The notes under the pieces are model-generated. The model saw only the letters and a program-made list of their open reading frames with translations, was not told where the DNA came from and searched no databases. 53,312 bases of DNA from Planctomycetota bacterium (GTDB lineage: Bacteria > Planctomycetota > Planctomycetia > Pirellulales > UBA1268). Positions 1 to 53,312 of this stretch are shown here, piece after piece; position 1 is the stretch's first letter, and each line of letters opens with the position of its first letter. The translations under genes and the position numbers were made by a program. The stretch is from NCBI GenBank assembly GCA_016872555.1, contig VGZO01000029.1, forward strand, positions 1 through 53,312, in the 5' to 3' direction.

Positions 1-100
1 GGACCGCCGCATCCGTGCGGCGGGGGCGCTGGTTTCACGCGGCAAAGCCATCCTGGCCTTTGCCGGCTGGAGGGACCGCCGCATCCGTGCGGCGGGGGCG
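1..100. repeat. Tandem direct repeat with perfect hairpins
   Basis: A 28-bp segment at 1-28 recurs exactly at 73-100, giving a 72-bp period; the first copy is probably cut by the window edge. Each copy contains a perfect 8-bp inverted repeat, CCGCCGCA-TCCG-TGCGGCGG (4-23 and 76-95), with a four-base loop. Between them, around 41-64, is another short inverted repeat (GGCAAAG / CTTTGCC). No T-run follows, so a simple intrinsic terminator is unlikely. It resembles a dispersed REP-like intergenic element or a minisatellite. Confidence 0.75.
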
Positions 101-153
101 AGTGAGGGTCGGCGCGGTAGCCTGCTCGGACGATTCCCGCCGAGAGAGCCGCC

Positions 154-1194
154 ATGGACCGCCTCCGGAATGCCCGCTACGACGTCGTCTACGGCAGCGG
201 CTGCTCCGCGGAGCTCGTCGCCGCTGCCGCTGGCAGCCGAGTGCTGCTGGTCACGGATCCGTCGCTGTGGAAGGCCTACGGCGATCGGTTTGCCGTGCTC
301 GAGCCGCAGCTGGTCATGACCCGCTCGATGGAGTCACGCGTCCTCGAGGAAGAGCATGCCGCCCTTGGGCCGTTCGATCTGGCGGTCGGCCTCGGCGGCG
401 GCATGGCGATGGACATCGCCAAGTACCACGCCTGGAAAGCCGGCCGGCCGGTCTATCAGGTGCCGACGGCGATTTCGGTCGACGCCATGTTTTCCTACCC
501 GATCGCGCTCCGCGTCGACGGCAAGGTGCAGTATGTCGGCGAGATGATTCCCGAGAAGATCTACTGCGATTTTGCCATCGTCCGATCGGCCCCGCCGGTG
601 ATGAACCGCTCCGGGGTCTGCGATCTGCTCAGTTGCCATACCGCCCTGTTCGACTGGAAGCTGGCCGTGGCTCGTGGTCACGGCCGGATGGACGACGAGC
701 TCTGGCAGCGGACGTCCGGGATCCTCGCCGATGTCAAGGAGAACCTCGCCGAGATCCACGACGTCAGCGAACGGGGGCTGCGGATGCTGATGGAGGGGTT
801 TCGGTTCGTGGCCGTCGAAAACCTCCGCGTCGGCCACTGCCAATACGAGGAGGGGTCCGAGCACTTTTTTTACTACTGCCTGGAGTCGCTGACGCGGAAG
901 CATTTCCTCCACGGCAAGGTGGTCAACCTCGGGATCTTCCTGATGAGCCTGCTCCAGGAAAACGAGCCGGAGGCGATCCAGTCGATCCTCGACCGTGCCG
1001 GGGTGCCGATCCATCCTGACTCGATGGGGATCGGCTACGCCGATGTCCGCGAGGCACTGCGGACCTGCAACCGCTATGTCCGCGACAAGGGCTACAGCTA
1101 CTCGATCCTCAACGAGCGCGAGATCACCGAGTCGTTCATCGACCGGGCGCTCGATTTGCTCCGTTCCCGGTTCGATCCGACCGCGGGCGCGTGA
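154..1194 (+). CDS. Glycerol-1-phosphate dehydrogenase-like enzyme (iron-containing ADH fold)
   Basis: This 346-residue protein belongs to the iron-dependent alcohol dehydrogenase / glycerol-1-phosphate dehydrogenase superfamily (AraM/EgsA type), which uses NAD(P)H and a divalent metal to reduce dihydroxyacetone phosphate or a similar ketone. The nucleotide-binding loop GLGGGMAMDIAK is at residues 79-90. Likely metal ligands are D157, H237 in a GSEH motif and H253 in an HG motif, in the order and spacing seen in AraM-like proteins. The start is the ATG after GAGAGCCGCC. The downstream MFS gene begins 9 bases after the stop, so they are probably co-transcribed. The exact substrate cannot be read from sequence; 3-dehydroquinate-synthase-like or other Fe-ADH activities are alternatives. 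Confidence 0.75.
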   Translation: MDRLRNARYDVVYGSGCSAELVAAAAGSRVLLVTDPSLWKAYGDRFAVLEPQLVMTRSMESRVLEEEHAALGPFDLAVGLGGGMAMDIAKYHAWKAGRPVYQVPTAISVDAMFSYPIALRVDGKVQYVGEMIPEKIYCDFAIVRSAPPVMNRSGVCDLLSCHTALFDWKLAVARGHGRMDDELWQRTSGILADVKENLAEIHDVSERGLRMLMEGFRFVAVENLRVGHCQYEEGSEHFFYYCLESLTRKHFLHGKVVNLGIFLMSLLQENEPEAIQSILDRAGVPIHPDSMGIGYADVREALRTCNRYVRDKGYSYSILNEREITESFIDRALDLLRSRFDPTAGA

Positions 1195-1203
1195 CGGCTG
1201 CCG

Positions 1204-2409
1204 ATGACCACGAGGCTGACGGAAGAGACGCGGTTCCGGGCGGCCCACTTCCTGTTCTGGGCCATGTCGGCGGCGGTGCTCGGCTACTGGGTGATGTACT
1301 TCGAGGGGGAGCGGCAGCTCGCCGCCTCGGAGATCGGCGTGATGATGTCGCTGTCCGTCGGGGCGGCGCTGGTCGGGCAGTATGCCTTCGGACTTCTCTG
1401 CGACCATCTGCGAAGCAGCCGCTGGCCGATCGTCGCCGCCGCGCTGTCGTTCGCGGCGGTCGCCGCCGCGCTGCCGTTGGTGACCGGTACCGTCTGGATC
1501 CGCGTCGCGCTGGCGCTGCTCGGCTTCTTCCAGCAGCCGATCGGCCCGATGCTCGACGCCTGGACCCTGCGGTTCCTCGATCGCGAGGGCGCGGCGCACC
1601 GGTTCGGGAGGATCCGCGGCTTCGGCTCGCTCGGTTGGGCGGTCACCGCCCTGGCAACGGCGTTTCTCGTCGTCGGCGTCTCGTGGAACGCGCTGTTCAT
1701 CGTCGCCGTCGTCGCCGCGGTGCTCCTCGCCGCGGTAGTCGCCATGCTACCGGCCGCGGCCGCGGCGGACGACGGGCGGATGGCGAACAAGGCATCGTTC
1801 GCTCCGGGGCGGGCCCTGGCCCGCCTCGGAGCGAATCCACGCTACGTGTTCCTGCTCGCCGTCGTGTTCCTGATGTATCTCGGTGTGCAGACGACGTTCA
1901 ATTACCAGGGGCTGTTGATCAAGGGGGCCGGCGGCGGAGTCATCGAACTGGGGTGGACGTTCTTCTTCGGGGTGATGTGCGAGATGCCGGCGATGTTCCT
2001 GGCGGCGTGGTGGCTGCCGCGTTCGTCCCCCCGGCGGCTGATGATCGTCGCCGGCATCCTCTACATGGTGCGTTACGCCCTGATCATCTTCTTCCAGACG
2101 GCATGGATCGTCACGGCGACCGCCTGCCTCGAAGGGCTGGCGTTCGGCCTGCTGCTGTCGGCGCTGCGCGCTGCCGTGTTCGCGGTCGTCGACGAGGAGG
2201 TGCAGACCCTGGCGATGACCGTCGTCGATGCGACGTTCCTCGGCCTGACCGTTCTCGTCGGCGGGGTGGTGGGTGGCTGGGTGATCGAGCGGTCCTCGGT
2301 CTTCCATCTCGTCGCCGCCTGTGCCGCGTGCAGTGGCATCGCCGTCGGGCTCCTCATGGCCGGCGGACGGTTCGACGTGCCGGCCGCGGCGGAGCGATCG
2401 TCGTCATGA
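1204..2409 (+). CDS. MFS transporter, MFS_1-like / nucleoside:H+ symporter type
   Basis: A 401-residue polytopic inner-membrane protein with about 12 hydrophobic segments. The motif RFGRIRGFGSLGWAV near residues 136-150 and the FFQQPIGPMLDAW segment near 107-119 are typical of the LacY-like MFS_1-like and nucleoside:proton symporter group. It sits between a dehydrogenase and an acetyltransferase; its stop overlaps the possible ATG of the next gene (ATGA at 2406-2409). That suggests import or export of a small polar metabolite used by its neighbours, which is inference. Substrate unknown. Confidence 0.8.
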   Translation: MTTRLTEETRFRAAHFLFWAMSAAVLGYWVMYFEGERQLAASEIGVMMSLSVGAALVGQYAFGLLCDHLRSSRWPIVAAALSFAAVAAALPLVTGTVWIRVALALLGFFQQPIGPMLDAWTLRFLDREGAAHRFGRIRGFGSLGWAVTALATAFLVVGVSWNALFIVAVVAAVLLAAVVAMLPAAAAADDGRMANKASFAPGRALARLGANPRYVFLLAVVFLMYLGVQTTFNYQGLLIKGAGGGVIELGWTFFFGVMCEMPAMFLAAWWLPRSSPRRLMIVAGILYMVRYALIIFFQTAWIVTATACLEGLAFGLLLSALRAAVFAVVDEEVQTLAMTVVDATFLGLTVLVGGVVGGWVIERSSVFHLVAACAACSGIAVGLLMAGGRFDVPAAAERSSS

Positions 2410-2447
2410 GCGTGCCGCACACGGGGGGACGCCCGGAAAGGGACGCG

Positions 2448-3074
2448 ATGAACGGCTTCTCGATCCGCAGGGGAACCGTCGCCGACGACGCGGCGGCGGC
2501 GTACGTCTGCCTCAAGACCGGAGACCACGGCGCCGACGGGGAGGGACTGTACCGCGATGATCCCGCAGCGCTCGGTCGCATCTATGTCGGTCCGTACCTC
2601 GCCTTCGAGCCCGATCTGAGCCTGATCCTCGAAGACGAGTCTGGCGTCTGCGGCTACACGCTCGGGGCGTTCGACTCGCGGTCGTTCTACGAGCGCTACG
2701 AGCGGGAATGGCGACCGCGGCTGGTCGCCCGGTTTCCTCTCCCCGGTGGCGATCCGGCGAACTGGACGCGCACGCAGTCGGTCCACGCCCTCTACCACCG
2801 CCCGTGTTACGACTGCCCAGAGCCCTATCACCAGTATCCGTCGCACCTCCACATCGATCTCCTCGAGCGGGCCTGTGGCCAAGGCCACGGACGGCGGATG
2901 ATGGAGGCGGTGATGGACAAGCTCGCGGCTCGCGGATCACCCGGCGCCCATGTCGGCGTCAGCGCCCGCAACGCCCGGGCGTTGGGGTTCTACGCCCGGC
3001 TCGGGTTTCACGAGCTGCTGCGGACGGGATCGGCGACCGACGGAACCGTCTATCTGGGAAAACTGTTCCGCTGA
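2448..3074 (+). CDS. GNAT-family N-acetyltransferase (O-GlcNAcase C-domain-like)
   Basis: About 208 residues with a GNAT fold. The N-terminal part has the sequence CLKTGDHGADGEGLY followed by YVGPYL, a combination I recall from the acetyltransferase-like domain at the C-terminus of O-GlcNAcase and its free-standing bacterial relatives. The acetyl-CoA loop is ERACGQGHGRRMMEAV near residues 145-160, and the C-terminal NARALGFYARLGF is the usual GNAT beta6-alpha4 element. The ATG at 2448 follows a good Shine-Dalgarno (GGAAAGG, 7-nt spacing); an ATG at 2406, overlapping the MFS stop in ATGA, would add 14 residues. Third gene of the operon; acceptor substrate unknown. Confidence 0.75.
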   Translation: MNGFSIRRGTVADDAAAAYVCLKTGDHGADGEGLYRDDPAALGRIYVGPYLAFEPDLSLILEDESGVCGYTLGAFDSRSFYERYEREWRPRLVARFPLPGGDPANWTRTQSVHALYHRPCYDCPEPYHQYPSHLHIDLLERACGQGHGRRMMEAVMDKLAARGSPGAHVGVSARNARALGFYARLGFHELLRTGSATDGTVYLGKLFR

Positions 3075-3133
3075 GCCGGCGGTGGTGCCGCATCGACCAG
3101 CCGCTCACGATGTCCCTCGGGCCGGTTCCCGGT

Positions 3134-3568
3134 TCACTCGCGGCGGACGATCAGTTCGATCCCCTCGACGCCGGCCACGATGCCGCGCTCACCGCTGGAG
3201 AGGGATTCACCGTGCACCGCCCTGGCCTGCCACGCCGTCCCCCGGTGTCGCACGGTCCCGGCGGCCTGGTCGGTGACGGGCGTCTCCACCACCACTGCCG
3301 CACCGACGTGGTCCAGGTAGCCGTGACGATAGCGGAAAGAGCGAAGGAGGAGCGGCCGGAGCACGAACGCGGATGCCGGCGCCGCGGTCGCCGCCAAGAC
3401 GATTTGCCACGGCGTCGACAGCGTGGCTCCCGCCGCCAACAGCGCGCCGACGGCCAACGCTCCCAGACCACAGAAAATCAGGACCGCTGCCCCCGAGGCG
3501 AGCTCGAGCGCCACCAGCGCGAATCCCAACGCGAGCCAGATCGTCGACGGTGTGAGCATGTCGCTCAT
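3134..3568 (-). CDS. NfeD-like membrane protein
   Basis: A 144-residue protein with two to three hydrophobic segments in residues 8-75, followed by a small soluble domain (GAAVVVETPV...GRRGTAW-type layout, ending GIELIVRRE) that fits the OB-fold NfeD C-terminal domain. NfeD-like proteins act with SPFH/stomatin proteins in membrane microdomains. That partner is directly upstream here, and the start codon overlaps its stop (ATGA at 3565-3568), indicating translational coupling. The domain order and size match the short YbbK/NfeD class, which lacks the ClpP-like protease domain. Specific function unknown. Confidence 0.8.
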   Translation of the reverse strand: MSDMLTPSTIWLALGFALVALELASGAAVLIFCGLGALAVGALLAAGATLSTPWQIVLAATAAPASAFVLRPLLLRSFRYRHGYLDHVGAAVVVETPVTDQAAGTVRHRGTAWQARAVHGESLSSGERGIVAGVEGIELIVRRE

Positions 3569-4518
3569 CGGATCCTCCCTGGTTCCGGCGCGTCTCCGGA
3601 CCGTCCTCCCTTGTCCGACTGCTTGACGACCGACATCGCCGCCGCGATCACCCCACCGAGGTCGGCGAAATTCGCCGGCAGGATCATCGTGTTGGTCTCC
3701 TTGGCGAGCTTGCCGTACTGCTCGACGACCCGCTCGGCGACACGGAGCTGGACCGCTTCGAGACCGCCCTCGGCACGGATCGCCTCGGCAACACGGCGGA
3801 TGCCCTGCGCGGTGGCCTCGGCGACGGCGATGATCGCCGACGCCTCTCCCTCCGCCTGGTTGATCTGCTGCTGCCGCAACGCTTCCGACTCGAGCACCAC
3901 CTTCTGCTTTTGCCCCTCGGCCATGTTGACGGCCGACTGCTGCTGCCCTTCGGATTGGAGGATCGTGGCCCGCTTCTCACGCTCCGCCTGCATCTGCTTT
4001 TCCATCGCCACCAGCACGGTATCCGGCGGGGTGATGTTCTTGATCTCGTACCGGAGCACCTTGACCCCCCAACCTGATGCCGCCTCGTCGATCGCGGCGA
4101 CGACGGCGGCGTTGATGTTGGCACGCTCCTCGAAACACTTGTCGAGCACGATCTTCCCGATCTCGGAACGCATCGTTGTCTGCGCCAGTTGCGTCACCGC
4201 GAAGGTGTAGTTCGCGATCCCGTACGACGCGAGTTTGGGGTCGATCACCTGGAGGAAGACGACGCCGTCGACCGCCACCTGGACGTTGTCCTTGGTGATG
4301 CAGACTTGCTCCGGGATGTCGAGTGCGCCCTCCTTGAGCGTGTGGCGGTAGGCGAGCCGGTCGATGAACGGGATGATGACGTTGAGGCCCGGTGTGAGAA
4401 CTCCGTTGTAGCGGCCCAGCCGCTCGACGACGTACGCGGTTTGCTGCGGCACGATACGGATGCCGAGGAACACGACGAGGAGAAGGACGATCGCAGCGAC
4501 GACGGCGACGATTTCCAT
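3565..4518 (-). CDS. SPFH/stomatin-like membrane protein (QmcA/paraslipin type)
   Basis: About 317 residues: one N-terminal transmembrane segment (residues 2-22), then the SPFH/band-7 domain with VPQQTAYVVERLGRY, followed by a long charged coiled-coil rich in alanine and glutamate (around residues 190-260). This is the layout of E. coli QmcA and mitochondrial SLP-2, oligomeric scaffolds of the membrane. I chose the ATG at 4518 because an AGGGG Shine-Dalgarno lies 7 nt upstream and the TM segment then starts immediately. The longest frame would begin at 4569. The NfeD-like gene overlaps its stop, the usual stomatin/NfeD pair. Confidence 0.88.
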   Translation of the reverse strand: MEIVAVVAAIVLLLVVFLGIRIVPQQTAYVVERLGRYNGVLTPGLNVIIPFIDRLAYRHTLKEGALDIPEQVCITKDNVQVAVDGVVFLQVIDPKLASYGIANYTFAVTQLAQTTMRSEIGKIVLDKCFEERANINAAVVAAIDEAASGWGVKVLRYEIKNITPPDTVLVAMEKQMQAEREKRATILQSEGQQQSAVNMAEGQKQKVVLESEALRQQQINQAEGEASAIIAVAEATAQGIRRVAEAIRAEGGLEAVQLRVAERVVEQYGKLAKETNTMILPANFADLGGVIAAAMSVVKQSDKGGRSGDAPEPGRIR

Positions 4519-4685
4519 GGTGAGCCCCTGACGAGAGAAGATTCCGGTTAGGGAGAGTAATTCCGCCACACGGGTGGTGCAATCGGCGGGCCACCGCTAC
4601 CTGCCCGCGGCAACGGATCCGCCGCACCGGCGGCAGCCAGCGGCGGACGTCGTCGGAATGGACGTGTGAATCCCGGCTGTAGCCG

Positions 4686-4865
4686 TCACAGCAGTCGTAG
4701 TGGACGGTGACGAACCGCGTACCGGCTGGCCGCTGCCCCGGCCTCCTCGGCCGTCATCACTCCGGGCAGCGACAGGCCCAACAGCCCCGCACCCCCGGCC
4801 TGGAGCATCGCGCGGCGGCCCGTGCGACGCGACAGTACGGCCGGTACCCCGAGGATTTCGAGCAT
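4686..4865 (-). pseudogene. Remnant of a DUF1501-protein N-terminus (59 codons)
   Basis: A short frame begins MLEILGVPAVL and continues with RRTGRRAMLQAGGAGLLGLS then LPGVM. This is the hallmark N-terminus of planctomycete DUF1501 proteins: a leader, a twin-arginine signal and a hydrophobic stretch. It stops after 59 codons. The next bases on this strand show no continuation of the family (no conserved fold after the signal) in any frame. The region from 4519 to 4916 is otherwise without a gene. I read it as a decayed or deleted DUF1501 gene; a real small Tat-exported peptide is the alternative. An intact DUF1501 gene is at 14061-15494. Confidence 0.6.
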
Positions 4866-4916
4866 CGTCGATATCCCCTCGCGCGCGCCGCCAGCCCCGA
4901 GGGCGGCCCTCGAACG

Positions 4917-5213
4917 TCAGTCGTCGGCCGAGATCGTACCGGGTCCCGATCCGACGGTCTTCTCGTAGCGGCCGTCTCCACTCTTGACGTACTTCGTGAA
5001 GCCGAGGCGATCGAGATTCCTGTCGGACAGCGACGCCGCTCCACCGGACGCGGCATGCTTGCCGCCGATCGCGAAGCCGGTGATCACCCGCCGCACCGGG
5101 GCGCCCGTGTCCGGGTGGCGCTCCAGTGGAGCGGCCGACATCGCCTCGATCCGCTCGAAGCGGTCACCACCGCTCCCGTCAGGCAGGATCGTCTCGTAGA
5201 CGTAGGTCGGCAT
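4917..5213 (-). CDS. FmdB-like small protein lacking the zinc-ribbon cysteines
   Basis: A 98-residue protein starting MPTYVYETI, which matches the MPTYEY... start of the FmdB/CxxC_CxxC_SSSS regulatory protein family. The middle part resembles that family (FERIEAMSAAPLERHP, then PVRRVITGF as in the family's ...VRRVISG), with a C-terminal glycine/serine tail. The cysteines that form the zinc ribbon are absent. The start at 5213 is chosen from the homologous N-terminus; the open frame extends upstream into the tRNA leader region. Function is not established for FmdB-like proteins. Confidence 0.65.
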   Translation of the reverse strand: MPTYVYETILPDGSGGDRFERIEAMSAAPLERHPDTGAPVRRVITGFAIGGKHAASGGAASLSDRNLDRLGFTKYVKSGDGRYEKTVGSGPGTISADD

Positions 5214-5382
5214 GGGGAGCAGATCGGTCGGGGCGGTGCAGGGAGCGGTCTCACGAGGGTGGAACGCTCGCGAAGATCCATCCTCCGTCGGGTGGTGAAC
5301 CGACGGAACACGATCGCTTCCGGGCGGTGAGGCTCGGCAGGATGCCGTACGCACCGGACGATGGCAGTTTGCAGGCGATCAG

Positions 5383-5457
5383 TCGGGGCGACTGGATTCG
5401 AACCAGCGACCTCTACGTCCCGAACGTAGCGCTCTAGCCAGGCTGAGCTACGCCCCG
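5383..5457 (-). tRNA. tRNA-Pro (anticodon CGG)
   Basis: On the minus strand a 75-nt cloverleaf folds cleanly: acceptor CGGGGCG/CGCCCCG with discriminator A, D arm GCTC/GAGC, anticodon arm CTACG-TTCGGGA-CGTAG, variable AGGTC, T arm GCTGG-TTCGAAT-CCAGT. The anticodon at positions 34-36 is CGG, reading the proline codon CCG, which is very frequent in this GC-rich DNA. The 3' CCA is not encoded. A well-formed promoter lies upstream at 5510-5538. Confidence 0.95.
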
Positions 5458-5509
5458 ATCGACGGCCTGCGGCAGCGCCACCGACGGCGCTTCTCTGACT
5501 TGACCATGG

Positions 5510-5538
5510 AATGTACCGCTCGCGGCCTGCCGCCACAA
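5510..5538 (-). promoter_or_regulatory. Predicted sigma70-type promoter of tRNA-Pro
   Basis: On the minus strand the -35 TTGTGG (5538-5533) is followed by a 17-bp spacer and a -10 TACATT (5515-5510). Transcription would start near 5503, giving a leader of about 45 nt before the mature tRNA. The rest of 5458-5862 shows no convincing gene; the short open frames there are not protein-like. Confidence 0.5.
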
Positions 5539-5862
5539 CCGCGCCTCGCACGGTGGATGGGGCTCGGCGTGCGAGAAAATGGCACTCGGCTGCGCGTCAC
5601 CGCTCGCCCCGCCGGAGGCATCACCCGCGACTGAGACCCAGTGTTCGCTCGGGGCGGCTGGCCAGGGGCCACTGCGCTCCTTGCCGGACGTCGCGGTCGG
5701 TCAGCGGGTGACCGATCGGTCCCGCACCGACGGCGTCAGCCATCGGGTTGTGACAGCGTGCGAGTCGGGGGCACGTCGCCCGGGGGAGGCCCATGAAGAC
5801 CTGCTTGGGGGGGCGCTCGTCCGTGTGGGGAGGATGCCGAGGCGATGTCCTTGCTGTAGGGT

Positions 5863-7167
5863 ATGAAAGCTACGACGGAAAGCGGCGTGGCGGGCGGGGG
5901 ACAAGCTCGCGGCAGGCCCAAACACGTGATCTCGTCGATGCATAATGCGACCCGCCCCGCGGCGCCGTATCGCACGGTGTTCCTCATCACGGGGCTTTCC
6001 CGCCGTGATGGCGGTCCATTTCTGTCGGTGTCGGGGCTCGCCCGGGCCGTCGCCGGTCGTGGCCGTGGTGATGTCGCGGTCGTCGGGGTTTACCGGTCCC
6101 TGGCGGATTGGCTCGTCGATCGCGAGCAGTGGAGTGGACTGGCCGTGGAGGCCGCAGGATTGCGGTGGTTCCGGGCCGTCGAGTTCCTGCGGCAGCGGCT
6201 CGAGCACCATGTCTGTCCCGGTAATCCGCCCGCGGTGATCCACCTCCAGGGGTTGTGGGAAGCGGCTTCACTGGCCGTCGAGCGGCTTGGTGAACGCCGG
6301 GGGGTGCGGCTGGTCATCAGTCCGCGTGGGATGCTCGAGCCCTGGGCCCTGCGGCACCATCAATGCCGGAAACAGGTCGCTCTTTTCCTCTGGCAGCGCC
6401 GGCAGCTCATGCAGGCCGATCTGATCCACGCCACGTCGCTGTCGGAAAAGCAGTCGATCCGAAATCTCGGCTTCCGCAATCCGGTCTGCGTGATTCCCAA
6501 CGGCGTCGAGATCCCCGCACCATGGGGTGGAGTCGCTCGGCCGATCGAGGCGACCGGTGGTGACACGGGGCGGTTCCCGCTGCCTGGCCCGTCGCGCCCG
6601 CGCCGGTGCCTGTTCCTGTCCCGGCTGCATGCCAAGAAGGGGGTGCCGATGCTCCTCGAGGCGTGGGCCCGAGTCCGGCCGACAGGTTGGGTCCTGGAGA
6701 TCGCCGGCGGCGGTGACGACGGGCACGAGCGCGAGATCGGTCGACAGATCACGGCCCGTGGACTCGCGGACGTGCGGTTGATCGGGGAGGTGACGGGGGA
6801 GGCGAAGTGGCGGTTTCTCTCCGACGCGGAACTGTTCGTCCTCCCCTCCCACTCGGAGAATTTCGGCATCGCCGTTGCCGAGGCGATGGGCATGGGCTTG
6901 CCGGTGATCACGACCACGGCGACGCCATGGTCCGTCCTCCAGCGCGACCGTAGCGGGTGGTGGGTGGAGCCCGCCGTCGACTCCCTCGCCCGCGCCATCC
7001 GCGAGGCCACCACCGAGAGCCCGGCGCAACTCGCCGAGCGTGGGCGCCGTGGCCGCGACTACGTCCGCGACCATTTCGACTGGGAGGGAATCGGCCAGCG
7101 CATGGACGCGTGCTACGCCTGGGTCACGGGAAACGGACCACGGCCCGAAGACGTGAAGCTCGACTGA
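5863..7167 (+). CDS. Glycosyltransferase, GT4-like (GT-B fold)
   Basis: A 434-residue cytoplasmic or membrane-associated glycosyltransferase. The N-terminal Rossmann domain includes HLQGLWE and the SPRGMLEPWAL segment near residues 153-163. The C-terminal domain has LFLSRLHAKKGVPMLLEAW near residues 247-265 and the donor-binding E-x7-E region SHSENFGIAVAEAMGMGLPV near 327-346, typical of GT4 enzymes that use nucleotide sugars. The start is uncertain: ATG at 5863 gives 434 residues; ATG at 5941 (MHNATRP) would remove a low-complexity 26-residue leader and is equally possible. No other polysaccharide genes adjoin it; it converges on recJ. Confidence 0.8.
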   Translation: MKATTESGVAGGGQARGRPKHVISSMHNATRPAAPYRTVFLITGLSRRDGGPFLSVSGLARAVAGRGRGDVAVVGVYRSLADWLVDREQWSGLAVEAAGLRWFRAVEFLRQRLEHHVCPGNPPAVIHLQGLWEAASLAVERLGERRGVRLVISPRGMLEPWALRHHQCRKQVALFLWQRRQLMQADLIHATSLSEKQSIRNLGFRNPVCVIPNGVEIPAPWGGVARPIEATGGDTGRFPLPGPSRPRRCLFLSRLHAKKGVPMLLEAWARVRPTGWVLEIAGGGDDGHEREIGRQITARGLADVRLIGEVTGEAKWRFLSDAELFVLPSHSENFGIAVAEAMGMGLPVITTTATPWSVLQRDRSGWWVEPAVDSLARAIREATTESPAQLAERGRRGRDYVRDHFDWEGIGQRMDACYAWVTGNGPRPEDVKLD

Positions 7168-7197
7168 TCGCCGTCGCCGGTGACGATCCGCCGTCGG

Positions 7198-8991
7198 TCA
7201 GTCACCGGCCGATGGGACCGCTGCCGGTTCGGGAAGGTCGACGCCGATGTCGATTCCCGCCGGTCGCCAATCGACCAACTCCACCTCGGCCGAACGGCGT
7301 CCGCGAAACTCGTTGACCTTCGGCTTGAAGGCGATGTGAAACGGCTTACCTAACGCCGGCAGGTGGGGCACCCATTCGGCCCCGCCGAAGGCCACGGCCC
7401 GGATCCTGGCGGCATGCTGGACGAGCGTCATCGACACGTGCCGGCCACCGCTGCCGATCGCCCGTGGCGGTTCGGCGAGGTGGACACCGGAGGCGCACAG
7501 CACCGGCCGGCGGTTGCCCTGGCCGAACGGGGCGAGCCGGTCGAGCTCGTCGGCAGCGTCGAGCGTGAGGGCGCCGAGGGTCGTCTCGCCGTCGATCCGC
7601 AGGCCGGGCCGGCGCAGGGACTCGGGGAGGCGCGTCGCGACCGCGTCGCGGAATGCCCGACGAAACTCGTCGATCTGCCGATCTTCGATCCGCAGCCCCG
7701 CGGCGGCGGCGTGGCCGCCGCACGACACGAGCAACCCGCGGCAGGCGACCAGCGCCGCGTGGACGTCGAATCCCGGCACGCTACGGACGCTGCCGATCGC
7801 CGGGCGCCCCTGGAGCGGGTCGCGGGCGATGAGGACCACTGGACGGTGCCATTTTTCGGCCAGCCGGCCGGCGACGATCCCGATCACACCGGCATGCCAG
7901 CCCCCGTCGGCGAGCACGAGCGCCGCGTCGTCGGCAGCGCAGTGCTCCTTCGCCTGCTTCGTGGCCGCGAGGAGGATGCTGCGTTCGAGCGAGTCGCGCT
8001 GGTCGTTGAGTTGGTGGATCCAGTCGGCCAGTTGCACCGCGCGCGCGGCATCGCGGGTGGTGAGCAGTTCGATGCCGAACGCCGCCTGGCCGAGACGCCC
8101 GGCGGCGTTGATCCGCGGTGCGAGGCGGAAGGCGACGTCCTCGCTCTCCAACCGGCTCTTGTCGTGAAGCTTCGCCAATTCCAGGAGCCGGTCGATTCCC
8201 GGCCCCCCTTTGAGCCGCAGGCTCTCGAGCCCGTGGCGTACCGTGATCCGGTTCTCGTCGAGGAGCGGCACGACATCGGCCACCGTGCCCAGGGCCGCCA
8301 GGCCGATGCCGCGCAGCAGCACCTCGCGGAGCCGGGGACTCACCTGCCTGGCGCCGCAGTGCCGCACCGCCAGCGCCCAGGCGAGCTTGAAAGCGACCCC
8401 CGCGCCGCACAGCTCCCCGAACGGATAGCCGGCCCCGGGCAGTCGGGGATGGACGAGAACGTCGGCGTCGGGGAGGACGTCGCCGTAGGCATGGTGATCG
8501 GTGATCACCAGCTCGAGGCCGAGCTCGCGGGCGCGCGCCGCCTCGGCGACGCTGGCGATGCCGCAGTCGACGGTCACCACCAGGGCCGTGCCCCGGCGGT
8601 GGAGTTCCTCGAGGGCTTCGCGATTGAGGCCGTATCCCTCCTCGAAACGGTCGGGAACGTACCAATCGACGACGGCCTCGAGGGCCCGCAGGCACTCGAC
8701 GAGGATCGCCGTGGCACACATGCCGTCGGCGTCGTAATCGCCGTAGACGACGATCGGCCGCCGGTCCCGGACCGCCGCGAGGATCCGCTCCGCCGCCGCG
8801 GGCACGCCGGGAAGCGACTCGGGGTCGCGGAGGTCGGACATCCGCCCGGAGAGGAAGGTCCGGGCGGCCTCCGGATCGGTGAGGCCGCGGGCGACGAGGA
8901 GCCGGGCGACGATCGGCGAGACCCGCGCCGACCGCTCGAGGGCGAGGACGGCCGTCGCGTCGTGCGGTTCGACCTGCCAGCGCTTGGGCAC
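7198..8991 (-). CDS. recJ: Single-stranded-DNA-specific exonuclease RecJ
   Basis: RecJ degrades single-stranded DNA 5' to 3' in recombination and mismatch repair. The 597-residue product (E. coli 577) shows all DHH-family motifs: DYDADG, VTVDCG, ITDHH, the motif IV region TVADVVPLLDENR, then the DHHA1 glycine-rich GGHAAAAG, and a C-terminal OB-like domain. I chose the GTG at 8991 because a strong Shine-Dalgarno (GGAGGGAGG, 5 nt away) precedes it, the conserved sequence starts there (PKRWQVEPHD), and a promoter ends about 20 bp upstream. The open frame extends much further upstream, to 9357, but that part is antisense to the next gene and non-homologous. Confidence 0.95.
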   Translation of the reverse strand: MPKRWQVEPHDATAVLALERSARVSPIVARLLVARGLTDPEAARTFLSGRMSDLRDPESLPGVPAAAERILAAVRDRRPIVVYGDYDADGMCATAILVECLRALEAVVDWYVPDRFEEGYGLNREALEELHRRGTALVVTVDCGIASVAEAARARELGLELVITDHHAYGDVLPDADVLVHPRLPGAGYPFGELCGAGVAFKLAWALAVRHCGARQVSPRLREVLLRGIGLAALGTVADVVPLLDENRITVRHGLESLRLKGGPGIDRLLELAKLHDKSRLESEDVAFRLAPRINAAGRLGQAAFGIELLTTRDAARAVQLADWIHQLNDQRDSLERSILLAATKQAKEHCAADDAALVLADGGWHAGVIGIVAGRLAEKWHRPVVLIARDPLQGRPAIGSVRSVPGFDVHAALVACRGLLVSCGGHAAAAGLRIEDRQIDEFRRAFRDAVATRLPESLRRPGLRIDGETTLGALTLDAADELDRLAPFGQGNRRPVLCASGVHLAEPPRAIGSGGRHVSMTLVQHAARIRAVAFGGAEWVPHLPALGKPFHIAFKPKVNEFRGRRSAEVELVDWRPAGIDIGVDLPEPAAVPSAGD

Positions 8992-9016
8992 GACCGCCTC
9001 CCTCCGGTGAGCCCGT

Positions 9017-9044
9017 AGTATAGGGCGGTCATCCGCCGGGTGAA
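9017..9044 (-). promoter_or_regulatory. Predicted recJ promoter
   Basis: Minus strand: -35 TTCACC (9044-9039), 16-bp spacer, -10 TATACT (9022-9017), a perfect match at five of six -10 positions. The inferred start near 9010 leaves a leader of about 20 nt before the recJ GTG at 8991, which supports that start choice. Confidence 0.55.
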
Positions 9045-9123
9045 TCGGCGGCCGTGGGCGGCCGTGGGACTGGTACCATGCCGCGGTCGGCCCCGGGACG
9101 GGCCGACCCTGCGGAGCCCACCG

Positions 9124-9606
9124 ATGTCGATCGCGACGCCGATTCGCACCAAGCCGAAGCGCGAGGAAATCCCCGCCGACCGCGTGCTCTGCGAGTACTG
9201 CACGGCGAAGTGCTGCCGCTACTTCGCGCTCCCCCTGGAGACACCCTCGACGCGCGAGGATTTCGAGTACATCCGCTGGTTCCTCCTCCACGAGCACGCC
9301 ACCGTGTTCACCGAGGAGGGATGCTGGTACGTCTGCGTCCACACCGTCTGCAAGCACCTCCAGCGGGACAATCGCTGCGGGATCTACGACACCCGGCCGC
9401 CGATCTGCCGCGAGTACACCACCAAGGATTGCGAGTACGAGGACGACTGGGTCTACGACCAGTATTTCGAGACGCCCGAGCAGGTCGCCGAGTACATGGA
9501 GGCCGTGCTCGGTCCCGGCGGGGAAAAGGTGGGAGACGGCCGGCGGCGCGAGGCACGCGGCCGGTCGATCCGCAGCCCGAAGCCGGCGTTACTGCCGATC
9601 CTCTGA
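9124..9606 (+). CDS. YkgJ-family cysteine-cluster protein
   Basis: A 160-residue protein with the zinc- or iron-binding cysteine pattern of the YkgJ/CxxCxxCC family (PF03692): CEYCTAKCC near residues 20-28, then CVHTVCKHL, CGIYDTRPPICREY and DCEY. The spacing matches UPF0153-type proteins, whose function is not firmly known, though a role in metal handling has been suggested. The start at 9124 matches the beginning of conserved sequence; upstream residues in this frame are not family-like. The C-terminal 30 residues are basic and low complexity. It is transcribed away from recJ and converges on the phosphatase gene. Confidence 0.85.
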   Translation: MSIATPIRTKPKREEIPADRVLCEYCTAKCCRYFALPLETPSTREDFEYIRWFLLHEHATVFTEEGCWYVCVHTVCKHLQRDNRCGIYDTRPPICREYTTKDCEYEDDWVYDQYFETPEQVAEYMEAVLGPGGEKVGDGRRREARGRSIRSPKPALLPIL

Positions 9607-9672
9607 ACGCCGTCGGGCACCAACGCCACGGTTCCCCCGGGCCGGTGGCGGGACGGCAGCGGCGCGACGACG

Positions 9673-10971
9673 TCAGCCGGTGCGTTTGACGAGCACCGCG
9701 GTCAGGTCGTCCGCCTGGCGGGTTCCGGCTGCAAACTCCTCGACCGCGGCGCGGAGCCACTGGATCAGCTGTTCCGCGGGGAGGTGGTGCGAGTGGCGGA
9801 GGATCTCGCCGACGCGCTCGGTGCCGAATTGGGCGCCGTCGGGCCGCGCCCATTCGTAAAAGCCGTCGGTAAGGAGGACGAGGATGTCGCCTGGGGCGAG
9901 GGTCGTGGCGGTCTCGTCTTCGAACGGCGCCTCGGGCATCAGCCCCAGCGGCAGCCCGTGGCTGTCGAACTCCTCCATCGCCCCGGTCGCCGCCCGGAAG
10001 ACGAAGATCGGCCCGTGACCGGCGCTCACGAAGCGGAGCCGCCCGGTGGCGGGATCGACGATTCCCAGCAGCGCCGTGACGAACCTCCCTTCCGGAAGAT
10101 CGGCCGACAGGAGGTCGTTGACCCGGGCGATGACCGGGCCGAGGGGAACCCCCGGGGCGACGATCGCACGGAACAGCGCCCGCGCTTCGGCGGCGACCAG
10201 CGCCGGCCCGATGCCGTGGCCGGTGGCGTCGGCGATCGTCACGGCGAGGCTGCCGTCGGCGAGGGGATGGAAATCGTAGTAGTCGCCGCCGGTCTCGTCG
10301 GCCGGCCGGTTCCAGCCGGCGACGTCGAACCCCGGCAGCACCGGCGCTTCCTTGGGCAACAGCCCGAGCTGGATGTCGCGGGCGACGGCGAGGTCGCGCT
10401 CGATCCGCTGCTTCTCGGCGAGGTGGCCGAGGAGCAGCTGCCGCTGCACGGCGACCCCGGCCTGGCCGCCGAGGAACGCGGCGAGCTGCTCGTCGCGGGG
10501 CCCGAACGGACCACCGGCCTTGTTGAGCACCTGGAGCACGCCGACCGTCTGCCCGTCGTGGTCGGCAAGCGGCACCGCGAGGATGCTCGCGGTGCGGAAG
10601 CCGCTCCGGCGGTCGAACTCGGGGTTGAAGCGCCGATCGGCGTAGGCATCGGGGATGGTGATGGCGACGCCGCTCCGGGCGACCTCGCCGGCGATCCCGA
10701 CCCCGACCGGGATGCGGATCTCGTGGATCGGCGAATCCGCGATCCCGGTGGCGACGCGGCTGAACAGCTCACCGGTCGTGCCATCGACGAGAAATACGGT
10801 CGCGCGCTGGCAATCGAGGACTGACGTCGCGGCGGCGGCGATCGCCTCGAGGAGCGGATCGAGATCGGTCGTCGCTCCGAGCCGCCGGGCGACGTCGAGG
10901 AGCTTCTCGAGATCGGCGATCCGTCCCGCTGCGTCTTCGTGGCCAGGCGATCGGTCCGTCATCGAGGTCAT
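9673..10971 (-). CDS. GAF-domain / SpoIIE-type serine phosphatase (RsbU-like)
   Basis: A 432-residue soluble regulator. A short N-terminal helix precedes a GAF sensory domain (about residues 30-180) and a coiled linker (EKQRIERDLAVARDIQLGLLP) leads into a PP2C/SpoIIE phosphatase domain (about 212-430). Metal-binding acidic motifs are visible: GGDYYD (228-233), IADATGHG with D248, LLTDGFYEW, and a final ADDLTAVLV. Such proteins dephosphorylate anti-sigma-factor antagonists of the STAS type. No partner anti-sigma or STAS gene lies nearby. Starts at 10971 or three codons later at 10962. A -10-like TATAAC (11019-11014) lies upstream, divergent from the MoxR gene. Confidence 0.9.
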   Translation of the reverse strand: MTSMTDRSPGHEDAAGRIADLEKLLDVARRLGATTDLDPLLEAIAAAATSVLDCQRATVFLVDGTTGELFSRVATGIADSPIHEIRIPVGVGIAGEVARSGVAITIPDAYADRRFNPEFDRRSGFRTASILAVPLADHDGQTVGVLQVLNKAGGPFGPRDEQLAAFLGGQAGVAVQRQLLLGHLAEKQRIERDLAVARDIQLGLLPKEAPVLPGFDVAGWNRPADETGGDYYDFHPLADGSLAVTIADATGHGIGPALVAAEARALFRAIVAPGVPLGPVIARVNDLLSADLPEGRFVTALLGIVDPATGRLRFVSAGHGPIFVFRAATGAMEEFDSHGLPLGLMPEAPFEDETATTLAPGDILVLLTDGFYEWARPDGAQFGTERVGEILRHSHHLPAEQLIQWLRAAVEEFAAGTRQADDLTAVLVKRTG

Positions 10972-11093
10972 GTCGGGCTCCGCGGAGCGGTGGGGGCGGA
11001 AACGGCGACCGCTGTTATACCGTCGGCCGCGGCCGTGGCAGGGAAGGCCAGTGGCTATGCTGACGAGCTCGTTTCACCCGGGGACCATCCGTG

Positions 11094-12149
11094 ATGGAAG
11101 CCGCCGCAACGCTCACCCCAGCCCAACTCGCGCCGTTCCTCCTCGAAGTCGCCCCCGTGATGCCGGTGTTCATCTGGGGACCGCCGGGGATCGGCAAGTC
11201 GGCGCTGGTCCGGTCGTTCGCTGCTGCCGTCGGGTTGCCGTGCGTGTCGTTGCTCGGGTCGCAGCTCGCCCCCGAGGACATCATCGGCGTGCCGCAGATC
11301 GTCGCCGGCAAGTCGCGCTTCTGCCCGCCGACACTGATCGCCCGCGACGACCCGTATTGCCTGTTCCTCGACGAGCTCAACGCCTGCTCGCACGAGGTGC
11401 AGAAGGCGTTTTATTCGCTCGTCCTCGACCGGCGGATCGGCGAGTTCGTCCTCCCCGCCGGGACGGTGGTGATCGGCGCCGGTAACCGCTCGCAGGACCA
11501 GGCGATTACCCGGCCGCTTTCCTCGGCGCTGGTCAACCGGCTGCTCCACGTGCAGCTCCGGGCGTCGGCCCGTGACTGGCTCGCCTGGGCGCGGACCGCC
11601 GGCGTCGATCCGCTCGTGATCGCCTATGTCGAAACCCGCTCCGACCACCTCTGGGCCCGTCCACCGAAGCACGAGGAGCCGTTCTCCACGCCGCGCAGCT
11701 GGCACATGCTCTCGCAGGCACTGGCGTCCCATGGCCCCGGGATCGGCCTCGATCAGATCAAGGTCCTCGCCCAGGGTCTGCTGACGCCGGCCCACGCGCA
11801 GCAGTTCGTGACCTTCGTCAAGCTTCGCGAGCGCGCCTTCGACCTCGCCGCGATCCTCAAGGGCGAGCGCGGCTGGCCCGAGGCGCCCGAGGAGCGTGAC
11901 GTCCTCTACTTCCTCGTCCAGCAGCTCCGCGACCGGTTGATCCGCGAGCTTCCCGACGACGAGCGGAGCCTCGGCCGCGAAGCCCGGGAACTCGCCGACC
12001 GGGCCAAGGAATTGCTCGTGCCGCTGGCGCGGATCTCGACCGAACTGGCGCAGCTGGTGGTCACCGAGACCGAGAGCGGCGCGGCGCTGCCGGCCTGGTA
12101 CACCGTCGAGCTGGCCCGGGCACTGCCGCGGCTGGCGGCGAAGAAGTGA
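11094..12149 (+). CDS. MoxR-type AAA+ ATPase
   Basis: About 351 residues of AAA+ ATPase. Walker A is GPPGIGKSAL (near residues 29-38), Walker B is CLFLDELNA (near 93-101), and the sensor-1 element GAGNRSQD is near 131-138; the arrangement fits the AAA_5/MoxR clade, chaperones that act on VWA-domain partners. The partner is the next gene, four bases away. ATG at 11094 directly follows a GTG in the same frame; I use the ATG. A -10-like TATGCT lies at 11056-11061 with a poor -35. The C-terminal helical lid has no extra domain. Confidence 0.9.
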   Translation: MEAAATLTPAQLAPFLLEVAPVMPVFIWGPPGIGKSALVRSFAAAVGLPCVSLLGSQLAPEDIIGVPQIVAGKSRFCPPTLIARDDPYCLFLDELNACSHEVQKAFYSLVLDRRIGEFVLPAGTVVIGAGNRSQDQAITRPLSSALVNRLLHVQLRASARDWLAWARTAGVDPLVIAYVETRSDHLWARPPKHEEPFSTPRSWHMLSQALASHGPGIGLDQIKVLAQGLLTPAHAQQFVTFVKLRERAFDLAAILKGERGWPEAPEERDVLYFLVQQLRDRLIRELPDDERSLGREARELADRAKELLVPLARISTELAQLVVTETESGAALPAWYTVELARALPRLAAKK

Positions 12150-12153
12150 GGCC

Positions 12154-14049
12154 ATGGCACGATCCAAGGCGCCGCCAGCGCAGCACCTCGAGGCGATCAA
12201 GGGGGGATGGAGCCTGCTGCAGGGTCATCCGCTCTACGGGCGGCTCGTCTCGGGAGCCGGCGCCGTGGTGCAGCTGTGGCTCGGACCGGCGCTGCCATTT
12301 CCGCCCGATGGCTGGGTGCGGATCACCGTGACACCCGACCGCGGGGCCGCGTCCTGGCAACGCGGCGGGGCTGACCTCGTGCCCAACGCCTGGCATCGCG
12401 GTACGGCCGACGAATGGGCCCACGTCTTCGCCCAGGCGACGCTCCACGTCGCCTTCAATCACGTCGATCCGGTCCGCGACGACGAGGCGTGGCGGCGGGC
12501 CTGCGAGTGGGAGGCGGTGCGCTTCCTGCGGAGCATGCCGATCGGGCAGCGGCCCCATGGCCTGTGGCTGCCCGGGGTCGAGCCGCAGGGGCAGGATCTC
12601 GCCGCCATCGCCCGGTGGTTCGCCACGCAGGGGCCGGCCGCGCTCGAGGCGACGGCGGGGCTGGCGCTCGCCGGCGCCGGCCAGCCCGGCTGGGTGCACC
12701 GCGAGGACGCGGCGGCGTTCGACCGCCGGCGCCGGCAGGCGGCGACGGCGAGCCTCGCCGCGGCGGTCCGGGCCGCGGTGACCGCCGCGGTGGAGGAGGC
12801 GGGGGCGACAGCACGCGGCCCGGCCCGGAAGCGCGGCGATCCCAACTCGCTCGCCGAGCGCGCCCGGAGCTGGTTCGTGACCAACTACCCGCTGCTGGCG
12901 GCGCTGGCGGCGTCGTTCGAGATCGTCGAGGACGCGGCCTTCTGCACGCGCGAGCGGATCGCGATCGCCGCGGTCGACTCGGAAGCGCGGCGGGTGTTCG
13001 TCAATCCCCTTGTCCCCTGGACCTGGGAGACGATGCAGTTCGTGATCGCCCACGAACTGCTCCACGTCGGCCTCCGTCACGAGGCGCGCCGGCAGGGGCG
13101 CGATCCGTTCCTGTGGAACGTGGCCTGCGACTACGTGATCAACGGGTGGCTGGTGCAGATGGGGATCGGGGCGATGCCCCCGGGCTGCCTGCTCGACATC
13201 GACGCGGCGCTGGAGCGGGAATCAGCCGAGGCCCTCTACGACCGGATCGTCGGTGATCTCCGTCTCCGGCGCCGGCTGGCGAAGGCACGGACGTTCGGCG
13301 GCGTCGGGTGTGGCGACATCCTCGGCGACCGGACCCCCGGATGGTGGCGCGGCGCCGGGTGTGACCTCGACGAGTTCTACCGCCGCGCGCTTGCCGACGG
13401 GCTCGACCTCCACGTCGAGCGCTGCCGGGGCCGGGGGCTGCTCCCCGGCGAGATGGTCGAGGAGATCCGCAGCCTGTGCCAGCCGCCGATCCCCTGGGAC
13501 GTCGCCCTCGGGCAATGGCTCGACGACTTTTTCCCTCCCCTCGAGCGGCGGCGCTCGTTCGCCCGCGCCAGCCGTCGGCAGTCGGCCACGCCCGACATCC
13601 CCCGACCGGTCTGGGAGCGACCCTGGGAGCGGCTGCCGCTGCGGACCTTCGGCGTCGTCCTCGACACGTCGGGATCGATGGGTCCGCGTGACATCGGCCG
13701 CGGGCTCGGCGCGATCGCCGCCTACGCGACGAGCCGCGACGTGGCACTCGTCCGCGTCGTCCAGTGCGACGCCGGCACCCACGACATGGGCTACGTCGAG
13801 CCCGACCGGCTCGTCGGCGCCGTCGAGATCCACGGCCGCGGTGGCACCGTGCTCCAACCGGGGATCCGGGTGCTGGAGCGGGCCGAGGATTTTCCCGACG
13901 ATGCCCCGATCCTCGTGATCACCGACGGTGAGTGCGACGTGCTCACGATCGGCCGTCCGCACGCCTTCCTGATGCCGCAGGGTGCTCGGCTCCCCTTCGC
14001 CACCCGGGCGCCGCGATTCGCCTTCGAGACCGACAAGGTGCGGTCTTGA
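12154..14049 (+). CDS. DUF2201-type putative metallopeptidase with C-terminal VWA-like domain
   Basis: A 631-residue soluble protein. An N-terminal region of unknown fold (1-230) is followed by a zinc-peptidase-like segment with HELLHVGLRH at 300-309 (HExxH plus a further histidine) and a VWA-like domain at about 495-625. That domain has a metal-ion-dependent adhesion site DTSGSM (D504), the GRGGTVLQPG loop and ITDGECD. The layout matches the bacterial DUF2201/VWA-like_domain family coupled to a MoxR ATPase. The two genes are 4 bp apart and surely co-expressed. Substrate and purpose are unknown; protease activity is inferred only from the motif. No signal peptide. Confidence 0.85.
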   Translation: MARSKAPPAQHLEAIKGGWSLLQGHPLYGRLVSGAGAVVQLWLGPALPFPPDGWVRITVTPDRGAASWQRGGADLVPNAWHRGTADEWAHVFAQATLHVAFNHVDPVRDDEAWRRACEWEAVRFLRSMPIGQRPHGLWLPGVEPQGQDLAAIARWFATQGPAALEATAGLALAGAGQPGWVHREDAAAFDRRRRQAATASLAAAVRAAVTAAVEEAGATARGPARKRGDPNSLAERARSWFVTNYPLLAALAASFEIVEDAAFCTRERIAIAAVDSEARRVFVNPLVPWTWETMQFVIAHELLHVGLRHEARRQGRDPFLWNVACDYVINGWLVQMGIGAMPPGCLLDIDAALERESAEALYDRIVGDLRLRRRLAKARTFGGVGCGDILGDRTPGWWRGAGCDLDEFYRRALADGLDLHVERCRGRGLLPGEMVEEIRSLCQPPIPWDVALGQWLDDFFPPLERRRSFARASRRQSATPDIPRPVWERPWERLPLRTFGVVLDTSGSMGPRDIGRGLGAIAAYATSRDVALVRVVQCDAGTHDMGYVEPDRLVGAVEIHGRGGTVLQPGIRVLERAEDFPDDAPILVITDGECDVLTIGRPHAFLMPQGARLPFATRAPRFAFETDKVRS

Positions 14050-14060
14050 GCGGGGAAGCC

Positions 14061-15494
14061 TCAGCCGAGGATTCCACCGACCACCGTGCCGTGGACGTCG
14101 GTGAGGCGGTAGTCGCGCCCCTGGAAGCGATACGTCAGCCGCGTATGGTCGAAGCCGAGGAGGTGGAGGAGCGTGGCGTTGAGGTCGTGGACGTGGACGC
14201 CGTCGGCGACGACGTTGAAGCCGAAGTCGTCGGTCGCGCCATGGACGTGGCCGGCGCGCACGCCGCCGCCGGCCAGCCAGATCGAGAAAGCGCGGTTGTG
14301 GTGGTCGCGGCCGTCGGTCCCCCCCTGCATCATCGGTGTCCGGCCGAACTCGCCCCCCCAGACGACGAGCGTGTCGTCGAGGAGCCCGCGCTCCTTGAGG
14401 TCGGCGACCAGGGCAGCGCTGGCCTGATCGACGTCCCGGGCGTTGGCCCGCATCCGGTTGACCAGGTCGCCGTGCGTGTCCCAGGCCTCGTGAAATAGCT
14501 GTACGAAGCGGACGCCGCGCTCGAGAAGGCGGCGGGCGAGGAGGCAATTCCGCGCGTAGGAGTGGGACGCGGGGTCGCCGATCCCGTAGCGGGCGAGCGT
14601 CTGCGGACTTTCGCTCGACAGATCGAGCAGATCCGGTGCGCTGGCCTGGAGTTGGAACGCCATCTCGTAGGCGTCGATCCGGGCGGCGATCTCGGGATCG
14701 CCAACGGCGTCGAGCGCCAGCCGGTTGAGCCTGTCGAGGGTGTCGAGGCTCGCCCGCTGGGCGTCGCGGTCGACGCCGCGCGGATTGGAGAGGTAGAGGA
14801 GCGGGTCGCCGCCGGGACGAAAGGGGATGCCGCCGTAGGTCGTGGGGAGAAAGCCGGCGCCGTAGTTGCTCGCCCCGCCGCTGGTGCCGTTGGCACTGGT
14901 GAGGACGACGTAGCCTGGCAGGTCCTCGGCGTCACTGCCGAGGCCGTACAGCGTCCAGGCCCCGAAGCTCGGCCGGCCGAATTGCTGCGCGCCGGTGTTC
15001 ATGAGGATCTGGGCGGGGGCATGATTGACCGCGTCGGTGTGCAGCGAGCGGACCATGCAGATATCGTCGGCGAGGCTGCCGATGTGCGGCACGAGGTCGC
15101 TGAACTCGGTCCCGGACCGGCCATGGGGGCGGAAGGGGAACTTCGGCCCGAGCAGCGCCGACTTGGGATTGATGAACGCCGCGCGGTACCCCTCGAGCAA
15201 CTCGGCGGGGGGCAGGCTGCCGCCGCGGCGGGCCAGTTCCGGTTTGGGGTCGAACAATTCCAGTTGGCTCGGTGCCCCGGCCTGGAAGAGATAGACCACG
15301 CGGCGCGCCTTCGGCTCATGGTGGGGCGCCCGCGGCGCCAAAGGCCGGGCCGCACCTCCCTCCCGCGCCGCCAGCGCTCCGGCGGCGATTCCCGCCAGCC
15401 CGACGCCACAGTCGCGGAAAAACCAGCGCCGTGCCCGCGCCCGGGCCGCCGCGGAGCCGATCGGGTCGGGGAACGATGGGTGGGCGAACGGCAT
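14061..15494 (-). CDS. DUF1501 domain protein, Tat-exported
   Basis: A 477-residue protein with an N-terminal twin-arginine-like signal (ARARRWFFRDCGVGLAG, residues about 18-34), then the DUF1501 fold related to alkaline-phosphatase/sulfatase enzymes. Family motifs include VVYLFQAGAPSQLELFDPKP, GGEFGRTP and GRDHHN. DUF1501 genes in planctomycetes are almost always next to a PSCyt1/DUF1549/DUF1553 gene, as here (10 bp gap). The pair is presumed to act in the periplasm on polysaccharides or sulfated compounds; no activity has been shown. A truncated second copy lies at 4686-4865. Confidence 0.92.
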   Translation of the reverse strand: MPFAHPSFPDPIGSAAARARARRWFFRDCGVGLAGIAAGALAAREGGAARPLAPRAPHHEPKARRVVYLFQAGAPSQLELFDPKPELARRGGSLPPAELLEGYRAAFINPKSALLGPKFPFRPHGRSGTEFSDLVPHIGSLADDICMVRSLHTDAVNHAPAQILMNTGAQQFGRPSFGAWTLYGLGSDAEDLPGYVVLTSANGTSGGASNYGAGFLPTTYGGIPFRPGGDPLLYLSNPRGVDRDAQRASLDTLDRLNRLALDAVGDPEIAARIDAYEMAFQLQASAPDLLDLSSESPQTLARYGIGDPASHSYARNCLLARRLLERGVRFVQLFHEAWDTHGDLVNRMRANARDVDQASAALVADLKERGLLDDTLVVWGGEFGRTPMMQGGTDGRDHHNRAFSIWLAGGGVRAGHVHGATDDFGFNVVADGVHVHDLNATLLHLLGFDHTRLTYRFQGRDYRLTDVHGTVVGGILG

Positions 15495-15504
15495 GGGGGC
15501 CTCG

Positions 15505-18500
15505 TCAGTTCTTCGTCACGGTCTCGTCGAGATTGAGCAGCACGCGGGCGGCGAGCGTCCAGGCGGCCGCGTCCTGGGGCGACGAGCCGGGGGGGAGCGC
15601 CGGGATCGTGTCGGGGGTGCCGGTGGCGACCTCGCGCGGGTTGAGCCACCCCTCGGCGAAGCGCCGCCGCTGGTCGGCGAGGAATGCCGCGAGCGTCGTG
15701 CGTTCGGCGGTCGTCGGGCGCCGTCCGGTGCACAGCAGCCAGGCATGGTCGATCCGCGCCGTGTCGTCGGCACCCCCGTCGCGCAGCACGCGCAGCGCCA
15801 GCGCCCGGGCGGCCTCGACGAACACCGGTTCGTTGAGGCCGGCCAGTGCCGCCAGCGGTGTGTTGGAGCGCACGCGTTGGGCGCAGGCGACGTCGCCATT
15901 GGGAGAGTCGAACGACGCCAGCAGCGGATCGGGCATCGAGCGGCGGCGAAACAGGTAGACGCTCCGCCGGTACCGCTCCGGGCCGGTGGCCGTCGGCCAG
16001 TCGATCCGGACGAAGTTGTAGTCGAGGACGTTTTGCGGCACCGGCGGGAAGACACCCGGGCCGCCGACGGCGTGGGTCATCAGCCCGGCCGCCGACAGCG
16101 CCAGGTCGCGGACCACCTCGGCGTCGACGCGGAAGCGCGGGCCGCGTGCCAGCAGTCGGTTGGCGGGATCGCGGGCGACCAGGTCGGGCGCGGCGTGCGA
16201 CGACTGCCGGTAGGTGCGGCTCGAGAGGACCAGCGCGATCAGCCGCTTCTGGCTCCAGCCGTGCTCCATGAAGTCGACCGCCAGCCAGTCGAGAAGGTCG
16301 CGGTACGGAGGCAGTGGCGTGCGCGTGCCGAAGTCGTCGGCGGTATCGACGAGCCCGACACCGAAGATCGTCTGCCACACCCGGTTGACCGCGACCCGCG
16401 CCGCCAGCGGCGACCGTGAGTCGACGAGCCAGCGGGCGAACCCGAGCCGGTCGCGCGGGGCGTCGACGGGCAAGGGATGCAAGGCCGCCGGCACGTCGGG
16501 CGCCACCTCTTCGAGCGGCTTGTTCCACACGCCGCGGTCGAGCAGATGGGTCCGACGCCGGGCACCCTCGTGTCGGGCGGCCAGATGGAGCACCGTGGTC
16601 GCGGCCGGGGTCGCGCGCTGCCACTGTGCGGCGCTCTCGGCGACCGACGGGGCCAATTCCGGGAGGCTCTTCATCCAGGCCGTGAAGATCGCCTCCCGGT
16701 GGGCAAGGGTCCGCTCCGGCGCCGGGGTGCGGAGGGCGAGGATCGCGCCGTGGTCGACCGGCGGAGCGGTCGGTTGCGGTGCCGTGGTCAGGCTGAACCG
16801 GCAGCAGCCGAGCATCCGGCTCTGCTGGCGCGGCGCGGCGCCGGAGGGCATTCGCAGCGTGAGCCTGAGGCGCGTGCCGGGAGGCAGGTCGAGTGGCTTC
16901 TCGAACCGCACCACCGCGACCGACGGCTGGTGGCGGATGACCTCCCCACGATCCGATTCCCACACCGAGTCACCGTCGCCGTCGACCAGCGCCGTGACCG
17001 GGCCGTGCGGGATCCGCCGCTCCGGCTGGTTGCCGTCGGCCGAGGCGGGGCGGATCTCGACATGCTCGGGATTGGAATGGTCGGCCGACGGTGCCGAGAG
17101 CGGCAGCGGCTCCCAGTCGTCCCTCCCCGGGCGGCGGACCGCGGCGCGCAGCTCCGCCACTCCCCAGATGCCGTCGCGCCCCGGTCCCCCCATGAACAGG
17201 TCGCCATTGGGCAGGGCCTCGAGCTGCAGCCCGGTGGCCCCGGCCAAGTCGGGTTCGGACTCGAAGATCATCTCGCCGTCGCGGTGGCCGATCATCAGGA
17301 TCGATTCGTCGTCGAGCTGTTGCGGGTGCGTGAGCAGGCCGCTGCTGCTCATCTCGTCCATCCGGATCGGTGTCCAGGAAACGAGTCGGGAAACCATCTC
17401 GCGCTCCCAGGCGGCCAGTTCGTCGATCCAGCCGGGACGTGCTTCACGGACGCGGGCCTCGACGGCGCCCACCCGGGCACGGATGTCGGCGAGCGTCGCC
17501 AACTGCTCGGCCGTGTAGACCGGCGAACGGGCCTCGTGCGTGTCGTTGAGGAAGGCGAACAGTGCGTAGTATTCGTGGTGCGACACGGGGTCGAACTTGT
17601 GCGAATGGCACTGGGCACACTGCGTCGTCACGCCGAGCACCGCCTTGCCGAGGCAGTCCATCCGGTCGAACAGTTCGACCATCCGGAACTCCTCGGGAAT
17701 GATCGCTCCTTCTTCGTTGAGCATGCTGTTGCGCAGGAACCCGGTGGCCACGATCTGATCCTGCGTCGCCCCGGGGAGCAGGTCGCCGGCGACCTGCTCG
17801 ATCACGAACCGGTCGTAGGGCAGATCGCGGTTGAGGGCGGCGATCACCCAGTCGCGCCACGCCCACATCTCGCGAGGCATGTCTTTCTCGTAGCCGTTGG
17901 TGTCGGCGTACCGGGCGAGGTCGAGCCACGGGCGTGCCCATTTCTCTCCGTAGCGCGGGTTGGCCAGCAGGTCGGCGACGGTGGCGTCGGGACCGTGGTC
18001 GGCGAAGGCGGCGAGCTCCGCCGGGGACGGCGGCAGGCCGACGACATCGAGGTGGAGCCGCCTGGCGAGCGTGGCGCCGTCGGCGGGAGGCGAGAAGGCA
18101 AGGCCCTCGGCGGCGAGCCGTTCCGCGACGAAGGCGTCGATCGGATGAGCCGCGGGATCGCCACCGGGAAGCTCACGCTTCACCGGGATCGTGAACGCCC
18201 AGTGGTCGGCGTAGGGGGCTCCGGCAGCGATCCACGCGCGGAGCGACTCGACCTGGGCGGCCGTGAGCGGCTTGGCGATCGCCGGCGGGGGCATGACGAC
18301 GTCGGGGTCGGTGCTCGTCACCCGGGCGATCACGGGACTGTCGTCGGGCCGGCCGGGCACGATCGCCGCTCCCCCCGAATCCCCTCCTGCCAGGGCGGCT
18401 TCACGCCGGTCGAGGCGGAGCCCGGCGGCACGGGCGGCGGCATCGGCGCCGTGGCACTGCAGGCAGTGCTCGGCGAGGATCGGCCGGATGTCGCGCTCGA

Positions 18501-18588
18501 AGTCGGGAACGGCGCCGCAGGCCGAGGGCGCGGCCAGCGCGACGATCGCGAGTCCGGCGGCGACGAGAGGGGTGGATCGTGGCGGCAT
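15505..18588 (-). CDS. Planctomycete cytochrome (PSCyt1) / DUF1549 / DUF1553 protein
   Basis: A 1027-residue exported protein. The signal peptide is residues 1-25 (ending near ACGAVPD). PSCyt1 carries the haem motif CLQCHG around residue 42; DUF1549 follows (about 120-330) with a second CAQCHSHKFDPV haem-type motif near its end; a middle section (about 400-680) is less conserved and may be a beta-sandwich carbohydrate-binding domain; DUF1553 closes the protein. I chose the ATG at 18588: a GGGAGAGA Shine-Dalgarno is 5 nt upstream and the signal peptide starts there; the frame extends on to 18753. It is read first in the operon with the DUF1501 gene. Confidence 0.93.
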   Translation of the reverse strand: MPPRSTPLVAAGLAIVALAAPSACGAVPDFERDIRPILAEHCLQCHGADAAARAAGLRLDRREAALAGGDSGGAAIVPGRPDDSPVIARVTSTDPDVVMPPPAIAKPLTAAQVESLRAWIAAGAPYADHWAFTIPVKRELPGGDPAAHPIDAFVAERLAAEGLAFSPPADGATLARRLHLDVVGLPPSPAELAAFADHGPDATVADLLANPRYGEKWARPWLDLARYADTNGYEKDMPREMWAWRDWVIAALNRDLPYDRFVIEQVAGDLLPGATQDQIVATGFLRNSMLNEEGAIIPEEFRMVELFDRMDCLGKAVLGVTTQCAQCHSHKFDPVSHHEYYALFAFLNDTHEARSPVYTAEQLATLADIRARVGAVEARVREARPGWIDELAAWEREMVSRLVSWTPIRMDEMSSSGLLTHPQQLDDESILMIGHRDGEMIFESEPDLAGATGLQLEALPNGDLFMGGPGRDGIWGVAELRAAVRRPGRDDWEPLPLSAPSADHSNPEHVEIRPASADGNQPERRIPHGPVTALVDGDGDSVWESDRGEVIRHQPSVAVVRFEKPLDLPPGTRLRLTLRMPSGAAPRQQSRMLGCCRFSLTTAPQPTAPPVDHGAILALRTPAPERTLAHREAIFTAWMKSLPELAPSVAESAAQWQRATPAATTVLHLAARHEGARRRTHLLDRGVWNKPLEEVAPDVPAALHPLPVDAPRDRLGFARWLVDSRSPLAARVAVNRVWQTIFGVGLVDTADDFGTRTPLPPYRDLLDWLAVDFMEHGWSQKRLIALVLSSRTYRQSSHAAPDLVARDPANRLLARGPRFRVDAEVVRDLALSAAGLMTHAVGGPGVFPPVPQNVLDYNFVRIDWPTATGPERYRRSVYLFRRRSMPDPLLASFDSPNGDVACAQRVRSNTPLAALAGLNEPVFVEAARALALRVLRDGGADDTARIDHAWLLCTGRRPTTAERTTLAAFLADQRRRFAEGWLNPREVATGTPDTIPALPPGSSPQDAAAWTLAARVLLNLDETVTKN

Positions 18589-18730
18589 CGTTGTCTCTCC
18601 CGACGATCCTTGGAAGTTTACCCAGCCCGCCCCTGCGGGGGAGCGGCCGCGACCCGAGACCGTTTGGCCGATGGAGGCCGCGCCGATCGGGCTGGTAGAC
18701 TCCGCGACCCTCTCTCCGGACGACCCCACC

Positions 18731-20071
18731 GTGATCGAACCGCGCACCCTCAAGGGCTTTCGCGATCATCTCCCCGCCCAGGCGCTGGCCCGGGAGCGGC
18801 TTCTCGACGTCGCCCGCCGCGTCTACCGTTCGTACGGTTTCGCGCCGATCGACACGCCGGCGCTGGAGTACCTCGACGTGCTCACCGGCAAGGGGAGCGC
18901 GGAGACCGACAAGCAGCTGTACCGGTTCGAGGACCATGGTGGCCGCCAGGTCGGGCTGCGGTTCGACCTCACCGTGCCGTTCGCGAGGTTCGCGGCGCAG
19001 CACGTCGGTGTCCTCGGGACGCCGTTCAAGCGCTACCACATGGCCACCGTGTGGCGCGGCGAGAACACGCAGCGCGGGCGCTACCGGGAGTTCATGCAGT
19101 GCGACTTCGACACGATCGGCACCACCAGCGCCGTGGCCGACATGGAGACGGTCCTGGTGGTCCACGACCTCCTCGTCGCGCTCGGCATCGGCAGGTTCAC
19201 GATCCGCGTCAACGACCGCCGGATCCTCGGCGGTGTCCTCCGCACCCTTGGCCTCGCCGACCGCGCCACCGATCTGCTCCGGAGCCTCGACAAGCTCGGT
19301 AAGCTGCCGCCGGAGGGGGTGGTCGCGGAGATGGTCGGGCACGGGGCCCCCGAGGAGGCCGCGGCACGACTGGTGGCGATGGCTGGCCTCTCGGGGGGCA
19401 GCGCCGAGGTCCTCGGTGCGGTCGCGGCGCTGGTCGGAGACGATCCGGTCGGCCGCGAGGGGGTCGAGGCGGTGCGGGCGCTCGTCGACGGCGTCACCCG
19501 CGCCGGGGTCGCCGACGGGCGGGTGGTCGTCGATCCGTCGATCGCGCGGGGGCTCGACTACTACACGGGGATCGTGCTGGAGACGTTCCTCGACGAACTG
19601 CCGACGCTCGGCAGCGTCTGTTCCGGCGGGCGCTACGACGACCTCGCCGGCCTGTACACGAAGCAGAAACTCCCCGGCGTCGGCGCTTCGCTGGGAATCG
19701 ACAGGCTCCTCGCCGGCCTCGACGAGCTGGGGCGGGTGTCGGCCGCCGAGACGGCTGCCGAGGTGTTCCTCGTCCACTTCGACGCCGCCCATCTCGGCGA
19801 TTACCTGCGGATCGCCGCGGCCCTGCGGGCCGACGGCATGGGCGTGGAGTTCTTCCCCGAGCCGCGCAAGCTCGGGCAGCAACTCAAGCTGGCGGGGAAG
19901 CGCGGCTTCCGCGTGGCACTGATCATCGGCGGCGACGAGTTCGCCCGCGGCACGGCGCAGCTCAAGAACCTCGCCACCGAACAGGCGACGACGATCGTCT
20001 GGAACGGCGATCTCCGGGCCCTCGTCGACGCGATCCACTCGCACCTCGAGGCGATCCAGGCCGGGCATTGA
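18731..20071 (+). CDS. hisS: Histidyl-tRNA synthetase
   Basis: Class II aminoacyl-tRNA synthetase charging tRNA-His. The 446-residue protein shows TVPFARF, GRYREFMQCDFDTIG, RGLDYYTG and GGRYDD, the conserved ATP- and histidine-binding segments, plus a C-terminal anticodon-binding domain (about 345-446). I chose the GTG at 18731, where the family's start IEPRTLKGFRD begins; the ATG at 18671 would add 20 residues without homology. The gene overlaps no other sense gene and its stop is 10 bp from the convergent lipoprotein gene. Confidence 0.95.
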   Translation: MIEPRTLKGFRDHLPAQALARERLLDVARRVYRSYGFAPIDTPALEYLDVLTGKGSAETDKQLYRFEDHGGRQVGLRFDLTVPFARFAAQHVGVLGTPFKRYHMATVWRGENTQRGRYREFMQCDFDTIGTTSAVADMETVLVVHDLLVALGIGRFTIRVNDRRILGGVLRTLGLADRATDLLRSLDKLGKLPPEGVVAEMVGHGAPEEAAARLVAMAGLSGGSAEVLGAVAALVGDDPVGREGVEAVRALVDGVTRAGVADGRVVVDPSIARGLDYYTGIVLETFLDELPTLGSVCSGGRYDDLAGLYTKQKLPGVGASLGIDRLLAGLDELGRVSAAETAAEVFLVHFDAAHLGDYLRIAAALRADGMGVEFFPEPRKLGQQLKLAGKRGFRVALIIGGDEFARGTAQLKNLATEQATTIVWNGDLRALVDAIHSHLEAIQAGH

Positions 20072-20081
20072 TCCCGTGGCG

Positions 20082-21233
20082 TCACCCCTTGGCGACCGCG
20101 CCGCAGACGCGGTCGCGCCACACCCGCAGACCGTGGAGGGCGTGGTACAACGCCCCACACTCGAGGTCGAGGTCGGCGGTCTCCCCGAGCAGCCCCACGA
20201 GACGCTCGGCGGCCCGGACCACCCACTCATCGGTGAGCCGCTCGGGTGCCAGCGCCCGGGCGACGACTTCGAAGGCATGGCCGGTCGCCGAGAGCGTGGC
20301 GGTGACGTCGGCCGAGCGCCCCGGCCGGGCCAGATCGTGCACCGAGAAGCTGCCGTCCGGCTGCTGGTAGGTGCGGATCACCTCGAGGGCCTCGTCGAGC
20401 CGGTCGCGCGCCAGCGCCCACCCGCCGCGGAGAGCGTCGTCGCCGACCCCGGTCGCCGCGCGGTGGGAGTCGAGGGCGGCGGCGAGGGCATACAGCCTGT
20501 GCATCCCGCCGCACGCGGCGGAGAGGAGATCGGCCTCGGCCTCCATCGCCACCACGCGTTCCACGCTCCAGCGGGAGCCGTCGCCGGCCGTCCACGCTGC
20601 ATCGGGCGGCGACCAGGCGGCCAGCGCCATCAGGGTCCACGTCGCCTCCTGGCCGGGGCGGATGTCGGAGCGGGCCTGGGCGAGCATGTCTGCGAGGGTG
20701 AACGACCGCCCGGCGACGACGATCGGCGTCGTCGCCGGGAACCCGCCACTGCCGGCCTGCGCGAGGTAGCCGAGCCATTGGTCGGGGTGGCCCTGACCGG
20801 TGATGCTGCCGGCCTCGACCAGGCCGCGCGGTCCCACCTCTCCCGGGCGCAGGGCCCAGCCGCGGAGCGCTCGTCCAGCCAGCACGTGGTCGATCGCCGG
20901 CGTCACGGCACCGTCGTGGGCGAGAAGGAGCTCGTCTCCGTATGCGAGGATGCCGTGCACGACCTGCCAGGCGCCGTTGACGGCCGCATCGAGGCGGCGG
21001 GTCTCGCGGCCACGGGCGAGTTCCGCGTCGATCGCCCGGCACAATGTGTCCGCGTCGCGTGTCGCCGCGGGTGCGGGAGCCCCGGGCCCCGCCTCGCCCG
21101 GCGCACACCCCGGCACCGCGACGGGCACGAGGCAGACGAGAACCAGCCCGGTCCACGCGCCTGGGCACGGAAGAATGGGGGCGCGGCGAAAACCGGAGCG
21201 GTGAACCGGGTGCGGAGCAGGTCCGTAGTGCAT
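20082..21233 (-). CDS. Predicted lipoprotein of unknown function, possible alpha-toroid fold
   Basis: I do not recognise a named family. The 383-residue product starts MHYGPAPHP, has a hydrophobic signal segment (about residues 27-42, GLVLVCLVPVAVPGC) ending in a lipobox-like VPGC, and then a helical region. Repeated elements such as QWLGYLAQAGSGGFP, TYQQPDGSFSVHD and LTDEWVVRAAERLVGLL resemble the repeat units of prenyltransferase/terpene-cyclase alpha-alpha toroids (QxxDGSF), so an all-helical toroid fold is plausible. The start at 21233 is chosen for the signal peptide. Convergent with hisS. Confidence 0.6.
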   Translation of the reverse strand: MHYGPAPHPVHRSGFRRAPILPCPGAWTGLVLVCLVPVAVPGCAPGEAGPGAPAPAATRDADTLCRAIDAELARGRETRRLDAAVNGAWQVVHGILAYGDELLLAHDGAVTPAIDHVLAGRALRGWALRPGEVGPRGLVEAGSITGQGHPDQWLGYLAQAGSGGFPATTPIVVAGRSFTLADMLAQARSDIRPGQEATWTLMALAAWSPPDAAWTAGDGSRWSVERVVAMEAEADLLSAACGGMHRLYALAAALDSHRAATGVGDDALRGGWALARDRLDEALEVIRTYQQPDGSFSVHDLARPGRSADVTATLSATGHAFEVVARALAPERLTDEWVVRAAERLVGLLGETADLDLECGALYHALHGLRVWRDRVCGAVAKG

Positions 21234-21389
21234 GGTTGCCACACGGGGCCGGAAGGCCCGGGAGAGGCGATCGGAAGGGCCTCGGGGGTGCGACGCCGAC
21301 CGCGTCGGCGGATGCCTTCGGCCCGCTAGACTACTTCCGCGTCGCCGCGATTCCCGCACCGCCGGTCCATGTGATCGCAGGAGCGTTTC

Positions 21390-22091
21390 ATGCCGTTCTT
21401 CTTCTTCGATCCCGCCTATTTCCTCGCTATCCTCCCGGCGGTGCTGCTCGGTCTGTGGGCCCAGTGGCGCGTGCAGGCGTCGTTTGCCACCGCCTCACAC
21501 GAGCCGGCACCCCTGTCGGGGGCGGCCGCGGCCCGCCACATCCTCGATTCGGCGGGAGCGACCGACGTGGCGATCGAGCAGGTGCCCGGCCAGCTCAACG
21601 ACCACTACGACCCGCGCTCGAAGACGCTGCGGCTGTCGACGCCGGTGTACGGCGGTCGCACGCTGGCGGCGGTGGGGATCGCCGCCCACGAGGCCGGTCA
21701 CGCCCTTCAGGATCATCAGGGATTCTCGCTGATGACGCTGCGTAACGCCGCCGTCGGCGTGGCCAACATGGGCAGTGGGTTCGGGCTGATGATCTTCATG
21801 CTCGGCCTCGTCGTCTCGCTCAAGCCGCTGGCGTGGCTGGGGATCGCGCTGTTCGGCGGGACGGTGCTGTTCCAGTTGCTCAACCTCCCCGTCGAGATCG
21901 ACGCCAGCAACCGCGCCAAGGCGCAGCTGGTGGATCTGGGGATCGTGCCCGGCGACGAGATGCCGTACGTCAACCGCGTGCTCAACGCGGCGGCCTGGAC
22001 CTACGTCGCCGCCACGCTGCAAAGCGTGTTCGCGCTGCTGTACTACGCGAGCTTCCTCTCGGGCGGCCAGAGCGAGTCGGAGAGCCGCTGA
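21390..22091 (+). CDS. Membrane zinc metallopeptidase, YugP family
   Basis: A 233-residue integral membrane protein with HEAGH at residues 100-104 (zinc ligands H100, H104; catalytic E101), an N-terminal TM segment, two to three further TM segments (around 125-160) and a C-terminal one. The order matches the DUF/YugP peptidase family (PF04298), whose substrate is unknown. A GTAGACT-like stretch (around 21326) upstream could be a -10. It converges with the DUF4159 gene. Confidence 0.9.
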   Translation: MPFFFFDPAYFLAILPAVLLGLWAQWRVQASFATASHEPAPLSGAAAARHILDSAGATDVAIEQVPGQLNDHYDPRSKTLRLSTPVYGGRTLAAVGIAAHEAGHALQDHQGFSLMTLRNAAVGVANMGSGFGLMIFMLGLVVSLKPLAWLGIALFGGTVLFQLLNLPVEIDASNRAKAQLVDLGIVPGDEMPYVNRVLNAAAWTYVAATLQSVFALLYYASFLSGGQSESESR

Positions 22092-22134
22092 ACCGCGGCG
22101 CCGGGCATCACGGGAGCGGCGACGTCCACCCCGG

Positions 22135-24552
22135 CTACTGATTGAGGCTGTAGAGGACGACGTTGAGCGCGATCCGCTCGGCGTCCTCGCGGCTGTAGCC
22201 GGTGCACTCCATGGAGTTCTGCTTCTCCAGTGCGCACGACAGATCGTAGGGGGAGAAGATCACCGCCCAGCGATCCCCGATCCGAATTCCTTCGAGCCGG
22301 GGTGCGATCCGGCGCTTGGTCGCGGCGAGCGGGCCGTCGCCGCCCCCCTGCGGTTCCCGCAACGTGACCTCGCGGATGTCGTAGCCGCCGTATTCGCCCG
22401 CCGTGAAGATCGGATCGTCAGCGGGAATCTCCTCGAGCTTCGCGTCGGGCAGGGCCGCTGCAAGCTCCCGGCGGAACGCGGTGGCGAATGCCGGCGAGGC
22501 GCAGACCGCATCCGCCAGCAGCGTGCCGCCGCGCCCGAGGAACTCACGCAGCTTCTCCCGCCGCGGCGCGTCGAGCGTGAATGGCTGGCGACCGTGCATG
22601 AACGCCATGTGATGGCCGAACAGCCGCTCGTCGGCGAGGTCGATGAGATCGGGGGTGTCGTCGACTCGGATCCCCAGTTCCCGGGCGGCGCTGCGGAGGA
22701 TGTTGGCCAGCGCTGCCGGCGCGGCGTCGCACAGCCCGCCGTGGCGGAGCTTCGCGATCGTCAACCGCCCCCGGTCGAACTGGTCCTCGGAGCCGACGGC
22801 GTCGGGTGTGATCGCGAACAGCTCGTCCTTGCGTTTCACCTCGCGGTTGGTCGCGTAGGCGAGGACATTGGTCCCGACTGCGAGGGCCGCGTCGACCTCG
22901 CTGGCGATGCCGGCGGCGAGGCCGCGCCGTGCCGGTCCACCGACCTCCCACAGGCACGACAGGCTCGGCATCCCCGCCTGCGGTGCCTCGAGGTCGGTCG
23001 GGGGTGCGTAGATGATGCACGTCCGGCAGCCGTACTCGATACCGAGCAGCGGACGCTGCAATTCGGCGGGCACGATCTCCTCGGCGTGCCAGGCGGGGTG
23101 CTCCGGCGGGAGCAGCTGGAGGTCGTACTCCGGCTCCGGGAAGATCTCGCCGACGAGCTGGCGGAACTTCCGGTCGAAGCCCGCGCTCCGGGGGCAGCAA
23201 GCCTCGGCGAAAATGAAGCCCCCCTCGTCGATGTAGCGGCGCAGCCGTTCGCCGGCCGCCGGCCCGAGGTCGAGACCGTCCTTGCCCGACAGCCACAGCA
23301 CCGGAGCCTGGAGCAGGTCGGTCACGTCGGCCGAAGGCATGTCGACCACGTGCCACGACAGGCCGGCGGGGTAGTCACGCTTCCAGCGCGTCTCGACGTG
23401 CTCGACGAGATGGGCGATGTCGTGCCCGTGTCGGTTCCAATCGATGTCGGGACCGTGACGGCTCTTCGCCACGATCACCGGCCGGCGCCCCTTGGCCAGG
23501 AACAACAGCGCGAAGGCGCTGTTGACGATCGGATCCTCGCTGAGCGTTCCGCGGAACTGGCCGGTGAACTCATCCTGGCTCTTGACGAACCATCGCGCCC
23601 CCTCGAGGTACCAGTCGGCGTCGCCGATGAAGCGCCGGGCGGTGAACCGGCCGACACGCTCGAGGCCGTAGAGGTAGTAGTAATGCCACATCGGGCCGTG
23701 CCCGGGGTTCTCGGCGACGGAGAACCGGCGGCCGAGCCAGTCGAGCCCCTTCTCGAGGACGCGCGGGCTCGTGCCGCCGCCGCAGCAGGCCACGGCGTCC
23801 GCCGTCGCGCGGGCGTCCGGCGAGCCGACGTGCTCGGCGGTGATCCAGATGCTCGCCACGCCGGCGCAGGTCATGCTTCCGGTGCCGGCCCCGGCGCCGG
23901 GGGTGTAGCCCCATGATCCGTCCGGGTTGGCGGCCGCGGTCCAGTAGCGCTGCGCCTTTTTCCAGACGTCGTCGGCGACTTGGACGCCGGCACGGTCGGC
24001 TTCGTGGAGCGCCAACAGCGCGAACTGGGCGTTGGAGTTGTCACCCCCACGGCGGCCCTTGCCGTAGTCCCAGGACCCCGACGCGAGCTGTGTCGTCGAC
24101 AGCCATTCGACGTTGCGCCGCAGGATCGGCCGGTCGGCATCCGGCGAGACCATCGCCAGCAGCATCGTCTGCAGCGACACGGAATAGGTGTCGTCGGGCT
24201 TCTGCCGCCGCAGCCAGTCGAGGCCGCGCTGCATCTGGAGGTGGTCGCGGCCGACGCCGGCGTTGGCGAGGGCGAGCATCACCAGCGCCGACGGTCCGGT
24301 GCGGTTGTTCTTGTCCCCCATCGTGGACGCCCACGACCCGTTGGGCTCCTGCTGCCGGAGGAGGAAGTCGCGGGCCTTCTCGACGGCGCGCTGGATCCGC
24401 TCGGCGGAGACGCCGGCCGCGGCGTTCCGCTCCCCCTCCTGGCCGAGGCCGGACGATGGTCCGCAGAGCAGCGCGGCCGCCAGCCAGGCCGCGAGCGATC
24501 CGCGCGGGCACCATCGTGCCCGGCGGCCTGTCGATCGACGGTGGAGCGCCAT
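22135..24552 (-). CDS. Prenyltransferase/squalene-cyclase-like repeat protein with C-terminal DUF4159
   Basis: An 805-residue exported protein. A signal peptide (about 1-38) is followed by an alpha-toroid region of the squalene-hopene cyclase/prenyltransferase type (about 45-370): RQQEPNGSWAS, LDWLRRQKPDDTYSV, TQLASGSWDYGKG and ANPDGSWGY are its QW-like repeats. Two segments then follow: one (about 370-590) containing RRYIDEGGFIFAEACCP, of DUF4159 type, and a final one (about 590-805) with HGRQPFTL, GRGGTLLADAVCASPAF and YSREDAERIALNVVLYSLNQ, again DUF4159-like. Catalytic DXDD cyclase residues are not seen, so enzyme activity is doubtful. It is divergent from the MoxR operon, a common planctomycete pairing. 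Confidence 0.82.
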   Translation of the reverse strand: MALHRRSTGRRARWCPRGSLAAWLAAALLCGPSSGLGQEGERNAAAGVSAERIQRAVEKARDFLLRQQEPNGSWASTMGDKNNRTGPSALVMLALANAGVGRDHLQMQRGLDWLRRQKPDDTYSVSLQTMLLAMVSPDADRPILRRNVEWLSTTQLASGSWDYGKGRRGGDNSNAQFALLALHEADRAGVQVADDVWKKAQRYWTAAANPDGSWGYTPGAGAGTGSMTCAGVASIWITAEHVGSPDARATADAVACCGGGTSPRVLEKGLDWLGRRFSVAENPGHGPMWHYYYLYGLERVGRFTARRFIGDADWYLEGARWFVKSQDEFTGQFRGTLSEDPIVNSAFALLFLAKGRRPVIVAKSRHGPDIDWNRHGHDIAHLVEHVETRWKRDYPAGLSWHVVDMPSADVTDLLQAPVLWLSGKDGLDLGPAAGERLRRYIDEGGFIFAEACCPRSAGFDRKFRQLVGEIFPEPEYDLQLLPPEHPAWHAEEIVPAELQRPLLGIEYGCRTCIIYAPPTDLEAPQAGMPSLSCLWEVGGPARRGLAAGIASEVDAALAVGTNVLAYATNREVKRKDELFAITPDAVGSEDQFDRGRLTIAKLRHGGLCDAAPAALANILRSAARELGIRVDDTPDLIDLADERLFGHHMAFMHGRQPFTLDAPRREKLREFLGRGGTLLADAVCASPAFATAFRRELAAALPDAKLEEIPADDPIFTAGEYGGYDIREVTLREPQGGGDGPLAATKRRIAPRLEGIRIGDRWAVIFSPYDLSCALEKQNSMECTGYSREDAERIALNVVLYSLNQ

Positions 24553-24616
24553 GGCAGCCAAACGGAGACCCTCGGGGGGCGTCGGTGGGACCCCGCTCGG
24601 CACCCCGCCCGGCCGC

Positions 24617-24622
24617 AGTATA
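24617..24622 (-). promoter_or_regulatory. Predicted -10 element for the DUF4159 gene
   Basis: Minus strand TATACT, 65 bp upstream of the start at 24552. No good -35 hexamer is at 16-18 bp, so this is a weak call based on the same -10 sequence as other promoters in the window. Confidence 0.3.
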
Positions 24623-24662
24623 CCGGCGGAGGTGGTGAACACGGCCGTACGGAGCGGTTCGA

Positions 24663-24690
24663 TTGCCCGTCGGCGTCCGCGCCGGATACT
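24663..24690 (+). promoter_or_regulatory. Predicted promoter of the MoxR-DUF58 operon
   Basis: Plus strand -35 TTGCCC, 16-bp spacer, -10 GATACT. The inferred start near 24697 gives a leader of about 27 nt to the GTG at 24724. It faces the divergent DUF4159 gene. Confidence 0.4.
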
Positions 24691-24723
24691 CTCCTTTGCC
24701 CCCTGCGCTGTTGGAAAGGAACG

Positions 24724-25755
<1,032 letters not shown>

Positions 25756-25830
25756 TCACGCCGGGGACGGTGCGGGCTCAGCGGAGCCCGGTGGCCGGAT
25801 GATGGCGGGCCGGTGGGAGGGAGTGGCCGG

Positions 25831-26730
25831 ATGGTGCGCGCTGTCGAGGAGTATCTCAAGCCCGAAGTGGTCCGCTCGATCGCGCGGCTCGATCTGCGCG
25901 CGCAGTTCATCGTGCGCGGGTTTCTCCAGGGGCTCCACGCCAGCCCATACCAGGGGTTTTCGGTCGAATTCAGCGAACACCGCAAATACACCGCGGGTGA
26001 CGATCCCAAGGACATCGACTGGCTGGTGTACGCCAAGACCGACAAGCACTACGTCAAGAAGTTCGAGGCCGAGACCAACATCACCGGCTACCTGGTCATC
26101 GATACCAGCGGCTCGATGGCCTACACCTACCGCCAGGAGCTCACCAAACTCGACTATGCGGTCTCGCTCGCCGCCGCGCTGTGCTGGCTGATGGTCCACC
26201 AGCAGGACCCCTGCGGATTGATGGTCTTCGGCGAGAAACTCCAGGCGAGCCTGCCGGCCAGGTCGCGCCGGTCGCAGATCGCCCAGGTTCTCTCCGTGCT
26301 CGCCCGGATCAAGCCGTCCGGGGGCACCGATGCGGCACGGAGCCTGATCCAAGTGGCGGCGATGCTGCGCCACCGCTCGCTGGTGATGGTGTTCAGCGAC
26401 CTGCTCGCCGATCCCGTGCCGATCCGCGAGGCGCTGCTCCGCCTCCGGCACCGGGGCCACGACGTGATCCTGTTCCACGTCCTCGACGAGGCCGAGGCGC
26501 GCTTCCCGTTCGCCGGGATGACCGAGTTCGTCGAGCCGGAGAGCGGCGAGAAGCTCGTGGTCGACGCCGATGCGGCGCGGCACGAGTACCTCGAGACGGT
26601 GGCGGCGTTCCGCGCCGACTACCGGCGCTCCTGCTTCCAGGCCGGGATCGACTACGTGCCACTCGACACGAGCATGCCGTTCGACAAGGCGCTGATGGAG
26701 TACCTGCTCAGCCGTCGCCAACGGTTCTGA
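25831..26730 (+). CDS. DUF58 protein (VWA-fold, MoxR partner)
   Basis: A 299-residue soluble protein with the DUF58 motif FSEHRKYTAGDDPKDIDWLV (near residues 46-65) and a VWA-like core with VIDTSGSMAYTY. These proteins bind MoxR ATPases. The ATG at 25831 is preceded by a strong GGGAGGGAG Shine-Dalgarno; the gene lies 75 bp after MoxR. The GTG at 25813 in the same frame is a less likely start. Confidence 0.93.
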   Translation: MVRAVEEYLKPEVVRSIARLDLRAQFIVRGFLQGLHASPYQGFSVEFSEHRKYTAGDDPKDIDWLVYAKTDKHYVKKFEAETNITGYLVIDTSGSMAYTYRQELTKLDYAVSLAAALCWLMVHQQDPCGLMVFGEKLQASLPARSRRSQIAQVLSVLARIKPSGGTDAARSLIQVAAMLRHRSLVMVFSDLLADPVPIREALLRLRHRGHDVILFHVLDEAEARFPFAGMTEFVEPESGEKLVVDADAARHEYLETVAAFRADYRRSCFQAGIDYVPLDTSMPFDKALMEYLLSRRQRF

Positions 26731-26774
26731 CACCTCTCCGACGCCGACCGCTCGGGCACCGCCGCGATCACGCC

Positions 26775-29033
26775 ATGGGCCTCACGTTCCTCACCCCGCT
26801 GCTCCTCGCCGGCGCCGGTCTGGTCGCCGTGCCGCTGATCCTCCATCTCCTCATGCGGCAACGCCCGGTGCCGCGCGAGTTCCCCGCGCTGCGCTTCCTC
26901 CGCTCGCGCGCGGTCGCCAACCGGCGCCGTCTCCGTCTCCAGCACCTGCTCCTCCTCGCGATGCGGATGGGGGCGCTGGTGCTGTTGGCCGTGGCGCTGG
27001 CCCGGCCGACGCTCCGCGGAGCCGGCTGGCTGGCCGACGGCGAGGGGCCGGTGGCGGCGGCGTTCGTGTTCGACACCGCGCCGCGGATGCTCCTCCGCGA
27101 GGGGAACGCCACGCGGCTGGAACAGGCGGCGACGATGGCGCGATCGTTGTTCGCGAAGCTCCCCGCAGGGAGCGAGGTCGCGGTCCTCGAGACCGGAGGC
27201 GGAACCGCGGCGTTCTCACCGTCGCCGGCGGCGGCCCTGACGCGTGTCGAGCGGCTGGCCACCGCGACCCCCGTGCGATCGCTGGCAGCGGCGGTGGCCG
27301 AGGGCTACCGGTTGCTGGAAACGGCGAAGTCCCCGCGCCGGGAACTGTACCTGTTCACCGACGGCAGCCGCGGTGCCTGGCAGGACGGTGGCGTCGCCGA
27401 CCTCGCCGCCGCCCATCCCGGCACCAGCCTCCTGGTGGTCGACGTCGCCGCAGCGGCGCCGGCGAATTTCGCCATCGACGCGGTCGAACTGTCCGCCGAG
27501 CAGGTCTCCGCCGCCGGGATACTGGGGCTGTCGGTGGTCACCTCCCGGATCGGCCCCGACGCCGATCGCCCACTGGTCGTCGAGGTGCTCTCGGCCGACG
27601 GGCGTTACGTGCGCCGGGCGGTCAAGCCGGTGACGTGGCGGGCCACGGCGCCAGGCTCGGTGGAGTTCGAGGTCACCGGCCTCGAGCCGGGCGTGCGCCA
27701 GGGGCGCGTGGTGCTCGAGGGTTCCGACGATCTCGAGGCGGACAACGCCCGATTCTTCTCCGTCTCGGTGGGCGGGGCCGCCAGGGTGCTCGTCGCCGCC
27801 CCCGCTCCCGCGGCGACCACGGCCTTGTTCGTCGAACAGGCGATCGATCCGGCGGCGCTCCGCAAGGCCGGAGGCAGCCGGTTCGCAGCGACCGTGGTCG
27901 ACGTCGCGGCGCTCGACGCCACGCCGTGGGAGCCGTTCGCCGGGATCGTGCTCGTCGATCCACCGCCGCTCCCCGACCGCACCTGGGAACTCCTCGGCCA
28001 GTGGGTGGCGTCCGGCCGTGGCCTGGTGGTGTGGCTCGGCCCCGGTGCCGCCGACGCGGGACGGTTCTCGTCGTCGGCGGCCGTGCGCGTCCTCGGCGGG
28101 AAGATCGAGCGGGTGTGGCGCGATCCGTCGGGGGAGAATTACCTCGCGCCCGCGGCGCTCGATCATCCGCTGCTCGCCGCATTTCGTCGTGTCGGTGATG
28201 CCGTTCCCTGGGAGGACTTTCCCGTCCGCCGCCACTGGGAGTTCATCCCGGCCGAGGCGGGGGGGGAGGGGGCTCCCAGCGGAGCGATTCCCGTCGCCCC
28301 GTACCGCAACGGGCTTCCCGCGATCCTCTCCCATCGCCTCGGCCGCGGCACCGTGGTCGTGTTCACCACTCCGGTCTCGCAGAGCGCCGACGATCCCGAC
28401 GCCTGGAACAGCCTCGCCACCGGCTTCGAGCCCTGGCCATTCTTGGTCCTCGCCAACGAGTCGCTGCTCCACGCCGTCGACACCGGCGGCGATCGCAACA
28501 TCGTCGCCGGGGCCCCGGCCGTGGTGCACCTCGACCGGCGCGACGTCGCCTCGGTGTTCGTCGGCACGCCGCGTGGCGACGATTTCCCCGCTGCGGTCGA
28601 CCCCCGGCAGGGCACGGTGACCGTCACGGCCACCCAGGTGCCGGGGAACTACCGGATCCGTGCCGGCGGCGACGCCGCCGGCGTCGCCGAGGGGTTCAGT
28701 GCCAACCTCCCCCCGGCGGCGACCGACTGCACGCCGCTGGCCGCCGAGACGCTCGCCCCGCTCCTCGGTCCCGAGGCCCGCGTGGCGCGGACCGAGCGCG
28801 ACCTGGTGCGCGACGTGAAGCTCGAACGGGTGGGCACGGAGCTGTTCGGGTGGATCATCCTCCTCGCCGCGGCGGCGATGGCCGCCGATTGGATCGTCGC
28901 CAACCGTTTCTACGCGCCGCGCGACGACGCCAGCGCCCGGGCCTCCGCCGCGGTGCGCGGCGGTGAACCACGGCCGCCCGTCACGGCGGCGCGGTCCCCG
29001 TCCGGCGTCCCCGCCGCGCAGGTGCCGGCATGA
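26775..29033 (+). CDS. BatA-like N-terminal domain / VWA membrane protein
   Basis: A 752-residue membrane protein. The BatA N-terminal domain (aerotolerance-regulator family, PF07584) is at residues 1-80: PLLLAGAGLVAVPLILHLLM, FPALRFLRS, then a second TM segment. Residues about 90-230 form a VWA-like fold. In place of the usual DxSxS motif it has FDTAPRM, so the metal site is degenerate. A long periplasmic part (about 230-710) includes DALPDRTW-type segments and ends in a C-terminal TM segment near 700-720. It overlaps the next gene by 4 bp (ATGA at 29030). Confidence 0.85.
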   Translation: MGLTFLTPLLLAGAGLVAVPLILHLLMRQRPVPREFPALRFLRSRAVANRRRLRLQHLLLLAMRMGALVLLAVALARPTLRGAGWLADGEGPVAAAFVFDTAPRMLLREGNATRLEQAATMARSLFAKLPAGSEVAVLETGGGTAAFSPSPAAALTRVERLATATPVRSLAAAVAEGYRLLETAKSPRRELYLFTDGSRGAWQDGGVADLAAAHPGTSLLVVDVAAAAPANFAIDAVELSAEQVSAAGILGLSVVTSRIGPDADRPLVVEVLSADGRYVRRAVKPVTWRATAPGSVEFEVTGLEPGVRQGRVVLEGSDDLEADNARFFSVSVGGAARVLVAAPAPAATTALFVEQAIDPAALRKAGGSRFAATVVDVAALDATPWEPFAGIVLVDPPPLPDRTWELLGQWVASGRGLVVWLGPGAADAGRFSSSAAVRVLGGKIERVWRDPSGENYLAPAALDHPLLAAFRRVGDAVPWEDFPVRRHWEFIPAEAGGEGAPSGAIPVAPYRNGLPAILSHRLGRGTVVVFTTPVSQSADDPDAWNSLATGFEPWPFLVLANESLLHAVDTGGDRNIVAGAPAVVHLDRRDVASVFVGTPRGDDFPAAVDPRQGTVTVTATQVPGNYRIRAGGDAAGVAEGFSANLPPAATDCTPLAAETLAPLLGPEARVARTERDLVRDVKLERVGTELFGWIILLAAAAMAADWIVANRFYAPRDDASARASAAVRGGEPRPPVTAARSPSGVPAAQVPA

Positions 29034-31330
29034 GCGCCGCTTCCCCGTTCGACGGGCTCTCGGTCGGCTTCGACCCGCTGGGTTCGGGGTGGTTCGTGGC
29101 CGGCGTCGCCGTGCTACTGGCGGTGATCCTCGTCGTCTTCGGCCCCGACGCCAGCCGCCTCGCCCCGGGACGGCGGCGGGTTCTGGTGGCGCTGCGCGTG
29201 GCGGCGTTCCTCGCGCTGGTGGCCTGCCTCGTCCGGCCGACGATCGTCGCCGTCCGCAAGGCGCGGCAGCAGGGAACGCTGCTGGTCCTCGCCGACGCCT
29301 CGGAGAGCATGACCGTACCCGACGGCCCGGCCGGGCGCACCCGGTGGGAGGAGATGACCGGGGCCCTCGCGGCGAGCCGGCCGGCGGCGCAGGCGCTGAC
29401 TGCCGACGGGGGCGTCGACATCGCCCTGTGGCGGTTCGACCGCACGGCCACGCCGGTTCCAGCGACCGACGACGATCCGTTTCCTTTGGGAAACTGGCAG
29501 CGGCTCCCGTCGACCGACCAGACCGCCCTCGGCGCGGCTCTCGACGACGCCCTCCGCGCCGTGGCCGGGCAGACGATGGTCGGCGTGATCGTCCTCAGCG
29601 ACGGGGCCCAGCAGGCCTATCCGCCGCGCGACACGCCGCCGCAGACCGTCGCCCACCGGGTCGGGGATGCCGCCGTGCCACTGTGGACCGTCACGTTCGG
29701 CCAGCAGCTTGGCACCGGCCAGGGGCGCGACGCCGCCGTCGTCAGCCTCAGCGCCGCGGAGACGGTGTATCTGAAGAACACGCTCGAGGTCTCGGGGCGG
29801 GTTCGGCTGGAGGGGTTCGGCGAGCGCGACGTGCCCGTCGCCCTGCTGGCAGAGAACGACGCCGGCGCCCTTGAAGAGGTCGCCCGGACCTTGGTGCGGG
29901 CATCGGCACGGGGGACCGACGAGCCCGTGCGGCTCACCTGGACGCCGAACGGCGTCGGTGAGAAGAAGATCGTCCTCGCCGTCGATCCGCAGGAAGGCGA
30001 GGTGGTCGTCAGCAACAACGAGTTGACGACGTTCGTCGACGTCATCGACGGCGGGCTGCGCGTCACGTACCTCGAGGGCTCGCCCCGGGTCGAGCAGCGG
30101 TTCGTGCGGCGTGTGCTCGCCGCCAGCCCCGACATCCAGGTGACGTACGAGGGGCTCGATTCGACGGCTGCGGCCCGCCGCGACTGGCCCGTCGATCTCT
30201 CGCGCACCCTCGCCACCGACGCCAACGTGTACCTCGTCGGTGACCTCGACTCCGCGGCGCTGCGGCCCGAAGACCTGCGCGTGATCCTCGCCCGGGTCGG
30301 CGCCGGTGCGGGAATCGGGTTTCTCGGCGGCTTTCACGCCTTCGAGGCGGGAGGATGGGGAGGCACTGCCCTCGCCCCGCTGCTCCCCTACGAACCGGAC
30401 CAGCTCGCCCGCCAGCCGTTCGACAAACCGATCCGCCCCGGCCTCCATCTCCCGGGACCGATCCAGATGCTCCCCGACCCACGGTTCGGATCGGTGGCCG
30501 TTCTCCGCCAGGGGCCCGACCAGGCACGGTCGCTGGCGGTCTGGCAGGCGCTGCCGCCGCTCGACGGGGCGAACCTGCTCGGCCGCCTGACACCGACCGC
30601 GAAGCCACTGGCCGTCTCCGGCGACGGTCGGCCGCTGCTGGTGGCCCGCGAGTTCGGCGAGGGCCGGGTGGCGGTGTTCGCGGCCGATTCGACGTGGCGC
30701 TGGGCGATGCAGGGGGCGGCCGAGCAGCACCGTCGGTTCTGGCGGCAGCTCGTTCTCTGGCTAGCGCGGCAGGAGGACGACGAGGCCGACAAGGTGTGGG
30801 TGCGCCTGGCGCAGCGGCGCGTGTCGCCCGGTGCGAGCCTGGCCTTCGACGCCGGCATCACCCGGTCCGATGGCACGCCCGTGCCGGAGGTGTCGTTCGA
30901 GGCGACGGCGATCGCTCCCGGCGGAGCGACGAGGCCGGTGCGGATCACGCGCCGCGGCGACGTGTTCAACGGCTCGATCGCCGAGTTCAGCGAACCCGGG
31001 GATTGGAAGCTGGAGGTCAAGGCGACCCGTGCCAACGGCGAGGTCACGACGCGCAGTGCCCGGTTCACCGTCTTCCGCCAGGATCTCGAACTGGCCAATC
31101 CCCGTGCCAACCCGCTCCTCATGCGCCAGCTCGCCGAGGCGGGCACCGGCGGTGTCCGCTCCCCGGAGGAGTTGCCGCGTTTGTTCGCCGAGATCGCCGC
31201 ACTGCCCTCGGCGTTCGAGACCGAAGAGCAGTGGAGCTACAGCCCGTGGGACAAGTGGCCGATGCTCCTGCTCCTCGCCGGCCTGATGTGCTGCGAGTGG
31301 TTCCTGCGGAAGCGGTGGGGCCTCGTCTGA
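29030..31330 (+). CDS. VWA/glutamine-amidotransferase-like membrane protein
   Basis: A 766-residue protein. Two N-terminal TM segments (about 20-40 and 52-72), then a VWA domain with LLVLADASESMTVP (DxSxS type, near residues 83-96) and GVIVLSDGAQQ. A DUF1355/glutamine-amidotransferase-like domain follows: VTYLEGSPRVEQRFVRRVLA, YLVGDLDSAAL, and IGFLGGFHAF. A C-terminal TM segment lies at about 740-760. This arrangement is known from the planctomycete and chlamydial relatives of BatA/BatB; the role is presumed envelope-related. Coupled by ATGA overlap to the gene before. Confidence 0.83.
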   Translation: MSAASPFDGLSVGFDPLGSGWFVAGVAVLLAVILVVFGPDASRLAPGRRRVLVALRVAAFLALVACLVRPTIVAVRKARQQGTLLVLADASESMTVPDGPAGRTRWEEMTGALAASRPAAQALTADGGVDIALWRFDRTATPVPATDDDPFPLGNWQRLPSTDQTALGAALDDALRAVAGQTMVGVIVLSDGAQQAYPPRDTPPQTVAHRVGDAAVPLWTVTFGQQLGTGQGRDAAVVSLSAAETVYLKNTLEVSGRVRLEGFGERDVPVALLAENDAGALEEVARTLVRASARGTDEPVRLTWTPNGVGEKKIVLAVDPQEGEVVVSNNELTTFVDVIDGGLRVTYLEGSPRVEQRFVRRVLAASPDIQVTYEGLDSTAAARRDWPVDLSRTLATDANVYLVGDLDSAALRPEDLRVILARVGAGAGIGFLGGFHAFEAGGWGGTALAPLLPYEPDQLARQPFDKPIRPGLHLPGPIQMLPDPRFGSVAVLRQGPDQARSLAVWQALPPLDGANLLGRLTPTAKPLAVSGDGRPLLVAREFGEGRVAVFAADSTWRWAMQGAAEQHRRFWRQLVLWLARQEDDEADKVWVRLAQRRVSPGASLAFDAGITRSDGTPVPEVSFEATAIAPGGATRPVRITRRGDVFNGSIAEFSEPGDWKLEVKATRANGEVTTRSARFTVFRQDLELANPRANPLLMRQLAEAGTGGVRSPEELPRLFAEIAALPSAFETEEQWSYSPWDKWPMLLLLAGLMCCEWFLRKRWGLV

Positions 31331-31454
31331 CCGACCGGGCGCGGCAGCGAGCCAAAAGCACCGTGTCGACCGCGGTTTTCGCCATTCTGGCGGGTGGCCG
31401 AAGCCTGCTATCGTCGCGGCCCCGGGAGGGTACCCCCGGGGCGGGAGCGTGGCG

Positions 31455-33008
31455 ATGCCCAAACGGCGACCGATCCGGGAGAAGCTGCTGCTCGGCGGCC
31501 TGCTCGTCGGCATCATGGTCGCGGTGTTGTCGGCCAGCGGCTTTCTCGGCATCTATTCCTACCGGCGGTTGGTCCGCGGGTTGAGCCGTCGGGCCGGCGA
31601 GCTTCCCCGGGCAAGCGCCCTTGGCGACGCCGTCGGGCGCCTCCGTTTGCGGCATGCGGTCGCCGCCGGTCACGGCGACGGTCCCGGAGGGATCGAGCGG
31701 TTCCCCGTGGCCCTCGCCGAGGTGCAGGACGCGCTCCAGCGCTACCGGCTCGAACTCGAATCCGGTGAGGTCGACGACGTTCCGTTCGGCGATCGGAGCC
31801 GGGAGCAGGCGACGGCCCACGCGATCGATGCCTCGCTCCGCCGGATCGACGGCCTCGTATCGGCCAGTGATCCCGGTCGCGACGCGCTGGGAGCCGAACT
31901 CGAACGGCTGGCCGCCCTGTCGGCGGCCCTGCCCAGTTACCTCCAGGAGCACCTCCACGATCTCGCCTCCGAGGTCCGCAGCGGGTACCGGACCCTGATC
32001 CTCACGACGTCGGCCGCGGCGCTGGCCGCCGCGGGGTTGTTGACGGCCCTGGGGGTGCTCACCTACCGGTGGGTGTTCCGGCCGCTCCGCCTGCTCGGCC
32101 ATGGCTCGCGCCGTGTGGCTGACGGCGACTTCGACTTCCGCATCGCGCTCGACACGCGCGACGAGATGGCCGAGCTCGCTGAGGCGCTCAACGGGATGAC
32201 GACCCGGTTCTGCGAGATCCGTGACGACCTCGACCACCAGGTGCAGCTGCGCACCCGCGAGGTGATCCGCAGCGAGCAATTGGCGAGCGTCGGCTTCCTC
32301 GCCGCGGGTGTCGCCCACGAGATCAACAACCCCCTGGCCTCGATCGCGATGTGCGCCGAGTCGCTCGAGGGCCGGCTCGGCACGCTGCGGCTGGAAGACG
32401 ACGACCTCAAGGTGGCGGGCCGCTACCTGGAGCTCATCCAGAGTGAGGCCTTCCGCTGCAAGGGGATCACCGAGAGGCTGCTCGACTTCTCCCGGCTCGG
32501 CGAGGTGCGGCGCCAGCCGACGGCGCTGGTCGGCTTGGTGCGGGACGTCGCCGAGATGCTCGGCCACGTGGGGCGGTTCGCCGGCCGGTCTGTCGAGATC
32601 AGGGGCCCTGACGACGACGGCGACCTGCTGGTGATGGTCAATCCGCAGGAAATCAAGCAGGTCGTGCTCAATCTCCTCGTCAACGCCCTCGACAGCATCG
32701 AGGCGGAGGGGAGCGTCCGCGTGATGGTGCGGCGCGAGGGGGGCGAGGCGGTGCTGGTGTGCACCGACGACGGCTGCGGGATGACCGGCGAGGTCCTCGA
32801 GCACCTCTTCGAGCCCTTCTTCACCCGCCGCCGCGCGGGGCAGGGGACCGGCCTGGGCCTCTCGATCGTGCACCGGATCGTCGCCGATCACGGTGGGCGG
32901 ATCACCGCCTCGAGCGACGGGCCGGGGCACGGTTCGAGCTTCCGCCTCACGCTGCCCGTGGCGACCGTCGCCGCGGTGCCGCCGCCCCGCCAGGCGCGGG
33001 CTGCCTGA
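31455..33008 (+). CDS. Sensor histidine kinase (HAMP, NtrB-like)
   Basis: A 517-residue inner-membrane kinase. TM1 is near residues 11-35 ([19 protein letters not shown]), a periplasmic helical sensor (about 36-175), TM2 near 180-205, and a HAMP domain. The phospho-acceptor H288 lies in [13 protein letters not shown]. ATPase elements are [25 protein letters not shown] and [13 protein letters not shown]. The ATG at 31455 has a GGGAG Shine-Dalgarno; the GTG at 31449 would add two residues. It is followed 32 bp later by its NtrC-type response regulator. Confidence 0.93.
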
Positions 33009-33040
33009 ATCACCACGCCGGCACCGGCCGGGAGGAACCG

Positions 33041-34432
33041 ATGGCGATGACGACGCGACCGATGCGGATCCTGTTCGCGGACGACGAATGCTCGCTGCAG
33101 GAATTGATGCGGATCGAATTGCCGCGCCTCGGCCACGAGGCGACGGTCTGCCCCGACGGCCGCACGGCGCTGGCGGCCCTGGAGCGGACCGCCTACGACT
33201 GCGTGATCGTCGATCTCGACATGCCGGGCGTCGGTGGCTTGGAGGTGATCGGCCGCGTCCGCGAGATCTCCCCCGACACCGAGACGGTGATCGTCACCGG
33301 GAAGTCGTCGCTGGAGACGGCCGTCGCCGCGGTCCGGCAGGGGGTGTTCGATTACCTCACCAAGCCCTGCAAGCTGGCGGAGATCCAGGGGGTTCTCGAG
33401 CGGGTACGCCGCAAGCGTGAGCTGACGGCCCGGCTCCGCGCCCTCGAGGGGCGTGTCCTCCGGGCCGAGGGAGCGACGCGGTTGGTGGGGGAATCGCCGT
33501 CGCTGGCGGAGGTCCGCCGCCTCATCGCCCGGGTCGCCGCGTCGTCGGCGACCGTGCTCATCCGCGGGGAGACCGGCACCGGCAAGGAGCTGGTCGCCCG
33601 GGCGATCCACGAGGCGGGTGCCCGGGCGGCCGGCCCGCTGGTCGCGGTCAATTGCGGAGCGCTCCCGGAGCAGCTCGTGGAAAGCGAACTGTTCGGCCAT
33701 CGCAAGGGAGCTTTCACCGGTGCCGACGAGCACCGCGCCGGCTTGTTCGAGGTCGCCGACGGGGGCACGCTGTTTCTCGACGAAGTCGGAGAGCTGCCCC
33801 GGGCGCTCCAGCCCCGGCTCCTCCGGGCGCTGGAGAGCGGCGAGATCCGTCGCGTCGGCGACAACGCCCCGACGATGGTCGATGTCCGGGTGATCTGTGC
33901 CACGCACCGCTGCCTCGAGGAGATGGTGGCCGAGGGGACGTTCCGCGAGGATCTGCTGTTCCGGATCAACACCTTCGAGATCGCCGTTCCCCCGCTCCGC
34001 GACCGGCTCGACGATCTCCCGGCTCTGGTCGATCACTTCGTCCGTCGCGCCCGCCCCCAGACGCCGCCGCAGGCGGTCGCGGCGACCGCCGACACTGTCG
34101 TGATCCTCGGCAGGCACCGCTGGCCCGGCAACGTCCGCGAACTGGCCAACGTCGTCGAGCACGCGCTGGTCCTGTGCGACGAGTTGCCCTTGTCCGTCGG
34201 TCACCTCCCGGCACGGCTGACCGCCGGGCGGCCACCGGTGGCGACTGCCACCGGCGCGGTGGCTCCCGCCGTCGACCGCCCCGTCAGCCTCCGCGAATTG
34301 GAGACCCAGGCGATCCTCGCCGCCCTCGACCGCCACCAGGGCAACAAGCCACGGGCCGCCGAGGAACTGGGGATCAGCCTGAAGACGCTCTACAACAAGC
34401 TGGCGGGGGTGGCGTCATCCGCCGCTTCCTGA
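33041..34432 (+). CDS. Sigma54-dependent response regulator (NtrC type)
   Basis: A 463-residue activator. The receiver domain (residues 7-120) has DD at 14-15, phospho-acceptor D58 in IVDLDMPG and K108. The AAA+ sigma54-activator domain (about 140-375) has Walker [15 protein letters not shown] in [15 protein letters not shown] (the sigma54 contact), and the Walker-B-like [16 protein letters not shown] Fis-type helix-turn-helix follows at the C-terminus, around [18 protein letters not shown]. The ATG follows a GGAGGA Shine-Dalgarno by 4 nt. Together with the kinase it forms an NtrB/NtrC-like pair; targets unknown. Confidence 0.95.
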
Positions 34433-34529
34433 ACCGCCGGCCCGCGTCCGCGACCGCTGCGAGGGCGGATTGGGTTCCAGCCCGCCCTCGGCCCCACGCG
34501 GCAGCACACCGCAGACGATTGGCCACTGG

Positions 34530-35399
34530 TCAATGGGTCTTGCGGACGACGCCGACGAGGACACCGAGCACGCGCGCGTTGCGCACGTACATCGGCTTCA
34601 TCGTCGCATTGGCGGGCTGGAGCCGGATCCGGTCCCGTTCAGGGAACCAGTACTTGAGCGTCGCTTCGCCGTCGTCGGTCTGGGCGACGACGATGTCGCC
34701 CGCCCGTGCGTTCTTCTGCCGCCGGATCACCACCCAGTCGCCGTCGGATATCTGGGCATCGATCATCGAATCGCCCATGACCTTGAGCACGAAGTGATCG
34801 TCACGGTCGAACAGATCCTGGAAATCGATCCGCTCACGCTGTTCGTCGGCGACGCGCAGCGTACCCGCGGCCACGACCCCGGCCATCGGCAGGCCTTTGA
34901 GGTGCGCCGGTTCGGCGACCAATTCGATCGCCCGCGACATGTTTCGACCGCGGCTGATCAGGCGCTTTCGCTCGAGTGCCTTGAGGTGGCAGACGACGCC
35001 GTTGGGGGATCGGATGCGAAACGCCTCGCCGATCTCCCGGACCGTGGGACCGAACCCCCGGGAATGAATCTTGTCGCGGATGAACGCATAGATCTCCATC
35101 TGCCGCGCGGTCGGCGCGTTGCCACCGGCGTCGGCCGAATCGGCGTCGAGCTCCAGTGGTCCGCCGAGCAGCGACGCCACCCCGGGCATACCGGTGCGGT
35201 GCAGGGACGTTGCACCACCGTCGCCGCGGGGGGCAGGGGAGCCGCCCCCCTTGCCGGTCCGGGCCCCACTGCCGATCCGCTTCGTCGTCGCTGACTTGAC
35301 CGCGAGCGGCTTCCGCCCCCGGCGGGCGCCGGCGGAGAGAGCCCCACCCGCCGCACCGGCGTGGGGGGCGCGACGTGGCTGTGTCTTGCCGCTGTCCAT
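34530..35399 (-). CDS. lexA: LexA repressor with long N-terminal extension
   Basis: LexA controls the SOS response and self-cleaves when RecA is activated. In this 289-residue protein the winged-helix DNA-binding domain begins near residue 96 (TARQMEIYAFIRDKI) and the S24-type peptidase follows. The cleavage site is A178-G179 (VVAAGTL), catalytic S211 (GDSMID) and K249 (ATLKYW). Most LexA proteins are about 200 residues. Here residues 1-95 are a basic, glycine/alanine-rich, low-complexity leader. The ATG at 35399 is favoured by a GGGAG Shine-Dalgarno 7 nt upstream; an internal ATG at residue 71 would give a near-normal length. Confidence 0.9.
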   Translation of the reverse strand: MDSGKTQPRRAPHAGAAGGALSAGARRGRKPLAVKSATTKRIGSGARTGKGGGSPAPRGDGGATSLHRTGMPGVASLLGGPLELDADSADAGGNAPTARQMEIYAFIRDKIHSRGFGPTVREIGEAFRIRSPNGVVCHLKALERKRLISRGRNMSRAIELVAEPAHLKGLPMAGVVAAGTLRVADEQRERIDFQDLFDRDDHFVLKVMGDSMIDAQISDGDWVVIRRQKNARAGDIVVAQTDDGEATLKYWFPERDRIRLQPANATMKPMYVRNARVLGVLVGVVRKTH

Positions 35400-35422
35400 G
35401 GCATGGCTCCCGAGACGTTGGT

Positions 35423-35452
35423 CAGTATGGACAGCAGTATCTTACTATACGG
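35423..35452 (-). promoter_or_regulatory. Putative LexA autoregulatory operator / lexA promoter
   Basis: Three half-sites at exact 12-bp steps: CAGTAT at 35423-35428, CAGTAT at 35435-35440 and the inverted ATACGG at 35447-35452. The last two make a dyad GTAT-N6-ATAC. This lies 24-53 bp upstream of the lexA start and overlaps two -10-like hexamers of the minus strand (TATAGT at 35449-35444, GATACT at 35441-35436). Because TATACTG-like -10s occur elsewhere, the repeats could partly be promoter sequence. It does not resemble the E. coli or Gram-positive SOS box. Confidence 0.4.
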
Positions 35453-35523
35453 CTGTTCAAAGACAAGGTGTCCCCGGCGCTCGGCCACGCGACGTGGCGG
35501 CGGAAACCTGGGCCCCCGGACGA

Positions 35524-36063
35524 TCAGGGCCCGAATGCCGCCCGGTCGAGCTCGGCCGGCGACAGGGAATGGGCGCGGGCGAAGCCGGCGACCAGGCGGG
35601 CCCCGGTGGGGATCAAGGCCACCAGCGAGAAGTCGGCAAATCCGAAAAACGCCGCCGTGTCGGGAAACCGGCCGACGTAGGTGTCGTGGAGCGCCGTATA
35701 TCCGGCCATCTCCCGCGGCACGAACCGGGCCTCCGCTTGGATCGCGATCCGCGGGACGGCCTGTGGCATTCCCCCCCCGCCGTCCGCCGGGTCGGGGCCC
35801 GTCACCAGCAGGCACACCGCGGGGCTGTCGAGCATGTCGCGCGTGTGGGCGGAGAGTCGGCTGACGTGGGTGACGAGGATCACGCGACCGCCGCCGGTCG
35901 TGGGCGACGTGCCGGAGTCGGAGCCCTCGCCAACGGCGGCGTCGTGAAGGGCAAACGGCACCATCGACGCCGCCGGCAGGCCGCGGTGGAGGGTCGCCAG
36001 GGCCGCGACGGTGCGCGACGAGAGAAGGGCCCGCACGATCCGCTGTGCATCGTCGTCGATCAT
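35524..36063 (-). CDS. Pyridoxamine-5'-phosphate-oxidase-fold (PPOX-like) protein
   Basis: A 179-residue protein with a split-barrel flavin-binding fold typical of PPOX/HugZ-like proteins: RALLSSRTVAALATLHRGLP near residues 12-31 and VILVTHVSRLSAHTRDMLD further on, followed by PAVCLLV. The start at 36063 (MIDDDAQRI) fits that domain; the frame extends 22 codons upstream without homology. HugZ relatives handle haem or act as flavin reductases, but no haem gene is adjacent, so the substrate is unknown. It lies between lexA and rpsG, on the same strand. Confidence 0.75.
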   Translation of the reverse strand: MIDDDAQRIVRALLSSRTVAALATLHRGLPAASMVPFALHDAAVGEGSDSGTSPTTGGGRVILVTHVSRLSAHTRDMLDSPAVCLLVTGPDPADGGGGMPQAVPRIAIQAEARFVPREMAGYTALHDTYVGRFPDTAAFFGFADFSLVALIPTGARLVAGFARAHSLSPAELDRAAFGP

Positions 36064-36206
36064 GGCACGGTGCCAGGGGAAATGGCCGGCACGGTCACCC
36101 CCACGGCGGTCCTCCGCGGGCCGCTGCACCAGCCACCGCCCTCACGCCACCGCCGCCAACACGGCCAGCCGCGCGGCTGCCGGATGGCAGGCACACGATG
36201 GCCGGA

Positions 36207-36677
36207 TCACCAGGCGAAGTGTGCGAACGCCTTGTTGGCATCCGCCATCCGGTGAACGTTGTCACGCTTCGTGACCGCCGCCCCCTCGCGCTTGTAGGCG
36301 GCGATGATCTCCTCGGCAAGTTTCTCGTGGGTCGCCCGCCCCTTCTTCTCACGGACCGCCTGGAGCATCCAGCGGATCCCGAGCGACTGCTGCCGGTTGC
36401 GGTTGACCTGCATTGGCACCTGGTACGCGGCACCGCCGACACGCTTCGAGCGGACCTCGACGGACGGCTTGCAGTTGTCGAGTGCGCGATTGAAGACCTC
36501 GATCGGCTCGCAGTCGGTGATCTTCTTGGAAACGATTTCCATCGCGTCGTAGAACACCTTCTGTGCGACGCTCTTCTTGCCGTCGACCATCAGGCAATTG
36601 ATGAACTTGCTGGCAAGCAGCGACCCGTACCGGGGATCGGGGGTGAGCTGTTCGCGACTGGCGGTGATTTTTCCCAT
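36207..36677 (-). CDS. rpsG: 30S ribosomal protein S7
   Basis: Ribosomal protein S7, 156 residues, with the family start ([19 protein letters not shown]) and the conserved [35 protein letters not shown] and [19 protein letters not shown] segments. It binds the 3' major domain of 16S rRNA. It is translated immediately after rpsL, with 6 bp between the genes. fusA and tuf, which usually follow in the str operon, are absent here; a PPOX-like gene comes next. Confidence 0.97.
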
Positions 36678-36683
36678 GGAAGA

Positions 36684-37052
<369 letters not shown>

Positions 37053-37195
37053 TGGGGAGAGGAAGGAAAGCTCGGGTGGTGGGCGGGACGGGCAGACGGG
37101 CCGCGGCCTCGACCGGATCGCTGAGGATAGTCCAAACCGGCGGGCGGCGGAAGCGGTCTGGAAAAACCGCGGATCGGCACCGAATACCCTGCCGC

Positions 37196-38038
37196 TCAGC
37201 CCCACGGCTCGGCTTGGAGGACCTCCCCCCGGCCGCCGTGGAGTGGATCGCCATGCCACTGCCGCCACCTTCCGCAGCGCAGCGCGGCGGCGACGCCAGC
37301 CCAGGGAACCGCGTCCGGCAGGGAACCGGCCAGGAGACGAATGAACGGCGGGTCCCATGCCCGCCCTGCGATGAACCCGACCGTCCCACCAGGCGGCGTT
37401 GCGGCGTGGTCGAGGATCACGACGCTGCCGCGCTGCATGCCGACGGCCGATCCGGCCCCGACACGGTTGGTCACCAGCGTGCCGGCGCGGAGTTCGAACG
37501 CCGCGCCCGGCCCGCACGAGCCGGCCACCACCAGAATCCCGCGCCGCATCAAGCTGGCAGCGAAGGCTCCGGCGTCGCCGGCCACCAGGACCCGACCGCC
37601 CGTCGGCCCGCGGTCGGCCCCGGGAAGCGCCGCAGCGGCGTGATCGCCGACGTCGCCCGTCACCACCACCTCGCCCCCGGCCATCCCGGCGGCCAGCCAG
37701 TCTCCAGCGTTACCGGTGACCAGGAGCCGGCCACCGGTCATGCCCGCGCCGGCATGACGGCCGACGTCACCGACGACCTCCACCGTGCCCCGGTCCATGC
37801 CGGCGGCGATCCCGTGGACGCCGCTGAAATCGCCGCGGCAGATCACCACACCGTCCGCAGCGTCGCCGCGGAGCGCGAACAGGCTGCCGAGAGCGACGGT
37901 GCCCGTGTCGGCACCGATCGGCAGCGCAGCGATTGCCGGGGCGGCGTGCCCGGCGAGCAGCCCGGGCACGATTCCCGTCAGGTCGATCGATAGCGTTCCG
38001 CCGGCGCCACCGTCACGCGGCTCGATGACCAGCGCCAT
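37196..38038 (-). CDS. fhcC: Formylmethanofuran dehydrogenase/formyltransferase complex subunit C (FhcC/FwdC type)
   Basis: A 280-residue, glycine-rich beta-helix protein. Tandem turns of the GxxGxxxGxxxxG kind ([52 protein letters not shown]) are the signature of FwdC/FmdC/FhcC, a scaffold subunit. In planctomycetes it belongs to the tetrahydromethanopterin-dependent formaldehyde-oxidation pathway. The start at 38038 (MALVIEP) is chosen by homology and Met position. The other subunits (A, B, D) and mch/mtdB are not adjacent. Divided from the Hsp20 genes by about 195 bp. Confidence 0.9.
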
Positions 38039-38233
38039 GGATGCGTCGCCCCTCACCTGACTGCCGCGACGCACCTCGGTCGGGCGTCGTGAGGGTACCC
38101 GACGGATGACTTGCTGCCACCCGCCGGTCGGTCGGACACGGTGCGGCGCCAGCCGGACCGGCAGCGCGGCGTCGGGACTGCTCCCCACGGCACGGCATGC
38201 CGGCCCGGCGGCGCACACGCGTCGGCGGGGCGA

Positions 38234-38620
38234 TCAGCCCCCCTGCACAGGGACTTTGCGCGGGCGCTCGGCGGCAAGCTTCGGGATGCGCACGGTGAGC
38301 ACGCCGAGCGCGTAGACGGCCGTGATGCCCGTCGCATCGAACCCCTCGCCGAGACGGAATTGGCGGCGGAAATCGCCGATCCCGTACTCCTGCCGCACCA
38401 CGCGGCCGGGCAGGTCGCGGGCGGGCACCTGGGCGTGCAGCGCGAGCACGCCGTCGGTGAACGCGACGTCGATCGACCCCGGCGTCGCGCCGGGCAAGTC
38501 GGCGACGACCACCACGTCACCCTGCTCGACGCGGAGATCGACGTGGGGCTGATAGGTCAGGGCCGCGGCGGCGTCCGCATCGCGTGCCCGATCGGGAACC
38601 GAACCGTTCATCGTCACCAT
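38234..38620 (-). CDS. Small heat-shock protein Hsp20
   Basis: A 128-residue ATP-independent chaperone. The alpha-crystallin domain has the start YQPHVDLRVEQGDVVVVADLPG and ends with LTVRIPK, close to the A-x-x-x-n-G-v-L motif (VYALGVLTVRIPK) near the C-terminus. The start at 38620 (MVTMNGS) has GGAGGT 6 nt upstream. The second Hsp20 gene lies immediately upstream, about 60 bp away; both read on the minus strand. No CIRCE element is visible. Confidence 0.92.
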   Translation of the reverse strand: MVTMNGSVPDRARDADAAAALTYQPHVDLRVEQGDVVVVADLPGATPGSIDVAFTDGVLALHAQVPARDLPGRVVRQEYGIGDFRRQFRLGEGFDATGITAVYALGVLTVRIPKLAAERPRKVPVQGG

Positions 38621-38682
38621 GGCTTCACCTCCGGGTTGAGGGATCACGTCTTTCGATCACTGCGTCGTCGCGGCCTGCGGCA

Positions 38683-39153
38683 TCACCCGCCCGACACCGG
38701 CACCCGGCGCGGCTGGGCCTCCGGGGCCTTGGGGCAACGGACGGTGAGCACGCCGTCGACGAGACGGGCCTCGACACGGTCGGCGGCGACGGCGACCGCG
38801 AGCGGAATCCGCCGTTCGAACCGACCGCTGCCCCGCTCCCTCCTGTGCCACACCACCTCGTTGCCCGCGCCCTCGCCGGCGGGGCATGCCCCATCGGTGC
38901 GCCGCTCCCCTTCGAGCACGAGCGCGTCGTCAGCGACCGACACCGAGACATCGGCGGGGGCCAGGCCGGGGATTTCCGCCTCCACCAGCACGGCGTCGTC
39001 GGTCTCCCGGACGTTGACAGCCGGGAACGCCGCGCGCGGCGTACTTCCCCAGCCATGGAGCGGCGGCGCGGCGATCAGCGTGGTCCAGAGGCGATCGACC
39101 TCGGCGCACAATTCGTCCAACGGGTGTGCGCTGCCCGGACGGGTCGTTCTCAT
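38683..39153 (-). CDS. Small heat-shock protein Hsp20 (second copy)
   Basis: A 156-residue Hsp20, more divergent from the downstream copy, with FPAVNVRETDDAVLVEAEIP (near residues 43-62), an insert of polar residues after LEGERRTDG (around 92-110), and a C-terminal VDGVLTVRCPK motif. The ATG at 39153 follows a GGAGG Shine-Dalgarno by 9 nt. The pair is likely a tandem duplication that diverged. The region 39154-39529 upstream is divergent and mostly holds the promoter of the acyl cassette. Confidence 0.92.
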   Translation of the reverse strand: MRTTRPGSAHPLDELCAEVDRLWTTLIAAPPLHGWGSTPRAAFPAVNVRETDDAVLVEAEIPGLAPADVSVSVADDALVLEGERRTDGACPAGEGAGNEVVWHRRERGSGRFERRIPLAVAVAADRVEARLVDGVLTVRCPKAPEAQPRRVPVSGG

Positions 39154-39425
39154 CGCAGGTGTCCTCCAAAGCACGAGATGGTGGCGCGGCGGTGCCGGCG
39201 ATCCGCAGCGATCGCCGTGAGCATCGTGCCCACGCCACGAGAGGGGAAGTGCAAAGGCCGTGCCCAACGCCCGGCTGCCACCGTTGGTCGATGTTTCCCG
39301 CGGGATCCGCCCTGTTTTCACGTATCAGATCGATGCCTTGGGAAAACCCTGCCGTCCGTTCGAGTCGTGTCGGCTGTCAGCTTGGCAGCACGGTGAAAAC
39401 ATCCCTGTGTGTCGCCCCGAGCGTG

Positions 39426-39453
39426 TTGTGGGACAGGGGGCGTTCCCTATACT
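39426..39453 (+). promoter_or_regulatory. Predicted promoter of the acyl cassette
   Basis: Plus strand -35 TTGTGG (39426-39431), 16-bp spacer, -10 TATACT (39448-39453). The inferred start near 39460 leaves a 5' leader of about 70 nt to the ATG at 39530. I saw no riboswitch-like structure in the rest of the 376-bp gap 39154-39529. Confidence 0.5.
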
Positions 39454-39529
39454 GCCGCCTGCTTTCGGTCGATCGCGTCGATGGGTGTCCGCCGCAGGTT
39501 TCGGGCCAACCAGCGAAACGGGTTTCTGA

Positions 39530-40132
39530 ATGCGGTTTTGTCTGCTCGATCGCATCCTGTCGGTGGAACCCGGGAAGACGCTCACCGCCGTCAAGACGGT
39601 GTCGTTGGCCGAGGAGTACCTCGGCGACCACTTTCCCCGGTTCCCGGTCCTGCCCGGGGTGTTGATGCTCGAGGCCCTGACGCAGGCTGCCGCCTGGACG
39701 ATCCGGCTCGGGGAGGACTTCGCCCACAGCATCGTCGTGCTGCGCACGGCGCGGAACGTCAAGTACGGCGACTTCGTCCAACCTGGCCGGACCCTCACGG
39801 TGTCGGTCGAGGTGCTCGAGCAGGACGACTCGACCACCCGCGTGAAGGCCACCGGAGCGGTCGGCGACAAGACGAGCCTCACCGCCCGATTGGTCATCGA
39901 GCGCTACAACCTCGCCGACCGGCTGCCCAGCGGCGATGCCCTCGACGCCCGGGTCCGGGCCGAGATGCGGCGGCAATGGGCGATCCTCTGCCCGCCGGGG
40001 CGGGCCGCCGGGAGTGGTCGCCCCGTGGTCTACCGGCCGAACCCGCCGGGTGGTGGCAGGCACGTCCCCGAGGCACCCGGTGCCGGAGTGCCGGGAGCCG
40101 TAGGCCGGGCTGTCGCGGTGCCCCCGGGGTGA
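39530..40132 (+). CDS. 3-hydroxyacyl-ACP dehydratase-like hot-dog protein (FabZ-like)
   Basis: A 200-residue hot-dog-fold protein. The catalytic segment EEYLGDHFPRFPVLPGV (H34 in DHFP) and MLEALTQAAAW (E48) match FabZ-type dehydratases, which remove water from 3-hydroxyacyl-ACP. The last 50 residues are low-complexity and Pro/Gly-rich. It is the first gene of a cassette with an acyl carrier protein, a second hot-dog protein and a ketosynthase. A dehydratase or a thioesterase-like role is inferred from family; the cassette's product is unknown. Confidence 0.85.
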   Translation: MRFCLLDRILSVEPGKTLTAVKTVSLAEEYLGDHFPRFPVLPGVLMLEALTQAAAWTIRLGEDFAHSIVVLRTARNVKYGDFVQPGRTLTVSVEVLEQDDSTTRVKATGAVGDKTSLTARLVIERYNLADRLPSGDALDARVRAEMRRQWAILCPPGRAAGSGRPVVYRPNPPGGGRHVPEAPGAGVPGAVGRAVAVPPG

Positions 40133-40419
40133 ATCGGTGCCCGCTGCCGGCGTGACCGGAAACGGTGCCGTCGCTCCGGCCCCGGGGCCGTCTGGATGCG
40201 GCCTGCCGGCTCACTCGTCAACGTCGGGCTTTTCCGTGGACGACGGACCGTTCACAATACCGAGCATCTCGCTGCGGGTCCCCGCCATCGACGAGGGAGG
40301 TCTCTCCCGAGTCCGAAGCCGGGCGGTCGCTGCCGGTGAGCCAGTCGATTCCCAGAAACGCCGGAGCGCGGGCGACCCTCCAAGCCGCCCGTCCGCGATT
40401 CCTCATCCACCGAGGTGCC

Positions 40420-40812
40420 ATGTCGATGTCCCCCCGTGACGAAATCTTCGAGAAGGTGAAGAGCGCCCTCGTGGACGCCCTCGGTGTCGAGGAGGACGAT
40501 GTCCGTCCGGAGGCCACCATGGTCGGCGACCTCGGTGCGGAGTCGATCGACTTCCTCGACATCGTCTTCCGTCTCGAGAAGGCCTTCGGCATCAAGATCC
40601 CGCGTGGGGAACTGTTTCCCGAGGATGTGCTGTCGAGCACCGAGTTCGTCGACAACGGCAAGTTGAACGCCGCCGGAATCGCCGCGCTCAAGGCGCGGAT
40701 GCCGTTTGCGGATCTGTCGAAGTTCGAATCCAACCCGAGCGTCCAGAACTTCGCCAACACGCTCACCGTGGAGGACATGGTCCGCTACGTGCAGACCAAA
40801 CTCGCCGCCTAG
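40420..40812 (+). CDS. Acyl carrier protein, elongated
   Basis: A carrier protein with the phosphopantetheine-attachment serine in GAESIDFLDI (S42), plus the upstream VEEDDVRPEATMVGDLG helix-loop. It has about 130 residues, against some 75-80 for ordinary AcpP. The extra length is an insert of about 45 residues after ELFPEDVLSSTEF (from residue about 75), before the closing LTVEDMVRYVQTKL. ATG at 40420 and at 40426 are both possible; the second has the better Shine-Dalgarno spacing to GAGGTG. The 287-bp gap upstream (40133-40419) shows no gene. Confidence 0.9.
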   Translation: MSMSPRDEIFEKVKSALVDALGVEEDDVRPEATMVGDLGAESIDFLDIVFRLEKAFGIKIPRGELFPEDVLSSTEFVDNGKLNAAGIAALKARMPFADLSKFESNPSVQNFANTLTVEDMVRYVQTKLAA

Positions 40813-41002
40813 CCCGCTCGGCCGTCGACAACGCCGTCGGCCGCCGGGGTGCGGCCGACGGCGATCCGGGGCACGGCTCGGCGTGTCCCGTGGTCACCTC
40901 GGTGGACGCAGCCCGTGAATGGCCTCGTCCACGGCCAGTGGGACAGCTCGCCTTCGGTGGCAGGAAGTCCTCCACAGTCTGCTCACGCCCGCGGAACAGT
41001 TC

Positions 41003-41503
41003 ATGCGCTGGTTCTGGATCGACCGTTTCGAGGAGTTCGTCCGCGGTCGGTCGGCGATCGCGATCAAGAACGTGTCGCTGGCGGAGGAGCATCTCCACGA
41101 CCACTTCCCCGGCGCCGCGCTGATGCCCAACTCGCTGGTCGTCGAGGGCATGGCGCAGACGGCCGGGCTGCTGGTCGCCGACGCGATCGAGTTCAACCGG
41201 CGCGTCGTGCTCGCCAAGGTGGCGGCGGCGGAGTTTCATTTCGACGCGATCCCGGGTGACTGCCTCCGCTACCGTGCCGAAATCCTCGACCTCAAGCCGG
41301 CCGGCTCGCTGACGCGCGTCTCGAGCCACTGCGGCGACAGGCTTCAGGGGGAGGCCGAGTTGTTCTTCGCCCATCTCGAGCCGGGCGAGGGCGTGCCCCG
41401 GCTGTTCGAGCCCGAGGAACTGCTTCGTTGGCTCGACCAGATGCACATCTACGACATCGGCAGGGACGAGTCGGGCAAGCCGCTGGCCCGGCCCGATTGG
41501 TGA
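41003..41503 (+). CDS. Second hot-dog-fold dehydratase-like protein (FabZ-like)
   Basis: A 166-residue hot-dog protein whose start MRWFWIDRFEEF matches planctomycete members I recall. The catalytic motif is EEHLHDHFPGAALMPNS (DHFP, then the EGMAQTAG helix with its glutamate). The frame extends upstream to 40919 (MASST...), but those 28 residues are not family-like. It differs clearly from the first hot-dog gene and is longer at the C-terminus. Dehydratase or related enoyl-processing activity is inferred. It lies 190 bp after the carrier protein. Confidence 0.85.
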   Translation: MRWFWIDRFEEFVRGRSAIAIKNVSLAEEHLHDHFPGAALMPNSLVVEGMAQTAGLLVADAIEFNRRVVLAKVAAAEFHFDAIPGDCLRYRAEILDLKPAGSLTRVSSHCGDRLQGEAELFFAHLEPGEGVPRLFEPEELLRWLDQMHIYDIGRDESGKPLARPDW

Positions 41504-41634
41504 GTGGGGCCGCCGTCGACACCGCGCAGGCGGCGGACGGGAGCTGGTGACCGCGCGGGGAACGTGCGGCTCACGGCCGCCCGGTCGGATCGCTCGGTGG
41601 GTGACGGCCGGGATCTCGTGAAGGGGGGCAGACG

Positions 41635-42930
41635 ATGGCAGCGGGCAGGCGGCGGGTGGTGATCACGGGGATGGGCTGCGTCACGCCGCTGGGGGTCACG
41701 GTCGGCGAGATGTGGAACAACCTCCGCATCGGCGCCTCGGGAGTCGGCCCGACCACGGTCTTCGACGCCTCCCGGTTCCCGACCCGGATCGCCGCCGAGG
41801 TCCGGGGCTGGGACATCACCCACGAAGGCGAGGTGGAGAAGGATTGGCACTTCTGTGGCCGGCACACCAAGTTCGCCGCTGGCGCGGCGCTCCAGGCGAT
41901 GCGCGATGCCGGCCTCGCCGGCGGGCTTCCCGGGGATCCGGCGCGGTTGGGGGTGTACCTCGGCAGCGGCGAGGGCCAGCAGGATTTCGCGGCCTTCACC
42001 AGCATGATGACCGCGGCGATCGAGGGCGACACCCTCGACGTCGCCAAGTTCACCAAGCTCGGCCTCGAGACGCTCCATCCGCTCGCCGAGATGGAGCAGG
42101 AGCCGAACATGCCGGCCTGCCACCTCGCCGGCCTGTTCAATGCCCACGGCCCCAATCTCAATTGCCTCACCGCCTGCGCCGCCTCGAGCCAGGCGATCGG
42201 CGAGGCGGCGGAGTTGGTGCGCCGCGGCGATGCCGACGTCATGCTCTCCGGCGGCGCCCACAGCATGATCCACCCGTTCGGCGTCACCGGGTTCAACCTC
42301 CTCACCGCCCTCTCGACGCGCAACGACGAGCCGACCCGTGCCAGTCGCCCCTTCGACCGCGACCGCGACGGCTTCGTCCTCGGCGAGGGTGCGGCGATGG
42401 TCGTCCTCGAGGAGCTCGAGCACGCCAAACGGCGCAACGCGACGATCCACGGCGAGCTGCTCGGGTATGGCTCGACCGCCGATGCCTACCGGATCACCGA
42501 CACCCATCCCGAGGGGCGCGGCGCGGCCTCCTGCATCCGCATGGCGCTGGCCGACGCCGGGCTCCCCCCGGAGAAGATCGACTACATCAACGCCCACGGC
42601 ACGAGCACGGCCGTCAACGATCGCGTCGAGACGCTCGCCATCAAGACGGTGTTCGGCGAGCGTGCCTACAAGATCCCGGTGTCGAGCACGAAGAGCATGA
42701 TGGGCCACCTGATCGCCGCGGCGGGAGCCACCGAGCTGATCGTGTGCCTGCTGGCGATCCGCGACGGCCTGCTGCCGCCGACGATCAACTACGACGTCCC
42801 CGATCCCGACTGCGACCTCGACTACGTCCCCAACCGGGCCCGTGATGCGGCCTGCGACGTCGCCCTCTCCAACAGCTTCGGCTTCGGCGGGCAGAACATC
42901 TCGCTGATCGTCGGCCGCTTCGCCGGCTGA
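41635..42930 (+). CDS. Beta-ketoacyl-ACP synthase (FabF/KAS II-like)
   Basis: A 431-residue condensing enzyme that elongates acyl-ACP with malonyl-ACP. The thiolase-fold catalytic triad is present: C181 in [10 protein letters not shown]321 in NAHGTST and H358 in [15 protein letters not shown] (K353 also present). This places it in the FabF/KAS II group, close to polyketide KS-alpha enzymes. The variable region around residues 100-150 is longer than in E. coli FabF. It ends the cassette; no reductase (FabG/FabI) or acyltransferase gene is adjacent. Confidence 0.93.
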
Positions 42931-43151
42931 CCGGCGCGGCCCGGTGCCGCGCGGCAGCGGTGGTTGCCGGGAAAAACCGCCCGCCCGCCGCGGCGCCCGG
43001 GCGGGTATGGCGTTGCCCCGCCTGCCCAGGTTGCCGCCGGCAGGGTTTCCTTGAGCGGCACCGCCGGCACGACCGATACCTCCGGCACGAGCGCGGTCGC
43101 GGACCGTCGGCACGTCGCCGGCACCGTCGATCCCCCTGGGGTGCCCCGATC

Positions 43152-43679
43152 ATGAAACACGTCCTCTCGTTTCTCGCCCTCGCGGCCGTCGTCAGCCTGT
43201 CGAGCGGCTGCTCGATCGTCGACCGGCTGTTCCTCCTCAACACCGACGGACCCTACGGCCACCATGTCGGCGGTGCCTGCCAGGACGGCGCGTGTCAGGA
43301 CGGGGCCTGCCAGGACGGGGCATGTCAGGGCGGCGCCTGCCAGGATGGAGCGTGTCAGGACGGCGCGTGCCTCGACGGCGCCTGCCACGGCAGCGCCCGC
43401 CATGGGCGCGCCTGTCCGGAGGGCGTCTGTGCCGGCGGCAAGTGCAGCAAGTGTCCCGACGGCAACTGTGGCCGCTGCGCCCACTGCCGCCACCTCGGCC
43501 GCTACGGCGGTCTCGCACGCCACCACCTCTCCGCCGCCGAGAAGCAGGAGTTGATGCAGTCGGGCTATGAGAACGGTGGCCCGGCCGGCCCCCCCACCGG
43601 CGCCGTCGGCTATCCCTACTACACCACGCGCGGTCCGCGCGACTTCCTCGCCAAGTGCCCGCCGTCGATCGGGCCCTGA
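43152..43679 (+). CDS. Cysteine-rich pentapeptide-repeat lipoprotein
   Basis: A 175-residue exported protein with a lipoprotein signal (SLSSGC, lipid-anchored C20). Residues 41-80 are eight tandem copies of a pentapeptide GAC[QLH][DG] (GACQD consensus), each with one cysteine. Five more cysteines follow in a second cluster (GVCAGGKCSKC, GNCGRCAHC), then a tail of unknown fold. The repeats are tandem 15-bp units in the DNA (43272-43391). I do not recognise the family. A metal-binding or disulphide-rich outer-membrane structural protein is a guess. Confidence 0.8.
   Translation: MKHVLSFLALAAVVSLSSGCSIVDRLFLLNTDGPYGHHVGGACQDGACQDGACQDGACQGGACQDGACQDGACLDGACHGSARHGRACPEGVCAGGKCSKCPDGNCGRCAHCRHLGRYGGLARHHLSAAEKQELMQSGYENGGPAGPPTGAVGYPYYTTRGPRDFLAKCPPSIGP
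43272..43391 (+). repeat. Eight tandem 15-bp repeats coding for GACQD units
   Basis: The DNA repeats in steps of 15 bp with the codon pattern GGN GCN TGY CAG GAY, degenerate in the last two copies. It lies inside the Cys-rich lipoprotein gene and is a candidate for copy-number variation among strains. Confidence 0.8.
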
Positions 43680-43802
43680 CCGTCCGTCGCCCACGCCCTC
43701 CAGCCGGGCGGCATTGACGCACCGGCCGGCCGGCGTCACTACACTGCGTCCTCTACGGGAGCGGCGTGATGCCGCTCCGTTCCTTTCGTGGAGCACGGGT
43801 GC

Positions 43803-45323
43803 ATGGCGGCCACTCCTCCTGCCGGCGCTGGCAACGCCGGCCTGACCGAGTCGGGACGGCTTTCAGCCACCGGCTGGCTCGTGTGTGCGATCGCGGCCAT
43901 CGGGTTCGCGTTCGACATCTACGAGCTGCTGATGCTGCCGCTGATCATCAAGCCGGCGATCCAGGAGCTCGCCAAAGGAGAGGTCCAGGCGCTCGTCGCC
44001 GGTGGGATGCCGCAGGCCGACGCGCTGGCCCTGTGGAGCCCCGGTGGCAAGAGCTACGTCGGGTGGGCACGGACGCTGTTTTTCGTGCCGGCGATCGCCG
44101 GCGGCGTGTTCGGCCTGGTGGGGGGCTACCTCACCGACCTCCTCGGCCGCCGCCGCGTCCTCACCTTCAGCATCCTGCTCTACGCGTTTTCCGCGCTGGC
44201 CGCCGGGTTCGCCACCACGCTTCCGCAATTGCTCGTCTGCCGGTGCCTGGTGTTCATCGGGGTGTGCGTCGAGTTCGTCGCGGCCGTGGCGTGGCTCGCG
44301 GAACTGTTTCCCGACGCCAAGGCGCGGGAAAACGCCCTCGGCTGGACGCAGGCCTTCTCGTCGATCGGCGGCTTGCTCGTCGGTGCGGCCAACATCCTCG
44401 CGGCGAAGTTTGCCCTCGCCCTGCCGGCGATCCACGGCGACCATCAGGCGTGGCGGTACACCCTGATCTCCGGAGTGATCCCGGCGCTGCCGTTGATCCT
44501 CATCCGGCCGTTCCTACCCGAGAGCCCCGTGTGGGCGCGGAAGAAGGCCGCCGGGACGCTCCGGCGCCCGAGCATCGCCGAGCTGTTCAGCCCGGGGCTG
44601 GTCCGCACCACCGTGATGACGACGCTCGTGTTCGCCGCCAGCTACGGGATCGCGTTCGGCGCGATCCAGCAACTGCCGCAGATCCTCGGCGCCCCGAAGG
44701 GGGGCCATGCCGCGATCCTCGCCGAGGCGAAGTCGGCCCAGGACCGTGCGGCCGCGGCCGCGGAGGAGAAGGGCGAAAAACTCTCGCCGGGGCGGCTCAA
44801 GAGCATCGCCGGCAACGCCACCGACGAGGCGGTGGCCGGAGTGACGATCTTCCAGGAGGTCGGCGGGCTGGTGGGGCGCGTGCTGCTGGCGCTGGCGGCG
44901 CTGCGGATCGCGAGCCGCCGAACGCTGTTGCGGATCTTCCAGTGGCCGGCGCTGTTGTTCGTGCCGGCACTGTTCTGGTGGATCTCGACACGGCTCGGCG
45001 ATGCCGGCTCGCTGCCGGCGATCAAGGCGGGAATCTTCGTCGCCGGCCTGCTCACCGTGGCGCAGTTCAGCTTCTGGGGCAATTACATCCCGCTCGTCTT
45101 CCCGACCCACCTGCGCGGCACGGGGGAGAGCTTCGCGGCCAACATCGGCGGCCGGATCCTCGGCACCGCGGCCGCATGGCTGACGCTGACGTTCTCGGCG
45201 GCCACGCCCCCCGACCCGGTGAAGATCGCCATGGTCGGCGCGGCGGTGGCAGGGGCGTACGCGCTCCTCGGCTCGATCCTCACCCACTGGCTCCCGGAGC
45301 CGGGTGCCGACGTCGAGCACTGA
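43803..45323 (+). CDS. MFS transporter with a long central hydrophilic insert
   Basis: A 506-residue MFS permease; its first TM segment includes AIAAIGFAFDIYELLMLPLI. The classic GGYLTDLLGRRRVL loop between TM2 and TM3 is present. Between two TM segments of the second half (about residues 298-350) lies a charged Ala/Lys/Glu-rich insert, from GAPKGGHAAILAEAKSAQD to GRLKSIAGNATDEAV. The ATG at 43803 gives the cleaner start; a GTG five codons upstream is also in frame. A -35-like TTGACG (43714) has no well-spaced -10. Substrate unknown. Confidence 0.82.
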   Translation: MAATPPAGAGNAGLTESGRLSATGWLVCAIAAIGFAFDIYELLMLPLIIKPAIQELAKGEVQALVAGGMPQADALALWSPGGKSYVGWARTLFFVPAIAGGVFGLVGGYLTDLLGRRRVLTFSILLYAFSALAAGFATTLPQLLVCRCLVFIGVCVEFVAAVAWLAELFPDAKARENALGWTQAFSSIGGLLVGAANILAAKFALALPAIHGDHQAWRYTLISGVIPALPLILIRPFLPESPVWARKKAAGTLRRPSIAELFSPGLVRTTVMTTLVFAASYGIAFGAIQQLPQILGAPKGGHAAILAEAKSAQDRAAAAAEEKGEKLSPGRLKSIAGNATDEAVAGVTIFQEVGGLVGRVLLALAALRIASRRTLLRIFQWPALLFVPALFWWISTRLGDAGSLPAIKAGIFVAGLLTVAQFSFWGNYIPLVFPTHLRGTGESFAANIGGRILGTAAAWLTLTFSAATPPDPVKIAMVGAAVAGAYALLGSILTHWLPEPGADVEH

Positions 45324-45374
45324 GCGGCGGAAGGTCTGCCGCGGTGCGGCCCCGGCACGAGGACCGCGGTGCGG

Positions 45375-46907
45375 TCACGGGGCCGCCGCAGGGGGTTTCT
45401 CGTTCCACACCGCCAGCGGTCCGGGCGATCCCTGCGCGCGGACGCCGTTGTCGGTGAGGATCTCCTCGGTCGTGGCGATCGCCTCGCGCCGCGGGAACAC
45501 CAGCGGCGGGGCGGCCCGGCCGGCGAATTCGAAGACGACGAAGTCCTCGGTCGAGTCGCGCAGCAGCTCGACGAGGTGCCCGAGGTTCTTCACTGGCTGC
45601 TTGTCGACCGTCGCCACGATCCGGCCGACGGGGCTGTCGTAGCCGCGGGAAAGGCGGTGGGGGAACAGCGGCGAACAGATCATCACCAACCGCTCGCCGG
45701 GAAACGCCGGCCGGTCGGCGCGGCGCGTGGCGAGCGGGTTGCCGAGCGCCGCCAGCATCGCCACGACGCGGGCGTTGCCCTCGGTCGACGCGGCGTGCTC
45801 CGCGGTGGCCGCGGTGAAGACCAGCGGGCCGAACACGAAGTATTCGGGATAGTCCCCGATCAATTCGGGGAGCACCAGCGGCGGCCGGGCCGGGCAGGGG
45901 ACCTTCACCTCCTGCTCGGCGCCGTCGCGGAGGATCGAGAGCGGCAGCGTGCCGTCGGCGGCGGCCCGCTGGACGTCGTAGTGAAACGACACGCGCGGCA
46001 TCCCCTCGACCGCGATCCGCCCCTGGTCGTCGATCGGCGTCGCGCCGATCCTCGTGACCACGTCCCAGCGGCGGAGGACGGCATCGGGGCCCGGAGAGTC
46101 GGGTTCCGTGACGACGACGCCGGTCGTGCCCTTGGGAACCCGGAGCGAATCGCGGAGGGCCTGGTTCTCCAGTTTCTCGACGGCGACGGCAAGTCGCGGC
46201 TTGCCGTCGTAGCGGCCGTCGGCGATGTCGGCGAGGAAGATGTCGATCTCCTCGTTGGGGATGATGTAGCCGATGTTCTGCGCGGATTCGAGGCGGCTGA
46301 AGGCCAGCCCGATCATCTCCTCGCCGGCGATCGCCGGCCCGCCGCTGTTGCCGGGATTGATCGCGGCATCGACCTGGATCCGCAGTCCGCCGGTGGAATA
46401 GCCGTAGCCGGCAAACTCGATCCGCGACACGATCCCCTTGGTGATCGACAGCGCCGTGCCGCCGGTCGGGTAGCCGTAGGCCATCACCGTGTCCTTGATC
46501 GCCGGGAGCCGCGTCGATCGCTTCACCGCCGGGTGATCGTCGAACAGCGACTCATCGTCGAGTTTCAGGACCGCCAGGTCGATGCCCGGCCCGATCGCCT
46601 CGACCGTGGCCGCGATCTTCGCTCCGCTCTCGTGGGCCTGGACCTCGACCTGGCTGGCGTAGAGGACGACGTGTGCGTTCGTAAGGATCCGCTTGCCGTC
46701 GACGATCACACCGCTGCCGGTGACCGTGTCAGGGGGCTGCTTCGTCCACGGTTTGTTGAGATCGGGGCGGCGCAGCGTGGCGAAGATCTTGACGACCGAG
46801 CTCTCGATCACCGCCGCGCCGCCGGCGGCATCGGCGCCGGCGCTCCGTCCGGCCGAAGCCAGCGCCAGCACGGCGGTCGCGAGCAGCAGGGGGAACGGTG
46901 ACCGCAT
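45375..46907 (-). CDS. HtrA/DegP-like serine protease with PDZ-like domains
   Basis: A 510-residue periplasmic protease. The signal peptide is residues 1-24. The trypsin fold has H79 (TNAHVV), D110 (GIDLAVLKLD) and S188 (NPGNSGGPAI), a complete triad. A PDZ domain follows around 235-340 (GTTGVVVTEPDSPG, DVVTRIGATPID). The C-terminal half (about 350-510) is an extra region ending with a second PDZ-like module (VGRIVATVDKQPVKNLGHL). Its size and layout suggest a planctomycete DegP relative for envelope quality control. Nothing like a heat-shock promoter is clear upstream. Confidence 0.92.
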   Translation of the reverse strand: MRSPFPLLLATAVLALASAGRSAGADAAGGAAVIESSVVKIFATLRRPDLNKPWTKQPPDTVTGSGVIVDGKRILTNAHVVLYASQVEVQAHESGAKIAATVEAIGPGIDLAVLKLDDESLFDDHPAVKRSTRLPAIKDTVMAYGYPTGGTALSITKGIVSRIEFAGYGYSTGGLRIQVDAAINPGNSGGPAIAGEEMIGLAFSRLESAQNIGYIIPNEEIDIFLADIADGRYDGKPRLAVAVEKLENQALRDSLRVPKGTTGVVVTEPDSPGPDAVLRRWDVVTRIGATPIDDQGRIAVEGMPRVSFHYDVQRAAADGTLPLSILRDGAEQEVKVPCPARPPLVLPELIGDYPEYFVFGPLVFTAATAEHAASTEGNARVVAMLAALGNPLATRRADRPAFPGERLVMICSPLFPHRLSRGYDSPVGRIVATVDKQPVKNLGHLVELLRDSTEDFVVFEFAGRAAPPLVFPRREAIATTEEILTDNGVRAQGSPGPLAVWNEKPPAAAP

Positions 46908-47015
46908 CGGGATGCTCCGCGAGGGAAGGGCACGTCGGCTGTCGGTTCGGAGTGGTGCCAGTGTAGGTCAGTCACCCGGCGGCTGCCGTCGGCCACCGAC
47001 CGGTCGCCACGGGAA

Positions 47016-47558
47016 TCACTCGTCGCCGCGGGTGACGCGGGGAAAGGCGTTGCTGCCGTCCGCCGCCGGCGCGGGCGGGAGCCTGTCGGGGAGCGTCGGC
47101 ACCATCCAGATCACCGTCAGCCCGACCGCGACCATGCCGAGGACGGCGTAGCGGCCGTACCAGGGCAGTTGGCTGAAGAACAGGCTCGTCAGCACCACGA
47201 CGGTCACCAGCGCGATCGCGCGGTACTTGAGACCGCGTCTGATCCCGCGGTAGTGCTCCCAGTCTTCGAGCATCGGGCCGAACTGCTTCGAACGGTGGAG
47301 CCAGGCGTACATCCGCGGGCTGCCGCGGTAGAAGCAGTAGCTGGCGAGGAGCAGGAACGGCGTCGCCGGCACCAACGGCAACACGACACCGAGCCCGGCC
47401 ACGACGAGAAACGTCCAGCCGCCGCACATCCACAGGAAGCCGATGAGCGGGTTCCGCTCCGGCCGCGGCCAGGAGGCCGGAGCGAGCCGGCGCAGGGCGT
47501 CGCGCAGCCGATCGCCGGCGAAGGGGGAGGGCGTGTCGGGGGTGCGTCGCTCGTTCAT
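47016..47558 (-). CDS. DUF454 (YbaN-like) membrane protein
   Basis: A 180-residue inner-membrane protein: NPLIGFLWMCGGWTFLVVAGLGVVLPLVPATPFLLLASYCFYRGS is the typical YbaN/DUF454 hydrophobic block (here in segments of under 20 residues: FLWMCGGWTFLVVAGLG, VPATPFLLLASYCF), followed by SPRMYAWLHRS and a further TM hairpin. The start at 47558 (MNERRTPD) is chosen from the domain. Function unknown in all members. It is divergent from the aldolase gene. Confidence 0.85.
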   Translation of the reverse strand: MNERRTPDTPSPFAGDRLRDALRRLAPASWPRPERNPLIGFLWMCGGWTFLVVAGLGVVLPLVPATPFLLLASYCFYRGSPRMYAWLHRSKQFGPMLEDWEHYRGIRRGLKYRAIALVTVVVLTSLFFSQLPWYGRYAVLGMVAVGLTVIWMVPTLPDRLPPAPAADGSNAFPRVTRGDE

Positions 47559-47670
47559 CTGCCGGCCGCGTGGGAACCGATCCTCCGGCCGGGATTCTAG
47601 CAGGCCCGGTTTTGCCGTATGATCCGCGCGACCGTCCGGTCCCGCCCCTCGTTCTTCCGGAGCCCACCCC

Positions 47671-48714
47671 ATGCCGCTGGTGCCGATGCGCGTCCTTCTC
47701 GACCATGCCGCCGAGCACGGCTACGGTCTGGCCGCCTTCAACGTCAACGACATGGAGCAGATCCAGGCGATCATGGAGGCGGCCAGGGAGACCGAGTCGC
47801 CGGTCATCGTCCAGGCCTCGCGCGGCGCGCGGAGCTTCAGCCAGGACGCCTACCTCCGCCATCTGATGCTGGCGGCCGCGGAGCTCTATCCGTGGATTCC
47901 GATCGCGATGCACCAGGACCATGGCAATTCGCCGGCGACCTGCCAAAGCGCGATCGACAACGGCTTCACGAGCGTGATGATGGACGGGTCGCTGAAGGAA
48001 GACGGCAAGACGCCGGCCGACTACGACTACAACGTCCGCGTCACGCGGCAGGTGGTCGAGCAGGCCCATCGTCAGGGGGTGAGCGTCGAGGGGGAGCTGG
48101 GGTGCTTGGGGTCGCTCGAGAGCGGCCATGGCGAGGCCGAGGACGGCCACGGCGCCGAGGGGCAGCTGTCGCACGACCAGCTCCTCACCGATCCCGACGA
48201 GGCGGAGCGATTCGTCGCCGCCACCGGGGTCGACGCGCTGGCGGTGGCGATCGGCACCAGCCACGGCGCCTACAAATTCACCCGCAAGCCCGACGGCGAG
48301 GTCCTCGCGATGAAGCGGATCGAAGAGATCCATCGCCGCCTCCCCAACTGCCACCTCGTGATGCACGGCTCGTCGAGCGTGCCGCAGGAATTGCAGGACA
48401 TCATCAACGCCTACGGCGGCAAGATGCCGCAGACCTGGGGCGTGCCGGTCGAGGAGATCCAGCGCGGCATCAAGCACGGCGTGCGCAAGATCAACGTCGA
48501 CACCGACAACCGGATGGCGATCACCGGCGCGATCCGCAAGGTGCTCTGGGAGCACCCCGAGAAGTTCGATCCACGCGACTACCTCAAGCCGGCGCGCGAC
48601 GCGATGAAGAAAGTCTGCGCCGAGCGGATGGTCCAGTTCGGGCAGGCCGGCCACGCCCGGAAAGTCCCGGTGGTGACGCTGGCCGAGATGGCGAAGCGCT
48701 ACGCGACGGCCTGA
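47671..48714 (+). CDS. fba: Class II fructose-1,6-bisphosphate aldolase
   Basis: A 347-residue zinc aldolase cleaving fructose-1,6-bisphosphate into dihydroxyacetone phosphate and glyceraldehyde-3-phosphate in glycolysis and gluconeogenesis. The metal and catalytic residues are visible: HQDHG (D83, H84), [13 protein letters not shown] and MHGSSSVP, with NVDTDNR in the DHAP-phosphate-binding loop. The length and the insert [13 protein letters not shown] fit the class IIB type of cyanobacteria and chemolithotrophs. A TATGAT element upstream (around 47620) might be its -10. Confidence 0.96.
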
Positions 48715-48744
48715 TCGCGGCCCGTCCGCCGGGACAAAGCCGCG

Positions 48745-48773
48745 TTGCGGCGGTTGCCCAGTCGGCCTATAGT
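48745..48773 (+). promoter_or_regulatory. Predicted promoter of the kdsD-kdsC operon
   Basis: -35 TTGCGG (48745-48750), 17-bp spacer, -10 TATAGT (48768-48773). The inferred start near 48780 leaves a leader of about 70 nt before the kdsD ATG at 48850. Confidence 0.55.
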
Positions 48774-48849
48774 CCCGCCCCCCGTGCCGCCGGCACGGCG
48801 CGCCTTTGGCGGCGCCGCCGACGACGGGACGCCGCCGGGACGAGCGCCG

Positions 48850-49908
48850 ATGCCCGACCGTCACGAATCCACTCCCGCGCCCGCCGACGTCCTCGTCGAC
48901 GGCCGCCGGATCCTCCACGCCGAGGCGGAGGCGCTCCAGCGCGCCGCGGCCGCGCTCGATGAAGCGTTCGCCCGGGCGGTGGCGCTTGTCGAGGCCTGCA
49001 CCGGCAGCGTCGTGGTGACCGGGATCGGCAAGGCGGGTCTCGTGGCCCGCAAGGTGTCGGCGACGCTCGCCTCGACCGGCACGCCGAGCCACTTCCTCCA
49101 TCCCGCCGAGGCCCTCCACGGCGACCTCGGCATGCTGCGCGGCGACGACCTGCTCGTCGTGCTGTCACAGTCGGGGGAGTCGGAGGAGATCGTCCGCCTC
49201 CTTCCCCACATCGTCGCCCGGCGGATTCCGATCGTCGCCCTCACCGGCCGCCGCGGCAGCACGCTCGGCCGGGCGGCCACCGAGGTGATCCTCACCGGGG
49301 CAGTCCGCGAGGCCTGCGGGCTGGGGTTGGCGCCGAGCACGAGCACCACGCTGCTGATGGCCCTCGGCGACGCCCTGGCGCTGGTCACCAGCGGCCGGCG
49401 CCGGTTCACCGCCGACGACTTCGCCGCCCGCCATCCCGGCGGCAGCCTCGGCCGGCAATTGACGCGCGTCGACGAGGCGATGCGCCCGCTGGCCCGATGC
49501 CGGACGGCGCTGGCCGAGGAGACGGTCCGCGCGGTGTTTTCACGGCCCTTGCCGGCGCGGCGGACGGGCGCGGTGATGATCGTCGACGCCACCGGCCGGC
49601 TCGTCGGCCTGTTCACCGACAGCGACCTGGCGCGGCTGTTCGAGCAGCGGCGCGACGACGCGATCGACGCGCCGATCGGCGCGGTGATGACGCCGCAGCC
49701 GACGACCGTGCCCGCCGGGGCCCGGCTCGACGACGCCCTCACGATCCTCGACGCCCGGCGGATCAGCGAGCTGCCGGTCGTCGATGCCGCCGGTCGCGCG
49801 GTGGGATTGATCGACGTCGTCGACCTGCTCGGGATGGTGTCCCCCGACCATCCGGCGGCGCTGCCGGCCGCTGGCGCGGTCGCGTCGCCGGCGGCCGAGG
49901 CCGCCTGA
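48850..49908 (+). CDS. kdsD: Arabinose-5-phosphate isomerase (KpsF/GutQ/KdsD family)
   Basis: A 352-residue enzyme converting ribulose-5-phosphate to arabinose-5-phosphate, the first step of Kdo synthesis for lipopolysaccharide. The N-terminal SIS domain (about 40-190) has GIGKAGLVARKVSATLASTG, then HPAEALHGDLGM and VLSQSGESEE; two CBS domains follow (about 210-330, with TGRLVGLFTDSDL). The ATG at 48850 gives the family start. Next gene kdsC, 27 bp on. Confidence 0.95.
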   Translation: MPDRHESTPAPADVLVDGRRILHAEAEALQRAAAALDEAFARAVALVEACTGSVVVTGIGKAGLVARKVSATLASTGTPSHFLHPAEALHGDLGMLRGDDLLVVLSQSGESEEIVRLLPHIVARRIPIVALTGRRGSTLGRAATEVILTGAVREACGLGLAPSTSTTLLMALGDALALVTSGRRRFTADDFAARHPGGSLGRQLTRVDEAMRPLARCRTALAEETVRAVFSRPLPARRTGAVMIVDATGRLVGLFTDSDLARLFEQRRDDAIDAPIGAVMTPQPTTVPAGARLDDALTILDARRISELPVVDAAGRAVGLIDVVDLLGMVSPDHPAALPAAGAVASPAAEAA

Positions 49909-49935
49909 CCGAGCTGCCCCGCCCCGGAGCCCGCC

Positions 49936-50478
49936 GTGCCCCCCGCCACCGACCTCACCACCCGCCTGGTCCGCGTCGAGCTGCTCCTCCTCGACGTCGA
50001 CGGCGTCCTCACCGACGGCGGGGTGACGCTCACGGCGACGGGGGAGGAGCTGAAGACGTTCTCGATCCGCGACGGCCTCGGCCTGCGCCTCTGGCAGCGG
50101 GCCGGGTACCGCGCCGGGATCGTCACCGGCCGGGAGAGCGGCGCCGTCGCCGCGCGTGCCCGGGAGCTGGGGATCGCGATCGTGCGCCAGGGAGTGGCCG
50201 ACAAGACGACGGCGGTCGCCGAGATCCTCGCCGCCACCGGCTTGGCCTGGGAGCAGGCGGCGTTCGTCGGTGACGACCTGCCCGATCTCCCGGTCGTGCG
50301 CCGCTGCGGACTGGGCGTGGCCGTCGCCGATGCCTGTGCCGAACTGGTCGCCGAGGCCGATCTCGTCACCGACCGGCCTGGCGGGCGCGGCGCGGTGCGC
50401 GAGGTGGTGGAGCGGCTCCTCCACGCCCGCGGTGCCTGGCCGGCCGCCGTCGCCGGTGCCACCGGCGGCACCGCCTGA
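49936..50478 (+). CDS. kdsC: 3-deoxy-D-manno-octulosonate 8-phosphate phosphatase
   Basis: A 180-residue HAD phosphatase that makes Kdo from Kdo-8-phosphate. Motif I is LLDVDGVLTDGG (near residues 18-29), then TFSIRDGLGL, TGRESGAV and, in the C-terminal half, VGDDLPDLPVV (motif IV). These are the KdsC signatures. Start is GTG at 49936. Adjacent kdsD supplies the pathway's precursor; the next gene is probably an LPS-export protein. The last 12 residues are low complexity. Confidence 0.95.
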   Translation: MPPATDLTTRLVRVELLLLDVDGVLTDGGVTLTATGEELKTFSIRDGLGLRLWQRAGYRAGIVTGRESGAVAARARELGIAIVRQGVADKTTAVAEILAATGLAWEQAAFVGDDLPDLPVVRRCGLGVAVADACAELVAEADLVTDRPGGRGAVREVVERLLHARGAWPAAVAGATGGTA

Positions 50479-50497
50479 CCCCCAGCCCGGGCTTGCC

Positions 50498-53312
50498 ATG
50501 GACAATCAGCTCGGTCGGACCGTGCGGGTCTTCCTCCTGGTGCTCGGCATCGCCGGGTTGCACCGGCTGGTCGTCGTGCCCTTGGTGGAGCCGACGGTCG
50601 TCGCTGCCGACCCGTCGCTCGAGATGACCGCCGAGGAGGTCGCGGCGGTCCGGGCGCGGGCCGACCGCCGGATGGCGGCGCTCGAGGGCATCTTCCCGGC
50701 CGACGCCTGGGAACGGAAGGATCCGATCGTCCTCGAGAGCCGGCAGATGCGGCTCCTCTTCCGGCAGTACAACGCCGTCGACGGCGGCCGGGTGCATCTG
50801 GTCCCCTGCACGCTGGTGATCCTCCCCGACGCCGCCGAAGGCGCCGCCCCCGGCCGGACGCTCGTGCTCCGCGCCGAGCAGGGGGCGGTGCTCGAGTTCG
50901 ACGAGCCGCTCGACCTCCGCCAGGGCCGGCTCGCGCGACTGGTCGGCGGGAGCCTGCGCGGGCCGGTGACGATCCGCGGCAGCGCCTCGAAGCCCGGGGC
51001 GGAGGACGAGATCGAGATCGAGACCCGCGACGTCGAACTGGCCGAGCTCGAGGTCCACACCAGCGAAGCGGTCCAGTTCCGCTACGGGCGGTCCACCGGC
51101 AGCGGCCGCGGGCTCCTCGCGCGGCTCCTCCCCAAGGCCGGGGCGGGTGGCCAGGGGCCCAACATCGGCGGCGTCGATTCGATCCGTCTCGAGCGCGACG
51201 TGCGGCTCAAGCTCGAGGGGCTCGCCGGCGGACTCCTCCCCGGCCCGTCGGCGCCGACCGCCGCCGCACCCCCGATCGCGGCCGAGGCGGCGCCGGCGCT
51301 GGTCACCTGCTCGGGCGCGCTGGTGATCAACATCGGCGCCAACCTCGTCACCCTCGAGGACCACGTCGACGTCGTCCGCACGCTGCCCGACGGCACCGCC
51401 GACCAGCTCGCCTGCGACCAGCTCGCGATCCTCCTGTCGCGCGCCGCCGACGCGACCACGACCACGGGGGGCCTCGAGCCGCGTGAGATCCAGGCCCGCG
51501 GCCGGCCGGTCGTGGCCACCAGCGCCGCTGCGGCGCTCGAGGCGCGGGGGGGCCGGCTCGGCTACGAAATCGCCACGCGCCGGATCCTCCTCGACGGCGA
51601 GGAGCCGGTGTCGTTGGTGATCCAGGGAACGGAGATGGAAGCGCGGTCGATCGACTACGTGCCCGGCCCGGCCGGCACTCCCGGAGCGCTGCTGGCGGTC
51701 GGTCCCGGGTGGCTGCGGACGCGCTCCGAGGGCCAGCCCGCGGCCCACGTGAAATGGCAGAAGTGGCTGCGCGTCCGCCCCGACGGTCCCGCCCACGTCG
51801 CCTCGCTGGCCGGCTCCGCCGACGTCACCGTGCCGGGGCAGGGGCGACTGTCGGCGGCCGAGATGCACCTCTGGCTCGAGCCGCTCACGGCGCCGGCCGG
51901 CGCCGCTGCCAGTCCGCTCTCGGCCGTCCGCCCGCAGCGGATGCTCGCCCGCGGGGTCGTCGAAGTCGATTCCGAGAGCCTCGCCGCGCGCACCGATCAA
52001 TTGCAGCTCTGGTTCCGCCAGGTGGAGCCGGCAGCCGCACCTGCCGTGGCGCCCGCCCCGGCGGCCCCGGTCGCGCCGCCGGCGACTGCCAGCCCGGCCC
52101 CCGCCCGCCCCGCGCCGATCGCGGCCGCGCCGGGAGCGCCGCCAGCGCCCCTCTCGCGTGGCCCGGCGGTGCCTCCCGCGCCCCCGCGCGGCCGCATGAT
52201 CGCCGTCGGCGCCCTCGTCCGGGGCCAGGTGCTGCTGCTCGGCCGCGGTGCCGAAGTCGAGGAGCTGTCGATGGAGGGGCAGGTACGGCTCACCGAGGAA
52301 GTGGCCGATCAATCCGCCGCGGAAGCGGGGCTCGAGATCGGGGGCGACCAGATGCAACTGTCGCGGCCGCAGCGCCCCGAGGCACGCGCGATCGTCTCCG
52401 GTCGTCCGGCGACGATCACCGGTCGGGGCATGCATCTCGAGGGTCCGCTGGTCGAGTTCGACCGCGGTGCCAACCGGATGACGGTCGACGGTGCCGGCCA
52501 GCTCCGCCTCCCGCTCGAACGGGGCCTCGGCGGCCTCGACGCGCTGGCCGCCACCGGCGGGCAGCCGCCCGCTGCCGCCGCCGGCCCTGGCGCGCTCGAC
52601 GTCCGCTGGCAGGGGCGTCTCGACTTCGACGGCGGCACCGCCCGGTTCGTCGACCAGGTCCGGACGATCGCAGGCGAGACCGGCCTCGATGCCGGAGTTC
52701 TCACCGTCACGCTCACGCGGCCGATCGACTTCGCCGCGCTGTCGGAGCGGCGCGGCGCCGGCCCCCAGGCCGACGTCGCCCGGATCGCGTGCGGGAATGG
52801 CGTGCGCCTCGAGAGCCGGTCCACCGCCGCCGACGGCGGACGCTCCGTGGAGCGGCTGTTCGTCCGCGACCTCGTCGTCGACCGGATCAGCGGCGACGTC
52901 AACGGCACCGGCCCGGGCCGTCTGACGAGCACGCGCTTCGGACGGGTGCCGGCGTTCACCCCGCCGGCGCCGCCGGGCACGCCGCCGGCGGCTCCAGCGC
53001 CGACCGCCGCCCCGACCGAGGCGCAGCTGACGTTCCTCGGTGTCGATTTCCAGCGCGGCCTGCGCGGCAACCTCCAGCGCCGCGGTCTCGAGTTCCACCA
53101 GCGTGTCCAGGCGATCTGGGGGCCGGTCGCCGCCTGGGACGACCGCCTCGATCCCCACGCCGCCGACGGCCTTCCCGCCGGTGCGGTGAGCGTGGCCAGC
53201 GACGCCCTCGGCATCGGCCAGGCCCCGCCCCTCCCCGGCCAGACGCGCTCGGCGCTCGAATTGGTCGCGGCCGGCAACGTGATGGTCGAGGGGGAATCGT
53301 TCACCGCGCGGA
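50498..53312 (+). CDS. OstA/LptA-like giant envelope protein (partial, no stop in window)
   Basis: A frame of at least 938 codons, open to the window end, starting with the ATG at 50498 (20 bp after kdsC). Residues 8-28 are a hydrophobic signal or anchor (VFLLVLGIAGLHRLVVVPLV). The body contains beta-rich segments of the OstA/LptA/LptC sort (RLEAEQGAVLEFDEPL-like, VTCSGALVINIGANLVTLED, IVSGRPATITGRGMHLEG), interrupted by two Pro/Ala-rich linkers (about residues 508-566 and 823-842). The position after kdsD-kdsC is the place of lptC/lptA/lptB in many bacteria. LPS transport is inferred; the length is far above LptA (about 180 residues). Confidence 0.72.
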   Translation, partial: MDNQLGRTVRVFLLVLGIAGLHRLVVVPLVEPTVVAADPSLEMTAEEVAAVRARADRRMAALEGIFPADAWERKDPIVLESRQMRLLFRQYNAVDGGRVHLVPCTLVILPDAAEGAAPGRTLVLRAEQGAVLEFDEPLDLRQGRLARLVGGSLRGPVTIRGSASKPGAEDEIEIETRDVELAELEVHTSEAVQFRYGRSTGSGRGLLARLLPKAGAGGQGPNIGGVDSIRLERDVRLKLEGLAGGLLPGPSAPTAAAPPIAAEAAPALVTCSGALVINIGANLVTLEDHVDVVRTLPDGTADQLACDQLAILLSRAADATTTTGGLEPREIQARGRPVVATSAAAALEARGGRLGYEIATRRILLDGEEPVSLVIQGTEMEARSIDYVPGPAGTPGALLAVGPGWLRTRSEGQPAAHVKWQKWLRVRPDGPAHVASLAGSADVTVPGQGRLSAAEMHLWLEPLTAPAGAAASPLSAVRPQRMLARGVVEVDSESLAARTDQLQLWFRQVEPAAAPAVAPAPAAPVAPPATASPAPARPAPIAAAPGAPPAPLSRGPAVPPAPPRGRMIAVGALVRGQVLLLGRGAEVEELSMEGQVRLTEEVADQSAAEAGLEIGGDQMQLSRPQRPEARAIVSGRPATITGRGMHLEGPLVEFDRGANRMTVDGAGQLRLPLERGLGGLDALAATGGQPPAAAAGPGALDVRWQGRLDFDGGTARFVDQVRTIAGETGLDAGVLTVTLTRPIDFAALSERRGAGPQADVARIACGNGVRLESRSTAADGGRSVERLFVRDLVVDRISGDVNGTGPGRLTSTRFGRVPAFTPPAPPGTPPAAPAPTAAPTEAQLTFLGVDFQRGLRGNLQRRGLEFHQRVQAIWGPVAAWDDRLDPHAADGLPAGAVSVASDALGIGQAPPLPGQTRSALELVAAGNVMVEGESFTAR

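Follow-up and report, generated by a model that had tools for sequence, protein, structure and literature searches.

What is the small protein encoded at 43152..43679, in which cysteine recurs at every fifth residue, and what might its cysteines do? The gene lies in a planctomycete contig, within a 53,312-nucleotide stretch of DNA that was analyzed as a whole and that we refer to as the window. Descriptions of planctomycete envelopes have long stressed their high content of cystine and protein. To our knowledge, few of their components are known apart from the YTV proteins.

A predicted lipoprotein with a cysteine pentapeptide array

The coding sequence, on the plus strand like all features of the gene given below, was read as an ORF of 175 amino acids plus a stop, and orthologues were found. 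The protein opens with MKHVLSFLALAAVVSLSSG joined to CSIVDRLFLLNTDGPY, followed by eight GAC-xx units, four decayed units, a second cysteine cluster, the block HLGRYGGLARHHL, and the tail GPAGPPTGAVGYPYYTTRGPRDFLAKCPPSIGP. Its 19-residue signal peptide (43152..43208) ends in SSG, is kept in the alignment, and forms a confident helix in a structure model. Next come Cys20 (43209..43211), the predicted lipid-modified residue, and SIVDRLFL. Cys20 is invariant in our alignment (A2), and nearly all members of the family have a lipobox. In the window protein the lipobox reads VSLSSGC, with Ser rather than Leu at position −3, which only the relaxed pattern allows. The protein thus has the layout expected of an SPII substrate, a hydrophobic signal with a Cys-terminated lipobox behind it. 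The lipobox thus supports the original prediction of an exported lipoprotein. An AlphaFold2 model (mean pLDDT 53, pTM 0.21) was confident in the signal peptide only, was of too low quality to support a fold comparison, and appeared mostly disordered, which is consistent with a disordered protein but also with a shallow alignment.

The array itself (43272..43391) consists of eight 15-bp units encoding, in order, GACQD, GACQD, GACQD, GACQG, GACQD, GACQD, GACLD, and GACHG. The eight consecutive units with one cysteine each had been correctly described. The label GACQD is exact for five of them, but the other three differ from it. Four decayed units continue the same five-residue register (SARHG, RACPE, GVCAG, and GKCSK; 43392..43451), and in the first of these, unit 9, the Cys codon of the other units (TGC or TGT) is replaced by an Arg codon (CGC). 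The second cysteine cluster was also real: it is CSKCPDGNCGRCAHC (43443..43487) and contains a C-x2-C-x4-C motif that is present in 27 of 45 f1-type proteins. Downstream of it, the alignment marks a conserved block, HLGRYGGLARHHLSAAEK (43491..43544). The DNA periodicity was found independently by TRF, which reported the array at 15, 30, 45, and 60 bp and scored it above every other repeat in the window.

Could such an array arise by chance? Shuffling the linker 200,000 times produced no run of eight cysteines at a spacing of five, and the longest run was seven. Together with conservation across genomes, this rules out a chance or strain-specific repeat. Differences between the eight units are mostly silent (pS, 0.71; pN, 0.085), so their cysteine-bearing peptide is maintained by selection. 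The codons have drifted and the peptide has been kept. Therefore, the array is not a fresh slippage product, and recent slippage without selection was rejected on the same pS and pN values. Within the genus, linkers of 85, 70, and 65 amino acids differ by whole five-residue units. Therefore, repeat number varies between species, as the 15-bp periodicity had led the original prediction to anticipate.

The tail defines an order-wide, single-copy family

The last 33 residues of the protein (43578..43676) form a near-invariant tail, GPxGPPTGAVxYPYYTTRGPRDFLAKxPPSIGP. We built a search model on a 12-row alignment of the tail. In the genome that contains the window it was found once (E value, 2.5e-20), at the C terminus of the window protein, with the family motif YPYYTxRGPRDF. 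We extended the search to 397 genomes of the class with a completeness of at least 85%, counting rows by hand. The tail was present in 135 of 137 sampled Pirellulales genomes (117/119 from other families of the order, 17/17 from the same family, and the genome with the window) and in family f18, where 127 genomes had it; a genome with more than one copy was rare throughout. The f18 figure counts genomes with the tail, the number of f18 genomes sampled being absent from the table; we infer that f18 is Planctomycetaceae. Elsewhere among the 397 genomes, there was one marginal match only, and large families of the class lack the tail. In a wider sample of the phylum, the matches were class members plus two marginal ones, and a plasmid search with the tail gave no matches. 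The gene is therefore kept across an order and is not a peculiarity of this strain. Because the tail occurs once per genome, it is not a sorting tag common to many proteins, and a general sorting signal was discarded as an explanation.

Searches with the whole protein matched 36 of 39 relatives. In the genome collection they matched 42 loci, of which all but a few belong to Planctomycetota. Three actinobacterial records (L067, L069, and L072) matched in the Cys-repeat part only and are probably convergent low-complexity sequence. One record labeled Pseudomonadales has the tail at the end of a contig and is possibly mis-binned.

Both ends of the protein are under constraint. For most of the informative ortholog pairs, dN/dS was 0 to 0.12 in the tail and 0.03 to 0.23 at the N terminus. 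There were two exceptions. The L001-L005 pair had an N-terminal value of 0.27, and its tail comparison was left out as an anchoring error, the anchor having matched within the signal peptide. In the L013-L021 pair, silent sites of the tail were saturated and no ratio was computed.

Comparison of 41 loci from many families showed that the lipobox cysteine and the tail are kept and that linker length and cysteine number vary, from 1 to 20 cysteines. The ends are conserved, and the middle, of low complexity and rich in Cys and Gly, is hypervariable and nearly cysteine-free in some genera. Four members (L135, L136, L155, and L156) keep the tail with only one or two linker cysteines. L147 has no visible lipobox, and L027 and L141 resemble ordinary secreted proteins. 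Since the array is common and not universal, the conserved function must lie with the anchor and the tail, and the genera with one or two linker cysteines indicate that cross-linking is not the core function everywhere. Linkers rich in cysteine are found in nearly all families, and cysteine at every fifth residue occurs outside f1 too (L123/L162). The f1-type proteins have 5 to 16 cysteines; in their mature forms, 28 of the 45 have an even count and 17 an odd one. The odd counts speak against purely intramolecular pairing, although this is only a hint because the 45 sequences are related. The tail is what defines an order-wide, single-copy family, and the Cys repeats are its variable, sometimes almost absent, part. 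This is the more important side of the finding, and it had escaped the original prediction.

The window protein had no match in Pfam, NCBIfam, PHROG, or PDB. This agrees with the original prediction, which recognized no known family in the pattern, and no named, characterized family was found to include the protein. As far as could be found, the tail family is undescribed and unnamed. Pfam gave no match to the pentapeptide repeat model (PF00805) in the window protein. A weak compositional match to PF13885 (keratin high-sulfur B2) appeared in 1 of 28 family members (E value, 0.0011), and the window protein had none.

Gene neighborhood and upstream element

In the window, the gene follows Pfam-assigned genes for an acyl carrier protein (within 40165-40812), a FabA-like protein (40919-41503), and a FabF-like beta-ketoacyl-ACP synthase (41635..42930, plus strand), and it precedes a major facilitator superfamily (MFS) transporter gene at 43788. 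Between the lipoprotein gene and the MFS gene lies a terminator-like hairpin (43758..43778, plus strand), recognized by a consensus match only. Farther on, convergent with the MFS gene, a minus-strand gene (45375-46907) encodes an HtrA/Deg-like protein that combines a trypsin-like protease and a PDZ domain. ACP-FabA-FabF adjacency was seen in 12 of the 41 loci, from five families; the seven f1 loci all had the genes in one orientation, and the five others had them convergent. Other groups have a divergent ABC exporter, a CysE-like gene, or a TIM-barrel gene (6/6 f18 loci). The CysE-like serine acetyltransferase gene belongs to one f15 group that we take to be Rhodopirellula-like; in six of its seven loci (L132, L134, L151 to L153, and L163) it comes immediately after the lipoprotein gene and is read in the same direction. 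No neighbor was universal among the 41 loci.

Upstream of the gene we found a promoter-like element, GTTT-N24-CCGATA (GGGTTTCCTTGAGCGG-N12-GACCGATACC; 43039..43080, plus strand). It is present with rigid spacing at all 45 f1-type loci, a few of which have one changed letter in the first box; a first pattern search had found the GACCGATA form in 39 of the 45. By eye, the same spacing is readable upstream of family members from several further families. In form the element is like an alternative-sigma promoter, which would be its putative function. A search of the genome with the element model returned the lipoprotein locus as the top match (E value, 6e-10). The second-best match (E value, 0.006) precedes a protein without a Pfam match that, judged by eye, seems to be exported, and several weak full-model matches also precede proteins of exported appearance. 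However, the short core CAAC-N16-RCCGATA was not enriched (53 matches versus 76 in the control), and the element was absent from the two YTV stretches that we read in this genome (L240 and L241). Therefore, a shared wall regulon is not established. No upstream RNA element was found in Rfam.

Two other proteins of this genome came to light. One (L220/L242; contig 3, near 117109) is a second exported Cys-repeat protein, of 280 amino acids with CxEPxCGAGNGC units and no Pfam match, whose start is 195 nt after a GACCGATACC sequence. The other (L182; contig 21, near 34734) is an exported protein of thioredoxin-like appearance, which begins 62 nt beyond a weak match to the element.

Envelope context and related proteins

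YTV domains were found in 39 of 39 relatives, with 37 matches in the genome that contains the window. One exported YTV-repeat frame (L241; contig 7, 97000-102000) is at least 969 amino acids long, a lower bound because it runs to the end of the stretch fetched, and has 72 cysteines in those 969 residues. A second YTV-type frame (L240; contig 5), of 678 amino acids, has six. Therefore, YTV proteins within one genome differ widely in cysteine content. YTV proteins are Cys-rich cell wall components (PMC8567305) and have been proposed to affect wall rigidity (PMC10632474), and a protein sacculus with disulfide bonds has been described for planctomycetes (PMC2754498). Because of the YTV survey and this literature (PMC8567305 and PMC2754498), we would place the lipoprotein in a disulfide-bonded wall layer. 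A search for two oxidation routes, DsbB and VKOR, found neither in this genome.

The lipoprotein shares with YTV wall proteins a restriction to planctomycetes, export, repeats, a cysteine richness that is frequent among them, and the same genomes. However, it has no Pfam match to the YTV domain (PF07639); YTV proteins are much larger, have many domain copies, and are reported in Gemmataceae too (PMC8567305). The chlamydial envelope is stabilized by Cys-rich proteins, and OmcA, which occurs with OmcB, is a small Cys-rich outer membrane lipoprotein (PMC2811131). Thus, lipid-anchored Cys-rich envelope proteins are already known in kind. The window protein is likewise a small Cys-rich lipoprotein from the same superphylum, its lipid-modified cysteine being predicted from sequence; Pfam and NCBIfam scans showed no sequence relation to OmcA, and its cross-linking is putative. 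We know of no conserved tail or pentapeptide array in OmcA. Keratin-associated proteins cross-link through disulfides in short Cys-bearing repeats, but they and keratin B2 are analogies only, being eukaryotic and without a lipid anchor. Braun lipoprotein (Lpp) is a small lipoprotein with conserved N and C termini that joins membrane to wall. Unlike Lpp, the window protein does not end in Lys and shows nothing that would point to a coiled coil, and its wall attachment is hypothetical.

Possible roles

We tentatively favor a tether: anchored by lipid and mostly disordered, it would link into a disulfide-rich YTV envelope through its cysteines and bind one dedicated partner through its tail. Cys20 lipid would anchor the protein, probably in the outer membrane. 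The linker would stay largely disordered, and its evenly spaced cysteines would pair in disulfides, both among themselves and with Cys-rich YTV-type wall proteins, to build a cross-linked layer. At the far end, the tether would be fixed by the tail bound to its partner. Repeat number might then tune tether length and cross-link density, with the conserved function carried by the tail. The tether is favored by the lipobox, the invariant Cys20, the single-copy tail, the low dN/dS, and the selected cysteine register. It is also favored by the odd cysteine counts, the YTV domains in relatives, the Cys-rich YTV frame of L241, the YTV literature, and the disordered structure model. A disulfide-linked envelope role, one of several suggested originally, is thus plausible and is our leading reading. 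Counting against the tether are the genera with one or two cysteines, the failure to find DsbB or VKOR, the Ser at −3, and the atypical L147, L027, and L141. So are the YTV stretches that lack the element and the existence of Gemmataceae YTV proteins (PMC8567305) when large families of the class have no tail.

It is rather unlikely that the tail alone is the working part, binding one wall or outer membrane partner, with Cys and Gly merely tolerated in a linker that expands by replication slippage. That idea would explain why conservation is much stronger in the tail and lipobox than in the linker and why the family is kept in genera with almost no linker cysteine. However, the units retain their cysteines (low pN against high pS), and Cys-rich linkers occur in nearly all families, including the L123/L162 spacing outside f1. 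Chelation or buffering of periplasmic metal ions by the array, the CxxC-x4-C cluster, and nearby His is distinctly unlikely. Like metallothioneins, the protein is of low complexity and dense in cysteine; unlike them, it is exported and predicted to be lipid anchored, and its main cysteine spacing is five, not CxC. CxxC pairs are a usual metal ligand pattern, and the second cluster, the only part of the window protein with such spacing, recurs in f1-type proteins beside His in many; any metal binding would be mainly there. Against it, cysteine number ranges from 5 to 16 in f1 and down to 1 or 2 elsewhere with the tail retained, and no metal transport neighbor is conserved.

Neighboring genes suggest two further roles. 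A lipid- or lipopolysaccharide-linked function would fit the ACP-FabA-FabF adjacency in five families and the divergent ABC exporter in others (both from Pfam), but we consider it very improbable: each group has its own set of neighbors and the gene may point either way with respect to FabF, and positional inheritance accounts for the adjacency. Least probable is a redox sensor or envelope thiol buffer. The many thiols and the CysE-like neighbor would suit it, but that neighbor is limited to one group. Pfam found no oxidoreductase domain, and no redox enzyme gene near the window gene, leaving the proposed redox defense without real support.

We offer the tether reading in a wider form with more doubt: an undescribed core lipoprotein of Pirellulales and one related family may be a dedicated component of the disulfide wall, whose tail docks one partner and whose fast-evolving Cys linker sets cross-link density. 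Present once in almost all Pirellulales genomes and covered by no family model, the gene is a specific and testable envelope candidate. The family is also a natural series, in which anchor and tail are fixed and linker cysteine number runs from 1 to 20. If this reading is true, the lipoprotein would supply a part so far missing from the picture of the cystine-rich envelope of planctomycetes.
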